Source: Clostridia bacterium | GTDB taxonomy: Bacteria > Bacillota > Clostridia > Christensenellales > Pumilibacteraceae | Assembly (NCBI GenBank): GCA_022793815.1 | Contig: JAAWDP010000007.1 | Location: 62,001 to 126,000 of the forward strand | Direction: 5' to 3' | Length of the DNA stretch: 64,000 nucleotides | Shown here: one piece after another, positions 1 through 64,000 of the stretch | Layout of the letters: each line of letters starts with the position of its first letter | How positions within the stretch are numbered: position 1 is the stretch's first letter | Translations under genes and position numbers: made by a program | Notes under the pieces: model-generated | What the model saw: the letters and a program-made list of their open reading frames with translations, nothing else | What the model was told of the DNA's origin: nothing | Database searches by the model: none

Positions 1-1
1 G

Positions 2-331
2 GAAGTGTACAAGTTTGCGGTGTCCACGATGATGGCGGAAATAGACTGCGTGCTGGAAAAGGCGGGACTGGATAAAACAGAGATAGATTATTTTCTTCCC
101 CATCAAGCGAACATCCGCATTATAGAGGGTGCGGCGAAAAGACTCGGATTGGGACATGACAAGGTTCTGACCAACATAGCGGAATGCGGAAATATGTCTG
201 CAACGTCGATTTCGGTTTTGCTTGACGAATTTAACCGCAAGGGAACTTTCAAAAACGGCGATAAACTTCTGTTGGTGGCATTCGGCGCGGGTATGACAAG
301 CGGCGCGTGCGTAATTCGGTGGAAGGCGTAA
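2..331 (+). CDS. fabH: 3-oxoacyl-ACP synthase III (KAS III), C-terminal part
   Basis: This is the 3' end of a gene that begins before the window; the reading frame is open through base 2, so no start codon is seen. KAS III condenses acetyl-CoA with malonyl-ACP to start fatty-acid chains in the cytosol. The visible part has the catalytic His in the P-H-Q-A-N motif (codon at 101-103) and the catalytic Asn in G-N-M-S-A about 30 residues later, followed by the usual glycine-rich G-A-G-M-T-S-G end of the thiolase fold. acpP follows 29 bases later, so it heads the part of the fatty-acid operon seen here. Confidence 0.93.
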   Translation, partial: EVYKFAVSTMMAEIDCVLEKAGLDKTEIDYFLPHQANIRIIEGAAKRLGLGHDKVLTNIAECGNMSATSISVLLDEFNRKGTFKNGDKLLLVAFGAGMTSGACVIRWKA

Positions 332-360
332 ATAAAACTATTTTTTAAGGAGAATATACT

Positions 361-582
361 ATGAACACGTTGGAACAGCTTAAAGCAATCGTAAACGATT
401 ATAAGGGCGAAGAGGTAGACCTCAAAGAGGAAACCACGTTCGAAGACCTCGGATTCGATTCGTTGGATAAGGTCGAACTCGTAATGCAGGTCGAAAGCGA
501 ATTCGGTATCGAAATCGGCGCGGACGTTGCGGTGAACAATATCGGCGAATTGGTTGCCAAAATCGAGGAACTCAAAAAATAA
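361..582 (+). CDS. acpP: Acyl carrier protein
   Basis: 73 residues, the normal size. ACP carries growing acyl chains on a 4'-phosphopantetheine arm. The attachment serine is S34 in G-F-D-S-L-D-K-V-E, the classic signature, and the protein is very acidic as expected. A good ribosome binding site (AAGGAG, 349-354) sits just upstream of the ATG. The stop codon overlaps the fabD start (TAATG), suggesting translational coupling inside the fab operon. Confidence 0.97.
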   Translation: MNTLEQLKAIVNDYKGEEVDLKEETTFEDLGFDSLDKVELVMQVESEFGIEIGADVAVNNIGELVAKIEELKK

Positions 583-1427
583 TGAAAGCTTTTTTGTTCG
601 CCGGACAGGGCGCACAGAAAGTGGGAATGGCTTCGGACACCGTTCATATCGAAAAGGTGCGGAGTCTTTTCTCGCTTGCGGAAAAAAAGTTCCCGGGATT
701 GGTGGAACTTATGACGGCAGGCGACCCGGAACTGCTTAACCGAACCGTCAACACGCAGCCCGCCATGTTTTTGGCTGACCTTGCGTATGCCTATAAAGCG
801 GAAGAAGAGGGCGGCAGACCCGACGCGGTATGCGGCTTTTCGGTGGGTGAAATCCCCGCGCTGGTTTATGCCGGCGCGCTTTCGGAAGAGGACGGACTGG
901 AAATCATCGGACTTCGCGCACGGCTTATGGACGAGGCAAGCGCGCGTAACGGCGGAAAGATGATAGCGGTCATAGGACTTGACGTGCAGACGGTGGAAAA
1001 CATCGCGGCGCAGGTGGAGGACTGCTGGGCGGTAAATTTCAATGCGCCGTCGCAGACGGTCGTCGCGGTGGGACTGAGCGGCGCGGACAAGCTGTGCGGT
1101 CTTGTAAAAGAAAAGGGAGGCAGAGCGCTGCCGCTTCGCGTATCGGGCGCGTTCCATTGTCCCTATATGTCCTCGGCAGCGGACGGGCTGAAAGTTTTGC
1201 TGGAAAAAACGAGATTTTCTGCGCCTAAAATCCCCGTTTACGCAAACCTTACGGGAAAACCGTATGAGGGCGACGAAGACGCGCGCAAAGAACTTTTGTG
1301 GCGTCAGGTAATGAGTCCCGTTCGCTTTACGGATACCGTTGCAAACATGAAAGCGGATAAGATAGACGAGTTTGTCGAAGTGGGACCCGGAAACGTACTT
1401 ACGGGACTGATTGCGAAAAATAAGTAA
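582..1427 (+). CDS. fabD: Malonyl-CoA:ACP transacylase
   Basis: 281 residues, slightly shorter than the usual ~300-310. It transfers malonyl groups from CoA to ACP for chain elongation. The N-terminal G-Q-G-A-Q oxyanion loop (residues 8-12), nucleophile S87 in G-F-S-V-G-E and catalytic H192 in A-F-H-C-P-Y-M are all visible, as is the V-G-P-G-N-V-L motif near residue 267. The residue before the nucleophile is Phe (F86), where family members normally have His (G-H-S-x-G-E). The start overlaps the acpP stop; fabG follows 15 bases later. Confidence 0.95.
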   Translation: MKAFLFAGQGAQKVGMASDTVHIEKVRSLFSLAEKKFPGLVELMTAGDPELLNRTVNTQPAMFLADLAYAYKAEEEGGRPDAVCGFSVGEIPALVYAGALSEEDGLEIIGLRARLMDEASARNGGKMIAVIGLDVQTVENIAAQVEDCWAVNFNAPSQTVVAVGLSGADKLCGLVKEKGGRALPLRVSGAFHCPYMSSAADGLKVLLEKTRFSAPKIPVYANLTGKPYEGDEDARKELLWRQVMSPVRFTDTVANMKADKIDEFVEVGPGNVLTGLIAKNK

Positions 1428-1442
1428 AGGCGGTATTTTTCC

Positions 1443-2183
1443 ATGCTGAAAGGAAAAAATATTTTGGTTACGGGCGGAAGCCGCGGCATAGGCAGAGCCA
1501 TTTGTCTTAAAGCCGCAAGCGAGGGCGCAAACATAGCCGTTGTCTATGCGGGCAACGATGCGGCGGCAAACGAAACGGCGGCTGCGGTCCGCGAATTCGG
1601 AGTGAGAGCGGAAACTTACAAACTCGATGTTTCCGACTTCGATGCGGTAAAAGAAACGGTTGCCGCGATAGCAAAAGATTTCGGAAGTATCGACGGATTG
1701 GTAAACAATGCCGGCGTAACTGCGGATACGCTGCTTTTGCGCATGACGGAAGCCGACTACGACAAAGTGCTCGGAGTAAATCTGAAAGGCACTTTCAATA
1801 TGATAAAGCACGTTGCGCCGCTCATGCTTAAAGCACGAAAGGGGCGCATAGTCAATATGTCCAGCGTGGTCGGACTGAGCGGCAATGCAGGGCAGATAAA
1901 TTACTCGGCATCCAAAGCCGGCGTAGTCGGAATAACAAAGTCCGTTGCCAAAGAGCTTGCGTCGCGTTCCGTTACGTGTAACGCGATAGCGCCGGGGTTT
2001 ATCGGAACGGATATGACCGCCAAACTGACCGAGGCGCAGCAGCAGGGCATTTTGTCCTCGGTGCCGCTCGGGCGCATGGGAAATGCCGAGGAAGTTGCGG
2101 CATTGGCGGTGTTCTTGCTTTCGGATGCGGCGGCGTATATCACGGGCGAGGTTATAAAAATAGACGGCGGTTTGTATATATAA
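1443..2183 (+). CDS. fabG: 3-oxoacyl-ACP reductase
   Basis: 246 residues, a standard short-chain dehydrogenase. It reduces 3-ketoacyl-ACP with NADPH in each elongation round. The cofactor loop T-G-G-S-R-G-I-G starts at residue 10, N-N-A-G is at 88-91, and the catalytic set is N113, S140, Y154 and K158 (Y-S-A-S-K). The C-terminal G-E-V-I-K-I-D-G-G motif is typical. It lies between fabD and fabF. Confidence 0.96.
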   Translation: MLKGKNILVTGGSRGIGRAICLKAASEGANIAVVYAGNDAAANETAAAVREFGVRAETYKLDVSDFDAVKETVAAIAKDFGSIDGLVNNAGVTADTLLLRMTEADYDKVLGVNLKGTFNMIKHVAPLMLKARKGRIVNMSSVVGLSGNAGQINYSASKAGVVGITKSVAKELASRSVTCNAIAPGFIGTDMTAKLTEAQQQGILSSVPLGRMGNAEEVAALAVFLLSDAAAYITGEVIKIDGGLYI

Positions 2184-2244
2184 ACCGCTTTGCCGCAGAA
2201 AAACAATGCGGTTTTCGATTCACGACAAGGAGGCGTGTGACGGA

Positions 2245-3474
2245 ATGAACAGAGTGGCTGTAACGGGTCTGGGCGCAATAACCCCGATAGGGCTTTCCGC
2301 AAGCGATACATGGCAGGCGATGAAAGACGGAGTGAACGGCATAGACCGCATAACCAGATTCGATTTGACCGATTATAAGGCTACGCTTGCGGCGGAGGTC
2401 AAAGGTTTCGACCCCGCGGCATTCGGACTGGCGAAGCCGCAGGCACGTAAAATGGACCTGTTTACGCAGTACGCGGTTGCGGCGGCGGATATGGCTGTTA
2501 AGGACAGCAAAATAGAGGGGACTTTGGACCCCGAGCGTTTCGGTGTTTATATCGGCAGCGGTATCGGCGGCATAAGCACGCTTATGTGCGAACACGGCAA
2601 ACTGCTCAACGAGGGCGTGAAACGGATTTCCCCGTTTTTCGTTCCGATGATGATTGTGAACATGGCGACGGGTATGATTGCCATGCGTCACCATGCGGAG
2701 GGACCTTCTCTTCCCGTGGTAACGGCTTGCGCGACAAGCACTAACGCGATAGGCGAGGCATATCGGGCTATAAAACACGGCTATGCCGACGCGGTGATTG
2801 CCGGCGGCAGCGAAGCCGCGATAAACGAGCTTGCGATAGGCGGATTTATTTCGTGCATGGCTCTTTCTTTTTCGGAGGACAAGGACCGCGCGTCGCTTCC
2901 GTTCGACGCTGAGCGCGGCGGATTCGTAATGGGCGAGGGCAGCGCGGTGCTGGTACTCGAAAATTACGACTGTGCCGTAAAGCGCGGAGCGAAAATATAT
3001 GCGGAAGTGGTCGGCTACGGCAACACCAACGACGCCTACCACATGACGGCGCCCAATCCCGAAGCGAAAAGCAGTGCGAAAGCCATAGAGCTTGCCGTGA
3101 AAGAAGCGGGAATAACCGACCCCGCGAAAGTCTATGTGAACGCGCACGGTACGGGAACGGCGTTGAACGACAAGACGGAAACCGCCGCGCTCAAACGCGT
3201 ATTCGGCGACGGCGCGTATAAATTGAAAGTCAGTTCGACAAAATCGATGACGGGACACATGCTCGGCGCGGCAGGCGCGGTGGAAGCGCTTGCAAGCGTA
3301 ATGGCGCTTCACGACGGCGTGATACCGCCCACGATAAATTACCGTGTCAAAGACGCCGACTGCGATTTGGATATAACGCCGAACAAAGCGGCGAAAGAGC
3401 AAAAGGAATTCGCATTGAGCAGTTCGCTCGGATTCGGCGGACATAATGCGTGCCTTGCGTTCAGGCGCGTATAA
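2245..3474 (+). CDS. fabF: 3-oxoacyl-ACP synthase II (KAS II)
   Basis: 409 residues. Elongating condensing enzyme of type II fatty-acid synthesis. The catalytic Cys is C162 (T-A-C-A-T-S), with H301 in N-A-H-G-T-G-T, K333 and H338 in T-K-S-M-T-G-H. An in-frame ATG at 2206 exists, but the ATG at 2245 is chosen because AAGGAGG (2227-2233) precedes it at 11 bases and the protein then starts M-N-R-V-A-V-T-G-L-G like other KAS II enzymes. Confidence 0.96.
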   Translation: MNRVAVTGLGAITPIGLSASDTWQAMKDGVNGIDRITRFDLTDYKATLAAEVKGFDPAAFGLAKPQARKMDLFTQYAVAAADMAVKDSKIEGTLDPERFGVYIGSGIGGISTLMCEHGKLLNEGVKRISPFFVPMMIVNMATGMIAMRHHAEGPSLPVVTACATSTNAIGEAYRAIKHGYADAVIAGGSEAAINELAIGGFISCMALSFSEDKDRASLPFDAERGGFVMGEGSAVLVLENYDCAVKRGAKIYAEVVGYGNTNDAYHMTAPNPEAKSSAKAIELAVKEAGITDPAKVYVNAHGTGTALNDKTETAALKRVFGDGAYKLKVSSTKSMTGHMLGAAGAVEALASVMALHDGVIPPTINYRVKDADCDLDITPNKAAKEQKEFALSSSLGFGGHNACLAFRRV

Positions 3475-3494
3475 CTACGGGAGGCAGAGAACCT

Positions 3495-3971
3495 ATGGAT
3501 TTGAAACAGCTTAAAAATATAATGACAATGTTCGAGCACAGCGGCGCCGGCAAAATGGAAATAAGCGAAAGCGACGGCGTAAAGACCTTTGCAGTCAAAC
3601 TGGAAAAGCCGTCCGACGCTGCGGCTGCGGCAGTCAAACCTGCGGCGGCAGCCGCCGCAGTAAGCGCGCCGAGCCCCGAGCCTACGGAAAAACCCGCCGC
3701 TCCGAGCGCGGACGAGGGCGTACTCGACTATAATCTCGTCGGAGAAATAAAGTCGCCCATGGTGGGCATATTCTATGCCGCGCCCGACCCTGACAGCGCG
3801 CCTTTCGTGAGCAAGGGCGACAAGGTGAAAAAAGGCGATACGCTTTGCCTTATAGAAGCGATGAAACTCATGAACGAAGTTGTCGCCGAGCGCGACGGAG
3901 AAATAGTCGAAGTCTGCGTGGAAAACGGCTCGCTTGTGGAATTCGGACAAGTCCTGTTCAGAATTTTCTGA
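3495..3971 (+). CDS. accB: Biotin carboxyl carrier protein of acetyl-CoA carboxylase
   Basis: 158 residues. It carries CO2 on biotin between the biotin carboxylase and carboxyltransferase halves of acetyl-CoA carboxylase. Biotin is attached to K124 in E-A-M-K-L-M-N. A Pro/Ala-rich swinging linker spans roughly residues 42-75. The ATG at 3495 is preferred over one at 3450 because GGGAGG (3479-3484) is at the right distance. accC follows after only 10 bases; in many Bacillota fabZ lies between these two genes, and here it does not. Confidence 0.95.
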   Translation: MDLKQLKNIMTMFEHSGAGKMEISESDGVKTFAVKLEKPSDAAAAAVKPAAAAAAVSAPSPEPTEKPAAPSADEGVLDYNLVGEIKSPMVGIFYAAPDPDSAPFVSKGDKVKKGDTLCLIEAMKLMNEVVAERDGEIVEVCVENGSLVEFGQVLFRIF

Positions 3972-3981
3972 GGAAACCGCT

Positions 3982-5358
3982 ATGTTTACCAAAATTTTGA
4001 TTGCCAACCGCGGCGAAATCGCCGTGCGGATAATTAGGGCCTGCAAGGAGATGGGCATTGCGACGGTTGCGGTATATTCGGAAGCCGACCGCGACGCGCT
4101 GCACGTCAATCTTGCCGACGAAAGCTATTGCATAGGTCCCGCTATGCTCAAAGACAGCTATCTGAACATGCCCGCGCTTATAGACGTGGCTGTGGGCTGC
4201 GGCTGTCAGGCGGTGCACCCCGGATACGGCATGCTTTCGGAAAATCCGCAGTTTGCCAAACTGTGCGAGGAATGCAATCTTAAATTCATAGGTCCGAACT
4301 GGCAGATAATAGAGAAAATGGGCAACAAGGACGAAGCGCGCAAGACCATGCGCGCGGCAGGCGTTCCCATAGTCCCCGGTATCGACAGGATAGAAAGCAC
4401 GGCGCAGGCTCTTGCGGCGGCGGAAAAGATAGGCTATCCCGTAATCGTCAAAGCGGCGAGCGGCGGCGGCGGAAAAGGCATACGCATTGTGGAAAGCGCG
4501 GACGCGCTGGAAAATGCGGTCATGGCGGCGCAGGCGGAAGCAAAGAGCTCTTTCGGTAACGGCGCGCTGTACATGGAAAAATTTCTGACAAACGTCAAGC
4601 ATGTGGAAATGCAGGTGCTTGCCGACGAATTCGGCAATATCATAACGCTGGGCGAAAGGGACTGCTCGCTTCAAAGAAAAAACCAAAAGTTGATAGAAGA
4701 AAGCCCCTGCCATTTAATGCCCGAAAACGTGCGCAAAAAAATGCGCGACGTCACGGTGAAAGCCGTAAAAAGCGTGGGCTATACCAATGCCGGCACGATA
4801 GAATATCTGCTGGACAGGGACAACAACTTTTACTTTATGGAAATGAACACGCGCTTGCAGGTGGAACATTCCGTTACCGAGTACGTGTCGAACATAGATA
4901 TAGTCAAGTGGCAGATAAGAATAGCCGCAGGCATGAAACTCATATACAAACAGTCCGACGTGCGTTTGCACGGCACGGCGATAGAGTGCCGCATAAACAG
5001 CGAGGACTTCAAAAACAATTTCCGCCCCTCGTGCGGAAAAATTACGCTGCTGCATATTCCCGGCGGTCCGTGGGTGCGTTTCGATACGGCTATTTATCAG
5101 GATTATACGATACCGCCGTTTTACGATTCGATGATTGGCAAACTGGTGGTATGCGCGCGTGACAGAAACGAGGCTATACGCAAAATGCAAGCCGCGCTTT
5201 GCGAACTTGTCATAGAGGGCGTAAATACGAACGCGGAGCTTGCCGAAGCGATAATAACAGACGAAAAATTCGTCAGCGGAAAATATTATACCGATACGAT
5301 AGAGAAAGAAATAGAAGCGGCGAAAAGAGGCAAAAAGTTCTCTGCGCTTACCGACTGA
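3982..5358 (+). CDS. accC: Acetyl-CoA carboxylase, biotin carboxylase subunit
   Basis: 458 residues, full length. ATP-grasp enzyme that carboxylates biotin on AccB. The start M-F-T-K-I-L-I-A-N-R-G-E-I is characteristic. The ATP glycine loop is G-G-G-G-K-G at residues 161-166, and the catalytic E-M-N-T-R-L-Q-V-E-H block is at 287-296. It is translated directly after accB and ahead of accD, completing the four-subunit enzyme. Confidence 0.97.
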   Translation: MFTKILIANRGEIAVRIIRACKEMGIATVAVYSEADRDALHVNLADESYCIGPAMLKDSYLNMPALIDVAVGCGCQAVHPGYGMLSENPQFAKLCEECNLKFIGPNWQIIEKMGNKDEARKTMRAAGVPIVPGIDRIESTAQALAAAEKIGYPVIVKAASGGGGKGIRIVESADALENAVMAAQAEAKSSFGNGALYMEKFLTNVKHVEMQVLADEFGNIITLGERDCSLQRKNQKLIEESPCHLMPENVRKKMRDVTVKAVKSVGYTNAGTIEYLLDRDNNFYFMEMNTRLQVEHSVTEYVSNIDIVKWQIRIAAGMKLIYKQSDVRLHGTAIECRINSEDFKNNFRPSCGKITLLHIPGGPWVRFDTAIYQDYTIPPFYDSMIGKLVVCARDRNEAIRKMQAALCELVIEGVNTNAELAEAIITDEKFVSGKYYTDTIEKEIEAAKRGKKFSALTD

Positions 5359-5397
5359 AATTTTGCGGCGGACGGCGGTGTATAAGGAGAGTAGTAA

Positions 5398-6294
5398 ATG
5401 GGATTCGATATAAGAAAATTTTTCTTTCGCAAACCTAATATCGCGCTGGAAGGCGGCGAGGACGACGCAAGCGCGTTTGTGCCCGAAAAAGCCGCAATCA
5501 AATGCGAGAAATGCAAGACGCTTATTTTAAGCGACGATTTGAGCGCAAACGGCAAAGTGTGCGCCAAGTGCGGCTATCACTTTAAAATGGGCGCAAGGGA
5601 AAGAATCAAGTATATAGCCGATGAGGGCGAGTTCGAAGAACTGTTTGCCGACGTGACTGCCGGCAACCGTTTGGATTTTCCCGATTACGACGATAAATTG
5701 GAAAAGGCGAGAGCGGCAAGCGGAGAAAACGAAGCCGTTGTCTGCGGAGAGGCGAAGATAGGCGGCATAAACGCGGTTTGCTTTGCCATGGAACCGAAGT
5801 TCATGATGGGAAGCATGGGCGCGGCGGCAGGCGAAAAAATAACCCGCGCTTTCGAGTATGCGGCAGAGAAAAAACTTCCCGTTATCGGCTTTGCCCTGTC
5901 GGGCGGAGCGCGCATGCAGGAGGGAATAATTTCGCTTATGCAGATGGCGAAAACCTCGGGCGCGGTGCTCAGACATTCTCAGGCAGGGGGGCTTTATATC
6001 AGCGTACTGACCGACCCGACGACGGGCGGCGTTTCCGCATCGTTTGCGTTCGAGGCGGACATAATAATCGCCGAGCCCGCCGCGCTTATCGGATTTGCCG
6101 GTCCGCGCGTAATAGAACAGACGATACGGCAGAAGTTGCCCGCGGGATTCCAGCGCGCGGAGTTTCTGCTCGGCAAAGGATTCGTGGACGCGATTGTCGA
6201 CAGACGCAATCTTAAAAACACGCTTTCTTTCCTGCTTTCTCTGCACGAGGAGAAGACGGCGAAAGAAACAAACGACGAGGAGGCTGCGGTATGA
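5398..6294 (+). CDS. accD: Acetyl-CoA carboxylase carboxyltransferase subunit beta
   Basis: 298 residues. With AccA it moves the carboxyl group from biotin to acetyl-CoA to give malonyl-CoA. The N-terminal zinc ribbon is C36, C39, C55, C58 (two C-x-x-C pairs), followed by the crotonase-like domain with the G-G-A-R-M-Q-E-G and G-F-A-G-P-R-V-I motifs. RBS AAGGAG lies 10 bases before the ATG. The stop overlaps the accA start (ATGA at 6291-6294). Confidence 0.96.
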   Translation: MGFDIRKFFFRKPNIALEGGEDDASAFVPEKAAIKCEKCKTLILSDDLSANGKVCAKCGYHFKMGARERIKYIADEGEFEELFADVTAGNRLDFPDYDDKLEKARAASGENEAVVCGEAKIGGINAVCFAMEPKFMMGSMGAAAGEKITRAFEYAAEKKLPVIGFALSGGARMQEGIISLMQMAKTSGAVLRHSQAGGLYISVLTDPTTGGVSASFAFEADIIIAEPAALIGFAGPRVIEQTIRQKLPAGFQRAEFLLGKGFVDAIVDRRNLKNTLSFLLSLHEEKTAKETNDEEAAV

Positions 6295-7067
6295 GCGAAC
6301 TTACGGCTTACGAAATATCCAAAAAGAGCAGAGAAAAAGGCCGCCCGACCGCAGTCAAATATATCGAAAAGATAACCGAAAATTTTTTCGAACTTCACGG
6401 CGACCGCAAATTCGGCGACGACAAATCAGTGGTCTGCGGAGTGGCGGAAATCCACGGTAAACCCGTTACCGTCATAGGCATAGAAAAGGGCGATTCGACA
6501 AACGAAAAAGTGCTGAGAAACTTCGGCTGCGCGCACCCCGAGGGCTATCGCAAGGCGTTAAGACTCATGCGGCAAGCCGAAAAATTCCGCCGTCCCGTGC
6601 TGTGCTTCGTCGATACGTCGGGCGCGTTCTGCGGCATAGACGCGGAAGAACGCGGACAGGCGGAAGCTATTGCCGACAACATTATGAGCATGATGGGACT
6701 GAAAACTCCCATACTGTCCGTCGTGATAGGCGAGGGCGGCAGCGGCGGCGCGCTGGCTTTGGCGGCTGCCGACGAAGTTTGGATAACCGAAACTTCCACC
6801 TATTCGGTCATTTCGCCCGAGGGCTGCGCGTCCATTCTTTTCAAGGACAGCTCAAGGGCAAAGGAAGCGGCGGAAGCGCTGAAAATGACCGCGCCCGATT
6901 TGAAAGAGCTCGGAGCGGTGGAAAAAGTTATAGCCGAGGACGGATTCGGCGAAGAGTTTTTCGAAAAACTCAAAGACGACATCGCGGCGTTTTTCGAAGA
7001 AAAATCCAAAATGAGTACGGATGAGTTGGTTGCGCGGCGGTACGACAGATTCCGCCGTATAGGTTGA
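6291..7067 (+). CDS. accA: Acetyl-CoA carboxylase carboxyltransferase subunit alpha
   Basis: 258 residues, a little short of the ~310-320 of longer homologues because the N-terminal helical extension is brief. Pairs with AccD. The glycine-rich G-E-G-G-S-G-G-A-L-A oxyanion region, F-V-D-T-S-G-A upstream of it and the Y-S-V-I-S-P-E-G motif are clear. Last gene of the recognisable fatty-acid operon; a degV gene follows 27 bases later and may be cotranscribed. Confidence 0.95.
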   Translation: MSELTAYEISKKSREKGRPTAVKYIEKITENFFELHGDRKFGDDKSVVCGVAEIHGKPVTVIGIEKGDSTNEKVLRNFGCAHPEGYRKALRLMRQAEKFRRPVLCFVDTSGAFCGIDAEERGQAEAIADNIMSMMGLKTPILSVVIGEGGSGGALALAAADEVWITETSTYSVISPEGCASILFKDSSRAKEAAEALKMTAPDLKELGAVEKVIAEDGFGEEFFEKLKDDIAAFFEEKSKMSTDELVARRYDRFRRIG

Positions 7068-7094
7068 GTTGTGCGGCAAAGGAGAAGATAGGGA

Positions 7095-7901
7095 ATGATA
7101 GCAATAGTTACGGACAGCAGTGCGGGATATTCCACGGCGGAACTCAATAAAATAGGCGTTTACGCCGTGCCGCTGAGTTATATCTGCGACGGGAAAAGCT
7201 ATGAGGAAAAGAACCGCGGCGAAAACGGCGATTTCACTTCCATAGTCGAAAGCGGACGGGCGAAAACAAGTCAGCCGCCTTTGGCTATGTTCGTCGATAC
7301 GTTTTCCGCGCTTGTGAAAAAAGGCTATGACGTGCTGTGCATACTGCTGTCGGGCGGACTGTCGGGTACATACGCTTCGGCTTGTTCGGCGGCGAAACAG
7401 GTCGGAGGCAACATCAAAGTAGTCGATTCCCTCACGACAAACGGCGGACTGCATTTGCTTGTGGACGAAGCCGTAAACATGACGGTCGGCGGACTCACTT
7501 TGGACGAGATAGCGAAAAACCTGGAAATTCTGCGCAGCAAAACGGGCACGGTTTTCACCGTGGACGGACTGGACGACCTTATACGCGGCGGCAGACTTAC
7601 GGCGTCGCAAAAACCGAATACCACGCTCAACACGCACCCGCTCTTTTCGCTGGGCGGCGGAATAAAATTCATAACCAACGTGCGCGGAGTGGCGGCGCGG
7701 TGCAAGGCGCTTGCCGACGCCGTTCCCGAAAACGCGCGCAGGATTTTCGTAATGCGCTGCGGCGAGGACGTGGACGTTTCGCCGCTGCTCGATTTGCTGC
7801 GGACACGGCACAAGGGAACAAAAGTGCATTTGAGAAACGTAGGTCCCGTGCTGTCGATTCACCTCGGATTCGGAGCGTTCGGCGTAGCGTATATAGCGTA
7901 G
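7095..7901 (+). CDS. DegV family fatty-acid-binding protein
   Basis: 268 residues. DegV proteins bind one long-chain fatty acid in a cleft between two domains; in Gram-positives some (FakB) present fatty acids to the kinase FakA. Visible family motifs are T-D-S-S-A-G-Y at the N-terminus, the T-S-Q-P-P motif near residue 58, and L-S-G-G-L-S-G-T-Y. RBS GGAGAAGAT is 5' of the ATG. Its place right behind the fatty-acid operon supports a lipid role. No fakA-like kinase is in the window, so FakB function is only inferred. Confidence 0.88.
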   Translation: MIAIVTDSSAGYSTAELNKIGVYAVPLSYICDGKSYEEKNRGENGDFTSIVESGRAKTSQPPLAMFVDTFSALVKKGYDVLCILLSGGLSGTYASACSAAKQVGGNIKVVDSLTTNGGLHLLVDEAVNMTVGGLTLDEIAKNLEILRSKTGTVFTVDGLDDLIRGGRLTASQKPNTTLNTHPLFSLGGGIKFITNVRGVAARCKALADAVPENARRIFVMRCGEDVDVSPLLDLLRTRHKGTKVHLRNVGPVLSIHLGFGAFGVAYIA

Positions 7902-7994
7902 CCGCTTTGCGAATCGGAATCGGACTTTAAACGGAAAGTGCGGACAGGCGGACGGGAAACGGAAAAAAGAAAGAACCGATTTACGGAGAGAAAA

Positions 7995-8684
7995 ATGAAT
8001 TTTGCGGAAGTGAGAGAGGAGCTCGGAAAATATGCGGAGGCGGACTTTGCCGCATTCAGCGGAAAGATTATATGCACACAGTACCCGATGATGGGAGTGC
8101 GGACGCCCAAATTGCGCGAAATATCCAAAAAGACAACGCGCGAGTATTTGGAATCCGAGCCGAAATATTACGAAGAAGTCGTAATGCACGGGCTGACGCT
8201 GGGTGCGGCGGCTTTGACTGCGGAAGAACTGTTCGGCGGAGTCGAACGGTTTTTGTCTTTCACGGACAACTGGGGCGCGGTGGATATTTGCACGTCGTCC
8301 ATGAAAGCTTTTAAAAAGGACAAAGAAAACTGTTTTGCGAAAATAAAGGAAATGCTTTTCGATAAGCGCGAGTTTCACGCGCGTTTTGCCGCGGTCGCAA
8401 TGCTGGATTTTTATATGGACGAACAGCACATAGACGAGATTTTGGAATTGTATTCGCGCGTGGAAAGCGGACGCTATTATGTCGATATGGCTGTCGCATG
8501 GGGACTGTCGGTTGCCGCCGTCAAGTTTTACGGCAAGACAACGGATATGATAGAGAAGGGCGCATACGGCGACTTTGTGACGAAAAAAGCCCTTTCCAAA
8601 TGTATGGACAGCTTCCGCATAACGCCCGAGCAGAAAGAACATATACGCAGTCTGAGAAAAAGACTGCAAAGCAAAAACAGGTAG
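7995..8684 (+). CDS. DNA alkylation repair protein, AlkD-like
   Basis: 229 residues. HEAT-repeat DNA glycosylase family that removes bulky or cationic alkylated bases. The N-terminal segment M-M-G-V-R-T-P-K-L-R-E-I and the following D-N-W-G-A-V-D-I-C motif are characteristic of the bacterial AlkD-like family, and the rest reads as amphipathic helix pairs. The ATG at 7995 is chosen over one at 7938 because CGGAGAG lies just before it. Substrate range cannot be judged from sequence. Confidence 0.85.
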   Translation: MNFAEVREELGKYAEADFAAFSGKIICTQYPMMGVRTPKLREISKKTTREYLESEPKYYEEVVMHGLTLGAAALTAEELFGGVERFLSFTDNWGAVDICTSSMKAFKKDKENCFAKIKEMLFDKREFHARFAAVAMLDFYMDEQHIDEILELYSRVESGRYYVDMAVAWGLSVAAVKFYGKTTDMIEKGAYGDFVTKKALSKCMDSFRITPEQKEHIRSLRKRLQSKNR

Positions 8685-8705
8685 ATATCCGCCGCTCCAA
8701 CCTTT

Positions 8706-8735
8706 TTGACGGTTTATTGGTCTAAAAGATAAATT
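8706..8735 (+). promoter_or_regulatory. Possible sigma-A promoter for the accessory block
   Basis: TTGACG (8706-8711), a 17-18 base gap and TAAATT (8730-8735). The -10 is weak. It lies in the 200-base gap after the AlkD-like gene and would serve the small reading frame at 8753 and the chimera at 8884. Confidence 0.35.
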
Positions 8736-8752
8736 GTTTGAGGTGGCGAAAA

Positions 8753-8845
8753 ATGAATACAAAGTCCGCCGTTAGAGGAAATAATATCTTTTTGCATGTA
8801 TGGACTGCAACGACGTGCAAAAGAGCCGTCGGCTTTTCGGTTTGA
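8753..8845 (+). CDS. Possible 30-residue leader peptide
   Basis: A short reading frame starting M-N-T-K-S-A-V-R-G and ending at TGA (8843-8845). It is listed only because GAGGTGG (8739-8745) sits 7 bases before its ATG and a possible promoter lies upstream. No family is recognised. It ends 38 bases before the TTG start of the following chimera gene, so it could be a translated leader, or simply chance. Confidence 0.25.
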   Translation: MNTKSAVRGNNIFLHVWTATTCKRAVGFSV

Positions 8846-8883
8846 GCGCCGTTTAAACGGCATAGCCGCGGCGGTTTTGCAGA

Positions 8884-9504
8884 TTGAATATTTACAGACA
8901 AAAATATCGATGGGTAAAGGACAGATTGCTTGTCTTCGGCTCACGGTTTGTCGCCACGCCGCGCGACAGCTTGTATTCGTTTGTTTTTTGGAAAGAATGT
9001 CATAGGCGCGAAAAAACGAAGGCGTCTTGGAATTATGTGATTACCGAATATCTCGCATACGAGTGCGACGGGGAACAGCGCAGGTTTATAGACCTTGTTT
9101 TCTTCCGCCGCCGCTCCGTTTCTTACGTAAGCGGCGAAATGAATTTGAGCGAGAGGATATGTTATGCTTGGGCGGATACTGTTTTAAGCGATTTGACGGG
9201 ACTTGCCATGCAGGCGGGGCTTACGGAAATAGACTTGAAAAAAGAAATCGGAATTTGTACTTATGAGTTGAGCGACGAAAAATGGAGGGAAATAGAATCG
9301 GAAGTTTTCGCCGACACAACGTGCAAAACGAAAGATTTGAGAAGAGATGTGGAGGCAATGATTTTTACGGTTACGACGGGAATTTGCTGGCGAAGTCTGC
9401 CGAAAATTTACGGACCGTGGAAAACCGTTTGCAATAAATTCAGGTCATGGGTAAAGACGGGTTTGTGGGCAAAGATAGCGGCGCTGTTGGGAATAGACCG
9501 ATAA
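8884..9504 (+). CDS. HTH / IS5-transposase-N-terminal-domain chimera, copy A
   Basis: 206 residues starting at TTG; an in-frame stop at 8863 leaves no other upstream start. Residues ~1-118 resemble a phage-type transcription activator or sigma-region-4-like HTH (M-N-L-S-E-R-I-C-Y-A-W around 86-96). Residues ~128-200 match the N-terminal DNA-binding domain of IS5-family transposases (L-S-D-E-K-W near 129, W-R-S-L-P-K-I-Y-G-P-W-K-T-V at 169-182). The DDE catalytic domain is absent and the gene stops cleanly after the domain. It is clearly homologous along its whole length to copy B at 12318, including the TTG start. Likely a DNA-binding regulator; function unknown. Confidence 0.7.
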   Translation: MNIYRQKYRWVKDRLLVFGSRFVATPRDSLYSFVFWKECHRREKTKASWNYVITEYLAYECDGEQRRFIDLVFFRRRSVSYVSGEMNLSERICYAWADTVLSDLTGLAMQAGLTEIDLKKEIGICTYELSDEKWREIESEVFADTTCKTKDLRRDVEAMIFTVTTGICWRSLPKIYGPWKTVCNKFRSWVKTGLWAKIAALLGIDR

Positions 9505-9538
9505 AGCCGCGCAAAACAATAGGGGAGCAGCGCCGGAG

Positions 9539-9565
9539 CGACGGGAAAAGCAACCGTCGTTTTTT
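9539..9565 (+). terminator. Rho-independent terminator after chimera A
   Basis: Stem CGACGG (9539-9544) / CCGTCG (9554-9559) with a 9-base loop, followed by six T residues (9560-9565). Confidence 0.7.
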
Positions 9566-9588
9566 CAAATATCAGACCAAGATATTTG
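9566..9588. repeat. Perfect 8-bp inverted repeat
   Basis: CAAATATC (9566-9573), 7-base spacer, GATATTTG (9581-9588). It lies directly after the terminator and before the promoter region of the tandem-XRE gene, so it may be an operator. Confidence 0.5.
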
Positions 9589-9617
9589 GACTTTGCCGAA
9601 TCGGCGGCGAAAAAATA

Positions 9618-9674
9618 TATACTAACAGTAAGGCAACAAACGGCTGTATGTCACTTGAAATCGGTATACTAACA
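9618..9674 (+). promoter_or_regulatory. Paired TATACTAACA repeats upstream of the tandem-XRE gene
   Basis: The decamer TATACTAACA occurs at 9618-9627 and again at 9665-9674, 47 bases apart; the second copy runs up to the ribosome binding site. TATACT at 9618 could serve as a -10 with TTGCCG (9593-9598) 19 bases upstream. Possible autoregulatory sites. Confidence 0.35.
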
Positions 9675-9690
9675 TCAGGTGAATATTGCT

Positions 9691-10128
9691 ATGAATGTTT
9701 TAGTCGGATTTAAAGAAACTTTCAACGATTTGCTCAAAGAAAGCGAAAAGACGTTAGATGAGATTGCTGCGGACCTGCACACTTCGAAATCGGTGATTTC
9801 GAAATGGAAGAATCACACGAAAGATTTGAAAATGAAAAGTCTTATCAAACTTGCGGATTATTTCAATTGCTCCGTGGAATTTCTGTGCGGCAAATCGCGC
9901 GACCAGTTGAATTATACGCCGAAAGAATGTCCGCCGTTTTGCACGTATATAAAAACGGTGTTGGCAAGCTGCAAAGTTTCGGCGTACAAGCTTGTCAAAA
10001 ACACTTCGATTTCGCGCGCGCAGTTTCACCGTTGGAGCAAGGGCACCGAACCGCTGCTTACAAGTTTGGAAACGGTGGCTGAATTTTTGGATATAACTTT
10101 GGACTGTCTTATCGGGAGGGACAGATGA
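9691..10128 (+). CDS. Tandem XRE-type HTH regulator
   Basis: 145 residues with two XRE (Cro/CI-like) helix-turn-helix domains in a row: one near residues 5-60 (I-A-A-D-L-H-T-S-K-S-V-I-S-K-W) and a second near 75-140 (S-A-Y-K-L-V-K-N-T-S-I-S-R-A-Q-F-H-R-W). Both end in the usual L-A-x-x-F pattern. The ATG at 9691 is chosen because AGGTGA (9677-9682) is at the correct spacing. A two-domain XRE protein can bind an inverted pair of half-sites as a monomer. It sits between chimera A and a sigma factor gene and is their likeliest regulator. Confidence 0.8.
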   Translation: MNVLVGFKETFNDLLKESEKTLDEIAADLHTSKSVISKWKNHTKDLKMKSLIKLADYFNCSVEFLCGKSRDQLNYTPKECPPFCTYIKTVLASCKVSAYKLVKNTSISRAQFHRWSKGTEPLLTSLETVAEFLDITLDCLIGRDR

Positions 10129-10164
10129 TTTTATAAATATTAACATTGTACAAAGGAGGGGCAA

Positions 10165-10689
10165 TTGAAAAAAGACGAATTCAATAATTGTTTAAAGATA
10201 GTACATAACGGCGATATCGGGGGACTGAAAGAAATCTACGACGAGTATTACGAAAAATGCAAGAGCGAAGCAAAATACATACTCCGCGACGATTCCGAGG
10301 CTTATGACGCCGCAATGAAAACCATGATGAATATAATCAGGTATGCTCAGAGCAATCCCGACCCGCATGTGGAACATGCAGGCGCATATATGAGGCGTGC
10401 GTCGAAAAATGCAGCTTACGAAATGCTGCGAAGCGAAAAGAAAGAAGCCGACGTCAACATAGCCGACGTAGCATGTACTGCGGACAAAGACAGGTTCGAG
10501 GACAAGGTGTGTTTGAAAATAGCAATCGAAAAACTTCCCGCTCTCGATTTCCGGATTGCTACGGGGTTTTATTTCTACGGTTTAAGCATCGAAGAAATAG
10601 CGAATGACGTCGGCAAAGCCAAAAGCACGGTAAACGAGCATTTAAGTAAAATCAAAAAGAGGCTTGCGCGAGAACTTTCGGAAAATTAG
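10165..10689 (+). CDS. Sigma-70 family (ECF-like) sigma factor
   Basis: 174 residues starting at TTG, supported by AAAGGAGGGG immediately upstream. Region-2-like helices occupy residues ~1-90 (including A-Y-M-R-R-A-S-K-N-A-A), and region 4 at the C-terminus has a clear HTH (L-S-I-E-E-I-A-N-D-V-G-K-A-K-S-T-V-N-E-H-L) followed by a basic tail. Length and two-region layout fit an ECF-type factor. The next two genes encode a secreted and a membrane protein, so the membrane protein could be its anti-sigma partner; no classical anti-sigma motif was seen. Confidence 0.75.
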   Translation: MKKDEFNNCLKIVHNGDIGGLKEIYDEYYEKCKSEAKYILRDDSEAYDAAMKTMMNIIRYAQSNPDPHVEHAGAYMRRASKNAAYEMLRSEKKEADVNIADVACTADKDRFEDKVCLKIAIEKLPALDFRIATGFYFYGLSIEEIANDVGKAKSTVNEHLSKIKKRLARELSEN

Positions 10690-10755
10690 AAATCTTCCAA
10701 CCTTTTGCATTTTTTCAAAGTCTTATATGCGAACAACCGATGCGGAGGGCTACAA

Positions 10756-11634
10756 ATGAAAAAAGTTTTGTGTGCGTTACTGTGCTTTTTGAGCGCAGTT
10801 TATGTTTCTTGCGGTTTTGCTGCGTCGGCGGTAAAAACCGATTTTTACGGCGCTGCCGAGGAAGAAGAAATTTATTACGACGTCCCGTCGGAAAACGCGG
10901 ACGGCTACGGAGCGAAATTTTCGCAGGAATATAAGGCGGTAGATAACTATAAATACCGCGCTTATGCCAGCGTAGAGGAAAACGTGTTCGAGAACCCCGA
11001 CAGAGCGCCCATTTATATCCCTTACGGACTCGATAGTTCTTGCGTGGTGCGCGCAGGCGGAAACGCCCTTGTGTTTTTCGACCGCAAACACGACGATTTG
11101 GTTCCCGGGTACACTTGGAACGGCACGGGTATGTACGGACCGCAAAACGAAGCGATTGACGAGCTTTTCGTCACACTGTACGACTATATGGAAACTTCGT
11201 CGAGCAGAGGGACCACGGTGGAAGGCTTTAAAAAGGGAATGACGAAATACGTCGAAGAAAGAGGCTTTAACCTGAAACTCACTTCCAATGCGGGGCGCTA
11301 TTACAATACGAATTTCGAGGACCTTAAAATCCGTCTGAGAATACGGCGCGAAGTGGCGGTGGTTTTTTGCAGTAAATACATGCTTGTTTCGCCAGATATG
11401 GGATTTCACCGCGGCGCGGGTTTGGATAAAATAAACTATTACATGTATGAAGACAGACATGCAATGCTGGTTTACGGATACCGCGATATTTACTATTACG
11501 ACGCCGACGGAGAGCAGATTGCGCGCGACACCTATCTGCTTGTCTGCTCGGGGTACGGCGGATTTATGAGCCGCGCAATGTTTTGCATAAACGAGTCGAT
11601 AATCGACGATATTTATACCATTTATGTTTCTTAG
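10756..11634 (+). CDS. Secreted papain-like (C39-type) protein
   Basis: 292 residues. A signal peptide is plain (M-K-K then a hydrophobic stretch to about residue 25, A-A-S-A). The mature part has D-S-S-C-V-V-R-A-G-G-N-A-L near residues 93-105, resembling the G-x-C-x-P-T-A-x-A entry helix of C39/papain-like peptidases, with C96 as candidate nucleophile, and R-H-A-M-L-V-Y-G-Y (H235) resembling the catalytic His strand. The third catalytic residue is not certain. RBS GGAGGG precedes the ATG at 10756. It lies between the sigma factor and a membrane protein. Exported cysteine peptidase, or an inactive relative, is the best guess. Confidence 0.55.
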   Translation: MKKVLCALLCFLSAVYVSCGFAASAVKTDFYGAAEEEEIYYDVPSENADGYGAKFSQEYKAVDNYKYRAYASVEENVFENPDRAPIYIPYGLDSSCVVRAGGNALVFFDRKHDDLVPGYTWNGTGMYGPQNEAIDELFVTLYDYMETSSSRGTTVEGFKKGMTKYVEERGFNLKLTSNAGRYYNTNFEDLKIRLRIRREVAVVFCSKYMLVSPDMGFHRGAGLDKINYYMYEDRHAMLVYGYRDIYYYDADGEQIARDTYLLVCSGYGGFMSRAMFCINESIIDDIYTIYVS

Positions 11635-11646
11635 GAGTTTAACGGC

Positions 11647-12306
11647 ATGTTTGAGGACAGAAAGATAAGAAAAGCGCTGGAAGAGGAAATGAAACCCTCG
11701 AAATCGTTTGAACAGTTTTGCCTGGAAAACGGCTTGAACTATGTTCCCGCGGCGAAGCCCGCGCCTAAAAAGACGTGCAGACATTTGAAGTGGATTTTGC
11801 CGACGGTTGCCGGAGTTATCGCCATATTGGTTTGCGGCATATTTCTGCCGATGTTTATATCGCCCGTGAAATACTATTCCGCCGACGCCGTGGAAAGAGT
11901 AAAGATATCGCAGGAGGAGTTTTCGGAAAGCAAAGTCGCCGCCGTTCTCGATTTAAAAGGCGCTCAAACAAACAATGTAAGCAAGGTTTTTTCCAAGGAG
12001 ACAAAGAAACGCTTTCTTGCCTATGAATTGCATGAATTGGTTTATGAAACATCCGAGTTCTCTTATGAAATGTCTTTGGTTGTAAGAGTATATAAAGGGT
12101 ACTTGTTTTCATATTATAAAAACTATGAAAATCTAGAACAAAGCCTAATGGAAAACGAAATTATCGTTTCGTATCATGTAGAAGACGAGATAGCATATAT
12201 AAAATTCAAAGAAGGAAAAGCGGAATACTTTATTACCTTGAACGGACACGGCGCTACGGTAATAAACGAAGAGAGCGTGGAGAGCTTTATTCGCAGTATA
12301 TTATAA
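11647..12306 (+). CDS. Single-pass membrane protein, possible anti-sigma partner
   Basis: 219 residues. A short charged cytoplasmic part (1-46, with C-R-H-L-K just before the membrane) leads to one membrane segment at about 48-72, then an extracytoplasmic domain of ~145 residues of no recognised family. The layout (cytosolic tip, one membrane span, outside sensor) is what anti-sigma factors show, and a sigma factor gene lies two genes upstream, but no zinc anti-sigma motif is present. RBS AGGAG is 11 bases before the ATG. Base use from about 12010 on is more AT-rich than its neighbours. Confidence 0.5.
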   Translation: MFEDRKIRKALEEEMKPSKSFEQFCLENGLNYVPAAKPAPKKTCRHLKWILPTVAGVIAILVCGIFLPMFISPVKYYSADAVERVKISQEEFSESKVAAVLDLKGAQTNNVSKVFSKETKKRFLAYELHELVYETSEFSYEMSLVVRVYKGYLFSYYKNYENLEQSLMENEIIVSYHVEDEIAYIKFKEGKAEYFITLNGHGATVINEESVESFIRSIL

Positions 12307-12317
12307 TCGGACAAAAT

Positions 12318-12968
12318 TTGAATATTTACAAACAGAAGCACCGTGCCGTGAAGGAGAGATTGAAGCGGTACGGGCAAAAACCGAATATTTCCGACAAAAA
12401 AGAGGCGGATTTATTTTACGGCACGGATTTTTGGGTTCGTTGTTTTCTCGCAGAACCGCCGCAGACGTGGGATTGGATTATCGCGGGATATATGGCGTTT
12501 TGGTGCGGCAGGGAAGCGCGCGAGTTTATCGACTGCATGTTTTTCCGAGAGCTGTCCGCGCTGCGCATTTGCAAACGCATGCACATAAGCGAAAGGACGT
12601 GCTATATTTGGCGCGAGTTTATTCTCAACGATTTTACGGGATTTGCCGTACAGTTTTCTCTTGCCGAAATCGACATCACGAACGGCTATTTCGAAGAAAA
12701 CGAGGCGGCTTGCACGTTTGCTTTCGAAATAACCGACAGGCAGTGGAGCGCGGTGGAAAAGATACTCGGGTCGGCGGCGGTATACCGCTCGGATAAACTG
12801 CGAAAAGAAATCGAAGCCATTACGGCAGTCAAATCGGCGAACATCGCGTGGCGGGACATGCCGAAAACATACGGAGCTTGGAAAACGGTTTACAACAGAT
12901 ACAACGAACTTTGCAAGGCGGGAATTTGGACGGAAATAGAAGCCGCGCTCAGAGAAAACAGAAAATAA
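12318..12968 (+). CDS. HTH / IS5-transposase-N-terminal-domain chimera, copy B
   Basis: 216 residues, TTG start, paralogue of the gene at 8884. Shared features in order: M-N-I-Y-x-Q-K start; W-x-x-I-x-x-Y-x-A near residue 51; F-I-D-x-x-F-F-R near 70; HTH with S-E-R-x-C-Y-x-W at 91-98; L-x-E-I-D near 115; and the IS5-type D-x-x-W (about 140) and W-R-D-M-P-K-T-Y-G-A-W-K-T-V (178-191) segment. No DDE domain follows. The first 13 bases of both genes (TTGAATATTTACA) are identical. It closes the accessory operon 11 bases after the membrane protein gene. Confidence 0.7.
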   Translation: MNIYKQKHRAVKERLKRYGQKPNISDKKEADLFYGTDFWVRCFLAEPPQTWDWIIAGYMAFWCGREAREFIDCMFFRELSALRICKRMHISERTCYIWREFILNDFTGFAVQFSLAEIDITNGYFEENEAACTFAFEITDRQWSAVEKILGSAAVYRSDKLRKEIEAITAVKSANIAWRDMPKTYGAWKTVYNRYNELCKAGIWTEIEAALRENRK

Positions 12969-12979
12969 AACCGTTTGAA

Positions 12980-13020
12980 AAAAAGTCGGGACAAATTGCA
13001 GCAGTTTGTCCCGACTTTTT
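12980..13020. terminator. Strong bidirectional terminator ending the accessory block
   Basis: Perfect 16-bp stem: AAAAAGTCGGGACAAA (12980-12995) and its complement (13005-13020) around a 9-base loop; the A and T tracts allow termination on both strands. Confidence 0.9.
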
Positions 13021-13101
13021 CGTTGTATAATAGAATTGATTCGACATATATCTTTTTTTATCGCGCAGTCGGATACAATTTCGAAACGGAGAAAAGAAAA
13101 C

Positions 13102-13617
13102 ATGAAAAACGAAAAGAATCGAGAAAGCGTAAAAGCGGAAACGGACAAAAGCGAACAGGCGGCGGAGGAAACGGTATGCGCAAAATCCGACGGTACGTGC
13201 GGATTGAAAAGCATAACGATAACCGACGGCACAAACTCGGGGCGGCGATGTCGGACGGAGTTCGGCGCGGACGCGGTGGTGGCATTGCCGAGCGATATCG
13301 ATGCGGACATTAAGAAGATGTGCGGAGGCATGAGCGTCAAGACGGTTTACATAGGCAGCGAATTTACCACGGTTTACACAAGCGCGGAGTTTTCCTCCGT
13401 GCTGCTTTTGGTTGCGCCTTGGAGCGGCGACGCAAGAAACACCGCGATAATCGCCGCTACTTACGGCGTCGGCTCGTCCTCGTCCGCATATCTCACGCGC
13501 GTAAGAAAAACGGGACGCATGGACATGCGTTGGAACGGGAGAAATTTTCAGCTTGCGGCAAGCGATAAAGGCGCGTCGGGAGTGTACGCCGTAACCGTCA
13601 TAGACGCTCACCGATAA
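13102..13617 (+). CDS. Hypothetical protein
   Basis: 171 residues, no family recognised. The first ~45 residues are charged and probably disordered; the rest has alternating short hydrophobic strands (S-V-L-L-L-V-A-P-W near 112) and small residues, suggesting a compact beta-rich or alpha/beta fold. The ATG at 13102 is preferred because CGGAG precedes it; a TATAAT-like box is at 13026-13031 but lacks a good -35. It converges on the methyltransferase gene with only 4 bases between them. Confidence 0.55.
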   Translation: MKNEKNRESVKAETDKSEQAAEETVCAKSDGTCGLKSITITDGTNSGRRCRTEFGADAVVALPSDIDADIKKMCGGMSVKTVYIGSEFTTVYTSAEFSSVLLLVAPWSGDARNTAIIAATYGVGSSSSAYLTRVRKTGRMDMRWNGRNFQLAASDKGASGVYAVTVIDAHR

Positions 13618-13621
13618 AAAA

Positions 13622-15016
13622 TCATTTTATTCTCAAACCCTTGGGGTAGCGGTTTTTGACGCCCTCGCCGCTTGCTTTGACAAGCCCGAGCGGATAGCCG
13701 TCGGCGCACACTATACCGTAGCCGCGCGCGGAAGTTTCGATTTGCAGCTCTTCGCCGCGAAGGTATGCCGACAGATATGCCGAGCCTTCGCGCCGAGCGG
13801 ATTCGCCGCCCGATTCGCAAGGGAAATCGAACATGCTTTTGCAGGTCGTTTTCGTAAGCGACGCGACAAAGGCATGGTCGGGAACAAGCATGTTTTTAGT
13901 CGCCTCGGCAACCTTGACTCCTGCCCTCACCACGCAAAGTCCCTTTACGAACGGCAGCGGCGGACAGGCGTAAATCGCATCGCGGTAGAGGTAAACGCCG
14001 CAGCCGAGAGGTTTGTCGGACAGAGGGGACAGCAGTTTTTTCAGAGCGGAATCGTTTTTATACCTTTTATCGAAAGGCAGCGAAAATTCGGGCGGACGTT
14101 TGGACGCGCCGTTTTTTTGCATTACGCAGACAAAATGTCCTTCGCCGCCGCCGTCCTGCGGCAGTGCGCGGTAGGCGGCAAAGCGCTTGCTTTTGCGCAC
14201 GAGCGTCAAGTGCGGACATTCGAGCGCGTCGAAACCGCCGTCTTTTATCAGCGGCTCGATTACGTTCTCGTTTTCCGTTTCGTTAAGCGTGCAAGTCGAG
14301 TATACAAGCAAGCCGCCTTCTTTTACGCAGTTTGCGGCGCACGCGATTATTTCGCTTTGCCTTGCCGCGCACGCCAGCGAGGTTTTTTCGTTCATGTTGT
14401 TCCAGGCGGCGGACTCTTTACGCAGCATGCCTTCGCCCGAACACGGCGCGTCCACGATTACCGCGTCGAAACTGCCTGCAAGCAGGGTTTCGAGTTTATC
14501 GGGCATCATGCTTGTTACGAGCGAGTTTTTTACTCCGAGCCGTTCGAGATTTGCCGCAAGGGTCTGCGCGCGTTTGAAATCGACTTCGTTGGAAACAAGC
14601 GCGCCTTTGCCGCCGAGCAATGCGGCAATCTGACCGCTTTTTCCGCCGGGAGCGGCGCAGAGGTCGAGCATGAGCGGAAAGGTACGCGACGAGATAATTT
14701 CTTTCAGCACAGGACGCGCCGCTTCTATCGGCAGCATTGCCGACGGTTCTTGCAGATAGAAAAGTCCGCCCTTGTGATAGGGGTGGTTTCCGTCCGTTTC
14801 GTCCGACACGATATACGCGTCGCCGCAGTAAGCCGATTCCTCTTTCAGCGACAGCGCGGCGGCGATTTCCCGAGGCTCGGCTTTCAGCGTGTTTATTCTC
14901 GCCGCGCGTTTGGGCGCGCCGTCAAGCGACGCGAAAAAATCCGCAAAGTCGCTCCCCAGACTTTTTTCGAGGTGCTTTTTCGCGGCGGCGATTAAATTTT
15001 TATCCGAAACAATCAT
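13622..15016 (-). CDS. rRNA cytosine-C5 methyltransferase (RsmB/RsmF type)
   Basis: 464 residues. SAM-dependent m5C methyltransferase of the NOL1/NOP2/Sun family, acting on rRNA. The SAM-binding D-L-C-A-A-P-G-G-K-S is at 118-127. The two family cysteines are C192 (D-A-P-C-S-G-E-G-M) and C242 (S-T-C-T-L), the latter being the usual nucleophile. The C-terminal ~160 residues look like the RsmF-type PUA/RNA-binding extension. It is transcribed opposite to its neighbours, with its promoter region near 15017-15190 shared with the symporter. Confidence 0.88.
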   Translation of the reverse strand: MIVSDKNLIAAAKKHLEKSLGSDFADFFASLDGAPKRAARINTLKAEPREIAAALSLKEESAYCGDAYIVSDETDGNHPYHKGGLFYLQEPSAMLPIEAARPVLKEIISSRTFPLMLDLCAAPGGKSGQIAALLGGKGALVSNEVDFKRAQTLAANLERLGVKNSLVTSMMPDKLETLLAGSFDAVIVDAPCSGEGMLRKESAAWNNMNEKTSLACAARQSEIIACAANCVKEGGLLVYSTCTLNETENENVIEPLIKDGGFDALECPHLTLVRKSKRFAAYRALPQDGGGEGHFVCVMQKNGASKRPPEFSLPFDKRYKNDSALKKLLSPLSDKPLGCGVYLYRDAIYACPPLPFVKGLCVVRAGVKVAEATKNMLVPDHAFVASLTKTTCKSMFDFPCESGGESARREGSAYLSAYLRGEELQIETSARGYGIVCADGYPLGLVKASGEGVKNRYPKGLRIK

Positions 15017-15193
15017 GTATCAATTATACCGCAACCGCTGCGCAGAGGTCAACCGTATAAGAGCGCGGCGGCAGACCGAATTGCGATTTGCCTGTTTGCC
15101 GTCATGAATTATTTGACAAATCGCGCACAAACGTATACAATTAAACCGTGCGCTTTTTTTACGTACAAGCCTATTTTTTACCACGGAGAGAGT

Positions 15194-16942
15194 ATGCGCG
15201 TTAATTTTTCGATATCGCCCATTGCCGCAAGCGGCGGAGTGTCGACGCTGATAAACAGTATTTTCATGCTTTTGGCAGGTCTCGGCGTGCTTATGACGGG
15301 CATGAAGATGTTGAGCGAAGGCTTGGAACGCAGCGCGGGCAACGGTATGAGAAAGCTGTTCGGCAAGATAAGCAACAACCGTTTCGCGGGCATAGGCGTG
15401 GGCGCGGTCGGCACGATACTTGTCAATTCGTCGGCGGCTACTACCGTTATGGTCATAGGTTTCGTAAACGCGGGACTCATGACGCTGTTTCAGGCAACGT
15501 CTATAATAATGGGCGCAAACATAGGTACTACGCTCACGGGTATAATAATAGCGCTGTCCGCGCCCGGATTCAGTCTGAGCGCGTACATGATGATACTTGT
15601 TTTCGTCGGCGTGCTTATGGGCATGATTTCCAAAAACGATACCGTAAAAAGGATAGGAGCGGCAATAACCGGACTCGGACTTATGTTCGTCGGTCTGTCG
15701 TTCATGAGCGACGCTTTCAACTCGCCGCAGATTTCCTCGGCGCTTACGAATGTGTTCGCGAAAGTCGATTTTCCTCTTTTGCTCATTTTGATAGGAATAA
15801 TATGTACCGCGCTGTTTCAATCGTCAGCGGCTATGACGGCAATCATGGTTACTATGACGGGTGCGGGAATAATCCCTATGGGCAGCGCGCTGTTCGTGAT
15901 ACTCGGCACGAACATCGGTACTTGCGTTACCGCCATAATAGCGTCGTTCGGCGCGAGCACGAACGCGAAACGCACGGCGGTCATACACCTGCTTTTCAAT
16001 TCGATAGGCACGTTTGTGTTCACGACGTTTATTTGGATATTCAAAGACGGAGCGGTGTGGCTGCTTTCCCGAATGTCGTCCAGCCCCCAAATGCAGGTCG
16101 CGCTGTTCCACGTAATTTTCAACGTACTCACCACCGCGCTGCTTGTGCCGTTTATAAAACCGCTTACCAAACTTGCAACGGTTTTGGTGCGCGAAAAGAA
16201 AGACTGCGACGATACGCTTAAAATGTACTATATCGACGACCGTATTTTACACAATCCGCCCATAGCCGTGGCTCAGGCGCTCAAAGAAGTGGTGAACATG
16301 AGCGAAATGGCGCGCGACAATCTCGACCGCGCGATGAAAGGCGTGTTGGAAAAGAACACGTCCGAGAAAGACAAGGTGTTTAAAGAGGAAGAAAAAATCA
16401 ACTTTATAAATAAGGGCGTGGCGCGGTATCTCATAAAAATGCAGTCGCTTTCGCTCGGCAAGTCCGACGAAAAGCTTGTCGGCTCGCTGCACCATGTTAT
16501 AAGCGACGTGGAACGTATCGGCGACCATGCCGAAAACTTTATGGAAGAAGCCGAGGAAATGGCGGCAGGCGGAGTTTCGTTCTCGCCGGACGCCGCCGCG
16601 GAGCTTTCGGAAATGTACAAGAAAGTGCGCAGTATGTTCGATACCGCCATATATGTGTTCGAAAACAGGGACACGGGCAGACTGAAAGAAGTTTCCGAAA
16701 TGGAAAACGAAATAGACGTCATGAAGCGGACGCTGGGCAACAATCACGTGGAGAGGCTAAACTCGGGAAAGTGCAGCGTGGAAAGCAGTACGTATTTTTA
16801 CGCGCTTATTACTGCGCTGGAAAGAGTTGCCGACCACCTGACGAACATAGCGTTTTCCATACGTTCGGCGTCGGGTTCGCAGCTGGAAGCCATGGCGAAA
16901 ATCGCGGAAGAAAACGCGAAGAAACACGGCATGGCAGGTTGA
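15194..16942 (+). CDS. Na+/phosphate cotransporter family protein with PhoU-like tail
   Basis: 582 residues. Membrane symporter of the NptA/YjbB type: two inverted halves each carry the signature, N-S-S-A-A-T-T (78-84) and Q-S-S-A-A-M-T (209-215), with about nine membrane segments in the first 345 residues. Residues ~360-575 form a helical PhoU-like cytoplasmic domain (M-A-R-D-N-L-D-R, D-V-E-R-I-G-D-H, D-H-L-T-N-I-A). The ATG at 15194 has CGGAGAG upstream; an in-frame ATG at 15104 lacks a site. Likely phosphate export or uptake driven by sodium. Confidence 0.88.
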   Translation: MRVNFSISPIAASGGVSTLINSIFMLLAGLGVLMTGMKMLSEGLERSAGNGMRKLFGKISNNRFAGIGVGAVGTILVNSSAATTVMVIGFVNAGLMTLFQATSIIMGANIGTTLTGIIIALSAPGFSLSAYMMILVFVGVLMGMISKNDTVKRIGAAITGLGLMFVGLSFMSDAFNSPQISSALTNVFAKVDFPLLLILIGIICTALFQSSAAMTAIMVTMTGAGIIPMGSALFVILGTNIGTCVTAIIASFGASTNAKRTAVIHLLFNSIGTFVFTTFIWIFKDGAVWLLSRMSSSPQMQVALFHVIFNVLTTALLVPFIKPLTKLATVLVREKKDCDDTLKMYYIDDRILHNPPIAVAQALKEVVNMSEMARDNLDRAMKGVLEKNTSEKDKVFKEEEKINFINKGVARYLIKMQSLSLGKSDEKLVGSLHHVISDVERIGDHAENFMEEAEEMAAGGVSFSPDAAAELSEMYKKVRSMFDTAIYVFENRDTGRLKEVSEMENEIDVMKRTLGNNHVERLNSGKCSVESSTYFYALITALERVADHLTNIAFSIRSASGSQLEAMAKIAEENAKKHGMAG

Positions 16943-16967
16943 CTTTTGCCGCGGCAGGCTTTATAAT
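16939..16967 (+). promoter_or_regulatory. Sigma-A promoter for ferritin
   Basis: TTGACT (16939-16944), 17-base spacer, perfect TATAAT (16962-16967). The -35 overlaps the stop codon of the symporter gene. No inverted-repeat Fur box was seen around it. Confidence 0.85.
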
Positions 16968-17001
16968 AACGACAGTAATAAATCAAAGGAGTTTTTGTTT
17001 T

Positions 17002-17520
17002 ATGATAGACAAGAAAATCGCCGCGCTCATAAACGAGCAGGTAAACAAGGAACTTTATTCGGCGTATCTGTATTTGGATTTCGCAAACTATTATGCCGAC
17101 GAAGGTCTTGACGGTTTTGCGCATTGGTACGAAATACAGGCGCAGGAAGAACGCGACCATGCAATGATGATGCGCCGCTATCTTATAGACAACGGCGTGC
17201 GCGTGACTTTCGGCGCGATTGCCAAACCCGATAAGAAATTCGCCGATGCGGTCGGTCCGCTCAAAGCAGGCTACGAGCACGAACAGTACGTGACTTCGCT
17301 TATAAACAATATTTATTCTACGGCATTCGAAACAAAAGATTTCAAGACCATGCAGTTTTTGGATTGGTTTATAAAGGAACAGGGCGAGGAAGAGAAGAAC
17401 GCCGAGGACCTTTTGAAGAAAATGGAGCTTTTCGGTCACGAGGCAAAGGGCTTGTACGCGCTCAACGGCGAGCTCGGCGCAAGAATCTACACGCCTTCCG
17501 CCACGGGTCCCGCAATGTAA
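17002..17520 (+). CDS. ftnA: Ferritin
   Basis: 172 residues. Non-haem iron-storage ferritin, forming a 24-subunit cytosolic cage that oxidises and stores iron. Ferroxidase ligands E17, E50 and H53 are visible (K-E-L-Y-S-A-Y-L-Y and Q-E-E-R-D-H), as is the later W-F-I-K-E-Q-G-E-E-E-K-N helix typical of bacterial ferritins; there is no haem-binding Met pattern of bacterioferritin. AAAGGAG precedes the ATG. It has its own promoter and terminator, so it is monocistronic. Confidence 0.95.
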   Translation: MIDKKIAALINEQVNKELYSAYLYLDFANYYADEGLDGFAHWYEIQAQEERDHAMMMRRYLIDNGVRVTFGAIAKPDKKFADAVGPLKAGYEHEQYVTSLINNIYSTAFETKDFKTMQFLDWFIKEQGEEEKNAEDLLKKMELFGHEAKGLYALNGELGARIYTPSATGPAM

Positions 17521-17538
17521 TAAAAACGACGTTAATCG

Positions 17539-17572
17539 ACCGTTTCCGCTCTGTTGCGGAAACGGTTTTTCT
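17539..17572 (+). terminator. Rho-independent terminator after ferritin
   Basis: 11-bp stem ACCGTTTCCGC (17539-17549) / GCGGAAACGGT (17556-17566), 6-base loop, followed by TTTTCTT. Confidence 0.9.
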
Positions 17573-17622
17573 TATATGCGTAATTTTTTAATTATTCTAA
17601 TGTAATTTTAATGAAAAAACCG

Positions 17623-17651
17623 TTGACAAATAAAAGGATGTAGTGTATATT
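17623..17651 (+). promoter_or_regulatory. Sigma-A promoter of the PadR cluster
   Basis: TTGACA (17623-17628), 17-base spacer, TATATT (17646-17651). The repeats at 17653-17702 start directly behind the -10. Confidence 0.85.
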
Positions 17652-17652
17652 A

Positions 17653-17702
17653 TATGCAGATACTACGTTATGCATAGTATACCGTTATGCGGAGTATAAT
17701 GT
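17653..17702. promoter_or_regulatory. Three tandem ~17-bp repeats, probable PadR operator
   Basis: TATGC recurs at 17653, 17669 and 17686. Copies two and three share CGTTATGCNNAGTATA. The first two together also form an ATACTA...TAGTAT inverted repeat (arms at 17660-17665 and 17675-17680). The array covers the transcription start, where PadR proteins repress their own operons. Confidence 0.6.
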
Positions 17703-17757
17703 ATTATCGAGTAAAGTTTCGGTTGCGGATATTTCCGTGCCGAAAAAGGAGGTAGTC

Positions 17758-18075
17758 TTGGACGCGCAGTTAAAGAAAGGGCTGCTGGAAGTATGCGTGC
17801 TTGCGGCAATCAAGACAGAGGAATCTTACGGCTATAAGATAATATCCGACGTCAGTCCCTATATCGAGATTTCCGAGTCGACTCTGTATCCGATACTCAA
17901 ACGTCTGGAAACGACGGGTATGGTTACGACCAGGAGCAAGGAACACAATGGCAGACTTCGGAAATACTATATGATAACCGAAAGGGGCAAGCGCAGAATT
18001 AACGAATTTGTCGAGGACCTTGACGAGTTCGAACGAGTTTACAGATTTATTTACGGGAGGTCGGATAGAAAATGA
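17758..18075 (+). CDS. PadR family transcriptional regulator
   Basis: 105 residues. Winged-helix repressor: K-G-L-L-E-V-C-V-L-A-A-I, then S-Y-G-Y-K-I, then S-E-S-T-L-Y-P-I-L-K-R-L-E recognition helix and the wing around R-L-R-K-Y-Y. A TTG start at 17758 is chosen because AAAGGAGGT lies at 17745-17753; a GTG at 17737 would place the RBS inside the gene. Such PadR proteins typically repress the HAAS/DUF4097 genes that follow; the downstream gene overlaps by ATGA. Confidence 0.9.
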   Translation: MDAQLKKGLLEVCVLAAIKTEESYGYKIISDVSPYIEISESTLYPILKRLETTGMVTTRSKEHNGRLRKYYMITERGKRRINEFVEDLDEFERVYRFIYGRSDRK

Positions 18076-18836
18076 CCAAATACGAATGGGAAACCGAACT
18101 TAAAAAGTGCATGTCCCGACTGCCGAAAGCGGAGCAAGACAGGGTGCTTGCTTATTATAACGAATTGTTTGCCGACCGCGCGGACGACGGCATGAGCGAA
18201 AAGCAGATTATAAACGAATTCGGCAATCCCGCCGACGTTGCGTTTAAAATCATGACCGATTACGGCATGGACGAACGTGCGCCCGATACAGAGCGCAAAA
18301 TCGCGCCGCCCGACTTTTTCGGCAAAAGCAGCGAGGATATTACGCCGCCCGATTTCTGGGAAGGGCGCGGCGCAAAAAAGAAACCTGCTTTGCCGACGGA
18401 GAAACAGGAGCGCAAAGAGGAAAAGCGCGACATACGCGAAATGAAGCGTGAAGACAAAGAGGCGCGCAAGGAAGAGCGCGGACAGAAACGCGGCTGTTTT
18501 GCCACGGCGGTATTTTTAATAGAACTCATACTGTTCGGCGGTTTGTTCGCTGGCGCGGTGACGGTTATATGGAGCGTGGTCGTATCGATTTACGCGGTGG
18601 GCTATTCCTGTGCGGCAGGCGCGGTTTACAGCGTTTTATGCGCGGTCATGCCGGGACTGACGCTTGGGACGAGGCTGGTCGAGTTTGCGATTGCGGCGGC
18701 GTGCGCGGGTCTTGCGCTTGCGATAATACCGAACACCGTGAAAATCGCGAAGTGCGGCGCGAAACTGTCGGTCGGATGCTGGAAACTGCTGTTTGGCTGG
18801 TACACGAATAAGCGCACGGGCAAAAAGGAGGCTTAA
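18072..18836 (+). CDS. HAAS-domain (DUF1700) membrane protein
   Basis: 254 residues. N-terminal HAAS domain (M-T-K-Y-E-W start, A-Y-Y-N-E-L-F, I-I-N-E-F-G-N-P), a helical module known to partner PadR regulators in membrane-stress sensing. A highly charged linker with many K/E/R lies at about 75-138, then three or four membrane segments from ~142 to 240. Overlaps padR by ATGA. Probably a membrane-linked signalling partner of PadR and of the DUF4097 protein that follows 2 bases later. Confidence 0.85.
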   Translation: MTKYEWETELKKCMSRLPKAEQDRVLAYYNELFADRADDGMSEKQIINEFGNPADVAFKIMTDYGMDERAPDTERKIAPPDFFGKSSEDITPPDFWEGRGAKKKPALPTEKQERKEEKRDIREMKREDKEARKEERGQKRGCFATAVFLIELILFGGLFAGAVTVIWSVVVSIYAVGYSCAAGAVYSVLCAVMPGLTLGTRLVEFAIAAACAGLALAIIPNTVKIAKCGAKLSVGCWKLLFGWYTNKRTGKKEA

Positions 18837-18838
18837 AA

Positions 18839-19807
18839 ATGAAAAAGGTTAAACTTTCCACGAAAATAGCCGCTGTCGGCATTGCGTTGGTCGTAGTTGC
18901 CGGTGCGCTGTTCGTAGGCGGAATGAGTCTGCTGGACTGGGATTTCAGAAAACTGGACAATACGGTGTGGACAGCCAAAGAATATGCGCCCGAAACGGAA
19001 ACGACGGTTTTGACAAGCGCGGTAATCGATTGCGACAGCTCATACGTAAAAATAGAAAAGGGCGACAGCCTTGCCATACAGTATGAAGAAAGCGACAAAG
19101 TAAAATACGAAGTCGAATGTGAGGGCGGCACTCTTACGGTAAGGGAAAGAAGGCTTTTCAAATTCACGATGTTCGATTTCCACACGCCGAAAATGAGTAT
19201 CGTATTGCCGAGTACCGCGTCGCTGTCGGTGAACGCGGTAAACGGAGATTTGGAAATAAACGATAACTCTTTCGTCGAGTTGAATATAGATATCGTAAAC
19301 TGCGACATGTATTTCGACGGAATCGAGGTTGCACAAAGCGCCATAATCGAAACGGTCAACGGCAATGTAACCCTGCATAATATGACAGCAGGCAACCTGC
19401 GCGCAAACAGCATCAACGGCGATATTAAGGCGACCGAAGTGACGGTGAGAAATTATGCCGAATTGGGAACTGTAAACGGTGACGTTTCGGCGATAAAGTT
19501 CACGGCGGCAAATGTGAAATTCGAGACGGTCAACGGAGATGTTTATACCGAGGAACTGGCTGCGCGTGAATGTGAATTGGGAACGGTCAACGGCGAAATC
19601 GAATCTCGCGATAATCAGACGCGCGACTGGTCCGCAGAAACCGTCAACGGCAGTATAAACGCAAATTTCAAAGGTGAAGAGCGGGAATACAGGATAGAAT
19701 GTCATACGGTCAACGGCAGCAAAAACATGCATGACCGCGAGGACGGAGAAAAAAGCATAACCGCCGAAACCGTCAACGGCGATATTGGTATTTGGTTTTC
19801 TCATTAG
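18839..19807 (+). CDS. DUF4097-type beta-helix surface protein
   Basis: 322 residues. N-terminal membrane anchor or signal (residues ~8-32), then a repeated beta-strand region in which T-V-N-G-D/N/E-type motifs recur about nine times from residue ~135 to the end, the hallmark of the DUF4097 putative-adhesin (LiaG-like) beta-helix. Located outside the membrane by topology. Cotranscribed with the PadR and HAAS genes; exact function of the family is unknown, with an envelope-stress link inferred from context. Confidence 0.85.
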   Translation: MKKVKLSTKIAAVGIALVVVAGALFVGGMSLLDWDFRKLDNTVWTAKEYAPETETTVLTSAVIDCDSSYVKIEKGDSLAIQYEESDKVKYEVECEGGTLTVRERRLFKFTMFDFHTPKMSIVLPSTASLSVNAVNGDLEINDNSFVELNIDIVNCDMYFDGIEVAQSAIIETVNGNVTLHNMTAGNLRANSINGDIKATEVTVRNYAELGTVNGDVSAIKFTAANVKFETVNGDVYTEELAARECELGTVNGEIESRDNQTRDWSAETVNGSINANFKGEEREYRIECHTVNGSKNMHDREDGEKSITAETVNGDIGIWFSH

Positions 19808-19834
19808 GAAAACGAATAAGAAGGAGAAGAAACA

Positions 19835-21016
19835 ATGACTAAATACGAATGGGACAGACGGCTGAGAAAGTCGCTTAAAGAACTGCCTGCGGATGAAAGG
19901 CAGAGAGTGTTCGAATATTACGACGAATTGTTTGAGGACAAAATAGACTCGGGCGAAAAGGAAGAAGCGGTGGTCGCGAGGTTCGGCGAACCCGAAGCTG
20001 CGGCAAGAAAAATACTTGCCGACTACAATGCTTATCTCGGACGCGACGAAGCGGACGCGGCGAATACCGTCGCCAAAGAAAGCGAATATGCCGCCAAAGC
20101 CGATTTCGAAAGAGTCCGTCCGACGCGCGGTTTTTGCGAAGAACCCGATACGGGCGGCGCTTCGGCGAAAGAAGAGGTCAAAGCGCATGCAACCGAAAAC
20201 AACCGCGGAGAAAGCGCGAATCCGCAAGCCGACCCGTTCGACGCAAATACGGACAATTCGCCGTATAAGGGCGTCACGAAGCTGAAAATCGACGTGTGCG
20301 CGTCCGAAGTGGAAATAAGACGGGCGGACAAAACCAATGTCGTCGTCAAAGAGGACGGAGATTCTTCGTGCAGCGTGGAACGCAGCGGAGATACGCTGTA
20401 CATCAAAGAAAAGGGCACGTCGTTTTTCAAACTGCTCGGATTCGGCGTGCGCGGCAAAAAAATGCTAATCGAGCTCCCTGCGCTCGAATCGCTTTCGTTC
20501 GATTCGGTCAAGCGAGGCTGCAACGTGAGCGGCTTCGGCGGACTGCGCCGTGTGACGGTCAAGACCACCAACGGCAATGTGAGGATAGCCGATTGCGACA
20601 CGGAATACCTTTCCGTCAATTCGATTACGGGCGACGTCTGTGTATCGGGCGGCAGGCATGATTCGGCTTATTGCTCCACGACAAGCGGCGACATACGGTT
20701 CGAGGGCGCGTCGGCGGTTGCGTTTACCGCAACTTCCATGAGCGGAGATATTGCGGCTGACAAAATAAGCGTTTCCGACAAAATGCATTTGAGGACCGTA
20801 AGCGGAGGAATCGATGCGGACAGCGCCGTATGCGGCAACGTCGAGTGTAAAACCGTAAGCGGAAACAACAAAGTCGTTCTTGTCGGAAATGCGGCGGATT
20901 ACGGCATCAACGTGCGTTCAATCAGCGGACGCATAAATGCGCCGCGCGGAGGCGGCGACAAAAAGAAAGTGTCCATTTCGACCGTGAGCGGAACCATAGA
21001 CCTCGACATAAAATAG
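19835..21016 (+). CDS. HAAS-DUF4097 fusion protein
   Basis: 393 residues. Begins with a HAAS domain (M-T-K-Y-E-W-D, E-Y-Y-D-E-L-F) clearly paralogous to the gene at 18072, then a charged linker (~75-145), then a DUF4097 beta-helix (~148-393) with repeated T-x-S-G-D/N/G motifs. No membrane segment or signal peptide is visible, so this version should be cytosolic, in contrast to the separate membrane HAAS and anchored DUF4097 proteins upstream. AAGGAG precedes the ATG. Last gene of the PadR cluster. Confidence 0.85.
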   Translation: MTKYEWDRRLRKSLKELPADERQRVFEYYDELFEDKIDSGEKEEAVVARFGEPEAAARKILADYNAYLGRDEADAANTVAKESEYAAKADFERVRPTRGFCEEPDTGGASAKEEVKAHATENNRGESANPQADPFDANTDNSPYKGVTKLKIDVCASEVEIRRADKTNVVVKEDGDSSCSVERSGDTLYIKEKGTSFFKLLGFGVRGKKMLIELPALESLSFDSVKRGCNVSGFGGLRRVTVKTTNGNVRIADCDTEYLSVNSITGDVCVSGGRHDSAYCSTTSGDIRFEGASAVAFTATSMSGDIAADKISVSDKMHLRTVSGGIDADSAVCGNVECKTVSGNNKVVLVGNAADYGINVRSISGRINAPRGGGDKKKVSISTVSGTIDLDIK

Positions 21017-21174
21017 CCTATCAATCAATTCCCCTTTATATACGGGAGAAGGAGCGCTTAAACGGCGGTCCTTTTCTCGATAACGCGGCTACTTTATGCT
21101 TGCATGCTTGACCGACGCAATCAAAGTGTGGTATACTAAAAAACCGAAAGCGATTTTTTACGTCGGAGAAGCAG

Positions 21175-23184
21175 ATGGACACTAAACAGGTACTCAAAGC
21201 CATGACACGAGAGGAAAAAGCCGCGCTTGTGTGCGGTACGGGACGCGATTCCACTTTTTCCATACGGGCGCTGCCGTCGCTCAAATTCGTGTACGGCGGA
21301 TTCGGACGCGGCGGCGTGAGAATGCCGTCGGCGTTTGCCTTGGCTTGCAGCTTCGACGAAAGGGCGGCATACGAAGCCGGACTCGAAGAGGGCAGACGCT
21401 GTTGCGCCTCGGGTGAACACGTTACTGCCGACGTGCCGCCTCTGCTGCCGTTTTGCGGCGAAAACGACGGCGGAAGATACCGCGGATTTTCGTCCGATTC
21501 CACGCTGACAATGTCTTTGGCTGCGGCATATATAGACGGGGTGCAGTCTACGGGAGTGGGCGTGTGCGCCCGTACTACTTTGTACGGAGGGGCGCTTTCG
21601 TCTGCGGAAAGAGCGCTGCTCAAAACCGCGCTTACGGGCGACGGGAAAGCGAAATGTTCTCCGAAAGCGCTGTTTGTGGACGGCGCCGGAAACGACGGTA
21701 ATTATATTCGTTCGCTCGGTTTCAAAGGCGTTACCGTGTCCGAACTCGGAACAGTCGGGGACAGGGCGGCGGCGCTTGCGGGCGGAGTGGATTTGTCCAT
21801 GCCCGGCGGCGAAAACGAAAAGAGCGGCATTTGCAATGCGCTGAACCACGGGAGAATAGCGGGCGACGGAGTTTTGAACGACAGCGCGCTTAGAGTGCTG
21901 GAACTCATAGACGAAACCTATGACGACCACGAATACGGACTTAACGAAACCGAACGCAGAAAAAAGAGCGTCGCGCTTGCGGAGGAATGCGCCGTACTGC
22001 TGAAAAACGATGCGGTGCTTCCGTTGAGCGGCGACAGAGTGACAATCATCGGATTGCAGGCGGAGAGCTTGCCGACGGGCGGTGAAGAGGGCGGAAAAAG
22101 CGCCTGCGTTTCGCTGGTGGAAGCCATGAAAGCAGACAGGCGCGTGCGGTTTGTCGGCGGCGGCACGGACATGGCGGAAGAGGCTTTGGAACAGACTCTG
22201 CCCGACGAAACGGTCATAGTGGTTATTTCCGTCGGTTCGAACGATTGTTTCGGAAATCCCCGAACACGGGATTTGGACGAGGAGAGTCTGGAACTTATAG
22301 AAAGGCTGGAAGAAAGCGACCGAAACGTAATCGCGGTAATAGCGGGCGGCGGCGAAGCGGATTTGTTCCGTGCGTCTGCGGCAAAAGGATTGATTTATGC
22401 GCCTTATCTCGGCGACGGCGGCGGCGAGGCGCTTAAAAAAATCATTCTCGGAGAAATCTCCCCGAGCGGCAGGCTGTGCGAGGATTTTTACACGGTAGAC
22501 CACGGCGGAGAGCGCAGAGTAATGTTTCCGTTCGGGTACGGATTGGGCTACGGTAATTTTGTCTATTCGCAAATCCGAATGGGAAAAGCAGGCGGAAAAA
22601 ACGCGGTGCTTTTGAATGTTTCCAACGACGGACGGTATACGGCGGCGGATACTTTGCAGGTTTATTACACGGACGAGAGCGGAGAGAAAAAGCTCGCCGC
22701 GTTCGAAAAAATAAAACTCCGCGCAAGAGAACGGCGGGAGGTCGCCGTGACTTTGCCGAGGCTGGGCGGAATAAGCGAATTGCTTGTCGGAACGTCGAAA
22801 TCGGATATAATTGCGACCTTGTCTGTCGAAAACACGGGCTCGGAAATTACGCCGCGGCAGGAAAGCAAGCCCGTTCAAAAGACGGCGGAACAGAGCGGCG
22901 AAAAGATTTATTCATTGAACAGCGCATTGGGTGAGGTATGTTTCTGCGGCGCGGGGAAAGCGCTTGTGAAGAAAGTGAACAAACTTGCGCTCAAATCCGC
23001 GGACAACAGCAAAGACCGCGCGCTCATGCTGACGAATGCCGCCAAAAGGCTGCCTATCGCGGCGGCGGTTGCTCTTTTCGACGGAGCAGTGACAATGCGC
23101 GCCGCCCGTGCTGCGGTGCTGTCGGCGAACGGAAGAAAGTTCAAGGCTTTTCTGACGGCATTGGGGATTGGGAGCAAACATTAA
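21175..23184 (+). CDS. GH3-like protein with degenerate catalytic domain
   Basis: 669 residues. Reads as a glycoside hydrolase family 3 scaffold: a short, eroded N-terminal barrel (to ~230), the GH3 C domain with A-E-E-C-A-V-L-L-K-N-D-A-V-L-P-L (~268), an F-P-F-G-Y-G-L-G-Y link (~444) and an Fn3-like domain. The strand that carries the nucleophile reads G-F-K-G-V-T-V-S-E-L, with Glu (E190) where active enzymes have Asp, and the K-H-F-x-x-N motif is not recognisable. No signal peptide. About 120 residues of unfamiliar sequence close the protein. Probably not a normal beta-glucosidase. Confidence 0.75.
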   Translation: MDTKQVLKAMTREEKAALVCGTGRDSTFSIRALPSLKFVYGGFGRGGVRMPSAFALACSFDERAAYEAGLEEGRRCCASGEHVTADVPPLLPFCGENDGGRYRGFSSDSTLTMSLAAAYIDGVQSTGVGVCARTTLYGGALSSAERALLKTALTGDGKAKCSPKALFVDGAGNDGNYIRSLGFKGVTVSELGTVGDRAAALAGGVDLSMPGGENEKSGICNALNHGRIAGDGVLNDSALRVLELIDETYDDHEYGLNETERRKKSVALAEECAVLLKNDAVLPLSGDRVTIIGLQAESLPTGGEEGGKSACVSLVEAMKADRRVRFVGGGTDMAEEALEQTLPDETVIVVISVGSNDCFGNPRTRDLDEESLELIERLEESDRNVIAVIAGGGEADLFRASAAKGLIYAPYLGDGGGEALKKIILGEISPSGRLCEDFYTVDHGGERRVMFPFGYGLGYGNFVYSQIRMGKAGGKNAVLLNVSNDGRYTAADTLQVYYTDESGEKKLAAFEKIKLRARERREVAVTLPRLGGISELLVGTSKSDIIATLSVENTGSEITPRQESKPVQKTAEQSGEKIYSLNSALGEVCFCGAGKALVKKVNKLALKSADNSKDRALMLTNAAKRLPIAAAVALFDGAVTMRAARAAVLSANGRKFKAFLTALGIGSKH

Positions 23185-23220
23185 AAACACATTAAATCGC
23201 GTTAAAAACCCGTAAATCCG

Positions 23221-23249
23221 TTTACTTTTTCCTCGGAAGAATATATAAT
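23221..23249 (+). promoter_or_regulatory. Promoter of the SPFH/ESCRT-like/alarmone operon
   Basis: TTTACT (23221-23226), 17-base spacer, TATAAT (23244-23249), 30 bases before the first gene. Confidence 0.65.
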
Positions 23250-23278
23250 TAAATAAGTGAAACAAGGAGCGCGTAAAC

Positions 23279-23896
23279 GTGAAACTGCAAATAGACAGGA
23301 CGGAAGATATAGCGAAATGCGTATACGACGGGCAGCTGCCGTACAATACGGCGGTGTCGGTGCCCATGGGTACGGAAGCCGTCTACATAAAAAACGGAAC
23401 CGTAGCCGCGCTTTTGCGAGAGGGAGCAACGGTCGTAAACGGTGCAGGCGCGCTTAAAGCCGCTTTCACCAAATGCAAAGACAGTCAGAAAATTTTTTCC
23501 GTGAACCGCAGTAAACCGTTCACCGTACTGTGGGGAACGGGCGGCATAGGATATACGGGTAAAAACGGCGAAACGAAAGTGGCGGGCAGCAACGGTTTTT
23601 ACCGTTTCACCACGGATAACGCCGCCGCTCTTTTAAGGCGGTTCGGATATGCGGACACGATAACGGCGGACGACGTTAAAAAGCAGTTAAACGGCGCCGT
23701 GACGGGAGCGGTCAAGGAAGAAGTGCTGCGTGCGATAAACGGGGGCGGCTATAATGTGGGAGCTCAGACAAGTGCTATTCAAGAATGCGTACAGCGTAAA
23801 TTGGAGAAAATATTTGCCGATTACGGTTTGTTCCTCGATTGCATTGCGATAGAAGAAGTCACCGACGTATACGGAGGTGGAAATGGCGAAGAATAA
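23279..23896 (+). CDS. SPFH (stomatin/flotillin) domain protein
   Basis: 205 residues, GTG start with AAGGAG at 23264-23269. The pattern of an early strand V-P-M-G-T-E-A-V-Y-I-K-N-G, then I-F-S-V-N-R-S-K-P-F-T-V-L-W-G-T, then a long helical stretch ending in G-L-F-L-D-C-I-A-I-E-E-V fits the short SPFH proteins related to B. subtilis YdjI. SPFH proteins form membrane-associated scaffolds. No membrane segment is visible, so it would be recruited peripherally. It leads an operon with two ESCRT-III-like coiled-coil proteins, paralleling the pspA-ydjGHI operon. The stop overlaps the next gene by 14 bases. Confidence 0.7.
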   Translation: MKLQIDRTEDIAKCVYDGQLPYNTAVSVPMGTEAVYIKNGTVAALLREGATVVNGAGALKAAFTKCKDSQKIFSVNRSKPFTVLWGTGGIGYTGKNGETKVAGSNGFYRFTTDNAAALLRRFGYADTITADDVKKQLNGAVTGAVKEEVLRAINGGGYNVGAQTSAIQECVQRKLEKIFADYGLFLDCIAIEEVTDVYGGGNGEE

Positions 23897-24176
23897 AACC
23901 GAAGCGGCAAACAGGGAGGGCAATGCCAAAGTTTTGGCGAAACTGGCGGAAGTTCGGTCGGGGTCGGAAGATATGGCGGCGAAAAGACGTTTGCGCGACG
24001 TGGAAGAAAAACTTGCGGTTGCCGCGCCGGTTACCGAAACCGACGTGTCTTTCATCGATAAAGAAATTTTGCGGCTGCTGGACGAGTTTCCTTCGGTGGC
24101 GGCGGAGGGTGTGCTCACCGAGCGCTATCTGGAAAGAATAGAAACATTGTCGGCAAGACGCCGCACGCAGGTATAG
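23883..24176 (+). CDS. Small helical protein of the SPFH operon
   Basis: 97 residues, no recognised family. Predicted mostly helical and charged: A-K-V-L-A-K-L-A-E-V then D-V-E-E-K-L, a short break with A-A-P-V-T-E-T-D, then I-D-K-E-I-L-R-L-L-D-E-F and a basic C-terminus. GGAGGTGG sits just before the ATG, inside the end of the SPFH gene, so the two are translationally coupled. Probably an adaptor in the same complex as its neighbours; that is context only. Confidence 0.6.
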   Translation: MAKNKTEAANREGNAKVLAKLAEVRSGSEDMAAKRRLRDVEEKLAVAAPVTETDVSFIDKEILRLLDEFPSVAAEGVLTERYLERIETLSARRRTQV

Positions 24177-24199
24177 CGGCAGCGAAAAGGAGAAACGGT

Positions 24200-24886
24200 A
24201 TGGGACTTTTCAAAAAGAAAAAGAAGACGCCCGATTACGATGCGAAAGCACAGGAAATCGAACGCAATATTTGGGAGTTGGAGAATAAACAGATTGTTTA
24301 TCTCGACAAAATGAAGGGAGTAGTCGCGAAGCAAGCCGAATACAAGCAGGCGGCAAAACGCGAGAGCGACAAAAATATGCAGAGGCATTATGCGAATCTG
24401 TTTCTCAATGCCGAAAAGGAAAAAGAGCAGTATGCTTATTTCATAAACGAAATAAGCAAAGAAATTGTTTCGAACGCCAAAATGGCGCAGCTCGTGGATA
24501 CGCAGGCGCTGTTTGTCCAAATGGAGCAAATGCAGTCGCTTTCGCTGGAAGAAATCGGGCAGATGAGCCAGTCGATAACTTCGTCGCGGCAGAAACGGGA
24601 AGCGCTGACGGGACTGAGAAACGAGGCGATAGACAAAGCCATGTATCATTCGTCGGTTACTCAGCCGCAGACATTGCGCGCCGACGAGCTTTTGGGGCAG
24701 TGGGAAGAAGAGGACTTACAGGCGCAGCGCGAGGAAGAAAACAGGTCGGAGCGCGAGGAAAAAGAAGCCGCCGAACGCGAAAATTCTGCCGAGCAGGCGG
24801 AACAAAGAAATGTATCGAACGAGGAAGAACACGAGGACGATGCGGCGGAAGAATTTTTGCGCAGTCTTTCCGCGGGTGAAATTTAG
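24200..24886 (+). CDS. Coiled-coil protein, candidate ESCRT-III (Snf7-like) subunit 1
   Basis: 228 residues. Starts M-G-L-F-K-K-K-K-K, as Snf7/CHMP4 proteins start with a short hydrophobic-basic tip. A long basic helical hairpin (~12-95; I-W-E-L-E-N-K-Q, then A-N-L-F-L-N-A-E-K-E-K-E-Q-Y) is followed by shorter helices (S-L-S-L-E-E-I-G-Q-M-S-Q) and a strongly acidic tail (~160-220) ending E-E-F-L-R-S-L-S. Basic core plus acidic tail is the ESCRT-III autoinhibition layout. PspA-type coiled coils are the main alternative. RBS AAAGGAG. Similarity judged by eye only. Confidence 0.55.
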   Translation: MGLFKKKKKTPDYDAKAQEIERNIWELENKQIVYLDKMKGVVAKQAEYKQAAKRESDKNMQRHYANLFLNAEKEKEQYAYFINEISKEIVSNAKMAQLVDTQALFVQMEQMQSLSLEEIGQMSQSITSSRQKREALTGLRNEAIDKAMYHSSVTQPQTLRADELLGQWEEEDLQAQREEENRSEREEKEAAERENSAEQAEQRNVSNEEEHEDDAAEEFLRSLSAGEI

Positions 24887-24921
24887 CGGTTGCCGAAAAA
24901 ATAACGGAGAAAGCCAAAGCA

Positions 24922-25503
24922 ATGAGAAAGAGCAAAGAAGACAGGTTGGTACAGCAGCGAATGGCCGTGAATGCGACGATAGGAAAGATGCAGCAGTTTA
25001 TCGCCGAGCTTGAGCCCAAAAAGCAGCTGTTTATCGATAAAGCGCGGCAGGCGAAAAAAATAGGCGCGTCGGGTCAGGAAAATTCGGCCAAGGCGGCTTT
25101 GAAACACGTTGTCAGTCAGCAAAGACTTGCCGAACGCATGCTCGTGAATTTCGAGATAATGGCAAATATGCGCGACCTTACCGAAATGAGCGGAGAGTTT
25201 CTGAACGGTTTGACGCTTATGGGCAAAGAGATGAGCAAACTGACTTCGAAGATGAATTTCGAATCCGGCGAAAAAGAGCTTTCGAAAGCCATGATAACGG
25301 CGCAGGTCCATACGGAAAAGATGACGCAGTTTCTCGACAGAATGAGCATGACGGTAGACTCGGGATTTGAGGAGGCGGACAGCGTGACGGACGAGGAAAT
25401 AGACAATATAGTCGGCTATGACGAAACGGCGGAGCGTAGCGCGCTGGATGACGAAATAGACAGAAAACTAAACGATTTGGAAGGGAAAATAAGACAGCGG
25501 TGA
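24922..25503 (+). CDS. Candidate ESCRT-III (Vps2/CHMP-like) subunit 2
   Basis: 193 residues, almost entirely helical. The order of features mirrors eukaryotic CHMP2/Vps2: a charged first hairpin (R-L-V-Q-Q-R-M-A-V-N ... L-E-P-K-K-Q-L-F-I-D-K), a G-Q-E-N-S-A-K-A-A-L turn into A-E-R-M-L-V-N-F-E-I-M, then a Met-rich segment (M-G-K-E-M-S-K-L-T-S-K-M-N-F-E), a helix with M-T-Q-F-L-D-R-M, an acidic linker (~150-170), and a C-terminal helix D-E-I-D-R-K-L-N-D-L-E that resembles an MIM1 motif (L-x-x-R-L-x-x-L-K). No Vps4-type ATPase is in the window. Stop overlaps the next gene (GTGA). Confidence 0.55.
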   Translation: MRKSKEDRLVQQRMAVNATIGKMQQFIAELEPKKQLFIDKARQAKKIGASGQENSAKAALKHVVSQQRLAERMLVNFEIMANMRDLTEMSGEFLNGLTLMGKEMSKLTSKMNFESGEKELSKAMITAQVHTEKMTQFLDRMSMTVDSGFEEADSVTDEEIDNIVGYDETAERSALDDEIDRKLNDLEGKIRQR

Positions 25504-26768
25504 ATTCGGGTTCGGAACAAAACAAAGCGAGTATAGACGTATTCGAGTATATCGAAAAAGCGGCGGCGGTGCTGGAAGAAAAACGGGATGTTTTAAACCG
25601 CATTGCCGCGAGAATAACGACTCTGCTCGAAGAGATGTACGAGGACGTCGACGAAATGGTGTCCGTAACGTACCGTATAAAGACGGCAAACTCTCTTAAA
25701 GAGAAGATTGTGAGAAACGCGCTGTATAGGCAGTTTTCCGCGGACAGGCTTATTTACGATGCGTCCGATACGATTGGCGTAAGGCTGGAATGCAGATTCC
25801 TTGCGGACGAAAAGCTGTTGTTTTCCCGTTTGGAGAAAATGTTTTCCGTCGAGGGGACGGACGGGTGCCGCAGCGTAAAGGGCAGAAGTATATATCTGAA
25901 ACTCGATACGCCGCAGCCCGAAATACAGAAAAACGGACTTTCTATTTACCGTATCGACGGATATGTTCTTTCGGGCGGCGAAAAGTATAATTTCGAATTG
26001 CAGATAAAATCGCTGGTCAACAGTTTTTGGTCGGAAATAGAACATAAGATAATCTACAAAAACAAACGGTTCATGATGATAGACAAATTCGTGAACGAAC
26101 TTATGATGAGCATACATACGAACCTTGTCAACATAGACAGTCAGCTTCACATGCTGTTCAAGCGCTGTCTTAACACCGCGGGTATCGAGTATAAGGACCA
26201 AGTGGGGGATACGCTCAATCTTTTGATAAACGAAATTTATTCGCGTTTGGTGGAAGACAAGATAGGTTTCCCCGTTAATATAAAAAATTACAGCGAAGCG
26301 CTTGTGAAGTATGTGCTTGAATATTCGTCGTTTACTTCGCGCGCGGGAATGAAGCAGGCGACAATGCGGAGCATATCGGGCGAAAGATATGCCAATACGG
26401 TATTTGCCGTTATGAACAGACTCAGACGTATGGAATTCGACGATTTCCCCGTCGGCGAAAAAATAGAACTCACGCCGCCGTTCAAGCCCGAAACGGATTT
26501 GCAGCGCGCGATTGCCGAAAGGCTGCTGTCCGCAATCAACTGCGATTTTTACGTAAATACGTTCTTTCACATATTTTTCAACCTCGAAGTGGGCGACGAC
26601 AGGCAGGATTTTCAATCTTATGTGGAATACTATGAATGGCGGATTGCACGCGGCAAGACGCAGGCGCAGTCCGTTCTGCTCCGCACGCTTGTCGAAAAGT
26701 CCGAACCTTCCGCCATGCTTTTGGAAAGCGGAATAGAAAAACTGGCGTCGCTGAAAGTCGCCGACTGA
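25500..26768 (+). CDS. RelA/SpoT-type (p)ppGpp synthetase with novel C-terminal half
   Basis: 422 residues, GTG start overlapping the previous stop, so tightly coupled. Residues ~25-190 match the alarmone synthetase fold: R59-x-K61-T-x-x-S65 nucleotide motif, D90-x-x-G93-x-R95, N145-G-L-S-I-Y150, E166-L-Q168-I-K and the closing F-W-S-E-I-E-H-K-I-I-Y-K. There is no HD hydrolase domain before it and no TGS/ACT after it. The C-terminal ~200 residues are helical and unfamiliar. It would make (p)ppGpp or a related nucleotide in response to something sensed by the SPFH/ESCRT-like partners. Activity depends on the substituted GYxxxH region (here Y-R-I-D-G). Confidence 0.75.
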   Translation: MNSGSEQNKASIDVFEYIEKAAAVLEEKRDVLNRIAARITTLLEEMYEDVDEMVSVTYRIKTANSLKEKIVRNALYRQFSADRLIYDASDTIGVRLECRFLADEKLLFSRLEKMFSVEGTDGCRSVKGRSIYLKLDTPQPEIQKNGLSIYRIDGYVLSGGEKYNFELQIKSLVNSFWSEIEHKIIYKNKRFMMIDKFVNELMMSIHTNLVNIDSQLHMLFKRCLNTAGIEYKDQVGDTLNLLINEIYSRLVEDKIGFPVNIKNYSEALVKYVLEYSSFTSRAGMKQATMRSISGERYANTVFAVMNRLRRMEFDDFPVGEKIELTPPFKPETDLQRAIAERLLSAINCDFYVNTFFHIFFNLEVGDDRQDFQSYVEYYEWRIARGKTQAQSVLLRTLVEKSEPSAMLLESGIEKLASLKVAD

Positions 26769-26810
26769 AAGCATAGCGGATTGCGAAAGTTTCGATAGAG
26801 AGAGGATTCG

Positions 26811-27668
26811 ATGCTGAAAAAAAGAGTTACGATGAAAGACATTGCGCGCAGGCTCGGCATATCGGTCAACTCTGTTTCCCATGCGTTGAACGACGCATCG
26901 GATATTTCGTCCGAAACCAAAGAGAAAGTCATGAAAACCGCCGTAGAATTGGGATATAAGTCCAATATGATTAAGAGAGGCGAAAGGAGCGGAACTTTGC
27001 TTGTGGCGGGAATCTGCGAAAGCTTTTCCGATTCTTACTGCTGCGAAATACTGGATTTCCTGCGAAGCGAGCTTGAGGCGAGAGGCTTTGCTTTCAATGC
27101 GGTCGCCGCCGATAAATTTTCCAAAAACAATCTGCAAACTTTTTTGGCTCGCGGTGTAAACGGAATAATATCTTTGCTGTCGCCGTTTAATCTCGATGCG
27201 GTGGAGTTGGGCGTCCCCGTTGTCGTGTTGGGCGGAGGAAACGTGCCGACCGGCATGGACCTCGTTGAGTTCGACAACATTGCCGCAGGCGAAAATGCGG
27301 CGGAGTATTTTGAGTCGCTCGGCGTCCAAACGGCGGTATATGCGTACAAAAACCGAAGCGGAGCAAAGGAACGGTGCGATTCGTTTAAAGCGGCGGCAAG
27401 CCGCAGAGGAATAAAGGTAACGGAAATTCATGCGGATAAAAGCGCATCTGTGCCTTCCGAAGCAGACGCCGTTGCCGTGGATATGGCTTTGAACGCCGTC
27501 GATTTGCGCGGCGCGAAAAAAGACGTCGCCGTTTTCGAAACCCTCGGTCGGGATATTATAGACAGAAGCGAGGCCGCGGCTTCGGCGGCGGAAAGACTGA
27601 GTTTTTATATAAAAACGGGATGTATTGCTGAAAAAACCGAGCCGATTAAATTAAAAACAATTTTATAG
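26811..27668 (+). CDS. LacI family transcriptional regulator
   Basis: 285 residues, about 50 shorter than usual. The N-terminal HTH is textbook (V-T-M-K-D-I-A-R-R-L-G-I-S-V-N-S-V-S-H-A-L), followed by a periplasmic-binding-like sugar sensor in which the N-subdomain is intact (S-D-S-Y-C-C-E-I-L) and the C-subdomain looks shortened. RBS GAGAGAGG. It sits 42 bases after the alarmone synthetase and 19 before pfkA, so it may respond to a sugar phosphate and control pfkA or the operon. Confidence 0.85.
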   Translation: MLKKRVTMKDIARRLGISVNSVSHALNDASDISSETKEKVMKTAVELGYKSNMIKRGERSGTLLVAGICESFSDSYCCEILDFLRSELEARGFAFNAVAADKFSKNNLQTFLARGVNGIISLLSPFNLDAVELGVPVVVLGGGNVPTGMDLVEFDNIAAGENAAEYFESLGVQTAVYAYKNRSGAKERCDSFKAAASRRGIKVTEIHADKSASVPSEADAVAVDMALNAVDLRGAKKDVAVFETLGRDIIDRSEAAASAAERLSFYIKTGCIAEKTEPIKLKTIL

Positions 27669-27687
27669 ACAGATAGGAGAATGTGTT

Positions 27688-28767
27688 ATGAAAATAGGCG
27701 TGCTTACAAGCGGCGGAGATTGTCCTGCGCTTAATGCCGTGCTTCGAGGATTGGGCAAATATGTTTACGAGAACATTCCGAAAGCTGAAATCATAGGTAT
27801 TGCCGACGGTTACGGCGGTCTTATCGACGGAGAGTACCGCAAAATGAGCCGTTCGGATTTTTCGGGGATTCTCAACGTAGGGGGAACGATACTCGGTACG
27901 TCGCGTCAGCCGTTCAAGAAAATGACTCTCAAAACCGACGACGACCCGGTAACGAAAGCCGAGAAGATGAAAGAAAACTATAAGGCGATGAAACTGGACT
28001 GTCTTGTGACTCTCGGCGGCGCGGGTACGCATAAGTCCGCCGCGCTTCTGTCTTCGCTCGGACTGAATGTTATAGGACTGCCGAAAACGATAGACAACGA
28101 TATTTACGGTACGGACGTTACGTTCGGGTTCCATACCGCCGTCGAAATAGCCACCGAGTGTATAGACCGGGTTCATACCACGGCGGCGAGTCACGGAAGA
28201 ACGATGCTTGTGGAAATAATGGGCAACAAAGTGGGATGGCTCACTTTATATGCCGGAATAGCAGGCGGCGCGGATATAATTCTTTTGCCCGAATTGCCGT
28301 TCGATACGGAACGTGTGTTGAAGAAAATAAGGGAACGTGCAGAAGAAGGCAAGGCTTTCTCGATAATCGCCGTTGCGGAAGGCGCAATGACGGAAGAAGA
28401 AGCCAAAATGAAAAAGAAAGACCGCATGGCGGCGCGTGCGGAAAAAGGGTATACGACGGTGACCGGCGAACTTGCCGGGCTTATCGGGCAGCAGGTCGGC
28501 GTGGATACCCGCGTCGTTGTGCCGGGACACATGCAGCGCGGCGGCGCTCCTTCGCCTTACGACCGACTGCTGTCCACGCAAATCGGCTCTTATGCGGGCA
28601 GTCTTATAAAGCAGGGGATATTCGGGGTAAGCGTTGCCGTCAGGGGCGAGCAAATGACTTACAACCGACTGGAAGACATTGCGGGAAAACAGAAAGCCGT
28701 GCCTGCCGACCACCCTTTGATAAAAGCCGCGAGGGACATAGGCATATCGTTCGGCGTCAAAAGATGA
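27688..28767 (+). CDS. pfkA: 6-phosphofructokinase family enzyme
   Basis: 359 residues. Phosphorylates fructose 6-phosphate in glycolysis. G-V-L-T-S-G-G-D-C-P-A-L-N-A and catalytic D136 in P-K-T-I-D-N-D are clear, as are the M-G-N-K-V-G-W and P-G-H-M-Q-R-G-G motifs. The phosphoryl-donor loop reads G-G-A-G-T (110-114) rather than G-G-D-G-S (ATP type) or G-G-D-D (PPi type), while K133 is the residue found in PPi-dependent and group III enzymes. Donor preference is therefore open. Sits between a LacI regulator and polyphosphate kinase. Confidence 0.88.
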   Translation: MKIGVLTSGGDCPALNAVLRGLGKYVYENIPKAEIIGIADGYGGLIDGEYRKMSRSDFSGILNVGGTILGTSRQPFKKMTLKTDDDPVTKAEKMKENYKAMKLDCLVTLGGAGTHKSAALLSSLGLNVIGLPKTIDNDIYGTDVTFGFHTAVEIATECIDRVHTTAASHGRTMLVEIMGNKVGWLTLYAGIAGGADIILLPELPFDTERVLKKIRERAEEGKAFSIIAVAEGAMTEEEAKMKKKDRMAARAEKGYTTVTGELAGLIGQQVGVDTRVVVPGHMQRGGAPSPYDRLLSTQIGSYAGSLIKQGIFGVSVAVRGEQMTYNRLEDIAGKQKAVPADHPLIKAARDIGISFGVKR

Positions 28768-28790
28768 GATAAAAGCAAACGGAGAAAAGA

Positions 28791-30848
28791 ATGGCAAAAA
28801 ATATTTTCCGAGACGGCGTGTTTATGAACCGCGAATACAGCCACATGCTGTTTAACGACCGCGTACTCGAACAAGCCGACGATAAAAGCACCCCCGTATT
28901 CGAACGGGGGAAGTTCCTGTCCATATTTACGTCCAATTCCGACGAATTCTATATGGTGCGCATGGGGTCGCTGTACAATCAGATGACGCATGCTCCGTCG
29001 GCTAAGGAAAACAAGACGCATTTGACGGCAAAACAGCAGAGCGACGGAATTTTGGAAGAAACGAAAATCCGCTATAAGCGACGCGCCGAGGTTTGGGCGC
29101 GTCTTAAAAAAGATTTGAAAAGCGCGGGCGTCAAAGTGTCGGACGCCGACGAGTGCGGCGAAAAACAGAAGAAAGAGGCGAAAGAGTTCTTTTTTACGAA
29201 AGCCCTGCCGTATTTGAGCCCTTTGGTCATAGACTCCAAACATCCCATGCTCCGCTTCGCAAACAAGGCGGTGTATCTTGCGCTCGACCTCGTCAAAGGC
29301 GACAAGAGCATGATAGGACTTCTGCCCGTTCCCGAAAACCTGCCGAGGGTTGTGCCTATTAATTCGGGAAAGAAAACCTGCGTCATGTTGAGCGAGGATA
29401 TCGTCGCGATGTTCGGCTCGCATTGTTTTCCGCATTATACCGTCAAAGACAGGGCGTTTATCCGTGTTACGAGAAACGCAGATTTCGAAACGAACGAGTC
29501 GGATGTGGATTCGGAATACGATTACGACTTTTCCAAGTATCTCAAAGAAAAAGTGGAAATGCGCGCGTCGCTCGATGCGGTGCGGTTGGAAATCTGCGGC
29601 GGCAGCGAAAAAATAAAAAATTTCCTTTTGAAAAACCTGTCGCTTAAAAAGAACCGCTGTTTCGAAGTGACGGACAGATTGGATTATAAATTTTTGCTTG
29701 ATTTGGATAAATATGTTTCTCCCGATGCGGCGGCGGTCGGAAAATATCCGCCGTTTAAGGGCAGGATACCGAAATGGGCGGAAGGCGGCGTGATGAACGC
29801 GGTGCTGAAAAAGGATGTATTTTTGTCTTACCCGTTCGATACGGCGGATACGTTTATAAAGCTGTTGAACGAATGCGCCGAGTCGGACAAGGTCCGAAGC
29901 ATAAAAATCACCATATACCGTTTATACCGTCATTCGAAAGTCGTGGATGCTCTTATCCGCGCGTGCGAACGGGGCAAAGACGTTACCGTCGTAATAGAAT
30001 TGCTTGCGCGTTTCGACGAGGAAAGCAATATGTACTATGCCGATATTTTGCAGGAAGCCGGCTGTACCGTTATTTACGGCATGGGCAATTATAAAGTGCA
30101 CTCTAAAATAGTGTCGGTGGTACTGGAAGAGAAGGAAAACGTCAAGTATATCACGCATATAGGCACGGGAAACTATAACGAAGGTACTGCAAAGCAGTAT
30201 ACGGATTTGAACATCATAACTTCCGATACGCAAATAGGCGAGGATGCGGCGATGTTTTTCCGAAATATCGCCGTCGGAGAAACGCAGTACGAATACAAAA
30301 AACTTTTGGTTGCTCCGCATACTCTAAAAAACGGTCTTATCCTAAGAATAGACAGACAAATCGAAATAGCGAAAAACGGCGGTAACGGGCGTATTGTCGC
30401 AAAGATGAACAGTCTGACCGACCGCGAACTTATTTCGAAATTCATAGAGGCGTCCGAGGCGGGCGTAAAAATCAACCTTATAGTCAGAGGGATATGCTGT
30501 CTTGTCCCCGGTGTCGCGGGAAAGACCGAGAATATAACGGTAAAGAGCATAGTGGGGCGGTTTTTGGAGCACTCGCGCATTTACCGTTTCGGAGAGGGTA
30601 AAGACGCCGAATTGTTTATTTCTTCCGCCGACCTTATGACGCGAAACATAGAGCGCCGCGTCGAAATAGCCGCGCCTATACTCGACGAAAAGATAAAATC
30701 CACTGTTTCGAAAATGCTGGAAATAATGCTTGCCGACAACGTCAAGGGACGCATGCTCACATCACGCGGCAGGTACGTAAAACCGCAAACCGCCGAAGGC
30801 GAAGAAAGAACGGACAGTCAGGAGTATTTTTTAAATCACGAAATATAA
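28791..30848 (+). CDS. ppk1: Polyphosphate kinase 1
   Basis: 685 residues. Reversibly makes inorganic polyphosphate from ATP. The N-terminal domain begins F-M-N-R-E-Y-S-H-M-L-F-N-D-R; the autophosphorylated His is H437 in N-Y-K-V-H-S-K, followed by I-T-H-I-G-T-G-N-Y-N-E. The second catalytic region (R-G-I-C-C-L-V-P-G and S-A-D-L-M-T-R-N) is intact. 23 bases after pfkA and followed by a terminator, so it ends the long operon. Confidence 0.95.
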   Translation: MAKNIFRDGVFMNREYSHMLFNDRVLEQADDKSTPVFERGKFLSIFTSNSDEFYMVRMGSLYNQMTHAPSAKENKTHLTAKQQSDGILEETKIRYKRRAEVWARLKKDLKSAGVKVSDADECGEKQKKEAKEFFFTKALPYLSPLVIDSKHPMLRFANKAVYLALDLVKGDKSMIGLLPVPENLPRVVPINSGKKTCVMLSEDIVAMFGSHCFPHYTVKDRAFIRVTRNADFETNESDVDSEYDYDFSKYLKEKVEMRASLDAVRLEICGGSEKIKNFLLKNLSLKKNRCFEVTDRLDYKFLLDLDKYVSPDAAAVGKYPPFKGRIPKWAEGGVMNAVLKKDVFLSYPFDTADTFIKLLNECAESDKVRSIKITIYRLYRHSKVVDALIRACERGKDVTVVIELLARFDEESNMYYADILQEAGCTVIYGMGNYKVHSKIVSVVLEEKENVKYITHIGTGNYNEGTAKQYTDLNIITSDTQIGEDAAMFFRNIAVGETQYEYKKLLVAPHTLKNGLILRIDRQIEIAKNGGNGRIVAKMNSLTDRELISKFIEASEAGVKINLIVRGICCLVPGVAGKTENITVKSIVGRFLEHSRIYRFGEGKDAELFISSADLMTRNIERRVEIAAPILDEKIKSTVSKMLEIMLADNVKGRMLTSRGRYVKPQTAEGEERTDSQEYFLNHEI

Positions 30849-30851
30849 CAA

Positions 30852-30878
30852 AAACGCCGCTTTGTGACAGCGGCGTTT
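30852..30878. terminator. Bidirectional terminator between ppk1 and spo0A
   Basis: 10-bp stem AAACGCCGCT (30852-30861) / AGCGGCGTTT (30869-30878) with a 7-base loop, between convergent genes. Confidence 0.85.
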
Positions 30879-30891
30879 CCTTTGTTCGGTA

Positions 30892-31653
30892 TTATACGGA
30901 TTCCAACAGCATTTTATCTGCGACCAGCGCGATGAATTCGCCGTTTGTCGGTTTTTCGTTGTGATTGTAGACGCGCACTCCGAAAAGAGAGTTTATGTTT
31001 TCTATTTTGCCGCGGTTCCAAGCCACTTCTATGGCGTGTCGTATTGCGCGCTCGACTTTGCTCGGGGAAGTATCGAAGCGTTCGGCTACTTCGGGGTACA
31101 GACGTTTCGTAATGCTGTTGATTATGTCGGGGTTGTCTATTGCCATTTTGATTGCCTCGCGCAGGAACTGATAGCCTTTGATGTGCGCGGGGATTCCGAC
31201 GGTAATGAATATGTTCGTGATTTTTTCGTCGAGAGATTTGTTTATTTGCGGACGCGAAATGCTTTGCGCTTTGACGGCGGGCTGCGGCGTCGGCGCGGAA
31301 ACGGACAGGTCTTTGAGACGTGCCGCCAAACTGTCCATGGAACAGGGCTTTACCATATAATATGCCGCGCCGAGAGAGGCGGCTTTTGCGATAAAGGCAT
31401 CTTGCGACAGCGCGCTGAGTACCAAAACCCGCACCGATTTCGTGTCTATCTGCTCCAAAACCGTAAACCCGTCGGTTTTAGGCATGACGAGGTCCAATAC
31501 AACAGCGTCCGGCGAAAGCGCATTTATAAGTTCCACCGCCTGTTCTCCGTCGGCGGCTTTGCCGATTATCGTAAATCCGCGCTCGCTCAGAGCGGCTTCG
31601 GTTTCTGCAAGAAACTGCTCATTGTCGTCTACCAACAAAATTCGATTGTTCAT
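30892..31653 (-). CDS. spo0A: Sporulation master regulator Spo0A
   Basis: 253 residues. N-terminal receiver with phospho-acceptor D54 (V-V-L-D-L-V-M-P), acidic pair D9-D10 and K in M-V-K-P-C; C-terminal Spo0A DNA-binding domain with the diagnostic G-I-P-A-H-I-K-G-Y-Q-F-L-R-E-A and P-S-K-V-E-R-A-I-R-H-A-I-E-V-A-W motifs. The ATG at 31653 has AGAGGAA upstream; a longer in-frame start at 31719 lacks a site. Phospho-Spo0A controls entry into sporulation and stationary-phase genes. Its presence makes the host a potential endospore former. Confidence 0.97.
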   Translation of the reverse strand: MNNRILLVDDNEQFLAETEAALSERGFTIIGKAADGEQAVELINALSPDAVVLDLVMPKTDGFTVLEQIDTKSVRVLVLSALSQDAFIAKAASLGAAYYMVKPCSMDSLAARLKDLSVSAPTPQPAVKAQSISRPQINKSLDEKITNIFITVGIPAHIKGYQFLREAIKMAIDNPDIINSITKRLYPEVAERFDTSPSKVERAIRHAIEVAWNRGKIENINSLFGVRVYNHNEKPTNGEFIALVADKMLLESV

Positions 31654-31690
31654 CTGCGTAATTCCTCTTTTTATTTTTATTACACTTAAA

Positions 31691-31719
31691 ATTATACATG
31701 CGTCCGCAATAAATGACAA
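31691..31719 (-). promoter_or_regulatory. Sigma-A promoter of spo0A
   Basis: On the minus strand TTGTCA (31719-31714), 17-base spacer, TATAAT (31696-31691). Confidence 0.7.
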
Positions 31720-31769
31720 ACGTCTGCCGAGGCGGGTTTCGCCGAAATAAAACGTATTAAGCAGTATTT

Positions 31770-31776
31770 TGTCGAA
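31770..31776. promoter_or_regulatory. Possible 0A box upstream of spo0A
   Basis: TGTCGAA, a perfect match to the Spo0A box TGNCGAA, about 50 bases upstream of the spo0A -35. A 7-base match can arise by chance. Confidence 0.35.
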
Positions 31777-31907
31777 TTGCCGAAAAGCACGTATTTTATA
31801 AATCGCACGGAGAACGGGTCGATTCGGGCATTATTGCGCAATCTGCAAAATGAAGCGAATAATTTTAAAACCAAGCGAATATTTTTATAAATCTTTATGA
31901 AAAATGC

Positions 31908-31937
31908 TTGACAAAGGGATATTGAAATTGGTACAAT
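31908..31937 (+). promoter_or_regulatory. Promoter of the S10 ribosomal protein operon
   Basis: Perfect TTGACA (31908-31913), 18-base spacer, TACAAT (31932-31937). Confidence 0.85.
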
Positions 31938-32224
31938 ATACAGGCTACACTGATAGAGTGCGCTTTTCTTTTGCGTTCTTTTGTGCGGCGCAGGGCTTAT
32001 AAGGTATGATGTCGAAGGTTACCGCGCTTAATTCACGGCTGGCGGCGGAGAACTTCGGCGGACCGAAAGCGGAAACGCGATTTTCCGCGGCTGTGCCCGA
32101 ATCCGATATGTGTCGGGACTTTGAGGTTCGATTCGTTCGAAAACCGAAAGTCCGAAAATTTTGCCCATGGTTTTGACACGCGGATAGCAGTGGTACGGTA
32201 AAATGCTACGGAGGTAAGAAGTAA
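31938..32224 (+). promoter_or_regulatory. Long structured leader of the S10 operon
   Basis: About 280 untranslated bases separate the promoter from rpsJ. A stable hairpin is formed by GGACTTT (32116-32122) and AAAGTCC (32147-32153), with GGTT/AACC pairing inside. Long S10 leaders are used for L4-mediated autoregulation in other bacteria; the mechanism here is inferred. The stretch 31720-31907 between the divergent promoters holds only the possible 0A box and no gene that can be supported. Confidence 0.5.
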
Positions 32225-32533
32225 ATGGCAGGACAGAAGATTCGCATTAAACTCAAAGCCTATGACCACAACGTCATCGACCAATCGGCGGCGAGAATAG
32301 TGGAAACGGCAAAGAGGACGGGCACCAAGGTCAGCGGACCGATACCCCTTCCCACGGACAGAGAAGTGGTGACGATACTCCGCGCGGTGCATAAATATAA
32401 GGATTCGAGAGAGCAGTTCGAGATTCTCACACACAAGAGACTCATCGACATTTACAATCCCTCGGCAAAGACGGTCGATTCTCTTATGAAACTCGACTTG
32501 CCCGCCGGCGTGGATATACAGATAAAACTTTAA
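32225..32533 (+). CDS. rpsJ: 30S ribosomal protein S10
   Basis: 102 residues, standard length. Also NusE in antitermination. Recognised by [10 protein letters not shown] near the start, S-G-P-I-P-L-P-T in the long loop and the C-terminal D-I-Q-I-K-L. First gene of the S10-spc-alpha superoperon; tuf and fus genes are not upstream here. Confidence 0.98.
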
Positions 32534-32557
32534 GAGGCCTAAGCGGAGGTAAATAAC

Positions 32558-33214
32558 ATGAAAAAAGCTATTTTGGGCCGCAAGGTCGGCATGACGCAGA
32601 TATTCGACGAAACCGGGCTGGTGATTCCCGTAACCGTAGTGGAGGCAGGCCCGATGACTGTACTCAGAAAGAAAACCATCGAGCGCGACGGTTACAGCGC
32701 GGTGCAGTTCGCTTACGAAGACGCAAGCGTCGGTAAAGGAAAGGACAAGCAGGTTAAAGGCGTGAACAAGCCGCAGATAGGCGAGTTCGAAAAGGCGAAA
32801 GTAAGTCCCAAGAGAATAATCAAGGAATTTAAGTTCGAAGACGCCGACAAGTACGAAGTCGGCAGCGAAGTTACCTGCGATATATTCGAAAACGGCGACA
32901 GAGTGGACGTTTCCGGTCTTACGAAGGGTCGCGGTTTCACGGGTGCAATCAAGCGCTGGAATTTCCACCGTTTGAAAATGTCTCACGGTACCGGTCCCGT
33001 TCACAGAGAACGCGGTTCCACGGGTGCGAACTCCACGCCGAGTAAGGTAATCAAAGGTTTGAAGATGGCAGGTCAGTACGGACACGAGAACGTGACCATA
33101 CAAAATCTGACCGTCGTCAAGGTTGACAAAGAGAGAAACGTACTGCTTCTGCGCGGAGCGGTTCCCGGTCCCAAGGGCGGACTTGTTACCGTAAAGCAGA
33201 CGGTGAAGAAGTAA
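32558..33214 (+). CDS. rplC: 50S ribosomal protein L3
   Basis: 218 residues. Organises the peptidyl-transferase region of 23S rRNA. Starts K-A-I-L-G-R-K-V-G-M-T-Q-I-F and has the conserved H-G-T-G-P-V-H-R-E-R-G-S loop with its methylatable Gln region (M-A-G-Q-Y-G-H). RBS GGAGGT. Second gene of the operon. Confidence 0.98.
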   Translation: MKKAILGRKVGMTQIFDETGLVIPVTVVEAGPMTVLRKKTIERDGYSAVQFAYEDASVGKGKDKQVKGVNKPQIGEFEKAKVSPKRIIKEFKFEDADKYEVGSEVTCDIFENGDRVDVSGLTKGRGFTGAIKRWNFHRLKMSHGTGPVHRERGSTGANSTPSKVIKGLKMAGQYGHENVTIQNLTVVKVDKERNVLLLRGAVPGPKGGLVTVKQTVKK

Positions 33215-33229
33215 GCGGAGGAGAGATAA

Positions 33230-33856
33230 ATGCCTACTATCGACATATTGAAACAAACCGGCGAGAAAGCGGGAGTCCTCGAATTGGACGAAGCCGTGTT
33301 CGGAGCCGCATATAACGAACCGCTCATTCATCAGGCGGTGGTCGCGCAGTTGAACAATGCGCGTCAGGGAACAAAAAGCACGCTTACGAGAACCGAAGTG
33401 CGCGGCGGCGGTATCAAGCCGTGGCGCCAGAAGGGTACGGGTCGTGCCCGTCAGGGTTCGATACGCGCGCCCCAGTGGAACAAAGGCGGCGTAGTGTTCG
33501 CCCCTAAGCCCCGCGATTTTTCGCAGAAAGTAAATAAAGCGGCGCGTAAAGGCGCAATGGTGTCCGCTCTTTCCAAAAAGTATACGGACGGACAGATAGT
33601 CGTAGTCGACGAGATTAAACTCGCCGAAGCAAAGACGAAGGAAATGGCAAAAGTAGTCAAAGCGCTCGGACTGGAAAAGAACGTGGTGCTCTGCCTTACC
33701 GAAACCGACGCCGACGTCGTAAGAGCGGCAAATAATATCCCCAACGTAACCACGGTTCCGTGCGACCTCGTAAGCGTTTACGACGTAGTGGTCGGCAGCA
33801 AGTTCGTGGCTACGAAAGCGGCGATAGAGAAATTGACGGAGAGGTGCAAGGCATAA
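33230..33856 (+). CDS. rplD: 50S ribosomal protein L4
   Basis: 208 residues. Lines the exit tunnel; in many bacteria the autoregulator of this operon. Conserved G-T-K-S-T-L-T-R-x-E-V-R-G-G-G and [14 protein letters not shown] motifs. The stop overlaps the rplW start (TAATG). Confidence 0.98.
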
Positions 33857-34146
33857 TGAACGCATACGACATAATCAGAAAGCCTATAATCACCGAAAAG
33901 GGCAACGAAGGTATCGCAAACAAAAAGTACACTTTCGTTGTGGCGAAAGAAGCGAACAAGACTCAGATAAAGGCGGCTGTCGAAGAGATATTCAAAGTCA
34001 AGGTCAAGAAAGTCAACACCGTCAACGTGAGAGGCAAGTTCAAAAGACAGGGCAGAAACGAGGGCTACACCGCTTCCTATAAGAAAGCGTATGTGCAGCT
34101 CACCGCAGACAGCAAGGCTATCGAGTTCTTCGAAAGCATGGCGTAA
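33856..34146 (+). CDS. rplW: 50S ribosomal protein L23
   Basis: 96 residues. Docking site for signal recognition particle and trigger factor at the tunnel exit. Typical [11 protein letters not shown] start and [12 protein letters not shown] core. The ATG at 33856 overlapping the rplD stop gives the normal length. Confidence 0.98.
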
Positions 34147-34182
34147 GAGCGGGACGGTAAGATAAGGAGATAACGATATATT

Positions 34183-35010
34183 ATGGCTATTAAGAGATTT
34201 AAGCCGATAACGCCGGGTACCCGTCAAAAGACGGTAAGCGCGTTCGAAGAAATAACTCGAACCACCCCGGAAAAATCACTGCTGGACGCTCAAAGCAAAT
34301 CGGGCGGCAGAAACAGCAACGGCAGAATAACCGTTCGCCATATCGGCGGCGGAAACCGCAGAAAGTACAGAATAATAGATTTTAAGCGCAACAAAGACGG
34401 CATACCCGCGAAAGTAAGCGAAATCGAATACGACCCCAACAGAACTTCGTATATCGCATTGCTCACTTATGCGGACGGCGAAAAGAGATATATACTTGCG
34501 CCTCTCGGTCTTTGCAAAGGCGACACCGTGGTAAGCGGTCCCGACGCCGACATAAAAGCGGGCAATGCTCTTCCCTTGGAAAACATCCCTGTCGGTACTA
34601 TGGTTCACAACATCGAGATGCAGCCCGGTAAAGGCGGACAGATAGCGAAAGCGGCAGGCAGCGCGGCTCAGCTTATGGCAAAAGAAGGCAAGTATGCGAC
34701 GCTGAAACTTCCTTCCGGCGAAATGAGAATGATTCCCGTAACTTGCAGAGCCACCGTCGGTCAAGTCGGAAACCTCGACCATGAACTTGTGTCCTTGGGC
34801 AAAGCGGGCAGAAAACGCCACATGGGCGTCCGTCCCACCGTGCGCGGCGTCGTAATGAACCCTTGCGACCACCCTCACGGCGGCGGCGAAGGCAAATCGC
34901 CCATCGGCAGACCTACGCCGGTTACTCCTTGGGGCAGACCTACGCTCGGCTACAAGACGAGAAAGAAGCATAAGGCAAGCGACAAGTTCATTGTCAAGCG
35001 CATCAATTAG
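34183..35010 (+). CDS. rplB: 50S ribosomal protein L2
   Basis: 275 residues. Needed for subunit association and peptidyl transfer. Carries [25 protein letters not shown] and the conserved [12 protein letters not shown] histidine loop. Confidence 0.98.
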
Positions 35011-35022
35011 AGGTGATAAGAA

Positions 35023-35301
35023 ATGTCAAGAAGCGTTAAGAAAGGTCCTTACGTCGAAGAACGTCTGTTTAACAGAGTCAAGGCGCAGGCGGACACGAAC
35101 GATAAGAAGGTTATTAAAACGTGGTCGAGAAGCTCGACGATATTCCCCGAATTCGTGGGTTGCACGATTGCGGTTCACGACGGAAGAAAGCACGTTCCCG
35201 TATATTGCACCGAAGAAATGGTCGGGCATAAGCTGGGCGAGTTCGCGCCCACCCGTACTTTCAAGGGTCATGCCGGAGAAAAAACGGCTAAGGGAAGATA
35301 G
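35023..35301 (+). CDS. rpsS: 30S ribosomal protein S19
   Basis: 92 residues. Head protein that forms the A-S-bridge with S13. [10 protein letters not shown] start and [22 protein letters not shown] motifs. Confidence 0.98.
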
Positions 35302-35310
35302 GAGTTTGTT

Positions 35311-35709
35311 ATGGCTAAGAGAATGAGAGAAAAAGCGGAAGTCCGCAAAGAAATCAATGAAAACAAGCGTCCCACGGCCCACGCGAGATACATCCGTATT
35401 TCGCCGACCAAGGTCAGAGTCGTGCTCGATACCGTCCGCGGTAAATCGGTCAACGAAGCTCTTGCTATGTTGAAGTCCACTCCCAAGGCTGCGAGCGAAG
35501 CCGTTTACAAGGTAATCGCAAGTGCGGCGGCGAATGCCGAACACAACAAGAATATGTCGCGCGACGACCTTTACGTTGCGGAAATATTCGCCGATTGCGG
35601 TCCCATTCTTAAAAGAATGAATCCCGTATCCAAAGGCAGAGGTCACCGCATCAATAAGAGAACCAGCCACATAACGGCGATACTCGATACCGTAAAGGAG
35701 GTCAAGTAA
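35311..35709 (+). CDS. rplV: 50S ribosomal protein L22
   Basis: 132 residues, slightly longer than the usual ~112 because of a charged N-terminal 20 residues. The tunnel hairpin motif [13 protein letters not shown] is near the C-terminus. The stop overlaps the rpsC start (TAATG). Confidence 0.97.
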
Positions 35710-36371
35710 TGGGTCAGAAAGTCAATCCCCACGGACTCAGAGTGGGTGTAATAGACGGTTGGAACGCACAGTGGTACGCAGGCAAAAAAGATTTTGCCGA
35801 CAACCTTTACGAGGACTATAAGGTCCGCAGTTATATCAAAAAGCAGTATTATGCATACGGCATTTCCCGCATCGCGTTCGAACGCGCTCAGGGTAAACTG
35901 ATAATCAACGTCCATACGTCGAAACCCGGTATGATAATCGGACAGAAGGGCGCGGGCGTGGAAAAACTCAAAAAAGAAATCACGGCAATGGTCAAGAACA
36001 AGACGGTAAGTCTTAACATTCTCGAAGTGAAGCGTCCCGATATGGACGCGACGCTGGTTGCCGAGAGCGTGGCGGCGCAGCTTGAAAAACGCAGTTCGTT
36101 CCGCCGCACGATGAAACAGGCTATGAGCAGAGTCATGAAGAGCGGCGCCAAGGGTGTCAAAATCATGGTGTCGGGACGTCTTGACGGCGCGGAGATAGCC
36201 AGAAGCGAACACTATCACGAGGGCTCGATACCCCTTCAAACGCTGAGAGCCGACATCGATTACGGTACGGCGGAAGCGCACACCACGTTCGGTATAATCG
36301 GCGTCAAAGTGTGGGTGTATAAGGGCGAAGTTTTACCTAAGCTTGCCACCTCGGAAGGAGGACAGAAGTAA
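35709..36371 (+). CDS. rpsC: 30S ribosomal protein S3
   Basis: 220 residues. mRNA entry-site helicase component. [12 protein letters not shown] start, KH domain with [10 protein letters not shown] and the C-terminal [12 protein letters not shown] motif. Confidence 0.98.
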
Positions 36372-36372
36372 T

Positions 36373-36822
36373 ATGTTAATGCCTAAGAGAGTTAAGCGGC
36401 GCAAAGTGCAGCGCGGCAGAATGAAAGGTAAGGCAAACAGCGGCAACGTGGTGGCATACGGCGAGTTCGGTCTTGCTTCCATGGACCCGGGCTGGATAAC
36501 GTCGAACCAGATAGAAGCGGCGCGTATCGCAATGACCAGATACATCAAGCGCGGCGGACAGGTGTGGATAGATATTTTCCCGCATAAACCCATAACGAAA
36601 AAACCTGCCGAAACCCGCATGGGCAGCGGTAAAGGTTCCCCCGAATATTGGGCGGCTGTCGTCAAACCCGGCAGAGTTATGTTCGAAATCGCGGGCGTTG
36701 CGGAGGATGTAGCGAGAGAGGCTCTTCGCCTTGCGTCTCACAAGCTCCCCGTGCGTTGCAAGATAGTCAAGAAAGAAGAAGCGGTTCAGACTTTAAGCGC
36801 CGGCGAGGAGGTTGAAGAATAA
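36373..36822 (+). CDS. rplP: 50S ribosomal protein L16
   Basis: 149 residues. Stabilises the A and P sites. [11 protein letters not shown] start fixes the ATG at 36373, one base after the rpsC stop; an in-frame ATG at 36343 lies inside rpsC. G-M-A/S-type [11 protein letters not shown] motif present. Confidence 0.98.
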
Positions 36823-37022
36823 TGAAAGCCAAAGAGATTCATGCTCTGAAAGACGAAGAGTTGAAAGTCAAACTCGGCGAGTTAAAACAAGAACTCTTCA
36901 ATTTGCGCTTTTCTCACGCAACCGGTCAACTCAATAACCCGATGCAGCTGGCGAAATGCAAGAAAGACATAGCGCGCATCAAGACTGTTATGCGCGAGCG
37001 CGAACTTAAAGCAAAGGTCTAA
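36822..37022 (+). CDS. rpmC: 50S ribosomal protein L29
   Basis: 66 residues. Tunnel-exit protein next to L23. [14 protein letters not shown] motif. Overlaps the rplP stop. Confidence 0.97.
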
Positions 37023-37032
37023 GGAGAGAGCC

Positions 37033-37290
37033 ATGGAAGAAAGAAATAACAGAAAGGTAAGAGAGGGCATTGTAGTCAGCGATAAAATGGACAAGACGAT
37101 AGTCGTTGCCATCCGCGACAAGGCAAAGCATCCGCTCTACAAAAAGACCATAAACAAGACGAAGAAACTGAAAGCGCACGACGAGAACAACGAATGCGGT
37201 ATCGGCGACAGAGTCGAGATAACGGAAACCAGACACTTGTCCAAGGACAAATGTTGGAGACTTTCCAAAGTCATCGAGAAGGCGAAGTAA
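37033..37290 (+). CDS. rpsQ: 30S ribosomal protein S17
   Basis: 85 residues. Early 16S-binding assembly protein. [11 protein letters not shown] and [10 protein letters not shown]-x-L-S-K motifs. A 78-base gap with two hairpins follows before rplN. Confidence 0.98.
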
Positions 37291-37292
37291 GC

Positions 37293-37339
37293 CGCGCTTT
37301 GTAAGCGCGTAAAGTCCGGATGGGGCAAACCGCGTCCGG
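37293..37339 (+). other. Two hairpins between rpsQ and rplN
   Basis: CGCGCTT/AAGCGCG (37293-37299 and 37303-37309) and CCGGA/TCCGG (37316-37320 and 37335-37339). No T-run follows, so not a terminator; possibly an internal control or processing site in the spc part of the operon. Confidence 0.4.
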
Positions 37340-37368
37340 CGCGAAAACGAAACGGAGTATAAAGTATT

Positions 37369-37737
37369 ATGATACAACCCCAGACATATCTGAAAGCCGC
37401 CGATAACAGCGGCGCCAAAGAGTTAATGTGCATAAGAGTGCTGGGCGGCTCGTTCAGGCGTAGCGGCAATATCGGCGACGTAATAGTCGCTTCGGTAAAA
37501 TCCGCAAACCCCGGCGGCGCCGTCAAAAAGGGCGACGTCGTCAAAGCGGTCATCGTTCGCACAAACAAGGGCGTAAACAGACCCGACGGTTCGCATATAA
37601 GATTCGACGACAATGCGGCGGTTATCATCGATAACCAGAAACAGCCGCGCGGCTCGCGTATCTTCGGACCGATAGCAAGAGAACTGCGTGACAAAGATTA
37701 TATGAAAATTATATCTTTGGCGCCGGAAGTGCTCTAA
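37369..37737 (+). CDS. rplN: 50S ribosomal protein L14
   Basis: 122 residues. Intersubunit-bridge protein and RsfS target. M-I-Q-P-Q-T start, A-D-N-S-G-A-K and [13 protein letters not shown] motifs. Confidence 0.98.
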
Positions 37738-37755
37738 GAGGAGGCAGCGATAGCG

Positions 37756-38268
37756 ATGAGTTTGAATGTAAAGCAAGGCGATAACGTAGTCGTCATAGCA
37801 GGCAAAGACAAAGGCAAGACAGGCAGAGTGCTGTCCGCAAATCCGTCGGCGGAAACGGTTAAGGTCGATAATGTCAATATTATCACGAAACACCGTAAGC
37901 CCCGCGGACCTCAGCAGCCCGGCGGAAAAACCACCGAGCCCGGAAATATCCACGTCAGTAACGTGCAGATAATCTGCCCGTCGTGCAATAAGGCGACGAG
38001 AGTCAAAGCCGGCGAAGCGGAAGGCAAGAAAGCGCGCGTCTGCGTGAAATGCGGTGCGTCTTTGGACGCAAAGGCAAAGGTAGACAAGAAAAAGAAATCC
38101 GCCAAGGCGGAAACCGAAACCGTTGCCGAAAAGAAACCCGCTAAAAAGACCGTGAAAAAGGTTAAAGAAGAAACCGAAACGGTAAAAGAGGAAAAGGCCG
38201 TCGATACGGAGAAGAAACCCGCGAAGAAAAAGGCGGAAAAAGCTCCCGAAGCGCAGGAGAGTAAGTAG
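37756..38268 (+). CDS. rplX: 50S ribosomal protein L24 with long charged tail
   Basis: 170 residues; the usual protein is ~100-115. The KOW domain ([16 protein letters not shown]) and a four-Cys zinc motif (C-P-S-C ... C-V-K-C, residues ~75-96) make the normal core. From ~residue 103 an extra ~67-residue tail rich in Lys, Ala and Glu (repeated E-K-K-P-A-K-K type units) is added in the same frame. L24 starts 50S assembly; the tail is predicted disordered. Confidence 0.96.
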
Positions 38269-38276
38269 GAGGACGT

Positions 38277-38858
38277 ATGGCAGAAAAAACGAAAACGGCT
38301 GCGGTTGCCGATAACGGAAGAAACCGCCTCAAAAAGAGATACATCGCCGAAATATTGCCCGCTCTTATGAAAGAAAAGGGTTATAAAAACGTCAACGAAG
38401 TTCCGAAGCTCGAAAAAATCGTATTGAACATGCGACTCGGCGACATTAAAGACAATTCCAAATCGATACAGATGGCAACCGCCGAACTCGAAGCGATATG
38501 CGGACAGAAAGCGGTTATCGCAAAGGCAAAGAAATCCGTAGCGAACTTCAAACTTCGCGAGGGACAGCCGATAGGCATAAAAGTCACATTGCGCGGCAAC
38601 AGAATGTACGAGTTTTTCGATAAGCTCGTGTCCATAGCGCTTCCGCGTGTGCGCGACTTCCGCGGTATTTCAGGAAAATCGTTTGACGGACGCGGCAATT
38701 ATGCGCTCGGCATAAAAGAACAGATAATATTCCCCGAGATTTCCTACGAACAGGTAGAGAAAGTCAGAGGATTCGATGTTTGCGTAGTTACGACGGCAAA
38801 AACCGACGACGAAGCAAAGACGCTCCTTGCCAAGCTTGGAATGCCTTTCAAGAACTAG
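38277..38858 (+). CDS. rplE: 50S ribosomal protein L5
   Basis: 193 residues, with ~14 extra N-terminal residues before the usual R-L-K-K-R-Y start. Binds 5S r[24 protein letters not shown] and [14 protein letters not shown] motifs. Confidence 0.97.
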
Positions 38859-38881
38859 CAGGGAAAAGGAGAAAATAGAAC

Positions 38882-39067
38882 ATGGCAAAGAAAGCACTTG
38901 TAAACAAGCAGAAGAAGCCGGCTAAATTTTCCACCCGCGAGTATACGCGCTGCAATATCTGCGGCAGACCTCATGCGGTATTGAGAAAGTACGGCATTTG
39001 CAGAATTTGTTTCCGAGAGTTGGCGTACAAGGGAGAGATTCCCGGCGTCAAGAAATCGAGTTGGTAA
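38882..39067 (+). CDS. rpsZ: 30S ribosomal protein S14, zinc type (type Z)
   Basis: 61 residues. Zinc-binding form with C-N-I-C and C-R-I-C pairs, [11 protein letters not shown] and the P-G-V-K-K-S-S-W end. This is the housekeeping form encoded in Bacillota spc operons. Confidence 0.98.
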
Positions 39068-39083
39068 GGAGGCGTTTGAAATT

Positions 39084-39482
39084 ATGGTAACGACAGACCC
39101 GATAGCGGATTTGCTCACAAGAATAAGAAACGCTCTTACCGCGCGTCACGATACGGTGGCGGTACCCGCTTCCAAAATGAAGAAAGCGATAGCGGATATT
39201 CTTGTAAACGAAGGATATATCAAAAGTGCGGAGACCGTCGACGTAGACGGACATCCGAACATTCTCATAACGCTTAAATACGGCGCAAAATACGAAAGCG
39301 TGATAAGCAATCTCAAACGTATCAGTAAGCCCGGTCTCAGAGTTTACGCGGGATACGAAGATTTGCCGAAGGTTCTCGGCGGTCTCGGAATTGCCATCAT
39401 ATCGACGAATAAGGGCGTTATGACGGATAAAGACGCAAGAAAAAACAAAGTGGGCGGCGAAGTGCTTGCCTACGTATGGTAA
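39084..39482 (+). CDS. rpsH: 30S ribosomal protein S8
   Basis: 132 residues. Central-domain assembly protein. [12 protein letters not shown] start and [15 protein letters not shown] motif. Confidence 0.98.
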
Positions 39483-39500
39483 CGGCAGGGAGGTAGAATT

Positions 39501-40043
39501 ATGTCGAGAATAGGCAGAATGCACATTGATATCCCCGCCGCGGTAAAGGTTAAATTCGAGGGCGGCGTTGTGACCGTCGAAGGTCCCAAAGGAACGCTCT
39601 CGCAGAAGATTGCCGACAAGCACATAAATCTCGAATTCGAGGGGAACGTGCTTAACGTCGTCAGGGATTGCGAAGAAAAAAGCGTAAAGGCAAAGCACGG
39701 ACTGTACCGTCAATTGATTGACAATATGGTCAAGGGCGTGGAAACCCCGTTTGTCAAAACGCTTATCATACAGGGTGTCGGTTATAAAGCGCAGGTAAGC
39801 GGCAATAAACTTGTCATGAACCTCGGTTACAGCCATCCTGTCGAATTCACCGCTCCCGAAGGAATAACGCTGGCTTGCCCCGACGCCAACACCGTTACGG
39901 TAACCGGCATAAACAAAGAACTGGTCGGACAAACGGCGGCGAATATTCGTTCTAAGCGTCCCGTCGAGCCCTATCACAACTACGGTCTGCATTACAGCGA
40001 CGAAGTTGTTGTGAAGAAAGAGGGCAAGACTGCGGGTAAATAG
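39501..40043 (+). CDS. rplF: 50S ribosomal protein L6
   Basis: 180 residues. Near the GTPase centre. S-R-I-G start, V-E-G-P-K-G-T-L, and the C-terminal Y-H-N-Y-G-L-H-Y-S-D-E-V variant of the usual Y-K-G-K-G-I-R-Y motif, a small departure worth noting. Confidence 0.97.
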   Translation: MSRIGRMHIDIPAAVKVKFEGGVVTVEGPKGTLSQKIADKHINLEFEGNVLNVVRDCEEKSVKAKHGLYRQLIDNMVKGVETPFVKTLIIQGVGYKAQVSGNKLVMNLGYSHPVEFTAPEGITLACPDANTVTVTGINKELVGQTAANIRSKRPVEPYHNYGLHYSDEVVVKKEGKTAGK

Positions 40044-40055
40044 GAGTAATACGGT

Positions 40056-40418
40056 ATGATAAACAAGGCTAATAAAAACGAGGTAAGACTTAAACGTCAC
40101 AAGCGCGTCAAAGACAGTGTCAGAGGCACTGCGGCGCGTCCCAGACTGTCGGTTTACAGAAGTCTGTCCAACATTTACGTACAACTCATAGACGACGAAG
40201 CAGGTAAGACGCTTTGCTCGTCCTCCACGATTGCCCGCGGCATGGATGTTAAAGGCAAGAGCAAGACGCAGGCGGCAGAGGCTGTCGGTGCGGACATTGC
40301 GGCAAAGGCCCTCAAACTCGGTATCGGCGAGGTCGTATTCGACCGCGGCGGATACCTTTACACGGGTCGCGTCAAGGCTATCGCGGAAAGTGCGCGGCAA
40401 GCCGGATTGAAGTTTTAA
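40056..40418 (+). CDS. rplR: 50S ribosomal protein L18
   Basis: 120 residues. 5S rRNA-binding. R-P-R-L-S-V-Y-R-S and V-F-D-R-G-G-Y-L-Y-T-G-R-V motifs. Confidence 0.98.
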   Translation: MINKANKNEVRLKRHKRVKDSVRGTAARPRLSVYRSLSNIYVQLIDDEAGKTLCSSSTIARGMDVKGKSKTQAAEAVGADIAAKALKLGIGEVVFDRGGYLYTGRVKAIAESARQAGLKF

Positions 40419-40433
40419 GGGAGGCTACGTAAA

Positions 40434-40946
40434 ATGGCAAGACGTGAACGTGAAGAAGTCAAAGTCGACGACGGCATCAAAAGCAAACTTGTCGGCGTAA
40501 ACAGAGTAAGCAAAACCGTCAAAGGCGGTCGCAATATGCGTTTCTCCGCACTGGTAGTCGTCGGGGACGGCAAAGGCAGTGTCGGACTCGGCATGGCGAA
40601 AGCAGCGGAAGTTCCCGAGGCTATCAAGAAAGCGGAAGGACTTGCGCGCCGCAGCATGGTCAAAATACCTCTTTCGGAAACGACGATACCCCACGAAGTA
40701 ATCGGTGTTTTCGGAAAAAGTCAGGTGCTTTTGAGACCCGCTCCCGAAGGTACCGGCGTTATAGCGGGTTCCAGCGCGAGAAGCGTGGTCGAGCTTGCGG
40801 GAATAAGGAACATCACGACGAAGAGTTACGGTTCCAGAAATCCCGTCAACTGCGTCAAGGCTACTCTTGCGGGTTTGAAGCAGCTTCGCTCGCCCGAGCA
40901 GATTGCGGCGCAGCGCGGTAAGACGGTAGAAGAAATCCTCGGTTAG
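40434..40946 (+). CDS. rpsE: 30S ribosomal protein S5
   Basis: 170 residues. Decoding accuracy protein. V-N-R-V-S-K-T-V-K-G-G-R and G-D-G-K-G-S-V-G-L-G motifs, A-P-E-G-T-G-V-I-A-G in the second half. An 87-base gap precedes rpmD. Confidence 0.98.
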   Translation: MARREREEVKVDDGIKSKLVGVNRVSKTVKGGRNMRFSALVVVGDGKGSVGLGMAKAAEVPEAIKKAEGLARRSMVKIPLSETTIPHEVIGVFGKSQVLLRPAPEGTGVIAGSSARSVVELAGIRNITTKSYGSRNPVNCVKATLAGLKQLRSPEQIAAQRGKTVEEILG

Positions 40947-41033
40947 TCCGATGACGCCGAACCGCGCACGCCGAAATGCGAAGACGGTTAAGGAATTCGG
41001 ACGGAATATAATTGAACAGGAGGTCATATTCGA

Positions 41034-41255
41034 ATGGCTGAAAAGAAATCGGCTGAAAAGAAAGCCGAAAACAAAAAGTTGAAGATAACCCTTGTTAAGA
41101 GCACCATAGGTCGCTTGGAAAAGCAGAAACGCACGGTGAAGGCGCTCGGGTTGAAAAAGATAGGCTCCGTTGTAGTCAAAGAAGATACTCCCGCAATGCG
41201 CGGCATGGTTTTCGTTGTCAAGCATTTGGTTGAAGTAGAAGAAATCGGAGCATAA
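41034..41255 (+). CDS. rpmD: 50S ribosomal protein L30 with basic N-terminal extension
   Basis: 73 residues; the usual length is ~59. The core starts at [11 protein letters not shown] and holds V-K-A-L-G-L-K-K-I. The first ~16 residues are an extra Lys/Glu/Ala-rich segment similar in style to the L24 tail. AGGAGGT precedes the ATG. Confidence 0.96.
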
Positions 41256-41275
41256 GTAAAAAGGAGAACCGACTC

Positions 41276-41719
41276 ATGGAAATTCAGGATTTGTCTCCCG
41301 CGGTAGGCGCGAGAACCTCGAAAAAAAGATTGGGCAGGGGCATAGGTTCCGGGCTCGGAAAGACAAGCGGTAAAGGTCACAAGGGTCAGTGGGCTCGCAG
41401 CGGCGGCGGAGTGCGTCCCGGTTTCGAAGGCGGTCAGATGCCGCTTGCCCGCAGATTGCCCAAGGTCGGATTCGACAACCGTTGGAAAAAGGTTTACAAC
41501 GTTGTCAATCTCGGCGATTTGGAGCGTTTCGAAGACGGAACAGTCGTGACGGTCGAGCTGCTTAAAGAAGCGGGTGTTATTTCGAAAATCGAACCGTATG
41601 GTCTTAAAGTTTTGGCAGACGGCGAACTTACGAAAAAATTGACAGTCAAGGCGGCTAAGTTCAGCAAATCCGCAGCGGAGAAGTTGGAAAAGGTCGGCGG
41701 AAAAGCCGAGGTATTGTAA
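41276..41719 (+). CDS. rplO: 50S ribosomal protein L15
   Basis: 147 residues. Late assembly protein. [23 protein letters not shown] and F-E-G-G-Q-M-P-L-x-R-R-L-P-K-x-G-F motifs (each given in part). secY starts 1 base after its stop codon. Confidence 0.97.
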
Positions 41720-41720
41720 G

Positions 41721-43019
41721 ATGTTTCGAACGCTCGTCAATGCATTCAAAAATAAGGATATCAGAAAAAAGATTTTCATTACGATTGGATTGCTTCTGAT
41801 ATACAGGCTCGGTTGCTGGCTGCCCGTTCCGGGAATAACTACCGAGTGGTATTCCGCACAACACGACGGGGATACGTTCCTCGGACTGCTGTCCGCCATT
41901 ACGGGCGGCGCGCTTCAAAACGGAGCGTTCCTTGCCATTGGTATATCGCCGTATATCAACTCCTCGATTATCGTTCAGCTTTTGACGATAGCGATACCCA
42001 AACTCGAAGAGTGGAGCAAACAGGGCGACGACGGCAGAAAGAAGCTTGCAACCGTTACGAGAATAATGACATTGGTGCTTGCAGTTGCTCAGGCAACCGG
42101 TATTGTTGTCAGCATGGCGGGAAGCAGCGGTATTTCCACCGCAATATTCGGAGCGAAAACCCCGCTGTGGCTTATCGCGGCATTTGTTGCCGTAATTCTT
42201 ATCGCGGGTTCGATGTTCACGATGTGGCTCGGCGAGAGGATAACCGATTACGGTATAGGCAACGGTATTTCGCTTCTCATTTTCGTAGGAATACTTTCCA
42301 CGGCAGGTCAGAGCATAATCTCGGTTATTACCCGTATTCCCACCGAAGATACCGCAATTTGGGAGCTTATCGGTTTCCTTGCATTGGTTATCGGCATATT
42401 TGCGTTCATCGTATTCATCGACGGAGCGGAAAGACGTATTCCGATACAGTATGCGAAGCAAATAAAGGGCAGAAAACAGTACGGCGGTCAGAGCACGAAC
42501 ATTCCCATCAAAATCAATGCCGCAGGCGTGCTGCCCATAATATTCGCAACTGCGATAATCACATTCCCCCAGCTTATATGTTCGATATTCGCGCCTAACA
42601 GCGGATTCTATGCCTGGTGGATGAAGTGGCTGGGCGCGGGCACTCCGATATACTTCGTATTGACGGGTCTGTTGATATTGTTCTTCTCGTTCTTCTACGC
42701 GCAGATACAGTTCAACCCCGAAGACGTTGCGAGAAACATTCAGCAGTACGGCGGATTCATTCCGGGTATTCGTCCCGGCAGACCCACCAGCGAATATTTG
42801 GCTCGCATAAGCAAGCGTCTTACTTTGTTCGGAGCTATATTCCTGGCGTTTATCGCAATAGTGCCGTCGGTTATCTTCTCGATAGTGCTGAAAGACGCGA
42901 CTCTTGTAAACGCGTTTTCGGCGACGGGACTTTTAATCGTCGTATCGGTTGCGCTCGAATTCGACAAGCAACTTGAAAGCCAGTTGATGATGAAACAGTA
43001 TAAAGGTTTCTTGAAATAG
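41721..43019 (+). CDS. secY: Protein translocase subunit SecY
   Basis: 432 residues with ten membrane segments. Channel for protein export. P-V-P-G-I in the first loop, S-P-Y-I-N-S-S-I-I-V-Q, the A-K-Q-I-K-G-R-K region of the long cytosolic loop and P-G-I-R-P-G-R-P-T-S-E-Y are all recognisable. Encoded in the spc operon in the usual place. Confidence 0.97.
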   Translation: MFRTLVNAFKNKDIRKKIFITIGLLLIYRLGCWLPVPGITTEWYSAQHDGDTFLGLLSAITGGALQNGAFLAIGISPYINSSIIVQLLTIAIPKLEEWSKQGDDGRKKLATVTRIMTLVLAVAQATGIVVSMAGSSGISTAIFGAKTPLWLIAAFVAVILIAGSMFTMWLGERITDYGIGNGISLLIFVGILSTAGQSIISVITRIPTEDTAIWELIGFLALVIGIFAFIVFIDGAERRIPIQYAKQIKGRKQYGGQSTNIPIKINAAGVLPIIFATAIITFPQLICSIFAPNSGFYAWWMKWLGAGTPIYFVLTGLLILFFSFFYAQIQFNPEDVARNIQQYGGFIPGIRPGRPTSEYLARISKRLTLFGAIFLAFIAIVPSVIFSIVLKDATLVNAFSATGLLIVVSVALEFDKQLESQLMMKQYKGFLK

Positions 43020-43034
43020 TTTAAGGAGTCAGCC

Positions 43035-43649
43035 ATGAAACTTGTATTACTCGGTGCGCCCGGAGCGGGCAAGGGTACGCAGGCAGTCAGAATAGCCGAG
43101 TATCTCAAAATCCCGCATATATCGACGGGCGACATATTCCGTAAAAATCTGAAAGAGGAAACGGCTGTCGGACTCAAAGCCAAAGCCTACATCGACAAGG
43201 GACAGCTTGTCCCCGACGAGGTTACTTGCGAAATAGTTGAACTCAGACTCAAAGAGGCCGATTGCAAAAACGGATTTCTGCTGGACGGGTTTCCCCGTAA
43301 TTTGCAGCAGGCAAAGGCTCTCGATAAAATGACTTCGCTCGATAAAGTCGTAAATCTCGACGTGGATTTGAAAGCGCTTGCAGGTCGTCTTACGGGACGC
43401 AGAGTGTGTGACAAGTGCGGCGAAAGCTATCATATAAGTACGAAAAAAGACGAAGTCTGCGACAAGTGCGGCGGCAAGCTGTATCAGAGAGCGGACGACA
43501 CCTTGGAAACGGTGAATTCGCGCTTGGAAGTTTATTCCGCGAGCACCGCGCCGTTGATAGAATATTACAAAGATAAAGGTATACTTGTCGACGTCGACGG
43601 AATGCAGTCGATAGAACAGGTGTTCGAATCCGTTAAGAAGGTTCTGTGA
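43035..43649 (+). CDS. adk: Adenylate kinase, zinc-lid type
   Basis: 204 residues. Interconverts 2 ADP and ATP + AMP. P-loop G-A-P-G-A-G-K-G-T-Q, D-G-F-P-R-N motif, and a four-Cys zinc lid (C-D-K-C ... C-D-K-C) typical of Gram-positives. The stop overlaps map (ATGA). Confidence 0.97.
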   Translation: MKLVLLGAPGAGKGTQAVRIAEYLKIPHISTGDIFRKNLKEETAVGLKAKAYIDKGQLVPDEVTCEIVELRLKEADCKNGFLLDGFPRNLQQAKALDKMTSLDKVVNLDVDLKALAGRLTGRRVCDKCGESYHISTKKDEVCDKCGGKLYQRADDTLETVNSRLEVYSASTAPLIEYYKDKGILVDVDGMQSIEQVFESVKKVL

Positions 43650-44395
43650 TGATAGCCGTAAAGACGGAAGAAGAACTGGCGAAGATGCGGGTAAGCGGTA
43701 AGATTGTCGGCGACACTCTCCGCATGATAGAGCCTTATGTCAAGCCCGGTGTTTCCACAATGGAACTGAATTCTGTCATAGAAGAATTCATACGCAGTGC
43801 GGGAGCGATACCTTCGTTCAAAAATTATAACGGTTTCCCCGCGGCGTCCTGCATATCCATCGATGACGTCGTAGTACACGGAATACCTTCGCTGAGAGTG
43901 CTTAAAGAAGGCGAAATAGTCAGTATAGACGTCGGAGCGCTCAAAGACGGATTTCACGGCGATGCAGCCAGGACGTTTGCGGTCGGCAGAATAAGCGACG
44001 AAAAACGAAAACTGGTCGAAGTTACGAAAGAATGTTTTTTCGAAGGCATCAAACAGGCTCGCGAAGGCGCGCGGCTCGGCGACATATCGTATGCGATACA
44101 GAAGCATGCGGAAAAGCACGGGTACGGCGTGGTTCGCGAAATGGTGGGTCACGGTATCGGCAGACATCTGCACGAGCCCCCCGACGTGCCGAATTACGGC
44201 AATGCCGGCAGCGGACCCATTTTGAAAGCAGGCAACTGTCTGGCAATCGAACCCATGATAAACCTGGGAACGGCGCGGATAACGATAAGCAGTGCGGACG
44301 GCTGGACTTGTAGGACAAAGGACGGTTTTGCAAGTGCGCATTACGAAAACACCGTAATCGTCGGCAAAGAAGGCGCCGAGATATTGACGCTGTGA
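43646..44395 (+). CDS. map: Methionine aminopeptidase
   Basis: 249 residues. Removes N-terminal Met from new proteins. Metal ligands lie in S-I-D-V-G-A, G-D-A-A-R-T-F, G-H-G-I-G-R-H-L-H-E-P-P, E-P-M-I and the final H-Y-E-N-T-V. Translationally coupled to adk. Confidence 0.97.
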   Translation: MMIAVKTEEELAKMRVSGKIVGDTLRMIEPYVKPGVSTMELNSVIEEFIRSAGAIPSFKNYNGFPAASCISIDDVVVHGIPSLRVLKEGEIVSIDVGALKDGFHGDAARTFAVGRISDEKRKLVEVTKECFFEGIKQAREGARLGDISYAIQKHAEKHGYGVVREMVGHGIGRHLHEPPDVPNYGNAGSGPILKAGNCLAIEPMINLGTARITISSADGWTCRTKDGFASAHYENTVIVGKEGAEILTL

Positions 44396-44423
44396 TGTGC
44401 GCCGTCGGGCAAGAGGTAATAAA

Positions 44424-44660
44424 GTGGACGAAGAATTGGCGTTAAAAACGGCGGTAAGCCTTAAAGGACACGACACGGGTCGAAGATACGCGGTTCTTTC
44501 GGCGGCAGGTGCGGACTTCGTACTGGTTGCCGACGGCAAGTACAGAAAACTTGACAATCCAAAGCTTAAGCGGTTAAAACATTTGCGGATAGACGGAGAT
44601 ATTTATCTCGGTGCAAAAGAATTGACCGACGAAAAGTTGAAGAAAGTATTGAAAAATTAG
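44424..44660 (+). CDS. KOW domain RNA-binding protein (L14e-like)
   Basis: 78 residues from a GTG at 44424 supported by AGAGGT (44411-44416). Small KOW-type RNA-binding protein often found between map and infA in Bacillota: G-H-D-T-G-R-R-Y-A-V-L, D-G-K-Y-R-K-L-D-N-P-K and K-R-L-K-H-L motifs. Role unknown; ribosome association inferred from family and position. Confidence 0.85.
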   Translation: MDEELALKTAVSLKGHDTGRRYAVLSAAGADFVLVADGKYRKLDNPKLKRLKHLRIDGDIYLGAKELTDEKLKKVLKN

Positions 44661-44675
44661 TCGGAGAGGAGTTTT

Positions 44676-44897
44676 ATGCCGAAGGAAGACAACATAGAAG
44701 TAGAAGGCGTAGTTGTCGAATGCCTCAGAAACGCGATGTTCAAAGTCAGACTGTCGAACGGACACATTGTTTTGTGTACAATTTCCGGTAAGATAAGGAT
44801 GCATTACATCAAAATTCTTGTAGGCGACACCGTCAAACTGGAAATGTCGCCGTATGACCTTACCAAAGGACGCATAACTTACAGACACAAAAATTAA
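44676..44897 (+). CDS. infA: Translation initiation factor IF-1
   Basis: 73 residues, OB fold. [11 protein letters not shown] and L-V-G-D[16 protein letters not shown] motifs. Blocks the A site during initiation. Confidence 0.97.
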
Positions 44898-44953
44898 ATC
44901 ATAGTAAACCATAAACAGGATTTAGGAATTGAATTCCATGGAGGATAACAGCA

Positions 44954-45070
44954 ATGAAAGTACGTACTTCCGTCAAACCCATGTGCGATAAGTGCAAGGT
45001 AATCAAAAGACACGGCAAAATAATGGTTATTTGTTCCAAATACGCCAATCATAAACAACGTCAGGGCTAA
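44954..45070 (+). CDS. rpmJ: 50S ribosomal protein L36
   Basis: 38 residues: [14 protein letters not shown] start, then [10 protein letters not shown] and the N-H-K-Q-R-Q-G end. Zinc ligands are C11, C14, C27 and the late His. One residue longer than the common 37. GGAGG lies at 44940-44944. Confidence 0.96.
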
Positions 45071-45107
45071 CCGTTTTAACGGTTGCGAGAGGTCTTTCTT
45101 GCAACCG
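45069..45107 (+). promoter_or_regulatory. Two mutually exclusive hairpins before rpsM
   Basis: AACCGT (45069-45074)/ACGGTT (45079-45084) competes with CGGTTGC (45080-45086)/GCAACCG (45101-45107); both use the same CGGTT bases. They lie in the 186-base gap between rpmJ and rpsM, a likely control point for the alpha-operon half (S4 or S13 feedback by analogy). Confidence 0.45.
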
Positions 45108-45256
45108 ATTTTGCGCATAGCTCGCGGCAAATTCCGTTTTAGAAGTATTAAATCGGAAGATTTCGCTTTCCGCTTTCCTGTTTACATTCCAAAGCAGGGG
45201 AGAACGGCGGCGTGTATATATTACATTAAATAATTAAATTATAGGAGAAATTCAAC

Positions 45257-45628
45257 GTGGCAAGAATATCCGGTATCGATTTGCCGAGAGAGAAACGTGT
45301 GGAAATAGGATTGACCTACATCTACGGTATCGGCAGACCAATGGCAAACACGATTTTGAAGGCTACTGACATCGACCCCGACATCAGAGTCAAAGACTTG
45401 ACGGAGGAGCAGGTAGGCGCACTCAGAGCGTACATCGAAAAGAACGTGCGCACCGAGGGCGATTTGCACCGTGAAGTTGCGCTTAACATCAAGCGTCTTA
45501 TGGAAATAGGCTGCTATCGCGGCGTGCGTCACCGTAAAGGACTGCCCGTGCGCGGACAAAGCACGAAACAGAACGCGCGCACGAGAAAAGGACCCAAGCG
45601 TACCGTCGGCAGGTCGAAGAAGAAGTAA
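45257..45628 (+). CDS. rpsM: 30S ribosomal protein S13
   Basis: 123 residues from a GTG start with TAGGAGA upstream. [14 protein letters not shown] and the C-terminal R-G-L/K-P-V-R-G-Q-x-T-K-x-N-A-R-T-R-K-G motif. Confidence 0.98.
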
Positions 45629-45644
45629 GGAGAGGTAAGCGATA

Positions 45645-46034
45645 ATGGCAGTCAAAAAAACAACAACCAAGAAAAAGATAACCAAGAACATAGACAAAGG
45701 TCAGGTTCACATTCAGGCGTCTTTCAATAATACTCTCATTACCATAACGGACGACCACGGCAATGCGATTTGCGCTTGTTCGGCAGGTGCGCTCGGATTC
45801 CGCGGAAGCAGAAAGAGCACGCCGTTTGCGGCGCAGCAGGCTTGCGAGAAAGCCGCTCTGGTCGCGAAAGACCACGGCGTCAGAAGCGTAGACGTATTTG
45901 TAAAGGGACCCGGCAGCGGAAGAGAATCCGCCATAAGAGCGTTGGACGTAGTCGGACTTAACGTAACGTCGATAACCGACGTTTCGCCGATACCTCACAA
46001 CGGATGCCGTCCGCCCAAGCGTAGAAGAGTATAA
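45645..46034 (+). CDS. rpsK: 30S ribosomal protein S11
   Basis: 129 residues. [23 protein letters not shown] and the [12 protein letters not shown] end. Confidence 0.98.
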
Positions 46035-46049
46035 GGAGAGTAGATAACA

Positions 46050-46670
46050 ATGGCGAAATATACATGTGCGGATTGCAGACAGTGCAGACGCGAGGGACAG
46101 AAATTATTTTTGAAGGGCGACAGATGCACATCGAAAAAATGTGCCATGGACAGACGCCCCGTGCCTCCCGGACCTCACGGTTTGGGCAGAAAGAAGGCGA
46201 GCGAATACAATATTCAGCTCCGTGAAAAGCAGAAAGTACGCCGCGCTTACGGTCTTTTGGAAAAGCAGTTCCATGCCTATTACGAAGAAGCCGAGCGTAT
46301 GAAAGGCGTTACGGGCGAAAACATGCTTACGTTGCTCGAAAAGCGTCTTGACAACGTAGTATACCGTATGGGCATAGGCTCTTCGCGCGCGCAGTCCAGA
46401 CAGATTGTCAATCACGGTCATATAACCGTAAACGGCAAGACGGTGGACATACCTTCTTATCAGGTCAAGCTCGGCGACGAAATTGCGGTTAAGGAGAATA
46501 AAGCCGATAACGCATTGTTCAAAGAACTTCGCGGCGCAAAGATAGTAATGCCCAAATGGGTTGAGTTCGATACCGAAACTTTCAAAGGCAAGATAATCGA
46601 CAATCCCAAACGCGACGACATCGACCTCAATATTAACGAGCAACTTATCATAGAGTTGTACTCCAAGTAA
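46050..46670 (+). CDS. rpsD: 30S ribosomal protein S4, zinc-binding form
   Basis: 206 residues. Early assembly and fidelity protein. An N-terminal Cys cluster (C-A-D-C-R-Q-C ... C-T-S-K-K-C) should bind zinc; then the S4 domain R-L-D-N-V-V-Y-R-M-G and V-N-H-G-H-I-T-V-N-G. In Bacillota S4 can repress its own mRNA. Confidence 0.97.
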   Translation: MAKYTCADCRQCRREGQKLFLKGDRCTSKKCAMDRRPVPPGPHGLGRKKASEYNIQLREKQKVRRAYGLLEKQFHAYYEEAERMKGVTGENMLTLLEKRLDNVVYRMGIGSSRAQSRQIVNHGHITVNGKTVDIPSYQVKLGDEIAVKENKADNALFKELRGAKIVMPKWVEFDTETFKGKIIDNPKRDDIDLNINEQLIIELYSK

Positions 46671-46759
46671 TAAATGTCGTAAGAATCGGCTTTGCCGATG
46701 AGCAAAAATTGCAGGCATGACAAAACAGGTAACAAAGACCTATTTAAGGAGATATCAAA

Positions 46760-47719
46760 TTGAATATGATGGAAATCGAAAAGCCCAGAATCACCCTTGA
46801 AGAAAGCGCGGATTTGCGTGAGGGCAAGTTCGTTGTCGAGCCTTTGGAAAGGGGTTACGGAATCACATTAGGCAATGCGCTCAGACGCGTACTTATGTCC
46901 GCTCTGCCCGGCGCTGCCGTAGTTGGTATCCGTATCGACGGAGTGAGCCATGAGTTCAGCACCGTCAAGGGCATTAAAGAGGACGTTGCGGATATAATTT
47001 TGAATTTGAAAGGACTCAATCTCAAAGCGAATTATACCGATAAGACGTTGAAAAAGACTTTGAGAATCGAGCGTAACACGCCCGGTATCGTGACGGCGTC
47101 GGATATCGAAATCGACCCCGAAATCGAAATTCTGAATCCCGATTTGTACATTTGCACGATGGACGAGGGTGCGCGGCTCAACATGGAGCTTACCGTCGGA
47201 CTCGGACGCGGTTACGTCGTTGCGGAAAACCTCAAAGACCCGACGAAGCCCATAGGCTATATTCCTATCGACGCGATTTTCACTCCCGTAAAGAGCGCGA
47301 GCTATTCGGTGGAAAATACACGTGTCGGACAGAGTATCGATTACGACAAACTGACGCTGTCCGTCAAGACCGACGGCAGCCTTAACGCGAAAGACGTACT
47401 CAGTTTGGCGGCAAAGGCAATTGAGGACCACATAAGATTGTTTGTCAATCTTTCCGACGTGATTTCGGGTATGGATATACTTGTGTCGCGCGAAGAAGAC
47501 AAGCAGCAGAAAGTGCTTGAAATGAACATAGAGGACATGGATTTGTCCGTGCGTTCTTACAACTGCTTGAAACGCGCGGGAATTCATACCGTAGAAGACT
47601 TGACGAAGCGCAGCGAAGACGACATGCTCAAAGTCAGAAATCTCGGCAGAAAGTCGCTTGACGAAGTCATCGGCAAACTGCACAGCTACGGGCTTGACCT
47701 CAAAAGTAATGAAGAATAA
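46760..47719 (+). CDS. rpoA: RNA polymerase subunit alpha
   Basis: 319 residues from a TTG start; AAGGAG (46746-46751) is 8 bases before it. An ATG two codons on is an alternative. N-terminal dimerisation domain (E-P-L-E-R-G-Y-G-I-T-L-G-N-A-L-R-R) and C-terminal domain (L-K-R-A-G-I-H-T-V-E-D-L, L-G-R-K-S-L-D-E-V) are complete. Confidence 0.97.
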   Translation: MNMMEIEKPRITLEESADLREGKFVVEPLERGYGITLGNALRRVLMSALPGAAVVGIRIDGVSHEFSTVKGIKEDVADIILNLKGLNLKANYTDKTLKKTLRIERNTPGIVTASDIEIDPEIEILNPDLYICTMDEGARLNMELTVGLGRGYVVAENLKDPTKPIGYIPIDAIFTPVKSASYSVENTRVGQSIDYDKLTLSVKTDGSLNAKDVLSLAAKAIEDHIRLFVNLSDVISGMDILVSREEDKQQKVLEMNIEDMDLSVRSYNCLKRAGIHTVEDLTKRSEDDMLKVRNLGRKSLDEVIGKLHSYGLDLKSNEE

Positions 47720-47730
47720 GGAGAAAGACA

Positions 47731-48246
47731 ATGGCCAGTATACAGAGAAAACTCGGTAAGCCTACCGACCAAAGAATGGCACTCATTCGCCAGCAAGCGT
47801 CCGACTTGCTTTGGACGGGCAGAATGGAAACCACTTACGCGCGTGCCAAAGAAGTACAGAAGTATGCCGAGAAGATTATCACGCTTGCCGTGAACAACTA
47901 TCTCGATACCGTTAAAAAAGTGGAGACCCGTAAAAATCAGAAAGGGCAGGATATAAAAGTCGAAGTCGTCAACGACGGACCCCAAAAACTTGCGGCTCGC
48001 CGTAAGATAATGGCGCTTACTTACGATATTCCCGAAGTAAAAAAGGAAGGGGAAAGCGACGATGCTTTTGCCGCACGTACAAAGAATATCAAACATCCGC
48101 TTGTCGAGAAGATTTTTAACGAGCTCGCTCCCAAATACGACCAGCGCAGCAAGGACGTAAACCGCAAAGGCGGCTATACCCGCGTATTGAAAACGGGATT
48201 CCGCAGAGGCGACAGCGCCGAAACCGCGCTTATCGAATTGGTGTAA
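47731..48246 (+). CDS. rplQ: 50S ribosomal protein L17 with internal insertion
   Basis: 171 residues against ~115-125 usually. The flanks are normal (R-K-L-G-K-P-T-D-Q-R, then near the end G-G-Y-T-R-V-L-K-T-G-F-R-R-G-D), but two extra stretches lie between about residues 54-85 and 100-120 (including K-V-E-T-R-K-N-Q-K-G-Q and V-K-K-E-G-E-S-D-D). Ends the ribosomal superoperon. Confidence 0.95.
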   Translation: MASIQRKLGKPTDQRMALIRQQASDLLWTGRMETTYARAKEVQKYAEKIITLAVNNYLDTVKKVETRKNQKGQDIKVEVVNDGPQKLAARRKIMALTYDIPEVKKEGESDDAFAARTKNIKHPLVEKIFNELAPKYDQRSKDVNRKGGYTRVLKTGFRRGDSAETALIELV

Positions 48247-48268
48247 CAAAATTTAAATAAAACAGCAC

Positions 48269-48304
48269 ACAACCCCGTGAACATGAGTTCACGGGGTTGT
48301 TTTA
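48269..48304 (+). terminator. Terminator of the ribosomal protein superoperon
   Basis: 14-bp perfect stem ACAACCCCGTGAAC (48269-48282) / complement (48287-48300), loop ATGA, followed by TTTATT. Confidence 0.93.
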
Positions 48305-48319
48305 TTCGCGTATACTTTC

Positions 48320-48348
48320 TTGACATAAACAAGAAAATTATATATAAT
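48320..48348 (+). promoter_or_regulatory. Consensus sigma-A promoter
   Basis: Perfect TTGACA (48320-48325), 17-base spacer, perfect TATAAT (48343-48348). Transcription would start near 48355. Confidence 0.9.
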
Positions 48349-48398
48349 AATAGAAAATGTACAGAATATGTACAATTCAAGGTGGGTTGAACGGAAGC

Positions 48399-49148
48399 AT
48401 GGACGTTAAAAGTATTATAATTATTGTTGTATGTGCGGTTATAATCGCGGCTTTAATTGCCGTACCGTTTTTTCTGCGGCGCAGAAATCCGGGAAGAACA
48501 TTAAGTCCTCTCGGTAATGCGATAAGCTGGGTAATTATATATGCACTGTTTTCATTCATGCCGATTTCTTCGCATATCTTGGAATTGATTTTGCGAGTTG
48601 TTATTCTGATAATTTTGTTTGCGGAACTGTTTTTTACACGCAAATTGGGTTCTGCCGGCATTGCGATGCCGAGAGGCAGTTTATTCGGATTCCTGTTCTA
48701 TGTCCCGATGGCGGCGATAGTAGGACTGTTTTTCGTGGGTGGCAAAAATTTCAGCGGCGAAGTGATAGTTCCCATTATAGAAAAAACGCTGCTGTTTGTT
48801 GCGGGCGAAGTGATTTTTACCGGGTTGCTGTTTAAATCTTTAAGCGAGAGAAATCTTTTGTTGGCATACGCTTCGAGAATGTTTATTATGCCGATTATAG
48901 TCTTAGCAACAGGTTTCTTTTGGAAAATATCGAGTGTAATGGATTTAATAATGATGTTCGTCATGAATGTCTCTTTCGGTTTTATGAGTGCGGCGTATTT
49001 CCGCAAAAGCGGCAGCATTCTGCCTCTGATTGTGTTCACTGCCGCAACAGCCGCACTTTCCGTAATATGCACCATACCTGTGTATATTTATATCGTAATT
49101 TCCGTTATAGCGGCAGGTTACGGCGTTTGGATGCTGTGGAGAGCGTAA
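48399..49148 (+). CDS. Polytopic membrane protein, degenerate CPBP-like
   Basis: 249 residues, about eight membrane segments. The region G-E-V-I-F-T-G-L-L-F-K-S-L followed by F-G-F-M-S-A-A-Y-F-R-K-S-G-S-I-L-P-L-I-V-F aligns with CPBP (CAAX-protease/bacteriocin-processing) membrane proteins, but the E-E-x-x-x-R pair and the later His are missing, so peptidase activity is unlikely. The ATG at 48357 lies only 2 bases after the expected transcription start; the ATG at 48399, with AAGGTGGG at 48379-48386, is preferred. Strong promoter, single gene. Confidence 0.6.
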   Translation: MDVKSIIIIVVCAVIIAALIAVPFFLRRRNPGRTLSPLGNAISWVIIYALFSFMPISSHILELILRVVILIILFAELFFTRKLGSAGIAMPRGSLFGFLFYVPMAAIVGLFFVGGKNFSGEVIVPIIEKTLLFVAGEVIFTGLLFKSLSERNLLLAYASRMFIMPIIVLATGFFWKISSVMDLIMMFVMNVSFGFMSAAYFRKSGSILPLIVFTAATAALSVICTIPVYIYIVISVIAAGYGVWMLWRA

Positions 49149-49176
49149 GCCGAAAGAATTCGCAACAAAATACAGA

Positions 49177-49208
49177 AAAATACCGCCTGCCGAAGCAGAC
49201 GGTATTTT
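49177..49208. terminator. Bidirectional terminator between convergent genes
   Basis: AAAATACCGCCTGC (49177-49190) / GCAGACGGTATTTT (49195-49208), loop CGAA, one mismatch. Confidence 0.85.
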
Positions 49209-49237
49209 CATGTAGTGTAAATATTATAAGGAGAGAC

Positions 49238-49684
49238 TTATTTATCCGCCTTGGCAAGTTTGAAGAATCCGCCTGCTGCGGTAATCACCGAAGCGACAAG
49301 ATATACGACTATACTTGCTATACCGAGGTTGCAAGCACGCTCGGCAGGGGCGTAACCCTTTTCGAGGTCTGAGAACAGGACCGTACCGAATACGTCGCTT
49401 TTGCCCATAATCATGGCATAAACGCAGAATACGGTAGCCAGAGTCATTGCTGCTACAAGTATTGTAGTCAATACGCCGTCGCCGAATTTGCCGGACACGA
49501 ATACTATTGCCACTCCGAGGACAATTGCGGCAATCGATAAGACGATTACCAAAGGCAGCTGCTTCATACCGAAGCCTTCACCCGAACAGCTTACCGCGGC
49601 TATTATCATAGCGATAAGAGATATTACCGCACCGCCTGCAAACAAGTACGAAGCGGGAGATACTTTTTTCAGAATATTCAGCAT
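49238..49684 (-). CDS. Small four-helix membrane protein
   Basis: 148 residues with four hydrophobic segments (A-G-G-A-V-I-S-L-I-A-M-I-I; L-P-L-V-I-V-L-S-I-A-A-I-V-L; T-I-L-V-A-A-M-T-L-A; A-S-I-V-V-Y-L-V-A-S). No family recognised. The ATG at 49684 is chosen over one at 49693, as AAAAAGGAG then lies 10 bases away; the longer start overlaps the upstream GH3 stop. It is translationally linked to the membrane-anchored GH3 enzyme, so it is probably its membrane partner. Confidence 0.65.
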   Translation of the reverse strand: MLNILKKVSPASYLFAGGAVISLIAMIIAAVSCSGEGFGMKQLPLVIVLSIAAIVLGVAIVFVSGKFGDGVLTTILVAAMTLATVFCVYAMIMGKSDVFGTVLFSDLEKGYAPAERACNLGIASIVVYLVASVITAAGGFFKLAKADK

Positions 49685-49685
49685 A

Positions 49686-52600
49686 TTACGCATTCTCCTT
49701 TTTGTTAATTACAAAGCAGGCAATCAGCATGCCGAGTGCGGCAAGCACGAGAACCGCCGAGATAACTATGCCGGAAATGTATGCCGCACGCCACCAGGTC
49801 ATATTCCAAACCGAATGGGTAGTCGTGTTGACGTTGTTCATGAAATTGGAATTGGCAAACGCATACATCTTTTGGCGTGCGACTTTTTTCATGCATTGAA
49901 GCAATTCTGCGTCGAAGCGGAAATTGTCCACGTCGCGGTAGGGAGTGATGTCGTCCGACTCGGTACGCCAGTCATATCCGCCGAGTCCGGCTTTGAATGC
50001 CTGAGGCATGAGGTCGAGGTCGTCTTTGAGGTCGGAAACCATATAACCGTTGAAGCCCCATTCGTTTGCAAGTATGTCGGTAAGCAAACCTTTGTTTACG
50101 GTACATTCTATGCCGCCGAGTTTGGAGAACGAAGTCATAACTCCGAGCATTCCGACGTCTTTTTCTTCCGTGTCGTATTTGCTTGCTTCGAAAGCAATCT
50201 GGAAAGCGCGAAGGTCTACTTCTCTCGCGCGCTGTTCCGTCATGAACGTGCCTACTCCCGAACGATGCATTTCCTGGTCGTTGAAAGCGAAGTGCTTGGC
50301 TGTTACGATTGCGCCTTTCGCAAGCGCGCCTACGGTTGCTTCCATGGTCATGACGCCCGTAAGAATGGGGTCTTCGGAATAGTATTGCTCGCTTCTGCCG
50401 TTGTAAGGCGTGCGATGAATATTCGCGCCGGGAAGCCAAAGCATGGGTTTAAGTCCGAGTATCGAGTCGTTGCCGAGCACTCTGCCGTACTCTTTGGAAA
50501 GTTCGGGATTGAAGCTCGACGCAATAACCGCGTAAGTGGGGAAAGAGCCGAGCGAGTAGCTTCCGGACGGTTTTTCCACAGCCCAAGGCGCATTTGTAAC
50601 ACCTTCGGAATTGTCAATCCATGCGGGAGTTCCCGGACCGTTTTCGGCATAGCTGCCTTGCGGGAAGTTGAGCGAGTCGATAGGGGCGAAGCCGCGTCCC
50701 GATTCCATGCAGAACAGCACCAATTCTTCGATGGACATTGCATCTACGACTTCGTCCCATCTGTAATCGCCGAATTCGGCGTTTTTCATATCCGCGAATT
50801 TGAGTTCGGTCGCTTGGTCGAATTTGACTTCGGCAAGCGCATGCGCCGAGTCGGGATTGCTTTTCGTCTTAACGTCTATTACTTCGCCGTTATAGTGTTT
50901 GAGCATTTGCTCGGTTGCGGTCATGGTATCGTAAGTTTTGGGGAACGTGCCGCTCCAATCGCTGCGGGAAAGCATTTGCACTTTGCCTTTCTCGTAATCG
51001 TTCCAGTTGCAGTAGTCAAGACTGTTTTTGATTTTCGTGCCGTTTTTGGATTGAGAGAACGTAAACGAATCCACGCCGTTTGCTTCGGTAGCGGTGTCGT
51101 AAGTCCATTTATGCGCCGCGTCCGCAACGCCGTTTTTGTCCATACCGTCGCTTGTGGTTTTTCCCATTGCGGCAAGAATGTTGTTAAGCGCATCATGTGC
51201 GCCGTTGCCTACGGCAAAGTAGTGTTCACCGTTTTCCATAATGTAAGTGCCTGCTCCGTTTTCGTCATAGCTTGCAAGATTTTGCAGGTCGACGTCTACG
51301 GTAACATTGACGGTGTTTCCTGCGGGTATAATATCGGTTTTTTCGAAATTGAGAAGCTGTATTGCCGATTTCTCCACGCCGTTGGTTTTGTCATAGGAAG
51401 TGTAGGGAGCGTGACCGTAAATCTGCACGGAAGTTTTGCCCGCTACCGTGCCCGTGTTTTTAACGGAAACGGAAACGTGAGCGATTTGCTCATGCGCCGA
51501 TTTGTCCCAGGTTACGCCCGTTATCTTCTTTTCGAACGTCGTGTAAGACAATCCGTAGCCGAACGGATAAACCACTTCTTCGGCATAGTTCCAGTTTGTT
51601 TTGGAATCTTCGTAAATTCCCGTCGCATCCGTTTTGGTTTTTGCGGAGGCGTCGCCGTTCACGCAATCGAAATAGCGCGTTTCGTAGTAGCGGTAGCCCA
51701 CGTAAATGCCCTCGGCTTCGATTACGTAATGTTGGAAGCCGGGGTCGGTGCCGCGCGTTCCCACGCTGGAAGTGTCTTTGCGTGTGATTTTATCGGCATT
51801 GGTAAGCTCGTAGTGCCCCATATTCCGCATTGCGGGCGAGGACAAGGAGTTACGCGCATACATGTCGTAAAGTCCGCCGGAGGGATTGGCTTTGCCTTGC
51901 AAAAGGTTGCCTACGCCCTCGCAACCGTATGTTGCGGGGAAGCCGATATACATTATTGCGCCGACTTTTTCATTGTCTTGGAGCTCGCCGAGTTCCATGG
52001 GCGATACGCCTATTACCAGTACGACGACTTTCGAGAAGTTATCGCAGGCAAGCTTTACGATATCCTTTTCGTTGGCGGACAGAGCAAGCGCCGTTCTTGC
52101 TCCCACTCCGTCGGCAACGCCGTCCGTACCCGGTTTATAGTCCGCGCCTTCGCCGTTGTTGCGTCCGAGAACCACGATTGCGGCGTCGCCGTACTCGGCA
52201 AAGCTATCCGCATAGTCTGCGTCTTGGCTTACGAGGTCGGCAAGGGAAGGCTCGTTCGGATTATATTTGAAATCATAAGTTTTATTACTTGCCCAGCCGG
52301 GAGCCATGTCCGAAAATTTGATGGGAGCATACACCGCTTCCATTGTCGGATTGATTTGCAGTCCGGATTCTTTAAGCCCGTTTGCTACGATGAAACTGCC
52401 GCTTCTGCCGCCGAGCGATTTATATCCTCTCACTCCGAGCACGGTTACTTGTGCATTCGCTTTGAGAGGCAGGGCGGAATTTTCGTTTTTCAAGAGGACG
52501 GAGCCTTCTTCGGAAATCTTTATTGAAAGATTCTTATGTATATCCTTGTCCTTGTCAAGGTCAAGCTTCCCGTTTGTCAAAAAGTCTTCGTCGGGAGTGA

Positions 52601-52778
52601 AGGCTGTGTACAGTGTGCCGTCGTCTTCTTCCGTTACGATAAGTTGACTTTTCGTTCCGAGAGTCTGGTCTACCATGGTTCTGTTTTCTTCGAGTACAAG
52701 GGCAAGCATTACCATTACTACGAGAACAATAGACAGCGTGCACGTCAGACCTCTGTATAATGCTGTTTTTTTAAACAT
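49686..52778 (-). CDS. Membrane-anchored, domain-permuted GH3 glycoside hydrolase
   Basis: 1030 residues. Beta-glucosidase/xylosidase superfamily with reversed domain order: a membrane anchor (~10-31), the GH3 C domain first (~70-340, G-S-V-L-L-K-N-E-N-S-A-L-P-L), an F-G-Y-G-L-S-Y-T-T-F link and Fn3-like domain (~405-510), and only then the catalytic barrel (~620-960) with L-P-G-A-N-I-H-R-T-P, T-A-K-H-F-A-F-N-D-Q-E and nucleophile D916 in G-Y-M-V-S-D-L. A second membrane segment is at ~990-1022. Such permutation is known from rumen Clostridia. The outside location suggests oligosaccharide trimming at the cell surface. Confidence 0.88.
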   Translation of the reverse strand: MFKKTALYRGLTCTLSIVLVVMVMLALVLEENRTMVDQTLGTKSQLIVTEEDDGTLYTAFTPDEDFLTNGKLDLDKDKDIHKNLSIKISEEGSVLLKNENSALPLKANAQVTVLGVRGYKSLGGRSGSFIVANGLKESGLQINPTMEAVYAPIKFSDMAPGWASNKTYDFKYNPNEPSLADLVSQDADYADSFAEYGDAAIVVLGRNNGEGADYKPGTDGVADGVGARTALALSANEKDIVKLACDNFSKVVVLVIGVSPMELGELQDNEKVGAIMYIGFPATYGCEGVGNLLQGKANPSGGLYDMYARNSLSSPAMRNMGHYELTNADKITRKDTSSVGTRGTDPGFQHYVIEAEGIYVGYRYYETRYFDCVNGDASAKTKTDATGIYEDSKTNWNYAEEVVYPFGYGLSYTTFEKKITGVTWDKSAHEQIAHVSVSVKNTGTVAGKTSVQIYGHAPYTSYDKTNGVEKSAIQLLNFEKTDIIPAGNTVNVTVDVDLQNLASYDENGAGTYIMENGEHYFAVGNGAHDALNNILAAMGKTTSDGMDKNGVADAAHKWTYDTATEANGVDSFTFSQSKNGTKIKNSLDYCNWNDYEKGKVQMLSRSDWSGTFPKTYDTMTATEQMLKHYNGEVIDVKTKSNPDSAHALAEVKFDQATELKFADMKNAEFGDYRWDEVVDAMSIEELVLFCMESGRGFAPIDSLNFPQGSYAENGPGTPAWIDNSEGVTNAPWAVEKPSGSYSLGSFPTYAVIASSFNPELSKEYGRVLGNDSILGLKPMLWLPGANIHRTPYNGRSEQYYSEDPILTGVMTMEATVGALAKGAIVTAKHFAFNDQEMHRSGVGTFMTEQRAREVDLRAFQIAFEASKYDTEEKDVGMLGVMTSFSKLGGIECTVNKGLLTDILANEWGFNGYMVSDLKDDLDLMPQAFKAGLGGYDWRTESDDITPYRDVDNFRFDAELLQCMKKVARQKMYAFANSNFMNNVNTTTHSVWNMTWWRAAYISGIVISAVLVLAALGMLIACFVINKKENA

Positions 52779-52951
52779 CGGTTTCTCCTTTTTGGATTTT
52801 GTGCGGCTTGCCGCCGCATAGCCGAAACGCCGAAAAGCGTTTGAGAGTAACGTCCTTACACGACCGATTTACATTTTCGCACCTCCGATTATGTTATTGG
52901 TAATTTCGCTTGCGGCAAATGCCGCAATGCGTTTAGTCGCAAGCATTATAG

Positions 52952-52995
52952 CATAAAAAAAGAAAAGAAACGGTTTTTGAGAATAAACTGTTTCT
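52952..52995 (-). terminator. Terminator after the first histidine kinase gene
   Basis: On the minus strand a stem of AGAAACAGTTT (52995-52985) with AAACCGTTTCT (52976-52966), one G-T pair, followed by a T-rich run (52965-52952). A TATAAT (52950-52945, minus) just beyond may be the -10 of the GH3 gene, but no clear -35 is seen; the rest of the gap 52779-52944 shows no gene. Confidence 0.65.
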
Positions 52996-53027
52996 TTACG
53001 GAACGAATTGTATGTTTTAACGGTGGG

Positions 53028-54311
53028 TTACGGTTTTGTTATGTATATGCTAAGATTGAATTTGTCGCCGTTGAGCGTTGCGGAAAGCTCGCCGCCGTAC
53101 TTTTCGGCAATCAATTTCATACTTTTCATGCCGAATCCGTGATAGCTCGGCTCGCTGCTTTTCGTGGTTTTCGGCAAGCCGTTTTCCAAGATTATATTGC
53201 CGTCGCAATAGTTAGTGAAACTGAAAAACAGCAAATCTCCGCGCTGTTCGATTGTTATATCTACTATCCGCTTTTCGGGGTTGTCAAGTTTTTCCACGGC
53301 TTCCATGGCATTGTCTACTGCATTGCCGAACAGTGAATATATGTCCATGGTCTTCATAAACGACAAGGCGGAGCAATCTCCCGCGCAGGTCAAAGTTATG
53401 CCTTCCGCTTTGCATTTCGAACTTTTTTCGGTTAGCAGCACGTCGAGAGTATCGTTGCCGGTTTTTATCATGCCGTCGTATATTTCTACGTCGTGTTTCA
53501 AGTCGTAAAGCTCTTCTTTCGGCAATTTGCCAGCATAAGCCGACAGTTTATGTTTTAAATCATGCACTTTGATGTTTATGGCATCGATTGCATTTTTGCT
53601 GATTTCGTATTGCTTTTTTTCTTCCGTGCGAAGACGCTCGATTGTCATGGCTTCGTGTTTGGCATGAAAAAGTTTGTGTAGATTGAATTGAATGTATAAT
53701 GCAAGAAGACAGCAGATAATCGAGTAGAGACTGTTCGTGATATTGCCGCTTTCTCCGAAAAACCGCGCGAAGCGGGTCAGCCCCGTGCAGATAAATACCG
53801 TAACTATCGACAGTATGCTGAAACGTATATCGCTGCTTTTGTAATATTCGTTTTTGGCGGAAAATCTTCCGAAAGTGAAAAATGCGATTACGTATATCAA
53901 CGGCATAATCACGATTTCGAAAAGCCGCACCCGCGAAAGGATGTCGGAAGAATAGTTTATCAGGACGGGCGTTTTCAGAAGCAGTCGGGTTGTTTGGTAG
54001 GCAAGGTGCTGCACGGCGTATCCTGCGCTGCACATGGATAGAAGCACGCCGAATTCGAGTTTGAAACACAATCCCATGGTTACTACGGAAAGAGCGAACA
54101 GAAAGAGAAAACGGAACAAATCGTTAAATACAGAAGGTATAACCGTTATGCGCGGAGTAAATGCCGCGACGGCAATCATTACCGCAAATGCCATGCCGAG
54201 GCGCAGGGGAAACAGTTTCCTTTTCGGGACGGGATAAAGAAATATCAGTTCGGCAAGCAGTATTTCGACTATAAAATATATATTGCCCGAATAAAAGCCC
54301 CATATCATCAT
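53028..54311 (-). CDS. AgrC-type sensor histidine kinase
   Basis: 427 residues. Six or seven membrane segments (~10-210), a coiled linker, then a GHKL kinase: candidate phospho-His H250 in K-V-H-D-L-K-H, N box F-G-N-A-V-D-N-A-M-E-A, and G box H-G-F-G-M-K-S-M-K. This is the class that senses cyclic or linear peptides in agr and bacteriocin systems. Its start overlaps the stop of the LytTR regulator (ATGA). No AgrB/AgrD genes are near, so the signal is unknown. Confidence 0.88.
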   Translation of the reverse strand: MMIWGFYSGNIYFIVEILLAELIFLYPVPKRKLFPLRLGMAFAVMIAVAAFTPRITVIPSVFNDLFRFLFLFALSVVTMGLCFKLEFGVLLSMCSAGYAVQHLAYQTTRLLLKTPVLINYSSDILSRVRLFEIVIMPLIYVIAFFTFGRFSAKNEYYKSSDIRFSILSIVTVFICTGLTRFARFFGESGNITNSLYSIICCLLALYIQFNLHKLFHAKHEAMTIERLRTEEKKQYEISKNAIDAINIKVHDLKHKLSAYAGKLPKEELYDLKHDVEIYDGMIKTGNDTLDVLLTEKSSKCKAEGITLTCAGDCSALSFMKTMDIYSLFGNAVDNAMEAVEKLDNPEKRIVDITIEQRGDLLFFSFTNYCDGNIILENGLPKTTKSSEPSYHGFGMKSMKLIAEKYGGELSATLNGDKFNLSIYITKP

Positions 54312-55030
54312 CCGTTACCTCCTATATATTTTACAAAAGCGGCGAGAAAAGTTTTTCTCTGCGGGCGGCTTATGGAAAGGGTTTCTTTCCCAATCAAGAC
54401 GGTATCTTTTTTGATTGCGCTTACATAGCGCAGATTCACGAGATAACATCGGTTGCACTTTGCAAAGGTCTTTCCCCCGCCTGCATGCAGAATACGGTTT
54501 TCCGCATTCTTCATAGTGGAATATTCTTTCACGGTTTTGCCTTCGCTTGTGTGCCAGTAAACGTAGTGCCCGACCACTTCCAGATATACGATTTGCGGCG
54601 CCGAAAGACTTAAAACTCCGTCTTCGCCGTTTACTATTATTTCCTGTTCCGTGCGTCTTGCCGTGCGTGAGATTGCGCGCGACATTTTCAAACCGAAGTG
54701 ATATTTTTCCACGGGCTTGATTATAAAATCCAAAGCGTCCACTTCATAACCGCTCAAAGCGTATTGCGCCATGTTCGTGACAAACAGCAATATGACGGTT
54801 TGGTCGATGACGCGCAATTTTTTCGCCGCCTCTATTCCGTTCATTTCGGGCATGTCGATATCCATCAGCACAATGTCGTATATGGGGCGGTAATCGCATA
54901 AAAAGGAAGTTGCGGAATAAAAGTCGCTTATTTCAAAGCGTAATTTTTCCCGCTGTGCAACGAAGTCCAGACATTCTCGCAGACGGGTATGTTCGATTTC
55001 CTCATCTTCTACTATGGCAACATGTATCAT
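54308..55030 (-). CDS. LytTR response regulator
   Basis: 240 residues. Receiver domain with D57 as phospho-acceptor (V-L-M-D-I-D-M-P) and K in F-I-I-K-P-V, then a LytTR DNA-binding domain (F-A-K-C-N-R-C-Y-L-V-N-L, conserved in AgrA-type regulators). ATG at 55030 is preceded by GGAGGG. Forms an operon with the histidine kinase and is transcribed away from a candidate small RNA. Confidence 0.9.
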   Translation of the reverse strand: MIHVAIVEDEEIEHTRLRECLDFVAQREKLRFEISDFYSATSFLCDYRPIYDIVLMDIDMPEMNGIEAAKKLRVIDQTVILLFVTNMAQYALSGYEVDALDFIIKPVEKYHFGLKMSRAISRTARRTEQEIIVNGEDGVLSLSAPQIVYLEVVGHYVYWHTSEGKTVKEYSTMKNAENRILHAGGGKTFAKCNRCYLVNLRYVSAIKKDTVLIGKETLSISRPQRKTFLAAFVKYIGGNG

Positions 55031-55052
55031 TTCACCCTCCGAAACAGTTCTA

Positions 55053-55082
55053 ATTATTGCACGGGCGGACAATACTTGTCAA
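55053..55082 (-). promoter_or_regulatory. Promoter of the first two-component operon
   Basis: Minus strand TTGACA (55082-55077), 18-base spacer, AATAAT (55058-55053). Confidence 0.65.
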
Positions 55083-55106
55083 TACTAACCCCGAAATTGT
55101 GTTAAA

Positions 55107-55135
55107 AATGCAATATTTTATAAAAATAATGCAAT
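55107..55135. promoter_or_regulatory. Direct repeats AATGCAAT at 21-bp period, candidate LytTR box
   Basis: AATGCAAT at 55107-55114 and 55128-55135. LytTR regulators such as AgrA bind two ~9-bp direct repeats 21 bp apart, just upstream of a -35. This pair directly abuts the -35 at 55135-55140. Confidence 0.5.
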
Positions 55136-55163
55136 TCACAAATCCCTTTTTCTGTGATATAAT
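55135..55163 (+). promoter_or_regulatory. Promoter of the candidate small RNA
   Basis: TTCACA (55135-55140), 17-base spacer, perfect TATAAT (55158-55163). Start expected near 55170. Confidence 0.75.
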
Positions 55164-55169
55164 GTTAAT

Positions 55170-55313
55170 ATCTTGATGCGGTTCTTGGTGCGCATTAGGT
55201 AGGCGGTATTCCTCCCCGTTTAAAAAACCGCCGCAAAGAAATCCATTACATGGTTCTTAATACTATTCTCTTGAAAACGAGGCAGGCTTTTAAAAGAGTC
55301 CGCCTCGTTTTTA
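55170..55313 (+). ncRNA. Candidate ~144-base small RNA with C-rich loop
   Basis: This 328-base gap has no protein gene on the plus strand but has its own promoter and terminator. Predicted hairpins: ATGCG/CGCAT (55176-55180, 55191-55195); GGCGGT/ACCGCC (55202-55207, 55227-55232) whose loop holds TCCTCCCC, complementary to Shine-Dalgarno sequences; CCAT/ATGG; and the terminator (55274-55286 with 55300-55311). Unstructured C-rich loops of this kind are typical of Gram-positive base-pairing RNAs. No Rfam family was recognised; a single-rod 6S fold does not fit. Confidence 0.6.
55274..55313 (+). terminator. Terminator of the candidate small RNA
   Basis: AAAACGAGGC(A)GG (55274-55286) pairs with CCGCCTCGTTTT (55300-55311); the T-run follows. 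Confidence 0.85.
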
Positions 55314-55320
55314 TTCGAAA

Positions 55321-55347
55321 AAAAAGAGAGCCGCTTGTTGCGGCTCT
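55321..55347 (-). terminator. Terminator after thioredoxin
   Basis: Minus strand AGAGCCGC / GCGGCTCT stem (55347-55340, 55334-55327), 5-base loop, then a T-run. Confidence 0.88.
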
Positions 55348-55358
55348 TGTCTTACGGT

Positions 55359-55667
55359 TTAAAGACCTATAAGATTTTTCAAGTCGGTAAGCGAATGCAG
55401 TCCGACGGCTTTATGAGCGGGTTCACCCTTTTCGAATACTATGAGCGTGGGAATACTCATAATGCCGAATTTGCGGGAAAGCTCTTCCTGTTCGTCGGTG
55501 TTCACTTTACAAATTTTCACCTTATCGCCGCACTGTTCGGAAAGCGTTTGCAGTATCGGCGTCTGTGCGCGGCAGGGACCGCACCAGGGCGCCCAAAAAT
55601 CCACGAGCACGGGGAGGGAGGACTCGGTTACTTCTTTTTCGAAATTTTGGTTTGTCAGTTCAATCAT
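55359..55667 (-). CDS. trxA: Thioredoxin
   Basis: 102 residues. Disulfide reductase with the W-C-G-P-C active site, V-D-F-W-A-P before it and the cis-Pro loop S-I-P-T-L. The ATG at 55667 (M-I-E-L-T-N) gives the normal thioredoxin length and has GGAG upstream; an ATG at 55700 adds 11 unusual residues. Lies 33 bases downstream of the dipeptidase gene. Confidence 0.95.
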   Translation of the reverse strand: MIELTNQNFEKEVTESSLPVLVDFWAPWCGPCRAQTPILQTLSEQCGDKVKICKVNTDEQEELSRKFGIMSIPTLIVFEKGEPAHKAVGLHSLTDLKNLIGL

Positions 55668-55700
55668 AATTTTATTATCTCCGTTACAGATTATTTTCAT

Positions 55701-57098
55701 TCAAAGTTTTGCTTTGTCGAGCGCAAGCATAGCCGCGCGGTAGATGTCGAACAGCTTTTCGAATTCTTTGACGGGCAGGTTTTCGTCGGCGTTATGCAAA
55801 TCGGTTTGAGTTCCGGGGAAAGTCGGTCCGAATGCGACTGCACCCGGCAGTTCTTTCGCATAAGTTCCGCCGCCGGTTTTTAAACAGTAGGTTTCGTTGC
55901 CCGTCACTTTGCCGTACACATCGAGCAGTGTTTTTATGAGCGGCGAGTCTTTGTCGATAAACAGATTGGGCGAAAACATCATTTCTTTCACCTCTGAGTC
56001 TTTCGGCAGTTTGGATTTTATAAGCGGAGCAATAGAATTTTTGTCGCAGCAAATGGGAATGCGGATATTGAGCTCTAAGTCGAGCGTGCTCTCATTCATG
56101 CTTATGACGCCGAGATTGCACGTCGTATCGCCCGATTGTTCGTCGCTGCAAGCAAAACCTATTTTTTCGCAGGACAGAGGCGAACAGATGTTTTCGTAAA
56201 TGTCTTGCGCGACTTCGGACGGGAATGTATCGTTTACCGAGGCGAGCAGGCAAAACAGTTTCCATATCGCATTGTCGCCTTTTTCGGGGTCCATTGCGTG
56301 TCCCGCTATGCCGCAGGTTTCTATTGTAAGTCCGTCATCGCCGTCATGCAAAGCAAAATCTTTGAGCTCGTGTCCGTCGCCGAGCAAAGCGGAAACAAAA
56401 GGTTCGCATTTGAAAAGACGCTCGTCGAAGGACGAAAGCCCTTTCAGATACATGTAAAGAGGAGAATCTTTTTTCACGGTCATTTTTGCACGGTCGGGAA
56501 CGACGTTGTCTTTTACGCCGCCGCCGAGCGACAGGATGTTATCCTTGAAAAATTTATCGAGAGGCACTTTTGCAAGATAGTGTATTATGCCTTTTTCGCT
56601 GTTTATGATGGGGAAGTCAGCGTCGGGGACAATCGATGCGGAGGGGATTTCACAGTGTTTGACGTAGTGTTTCATGCAAGCCGAGCCGTTTTCTTCGTTA
56701 CAGCCGACTATTATACGGATTCTGCCGTCCAGCGGCTCGCCGCTGTCGAGAATGTTTTTCATGGCATGCATACATGCGACAAGCGCGCCTTTGTCGTCCG
56801 CCACGCCTCTGCCGTATATTCTGCCGCCTTCCACGGTCATGCAGTACGGCGGATATGTCCAGCCTTCGCCTGCGGGAACGACGTCGAGGTGGCAAACCAC
56901 GCCTATCAGACGGTTTCCTTCGCCTATTTCAGCCCAACCGCAGTAGCCGTCTTTTTCGCCTGTTTTAAAGCCGTAGGCTTTGGATTTTTCCAAGAACCAG
57001 TCAAGCGCGGCACGGGCTTTTTTCCCGAACGGAGCATTCGGCCGGGGCGTCGAATAAACGCTGTCGATTGCTATTATTTCTTTTAAATCTTGAAGCAT
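55701..57098 (-). CDS. pepV: M20 family dipeptidase (PepV-like)
   Basis: 465 residues. Zinc dipeptidase; metal ligands visible in H-L-D-V-V-P-A-G, G-R-G-V-A-D-D-K-G and N-E-E-N-G-S, with a late H in the T-D-L-H-N-A-D-E-N motif. The insertion (lid) domain of the PepV/Sapep subgroup is present in the middle. Cytosolic; breaks down dipeptides. Likely cotranscribed with trxA. Confidence 0.9.
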   Translation of the reverse strand: MLQDLKEIIAIDSVYSTPRPNAPFGKKARAALDWFLEKSKAYGFKTGEKDGYCGWAEIGEGNRLIGVVCHLDVVPAGEGWTYPPYCMTVEGGRIYGRGVADDKGALVACMHAMKNILDSGEPLDGRIRIIVGCNEENGSACMKHYVKHCEIPSASIVPDADFPIINSEKGIIHYLAKVPLDKFFKDNILSLGGGVKDNVVPDRAKMTVKKDSPLYMYLKGLSSFDERLFKCEPFVSALLGDGHELKDFALHDGDDGLTIETCGIAGHAMDPEKGDNAIWKLFCLLASVNDTFPSEVAQDIYENICSPLSCEKIGFACSDEQSGDTTCNLGVISMNESTLDLELNIRIPICCDKNSIAPLIKSKLPKDSEVKEMMFSPNLFIDKDSPLIKTLLDVYGKVTGNETYCLKTGGGTYAKELPGAVAFGPTFPGTQTDLHNADENLPVKEFEKLFDIYRAAMLALDKAKL

Positions 57099-57113
57099 AC
57101 CGTATTCCTTTAC

Positions 57114-57142
57114 TTGCGTTGCAACACGCTTTGGTGTATAAT
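57114..57142 (+). promoter_or_regulatory. Promoter of gltX
   Basis: TTGCGT (57114-57119), 17-base spacer, TATAAT (57137-57142); ~75-base leader before the ATG without an obvious T-box. Confidence 0.7.
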
Positions 57143-57216
57143 ATTTTCGTGGCTTTACAGCCGCTATTATATTAGCACATTACTGCGGATTTGTCAATCG
57201 CAGCGAAAGGAGAGTT

Positions 57217-58632
57217 ATGGTCAGAACAAGATTTGCACCCAGCCCCACGGGATATCTTCATATAGGCGGACTGCGCACCGCACTGTATGCGTATTTATTT
57301 GCGAAAAAAAACAACGGTAAATTTATATTGAGAATAGAGGATACCGACCTCGAACGCTATGTTCCCGGCGCGGTGGAAATAATATGCCGTACTCTCAAAG
57401 ACGCAGGACTTACTTATGACGAGGGACCCGACGTCGGCGGCGATTGCGGTCCGTACATGCAAAGCGAGCGCAAGGACCTTTACATGAAGTATGCGAAACA
57501 GCTTATAGACAGCGGGGACGCATATTACTGTTTCTGCACGAAAGAAAGATTGGAACAATTGCACAAAGACGGCGCAGTCAAGTACGACAAGCACTGTATG
57601 CATATTCCGCGTGAGGAAGCGGAAAAGCGCATTGCCGCAGGCGAAAAATACGTTATCCGCCAAAACATTCCCGAGCAGGGCAGCGATACCTATACGGACC
57701 TTGTCTTCGGCGACATAACCGTGGACTATAAGGAGCTTGAGGACAATATACTCATAAAATCCGACGGTATGCCCACGTACAATTTTGCAAACGTCATAGA
57801 CGATTATCTCATGGGAATCGATTATGTGATTCGCGGAATAGAATATCTTTCGTCTACGCCGAAATACAATCTCTTATACCGTGCGCTCGGGTGGCGTCTG
57901 CCTAAATACATTCACTTGCAGCCCATAATGCGCGACGAACGTCATAAACTTTCCAAGCGTTACGGAGATGCGAGTTACGAGGATTTCATTAAGAAAGGCT
58001 ATCTCAAAGAGGCGATTGTCAATTATATAGCGCTGCTCGGTTGGAGCGGAAAAAACGATACCGAAAAATTCACGCTCGCGCAGCTGGAAGAGGCGTTCGA
58101 TTTGGAAGGGCTGTCCAAGTCGCCGTCCGTTTTCGACGAAAACAAAATGCGCTGGCTTAATTCGCTGTATATACGCGAGCTCGACGAGGAAACATTTCAC
58201 AAAATGGCGTTGCCGTTCTATGAAAAAACGGAAAGACTCAAAGGATACGATTTGCGGTTTCTTTCGTCGCTGTTGCATTCGCGCTGCGAAGTGCTTACCG
58301 ACGTCGACCGACTTACCGTGTTTTTGGACGAGTTCGACGGCTATGATTTGACCCTGTTCGAGAATAAGAAATGGAAAACCGACGGCGATTTTGCGCTTAA
58401 AATAATTCCCGCGCTCAAAGAAGCTTTGAAAGCCGAAGATTTGCATGCCGCGTTGGAAAAGGTTGCCGATAACGGCGGCTATAAGAAAGGTCAGGTGCTT
58501 TGGGTGTTCCGCATAGCAATCACGGGAAATGCGGTTACTCCCGGCGGAGCTACGGAAATGGCAAAACTTTTGGGACGCGACAAGTGCATGGAAAGACTGT
58601 GCGAAAGCGAGAAAAGATTGCAAGCACGATAG
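57217..58632 (+). CDS. gltX: Glutamyl-tRNA synthetase
   Basis: 471 residues. Class I synthetase: R-F-A-P-S-P-T-G-Y-L-H-I-G-G (HIGH-type motif), F-I-L-R-I-E-D-T-D and K-L-S-K-R for ATP binding. The C-terminal anticodon-binding domain is present. AAAGGAGAG precedes the ATG. Whether it also charges tRNA-Gln cannot be read from sequence. Confidence 0.97.
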   Translation: MVRTRFAPSPTGYLHIGGLRTALYAYLFAKKNNGKFILRIEDTDLERYVPGAVEIICRTLKDAGLTYDEGPDVGGDCGPYMQSERKDLYMKYAKQLIDSGDAYYCFCTKERLEQLHKDGAVKYDKHCMHIPREEAEKRIAAGEKYVIRQNIPEQGSDTYTDLVFGDITVDYKELEDNILIKSDGMPTYNFANVIDDYLMGIDYVIRGIEYLSSTPKYNLLYRALGWRLPKYIHLQPIMRDERHKLSKRYGDASYEDFIKKGYLKEAIVNYIALLGWSGKNDTEKFTLAQLEEAFDLEGLSKSPSVFDENKMRWLNSLYIRELDEETFHKMALPFYEKTERLKGYDLRFLSSLLHSRCEVLTDVDRLTVFLDEFDGYDLTLFENKKWKTDGDFALKIIPALKEALKAEDLHAALEKVADNGGYKKGQVLWVFRIAITGNAVTPGGATEMAKLLGRDKCMERLCESEKRLQAR

Positions 58633-58775
58633 ATTGCCGAGAGAAAAGCAACAGAAAAATCCCGACGCTTTATCGTAGTTCACAAGTAAGTCGTGGTAAT
58701 AAAAGAAGAAGACGCAAATTCGCGTCTTTTTTCTTGCTTGCATCTTGCTCATAAATTAGGCTGCTTGAATTGCTC

Positions 58776-58979
58776 TTAGTCTTCGCCGAACAATTGATAA
58801 ACTTGCATTTTTAACATTTTTGCTATTTTAAAGAGAGCACTTATCCTATAATTTTTATTATTCATTACCTTATTGAATGTACAGAGACTTATTCCGCATA
58901 GCTTGCAGAATTTTATTTTTGAAATTTTGTTTGCCTTTAAATATCTCTCGATTATATCTTTCTTAAACTCATTTTTCAT
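58776..58979 (-). CDS. Small XRE-type regulator
   Basis: 67 residues, a single HTH: I-S-K-I-K-F-C-K-L-C-G-I-S-L-C-T-F-N-K-V-M, ending L-K-M-Q-V-Y-Q-L-F. Divergent from another XRE gene across a shared three-operator region. Together they resemble a two-repressor switch (CI/Cro-like), though no phage genes are nearby. Local base composition is AT-rich compared with its surroundings, suggesting acquisition. Confidence 0.8.
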   Translation of the reverse strand: MKNEFKKDIIERYLKANKISKIKFCKLCGISLCTFNKVMNNKNYRISALFKIAKMLKMQVYQLFGED

Positions 58980-58984
58980 ATTGC

Positions 58985-59053
58985 ATCCCTCTTTCGGGAC
59001 AATTATATCATCCCTAATTAGGGATTGTCAAGTGTTTATCCCTATTTTGGGAT
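58985..59053. promoter_or_regulatory. Three XRE operators between the divergent regulators
   Basis: ATCCCTAATTAGGGAT at 59010-59025 is a perfect 16-bp palindrome; ATCCCTATTTTGGGAT (59038-59053) and ATCCCTCTTTCGGGAC (58985-59000) share the ATCCC/GGGAT arms. Spacing is 25 and 28 bases. Confidence 0.85.
59002..59031 (-). promoter_or_regulatory. Promoter of the minus-strand XRE gene
   Basis: Perfect TTGACA (59031-59026) and TATAAT (59007-59002) on the minus strand, 18-base spacer that is almost entirely the central operator palindrome. Confidence 0.88.
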
Positions 59054-59079
59054 ATAATATATAAGACTAAGGAGATATT

Positions 59080-59283
59080 ATGGAAAAATTTTCGGAAAGA
59101 TTAAAAGAATTAAGACAAGAAAAGGGATTGTCGATTCAGCGACTGGCTAAAGAAGTAAAAATAAGTTCGTCATCTCTTTGTCGTTGGGAAAATTGCCAAG
59201 CAGATGTGAAAGGGTCTCAGCTCGTTATACTTGCCAGGTATTTTGATGTTACTATTGATTACTTAATGGGTTTAGAAGATTAA
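59080..59283 (+). CDS. Small XRE-type regulator
   Basis: 67 residues: F-S-E-R-L-K-E-L-R-Q-E-K-G, then S-I-Q-R-L-A-K-E-V-K-I-S-S-S-S-L-C-R-W-E, and the L-A-R-Y-F-D-V-T-I-D-Y-L-M-G end typical of Cro/CI repressors. AAGGAGA is just upstream. A TATAAT at 59053-59058 follows the third operator and is its likely -10. Confidence 0.88.
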   Translation: MEKFSERLKELRQEKGLSIQRLAKEVKISSSSLCRWENCQADVKGSQLVILARYFDVTIDYLMGLED

Positions 59284-59434
59284 TCGGCATTATTATATTT
59301 AAAAGAATTAGCGAATTACTCGCTACGTGTATGAAAATCCCTCGGACTTAAAGTTCGAGGGATTGCCGTTGTAGGTAATTTCTTATGGGGAATGCGTTTA
59401 CGTCGGGATTTTCATTTTGACGAGTGCCGGTTGA

Positions 59435-59959
59435 CTATTCGTGTAATACGGTGCAATCCAGAAAACCGCGGAATTTATCGTAGGCGTTGTCGTCGAGCGC
59501 ACTCGGATAAGACATGATTTTTAAAAAGCAGTCGGGGTCGTTTGCGCGGTAATGCAGCTGTAAATGATTGAACGGATTGTATACGAAGCCGTGATTTTCG
59601 TAGAAACGCCGCCGCTTTGTTTCTGTAATGCCGTTTTCGGGCGGTTCTATTTCCAGTATTACGGTTTTGCCGAGCATTTTGAGCTGCTCGACGGCTTTGC
59701 CGCCGTAGCCTTTTTCGCGCACGTCGGGCATTATCGCCAAATGTTCGAGATAGATAAATTCGGGCGATTCCCAGTAGAACATCAAGCCGACGGAAACGGA
59801 GTTTTCCGTGACCGCCGTCATAAAAAAATTCGAATCGGACAGCGCAAGCAAATGGTCGGCGTATTCTCTGCGTTCCACAGGAATAAAGGAGCTTTCGTAA
59901 AGAGCCGTAACGGGCGCGAACATTTTGTCTTCGGACGATTGTATGCGATGCAATTCCAT
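59435..59959 (-). CDS. GNAT family N-acetyltransferase
   Basis: 174 residues. Acetyl-CoA fold with L-E-H-L-A-I-M-P-D-V-R-E-K-G-Y-G-G-K-A (R-x-x-G-x-G/A pyrophosphate loop) and F-Y-E-N-H-G-F near the end. Substrate unknown. The ATG coincides with the predicted transcription start of a consensus promoter, so the mRNA appears leaderless. The gap 59284-59434 between this gene and the XRE gene holds one hairpin (59336-59364) without a T-run. Confidence 0.82.
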   Translation of the reverse strand: MELHRIQSSEDKMFAPVTALYESSFIPVERREYADHLLALSDSNFFMTAVTENSVSVGLMFYWESPEFIYLEHLAIMPDVREKGYGGKAVEQLKMLGKTVILEIEPPENGITETKRRRFYENHGFVYNPFNHLQLHYRANDPDCFLKIMSYPSALDDNAYDKFRGFLDCTVLHE

Positions 59960-59965
59960 GCCTAT

Positions 59966-59994
59966 ATTTTAACATGCTTTTTAAACGCTGTCAA
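59966..59994 (-). promoter_or_regulatory. Promoter of the GNAT gene
   Basis: Minus strand TTGACA (59994-59989), 17-base spacer, TAAAAT (59971-59966). The expected start is at or next to the A of the ATG. Confidence 0.75.
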
Positions 59995-60003
59995 TAATTA
60001 ACA

Positions 60004-60028
60004 GTCGCAAAATCCGTACCTTTGCGAC
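60004..60028. repeat. Perfect 8-bp inverted repeat
   Basis: GTCGCAAA (60004-60011), 9-base spacer, TTTGCGAC (60021-60028), 31 bases upstream of the -35 of the second two-component operon. Confidence 0.5.
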
Positions 60029-60058
60029 GGAAAACTCGAAAGCGCTTTCTTTTCAAGC

Positions 60059-60087
60059 TTGACTATGCAACGAAAATATTGTATTAT
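60059..60087 (+). promoter_or_regulatory. Promoter of the second two-component operon
   Basis: TTGACT (60059-60064), 17-base spacer, TATTAT (60082-60087). Confidence 0.75.
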
Positions 60088-60152
60088 TAAAGTACGGATA
60101 GCCATACTATCGGCATAAACAGTTTGACAAAACGAGCGGAGAAGAGTTATCT

Positions 60153-60872
60153 ATGGCAAGACAGACGAAATTGGTTGTGGCGATTGTCGAGGACGATGAC
60201 GCGGAATATGCGGAGATAAAACTCGCGTTGGATAAATTCGGCGCGGAAAACGACGTAACTTTCGTATCGGACAGATACGATAATGCCGACGTAATGCTCT
60301 CCGTCTATAAGCCCGTTTACGATATCGTTTTCATGGATATAGGTTTACCCGGTACGGACGGGTTCGAGGCGTCCAAGAAACTGCGCGAAGCGGACAAAAA
60401 CGTACTGTTGATTTTCGTGACGAGCATGTCGAGATTCGCGGTTTCGGGATATGAAGTGGACGCTTTCGACTTTATCGTCAAACCGATAGCGTACGGAAAT
60501 TTCAAACTGAAACTTATGCGGTCTTTGCAAAGACTTTCCTCGTCTCGGGACAGCAGAATAAAAGTTCAAGCGTCGGACGGACTGCGTATCGTTTCCGTTT
60601 CGAGTATAAAATACGTAGAAGTGATGAATCGCAGTATAATTTACCATACGACGGACGGGGATATAAATTCTTACGGTTCGCTCAAAAAAGTGGAAGCGAC
60701 GCTGCCTGCCAAACAATTTGCAAAATGCAACAGCTGCTATCTTGTCAACCTCGATTTCGTTTCGTCGGTGCGCGATTATACGGTTACGGTGGGAGACGAG
60801 AAGCTTTCGGTAAGTCATTCCAAAAAGAAAGAGTTTTTGCAGGCGCTCGGCGCGTTCATGGAAGGCAAGTGA
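60153..60872 (+). CDS. LytTR response regulator, paralogue
   Basis: 239 residues. Receiver with D62 (V-F-M-D-I-G-L-P) and a LytTR domain (F-A-K-C-N-S-C-Y-L-V-N-L-D-F-V-S-S). Clearly paralogous to the regulator at 54308 over the whole length (S-G-Y-E-V-D-A-x-D-F-I near residue 98). The stop overlaps the kinase start (TGATG). Confidence 0.9.
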   Translation: MARQTKLVVAIVEDDDAEYAEIKLALDKFGAENDVTFVSDRYDNADVMLSVYKPVYDIVFMDIGLPGTDGFEASKKLREADKNVLLIFVTSMSRFAVSGYEVDAFDFIVKPIAYGNFKLKLMRSLQRLSSSRDSRIKVQASDGLRIVSVSSIKYVEVMNRSIIYHTTDGDINSYGSLKKVEATLPAKQFAKCNSCYLVNLDFVSSVRDYTVTVGDEKLSVSHSKKKEFLQALGAFMEGK

Positions 60873-62233
60873 TGTACGATATAGACGCATTTTTTTGGTA
60901 TAAAGCGATATTTATGCTCGAGCTGCTCATTGCCGAAAGTCTTATCGTTTTCAGGTTCAAACGGCGGCGGCATTTTATATTGCGCGCTCTTTCGGCGTTT
61001 GTTATATGCGAGGGCGTTGCGTTTGCCATGCCCGTTATCGACGACGGCGCGCTCTTTGCGTCGTTTATGTATCTCGTGTTTTTCGTCGTAACGCTTGTCG
61101 CCATGTGGTTTTGCTTCGACATAAAATTCCGCACGGTGACTTTTTGCGGTCTTGCGGGATATGCGGCTCAGCATATCGCGTACGAGATTTTCGATATATC
61201 TACGGTACTTATGGGCATCCACAACATTTCGGATGCGGCAAACGTCGGCTCCAACCCGTTTGTGTCGTTTATTCCCATCATATACGGCAGCGGAAATTCG
61301 GTTTTGGCAAACGCTTTTGTTTTGGCGGTATATTTATCGATATTGTTTATAACGTATTGGGCGGTATTTCGAATATCGTCCTCGCGTATGCGCGATGCGG
61401 AGGAAACGGAAATCGGAAACGGTACGATGCTCGGAATATTTGCGCTGACAATGGTTTTCGATATCGTCATAAGCGCCGTTATTACCGAGCACGGAGCAAA
61501 AAATTTCGACGGAGTATACATAGTCGTTGCAGATATCGCCAATATATTTTGTTGCGCTCTTGTGCTGTATGTGCAGTTCGGCATGGCGCATGCACGGAAA
61601 CTCGACGCCGAACTATTGCAAATAAACAAAATGTGGGAACAGAGCAAATTGCAGTACGCGCTGACGAAACAAAATATCGATATGATAAATTTCAAGTGCC
61701 ACGACCTTAAACATCAGATACGAAAAGCGGGCAGGAAAAGCGAATTGAACTGTGACGTTGTTCAAGAAATGGAAGATTTGATTTCGGTGTACGATGCGGG
61801 AATAAAGACGGGCAATACGGCGCTCGACGTGATAATAACCGAAAAAAGCCTGTATTGCAATCATCACGGCATCGTACTGTCGTGCATGGCGGACGGCAAA
61901 CAGTTGGATTTCATAAACGAGCAGGATATTTATTCCATGTTCGGAAATATCGTCGATAACGCCGTGGAGGCGGCGGAAAAACTCGGCGACGACGAAAAAG
62001 TGGTGGGACTATCCGTGAAACGAATAAAGAATTTCGTTTTCGTCAACGTCTATAATTTTTACAAAGGTGAAATAAAGTTTGTCGACGGCTTGCCCGTGAC
62101 TACCAAAAACGACGAAATAAATCATGGGTACGGCATGAAATCGGTAAAAATGATAGCCGAAAAATACGGCGGCGAATTAAAAGTCACCGCAGAAAACGGC
62201 ATATTCAATACTGACCTCGTTTTTCCGAGATAG
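60872..62233 (+). CDS. AgrC-type sensor histidine kinase, paralogue
   Basis: 453 residues. Six or seven membrane segments to ~residue 238, then a GHKL kinase with H277 in K-C-H-D-L-K-H, N box F-G-N-I-V-D-N-A-V-E-A-A and G box H-G-Y-G-M-K-S-V-K-M-I-A-E-K-Y-G-G. Matches the kinase at 53028 in both modules. The ATG at 60872 overlaps the regulator stop. No peptide-processing gene is seen nearby. Confidence 0.88.
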   Translation: MYDIDAFFWYKAIFMLELLIAESLIVFRFKRRRHFILRALSAFVICEGVAFAMPVIDDGALFASFMYLVFFVVTLVAMWFCFDIKFRTVTFCGLAGYAAQHIAYEIFDISTVLMGIHNISDAANVGSNPFVSFIPIIYGSGNSVLANAFVLAVYLSILFITYWAVFRISSSRMRDAEETEIGNGTMLGIFALTMVFDIVISAVITEHGAKNFDGVYIVVADIANIFCCALVLYVQFGMAHARKLDAELLQINKMWEQSKLQYALTKQNIDMINFKCHDLKHQIRKAGRKSELNCDVVQEMEDLISVYDAGIKTGNTALDVIITEKSLYCNHHGIVLSCMADGKQLDFINEQDIYSMFGNIVDNAVEAAEKLGDDEKVVGLSVKRIKNFVFVNVYNFYKGEIKFVDGLPVTTKNDEINHGYGMKSVKMIAEKYGGELKVTAENGIFNTDLVFPR

Positions 62234-62287
62234 ATAATTAAACGTTTACAACAAAAAACGACACGATTACAACAAACCTATTGCAGC

Positions 62288-62296
62288 GGGGGGGGG
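62288..62296 (+). repeat. Run of nine G
   Basis: Homopolymer of nine G in the 141-base gap between the kinase and the lipoprotein gene. Could be a slippage site or a sequencing ambiguity. Confidence 0.6.
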
Positions 62297-62307
62297 ATAA
62301 GTTGTAT

Positions 62308-62338
62308 ACTCGACATGAAATAAATGTCGGGTATTTTG
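62308..62338 (+). terminator. Probable terminator after the second kinase
   Basis: 9-bp stem ACTCGACAT (62308-62316) / ATGTCGGGT (62324-62332, one T-G pair), followed by ATTTTG. Confidence 0.55.
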
Positions 62339-62374
62339 TTATACAAAAAATTCATATCCGAGTAGGAGGTAAAA

Positions 62375-64000
62375 ATGATGAATAAAAAGACAAAATTCGT
62401 CGCGGCAATATTTGCAGCCGTCATGGCGGCGATTTTGTTTGTTTCGTGCGGTCCGAATAAGAAACCGAACGAAGGAGAAGGGACGTTTACGCCGCCCGTA
62501 GACGAGGACCCGTACGTTACCGAGCTTTCCGTAGTTTCGGCTCCGACAAAAACGTCGTACAAAGCGGGGCAGCTTTTCGATTCCGCGGGTATGAAACTGC
62601 TTGCCAAGTGGAGCGACGGCGAGGATGAGGATTTGAGCCCGAACGAGTGCAAAAAATCGCCGACGGGACCGCTCGAAGCCGGTACGACGGAGATAGTCTT
62701 TACATACGAGGGTGTGAGCTGTACGCAAAGCATAACCGTAACGGCAAGAGAGCTCGCAAACGTAACGTTCGATACTTCCGCCGTAAAAGAAAATTATTCC
62801 GCAGGCGCAATCGATTTGACTGTCATAAAGGTGGAAGCGAGTTACGATGACGGCACCACCGAAACGATTACCGCAGGACAATATAAATTGACCGAAAACG
62901 GTCAGGTCATATCGAATCCGACTGCTTACGTGATTTCGCCGGGACAACACACCGTAAAAGTGGAATTCGGCGGGAAAAGCAAGGAATTCACGTTTTTCGT
63001 GTCGCTCGACAGTTTTTCCGTGCCTATCAAAACGGTTTACGGCGCAGGAGATTTGGAACGGCTTACCGCTTCGAAAGAAAACTTTATAATGAAGCCCATC
63101 GAGTTCGACGGATGTTTCGCCGGCGGACAGGCAAACGGCGAAGCTACGATATATAAGTTTACCCAAGGGGCGGTCATGCGGTTTTATATTTATATGGAAA
63201 AGCAGACCGTCGTCGAGTTGAAAGTGAGGGCAGCAAGCGCGCATTTCATCAGGGATAGTTTCGATAATCTTTGCGAGGTGGGAGAACGGAAATTCAACGA
63301 AATTTTCGACATAAGCAAAGTAACCGCCGACGGAGAAAACGAAACGAAAACGCCGATTAGCGTCGACGATTACGTTATATTGCCCGGCAGAAAATCGGAA
63401 ACTCACGACGAAACGCTGAAAGGCTATTTCGTAAATTTGTCGATAGGCGAAATAACGCTGGATGCGGGATATAATATCATAGAATTCGACTGTGTATCGC
63501 AATGTTCCGACGGCTGTTTCATTAACTGGGGGTGTCAGTTTGCGGGTCTCACCGTGCAAACGGCGTTTACAGACGAGCATACGCACGATGCCGTCAAGAC
63601 CGATGCCGTCGCACCCGATTGCGTTCATTACGGAATCGAAGAATACTATACGTGCAAAATATGCGGACGCATGTTCTCCGACGAGGCTTGCACGGAAAGA
63701 ATATTCGCGTGTAAATACGTTCGTCCCGACGAAACGCAGCACACTCCCGACAGAGCGGAAGCAACTTGTATTGCCGAACAAAAATGTACGGTATGCGGAA
63801 AAGTGCTTGCGCCGAAAGCTCCGCATACGTTCGAGCACGATTTATGCTCGTACGACGGTATGGCGGAATGTTCGGTTTGTCACGAACAATTTCAAGGCGG
63901 GCATATTTTGCGCAGCGTGACCGAGGCGGGCGTGACTAAAACCGAGTGTATACAATGCAATAAGATTTTCGGCATAAAAATTCAAGCCGAGGATACGAAT
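62375..64000 (+). CDS. Large surface lipoprotein with Ig-like domains, 5' part
   Basis: At least 542 residues; open to the window end with no stop. AGGAGGT (62364-62370) precedes two adjacent ATGs (62375, 62378). A lipobox F-V-S-C-G puts the lipidated Cys at residue 25. Two Big_3-type Ig-like domains follow (~50-130, with T-S-Y-K-A-G-Q-L-F-D; and ~130-215), then a ~170-residue beta-rich domain that looks like a CBM6/35-type carbohydrate-binding module (I-E-F-D-C-V-S near 373), then repeats with C-x-x-C-G/H pairs (Y-T-C-K-I-C-G; K-C-T-V-C-G; E-C-S-V-C-H; E-C-I-Q-C-N) seen in Clostridia surface proteins. Probably binds glycans outside the cell. Confidence 0.75.
   Translation, partial: MMNKKTKFVAAIFAAVMAAILFVSCGPNKKPNEGEGTFTPPVDEDPYVTELSVVSAPTKTSYKAGQLFDSAGMKLLAKWSDGEDEDLSPNECKKSPTGPLEAGTTEIVFTYEGVSCTQSITVTARELANVTFDTSAVKENYSAGAIDLTVIKVEASYDDGTTETITAGQYKLTENGQVISNPTAYVISPGQHTVKVEFGGKSKEFTFFVSLDSFSVPIKTVYGAGDLERLTASKENFIMKPIEFDGCFAGGQANGEATIYKFTQGAVMRFYIYMEKQTVVELKVRAASAHFIRDSFDNLCEVGERKFNEIFDISKVTADGENETKTPISVDDYVILPGRKSETHDETLKGYFVNLSIGEITLDAGYNIIEFDCVSQCSDGCFINWGCQFAGLTVQTAFTDEHTHDAVKTDAVAPDCVHYGIEEYYTCKICGRMFSDEACTERIFACKYVRPDETQHTPDRAEATCIAEQKCTVCGKVLAPKAPHTFEHDLCSYDGMAECSVCHEQFQGGHILRSVTEAGVTKTECIQCNKIFGIKIQAEDTN

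Follow-up and report, generated by a model that had tools for sequence, protein, structure and literature searches.

In a 2024 survey, systems combining ESCRT-III with Vps4 were confined to archaea and eukaryotes (Makarova 2024, PMC10936438), and a 2023 review credited bacteria with a single PspA-type ESCRT-III and no clear Vps4 homologue (PMC7615534). Operons of Band-7 with PspA, some operons in bacteria of PspA/Snf7 with AAA, and Vps4-like transfers into bacteria have been reported (Ravi 2024, PMC11237479), so the general idea of such systems in bacteria is not new. The operon described here lies in a 64,000-nucleotide stretch of DNA from a Clostridia bacterium, the whole of which is referred to as the window, and its proteins resemble the membrane-cutting ESCRT-III/Vps4 machinery that reviews deny to bacteria. 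The conserved cassette of which it forms an unusual branch comprises an SPFH protein, a small helical protein (SH), two ESCRT-III-like coiled coils and an MIT-AAA ATPase.

Like the archaeal and eukaryotic ESCRT-III and Vps4 systems (CdvB/CdvC; PMC10936438), the cassette encodes two ESCRT-III-like proteins together with an MIT-AAA ATPase, and some archaeal ESCRT loci also contain SPFH (PMC10936438). It differs from these systems in being bacterial and limited to one order, in having an AAA domain nearer to CDC48, and in that no winged-helix ESCRT-II gene was recognised with it. With bacterial PSP systems (PspA with Band-7 or AAA, PMC11237479; PspA-YdjI of B. subtilis) it shares a Band-7 protein accompanied by a protein of the ESCRT-III superfamily, whereas the cassette has two Snf7-type rather than PspA-type proteins, plus MIT-AAA and SH. 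A preliminary description of the locus had cited PspA and YdjI as a known case; the operon does not encode the PspA/YdjI pair, and PspA_IM30 (PF04012) had no match in the window proteins or the genome. No description of a cassette of SPFH, two Snf7-like proteins and MIT-AAA, or of its RelA-linked branch, was found in the literature searched (subscription papers and preprints lay outside it), and the earlier statement that no such combination had been described holds for these papers.

All five open reading frames of the operon lie on the + strand in the order SPFH-SH-E1-E2-RSH. The overlaps of 14 bases (SPFH/SH, 23883-23896) and 4 bases (E2/RSH, 25500-25503), and the gaps of 23 (SH-E1) and 35 bases (E1-E2), were exactly as first described. 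The features are as follows.

23221..23249, + strand: sigma-A-type promoter-like site TTTACT-17-TATAAT, 30 bp upstream of the SPFH start, 10 of 12 matches
23279..23896, + strand: SPFH/Band-7 protein, 205 aa (PF13421, E=6e-6, above the Pfam cut-off)
23883..24176, + strand: SH, small helical protein, 97 aa (family of 21, same operon position in relatives)
24200..24886, + strand: E1, first ESCRT-III-like coiled-coil protein, 228 aa (family alignment and predicted fold)
24922..25503, + strand: E2, second ESCRT-III-like protein, 193 aa, of a Snf7-related family (family profile and AF2 model)
25447..25479, + strand: MIM1-like C-terminal motif of E2, DDEIDRKLNDL (relaxed motif)
25500..26768, + strand: RSH, RelA_SpoT-domain protein, 422 aa (PF04607, E=5e-11, above the Pfam cut-off; RelP 6ewz, E=5.8e-5)
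25932..25961, + strand: altered G-loop of RSH, NGLSIYRIDG in place of the NGYRSLH of synthetases (alignments)

The SPFH and RelA/SpoT-type assignments made earlier are borne out by these Pfam matches. SH had no Pfam match in a single-sequence search; an N-terminal hydrophobic segment was seen by hydropathy in 5 of its 21 relatives.

Assignment of the window's E1 and E2 to ESCRT-III comes from the E2 family profile and from predicted folds rather than from single-protein matches. Relatives of E2 were gathered first from 61 related genomes and later from 297 of the order, 30 of which have E2; outside the order, none was found in the sampled genomes of the class and phylum. Snf7 (PF03357) was matched at E<=1 by 11 of the 25 aligned members (5 at E<=0.01, best 5.6e-7) and by none of 10 reversed-sequence controls, and it was the sole Pfam family common to many members. 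By sequence profile, the E2 family thereby appears to belong to the ESCRT-III superfamily. The Snf7 and PspA profile check proposed in the preliminary description was in this way successful for the E2 family and not for the window's own E1 and E2, which matched no Pfam family, neither Snf7 nor PspA, and gave no meaningful match in single-sequence searches of Pfam, NCBIfam and the PDB. Against PDB sequences the E2 profile produced nothing beyond chance matches.

The AlphaFold model of the window E2 (pLDDT 71.6) shows a long hairpin with shorter helices after it (residues 5-47, 50-82, 91-109, 117-144, 157-165 and 172-192), and its top 17 Foldseek matches in the PDB were all CdvB, CHMP, IST1-CHMP1B or Vipp1, at E-values of 0.08 or above. 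VIA-align gave Z of about 8-9 for these matches, no better than for unrelated helical proteins. E1 is related to E1b, its positional counterpart in other cassettes (hhalign 9e-5); direct homology of E1 and E2 had no support from hhalign. The E1 model, built from a joint E1/E1b alignment (pLDDT 84), retrieved ESCRT-III, Vipp1 or PspA in about 22 of its top 30 Foldseek matches in the PDB (best E=0.022). Both proteins are predicted to contain the long alpha1-alpha2 hairpin and shorter helices of the ESCRT-III superfamily, and the structure prediction called for earlier did retrieve mostly ESCRT-III structures, at E-values that are weak in a type of search where long helices match easily. A relaxed MIM1-like pattern, set after looking, occurs in 15 of 42 E2 family tails against 0.38 expected in shuffles; the strict MIM1 pattern occurs in none of the 42.

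The preliminary description missed the normal partner of these proteins, an MIT-AAA ATPase whose presence makes the cassette, as judged from sequence, ESCRT-III/Vps4-like. Of 39 E2 loci (the window and 38 fetched ones, all within one bacterial order), 33 have this ATPase with E2, in most cases immediately after it, and the commonest cassette order is SPFH-SH-E1b-E2-MIT-AAA. The ATPase is MIT-like at its N-terminus and has either one AAA domain or two. Pfam MIT was matched by 4 of 32 members (best 9.1e-7), and PDB matches of the N-terminus included the archaeal Vps4 MIT domain 2w2u (E=0.008), with TPR models also matching weakly; an N-terminal MIT domain is indicated by these comparisons. The AAA domain is nearer to CDC48 than to Vps4 (CDC48 D2 1e-106, Vps4 7e-60; NCBIfam CDC48 3.4e-62, CdvC 1.7e-57), so "Vps4-like" describes the architecture of the ATPase and not membership of the Vps4 clade. 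Matches to the Vps4_C oligomerisation helix, at 4.8e-4 to 9.6e-4, fell slightly short of the cut-off. PADLOC matches to IetA/TRIP13 were confined to the AAA domain and were set aside. The first search for the ATPase in the class was swamped by FtsH-like AAA proteins.

In the window genus (g1) the operon lacks the ATPase, and separate copies are found elsewhere in both genomes. The window genome (G000) carries a second cassette that is complete and encodes a 695-aa MIT-AAA-AAA protein (G000:C13), and a separate 348-aa MIT-AAA gene with intact Walker motifs (G000:C11); G001, of the same genus, likewise has two MIT genes. The window gene order recurs in G001, and in G010 and G024 (genus g10) with the ATPase inserted before RSH. 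It is therefore not unique to this genome; uniqueness had been set as a refuting result. The occurrence of SPFH with two ESCRT-III-like proteins in one operon was confirmed, and their order is kept in two genera sharing only about 50% identity. Co-occurrence of all five genes, looked for as support, extends to these 4 genomes in 2 genera. Among 74 genomes of the family, 4 E1-type cassettes were found, all 4 of them RSH-linked. Gene calls in the relatives were made with a simple in-house caller, mostly on draft assemblies.

RSH shares with the small alarmone synthetases RelP and RelQ (PMC5794853) a RelA_SpoT domain with ATP and Mg residues, and differs from them in its lost G-loop motif and long C-terminal region, of which about 230 aa have no recognised fold. 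The RSH family keeps RxKxxxSxxEK and ExQI, and ATP-site residues R59, K61, S65 and K69 and Mg-site residues D90 and E166 are invariant, so that both sites of the RelA_SpoT domain are retained. In the G-loop, NG[LYF]xIYRIDG replaces NGYRSLH, with Leu147 in the window protein, and RSLH falls in a four-residue gap when RSH is profile-aligned with a RelP/RelQ-like protein. The G-loop Tyr is critical for guanosine binding in synthetases (PMC5794853); in the window RSH it is Leu. Loss of the motif makes (p)ppGpp synthesis by RSH doubtful; judged on the aligned residues, RSH is less likely to be an alarmone synthetase than a pyrophosphotransferase that uses some other acceptor, or an ATP-binding protein with a regulatory role. 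The notion that a RelA-fold enzyme may use an acceptor other than GTP is shared with the toxSAS pyrophosphotransferases FaRel2 and CapRel (PMC11782079), but no antitoxin was identified for RSH, FaRel2 keeps the acceptor Tyr (Y128), and a PADLOC search of RSH gave no CapRel match. A Csn2 match of RSH (1e-4 in NCBIfam, 3e-5 in PADLOC) covered residues 163-264 only, below the cut-off, and was taken as chance.

The explanation preferred here is that the operon is an ESCRT-III-like polymer system with its ATPase supplied in trans and RSH as an output using an acceptor other than GDP or GTP; taken whole, the evidence leaves it evenly balanced. SPFH with SH would form a membrane platform on which E1 and E2 co-polymerise, a part that we consider probable. 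The MIT-AAA ATPase would grip the C-terminal helix of E2 and extract subunits, and in the window genus would come from elsewhere in the genome, either G000:C11 or the second cassette (C13). Such remodelling is somewhat favoured where the cassette contains the ATPase, and less so in trans for the window. Formation or remodelling of the polymer at a damaged membrane could then trigger the co-transcribed RelA-fold enzyme as the output of this cassette subtype, with RSH using ATP as pyrophosphate donor for an acceptor, probably other than GDP or GTP, that may be the end of a tRNA, an adenine nucleotide or something else. That RSH is functionally coupled to the cassette is about as likely as not, and (p)ppGpp is improbable as the product.

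It may instead be that the cassette is an ESCRT-III/SPFH membrane-repair system that came to lie upstream of an RSH gene already present and independent of it, RSH being a mere neighbour; we regard this as a real possibility, short of an even chance. In genus g18 GH3 directly precedes RSH, in g2 RSH adjoins PFK-PPK, and PFK-PPK are also the downstream neighbours of the window operon, so that the cassette was probably inserted between GH3 and RSH in g1. Of the 297 genomes in the order, 39 have RSH, most of them lacking E2 or the cassette, so RSH has a role independent of the cassette. Against mere adjacency, the linkage persists in g10 despite about 50% divergence and different flanking genes, which argues that the cassette-RSH block was kept together through rearrangement; in g1 the genes overlap by 4 bases, and the E2s of the four RSH-linked cassettes form one clade (support 100/96). 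A single origin of the linkage is indicated by these sequences, although the RSH tree does not settle the clade status of the cassette-linked RSHs.

The mechanism first put forward, in which membrane damage sensed by the polymer switches on (p)ppGpp synthesis by RSH, draws on the RelA_SpoT domain and its intact ATP and Mg residues, and is now quite unlikely: the G-loop Tyr is Leu and the Ser and His are gone, whereas several other RelA/SpoT proteins of the bacterial family keep NGYRSLH, a housekeeping Rel (NNYRSLH) is present too, and most relatives encode RSH away from the cassette. Nor do we think it likely that E1 and E2 are unrelated coiled coils and MIT-AAA a generic AAA chaperone of SPFH assemblies. 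The weak structural E-values and the nearness of the AAA domain to CDC48 would suit that account, but the Snf7 match seen across many E2 members disappears in the reversed controls, and two folds predicted independently both lead to one superfamily.

An extension of the preferred explanation, offered tentatively and as less likely than not, is a bacterial ESCRT in which a composite two-subunit ESCRT-III polymer on an SPFH platform is remodelled by an MIT-AAA ATPase derived from CDC48 independently of Vps4 and, in one lineage, controls a RelA-fold pyrophosphotransferase with a new acceptor; if true, this would turn membrane state into a chemical signal. Such an operon, conserved in bacteria and encoding two ESCRT-III-like proteins together with MIT-AAA, would provide a bacterial test case for how polymer and ATPase came to be coupled and whether this happened once or more, and its RelA-linked branch makes it possible to test for a connection between membrane remodelling and an enzyme that modifies nucleotides.

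The promoter scan was overall no richer in sites than shuffles (5 versus 3.5), and the terminator scan found sites no commoner than in shuffles, with none between the operon genes except one weak match inside SH. Reading by eye, a similar -10 with 17-nt spacing was seen at the same place as the promoter-like site of the window in G001, G010 and G024, and a single SPFH-SH-E1-E2-RSH transcript is predicted as likely.

Features flanking the operon in the window, and related loci elsewhere in the same genome, are:
window 17758-21016, PadR, HAAS, Toastrack (DUF4097) and HAAS-Toastrack genes, a short way upstream of the operon with the GH3 gene intervening
window 27688-30848, phosphofructokinase (PFK) and polyphosphate kinase (PPK) genes, 3' of RSH
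G000:C13:43000-55500 (locus L060), second, complete cassette
L125:6394-7440, stand-alone MIT-AAA gene (348 aa), remote from any cassette

The second cassette encodes an SPFH protein with zinc ribbons, SH, E1b, E2 and a 695-aa MIT-AAA-AAA protein. In the congeneric genome G001, the order of the PadR, HAAS, Toastrack and HAAS-Toastrack genes matches that of the window, and a separate MIT-AAA gene is likewise present, at C6. According to a published study (PMC11237479), PSP membrane-stress systems have PadR-HAAS and Toastrack among their partners. RSH-PFK-PPK adjacency is shared by the window, G001 and genome G002.

The SH proteins of loci L061, L105, L110, L112 and L114 have a hydrophobic N-terminal segment (mean hydropathy 2.8-3.3), which suggests that they are membrane-anchored; in L068 and L120, SH is a portion of a longer fused protein. 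E2-type ESCRT-III-like domains also occur in fusions:
L065:9506-11419, with an FtsK/SpoIIIE motor
L071:1301-4186, with a RuvB helicase
Long E2 fusions of similar kind were seen in L066, L067, L069 and L072.
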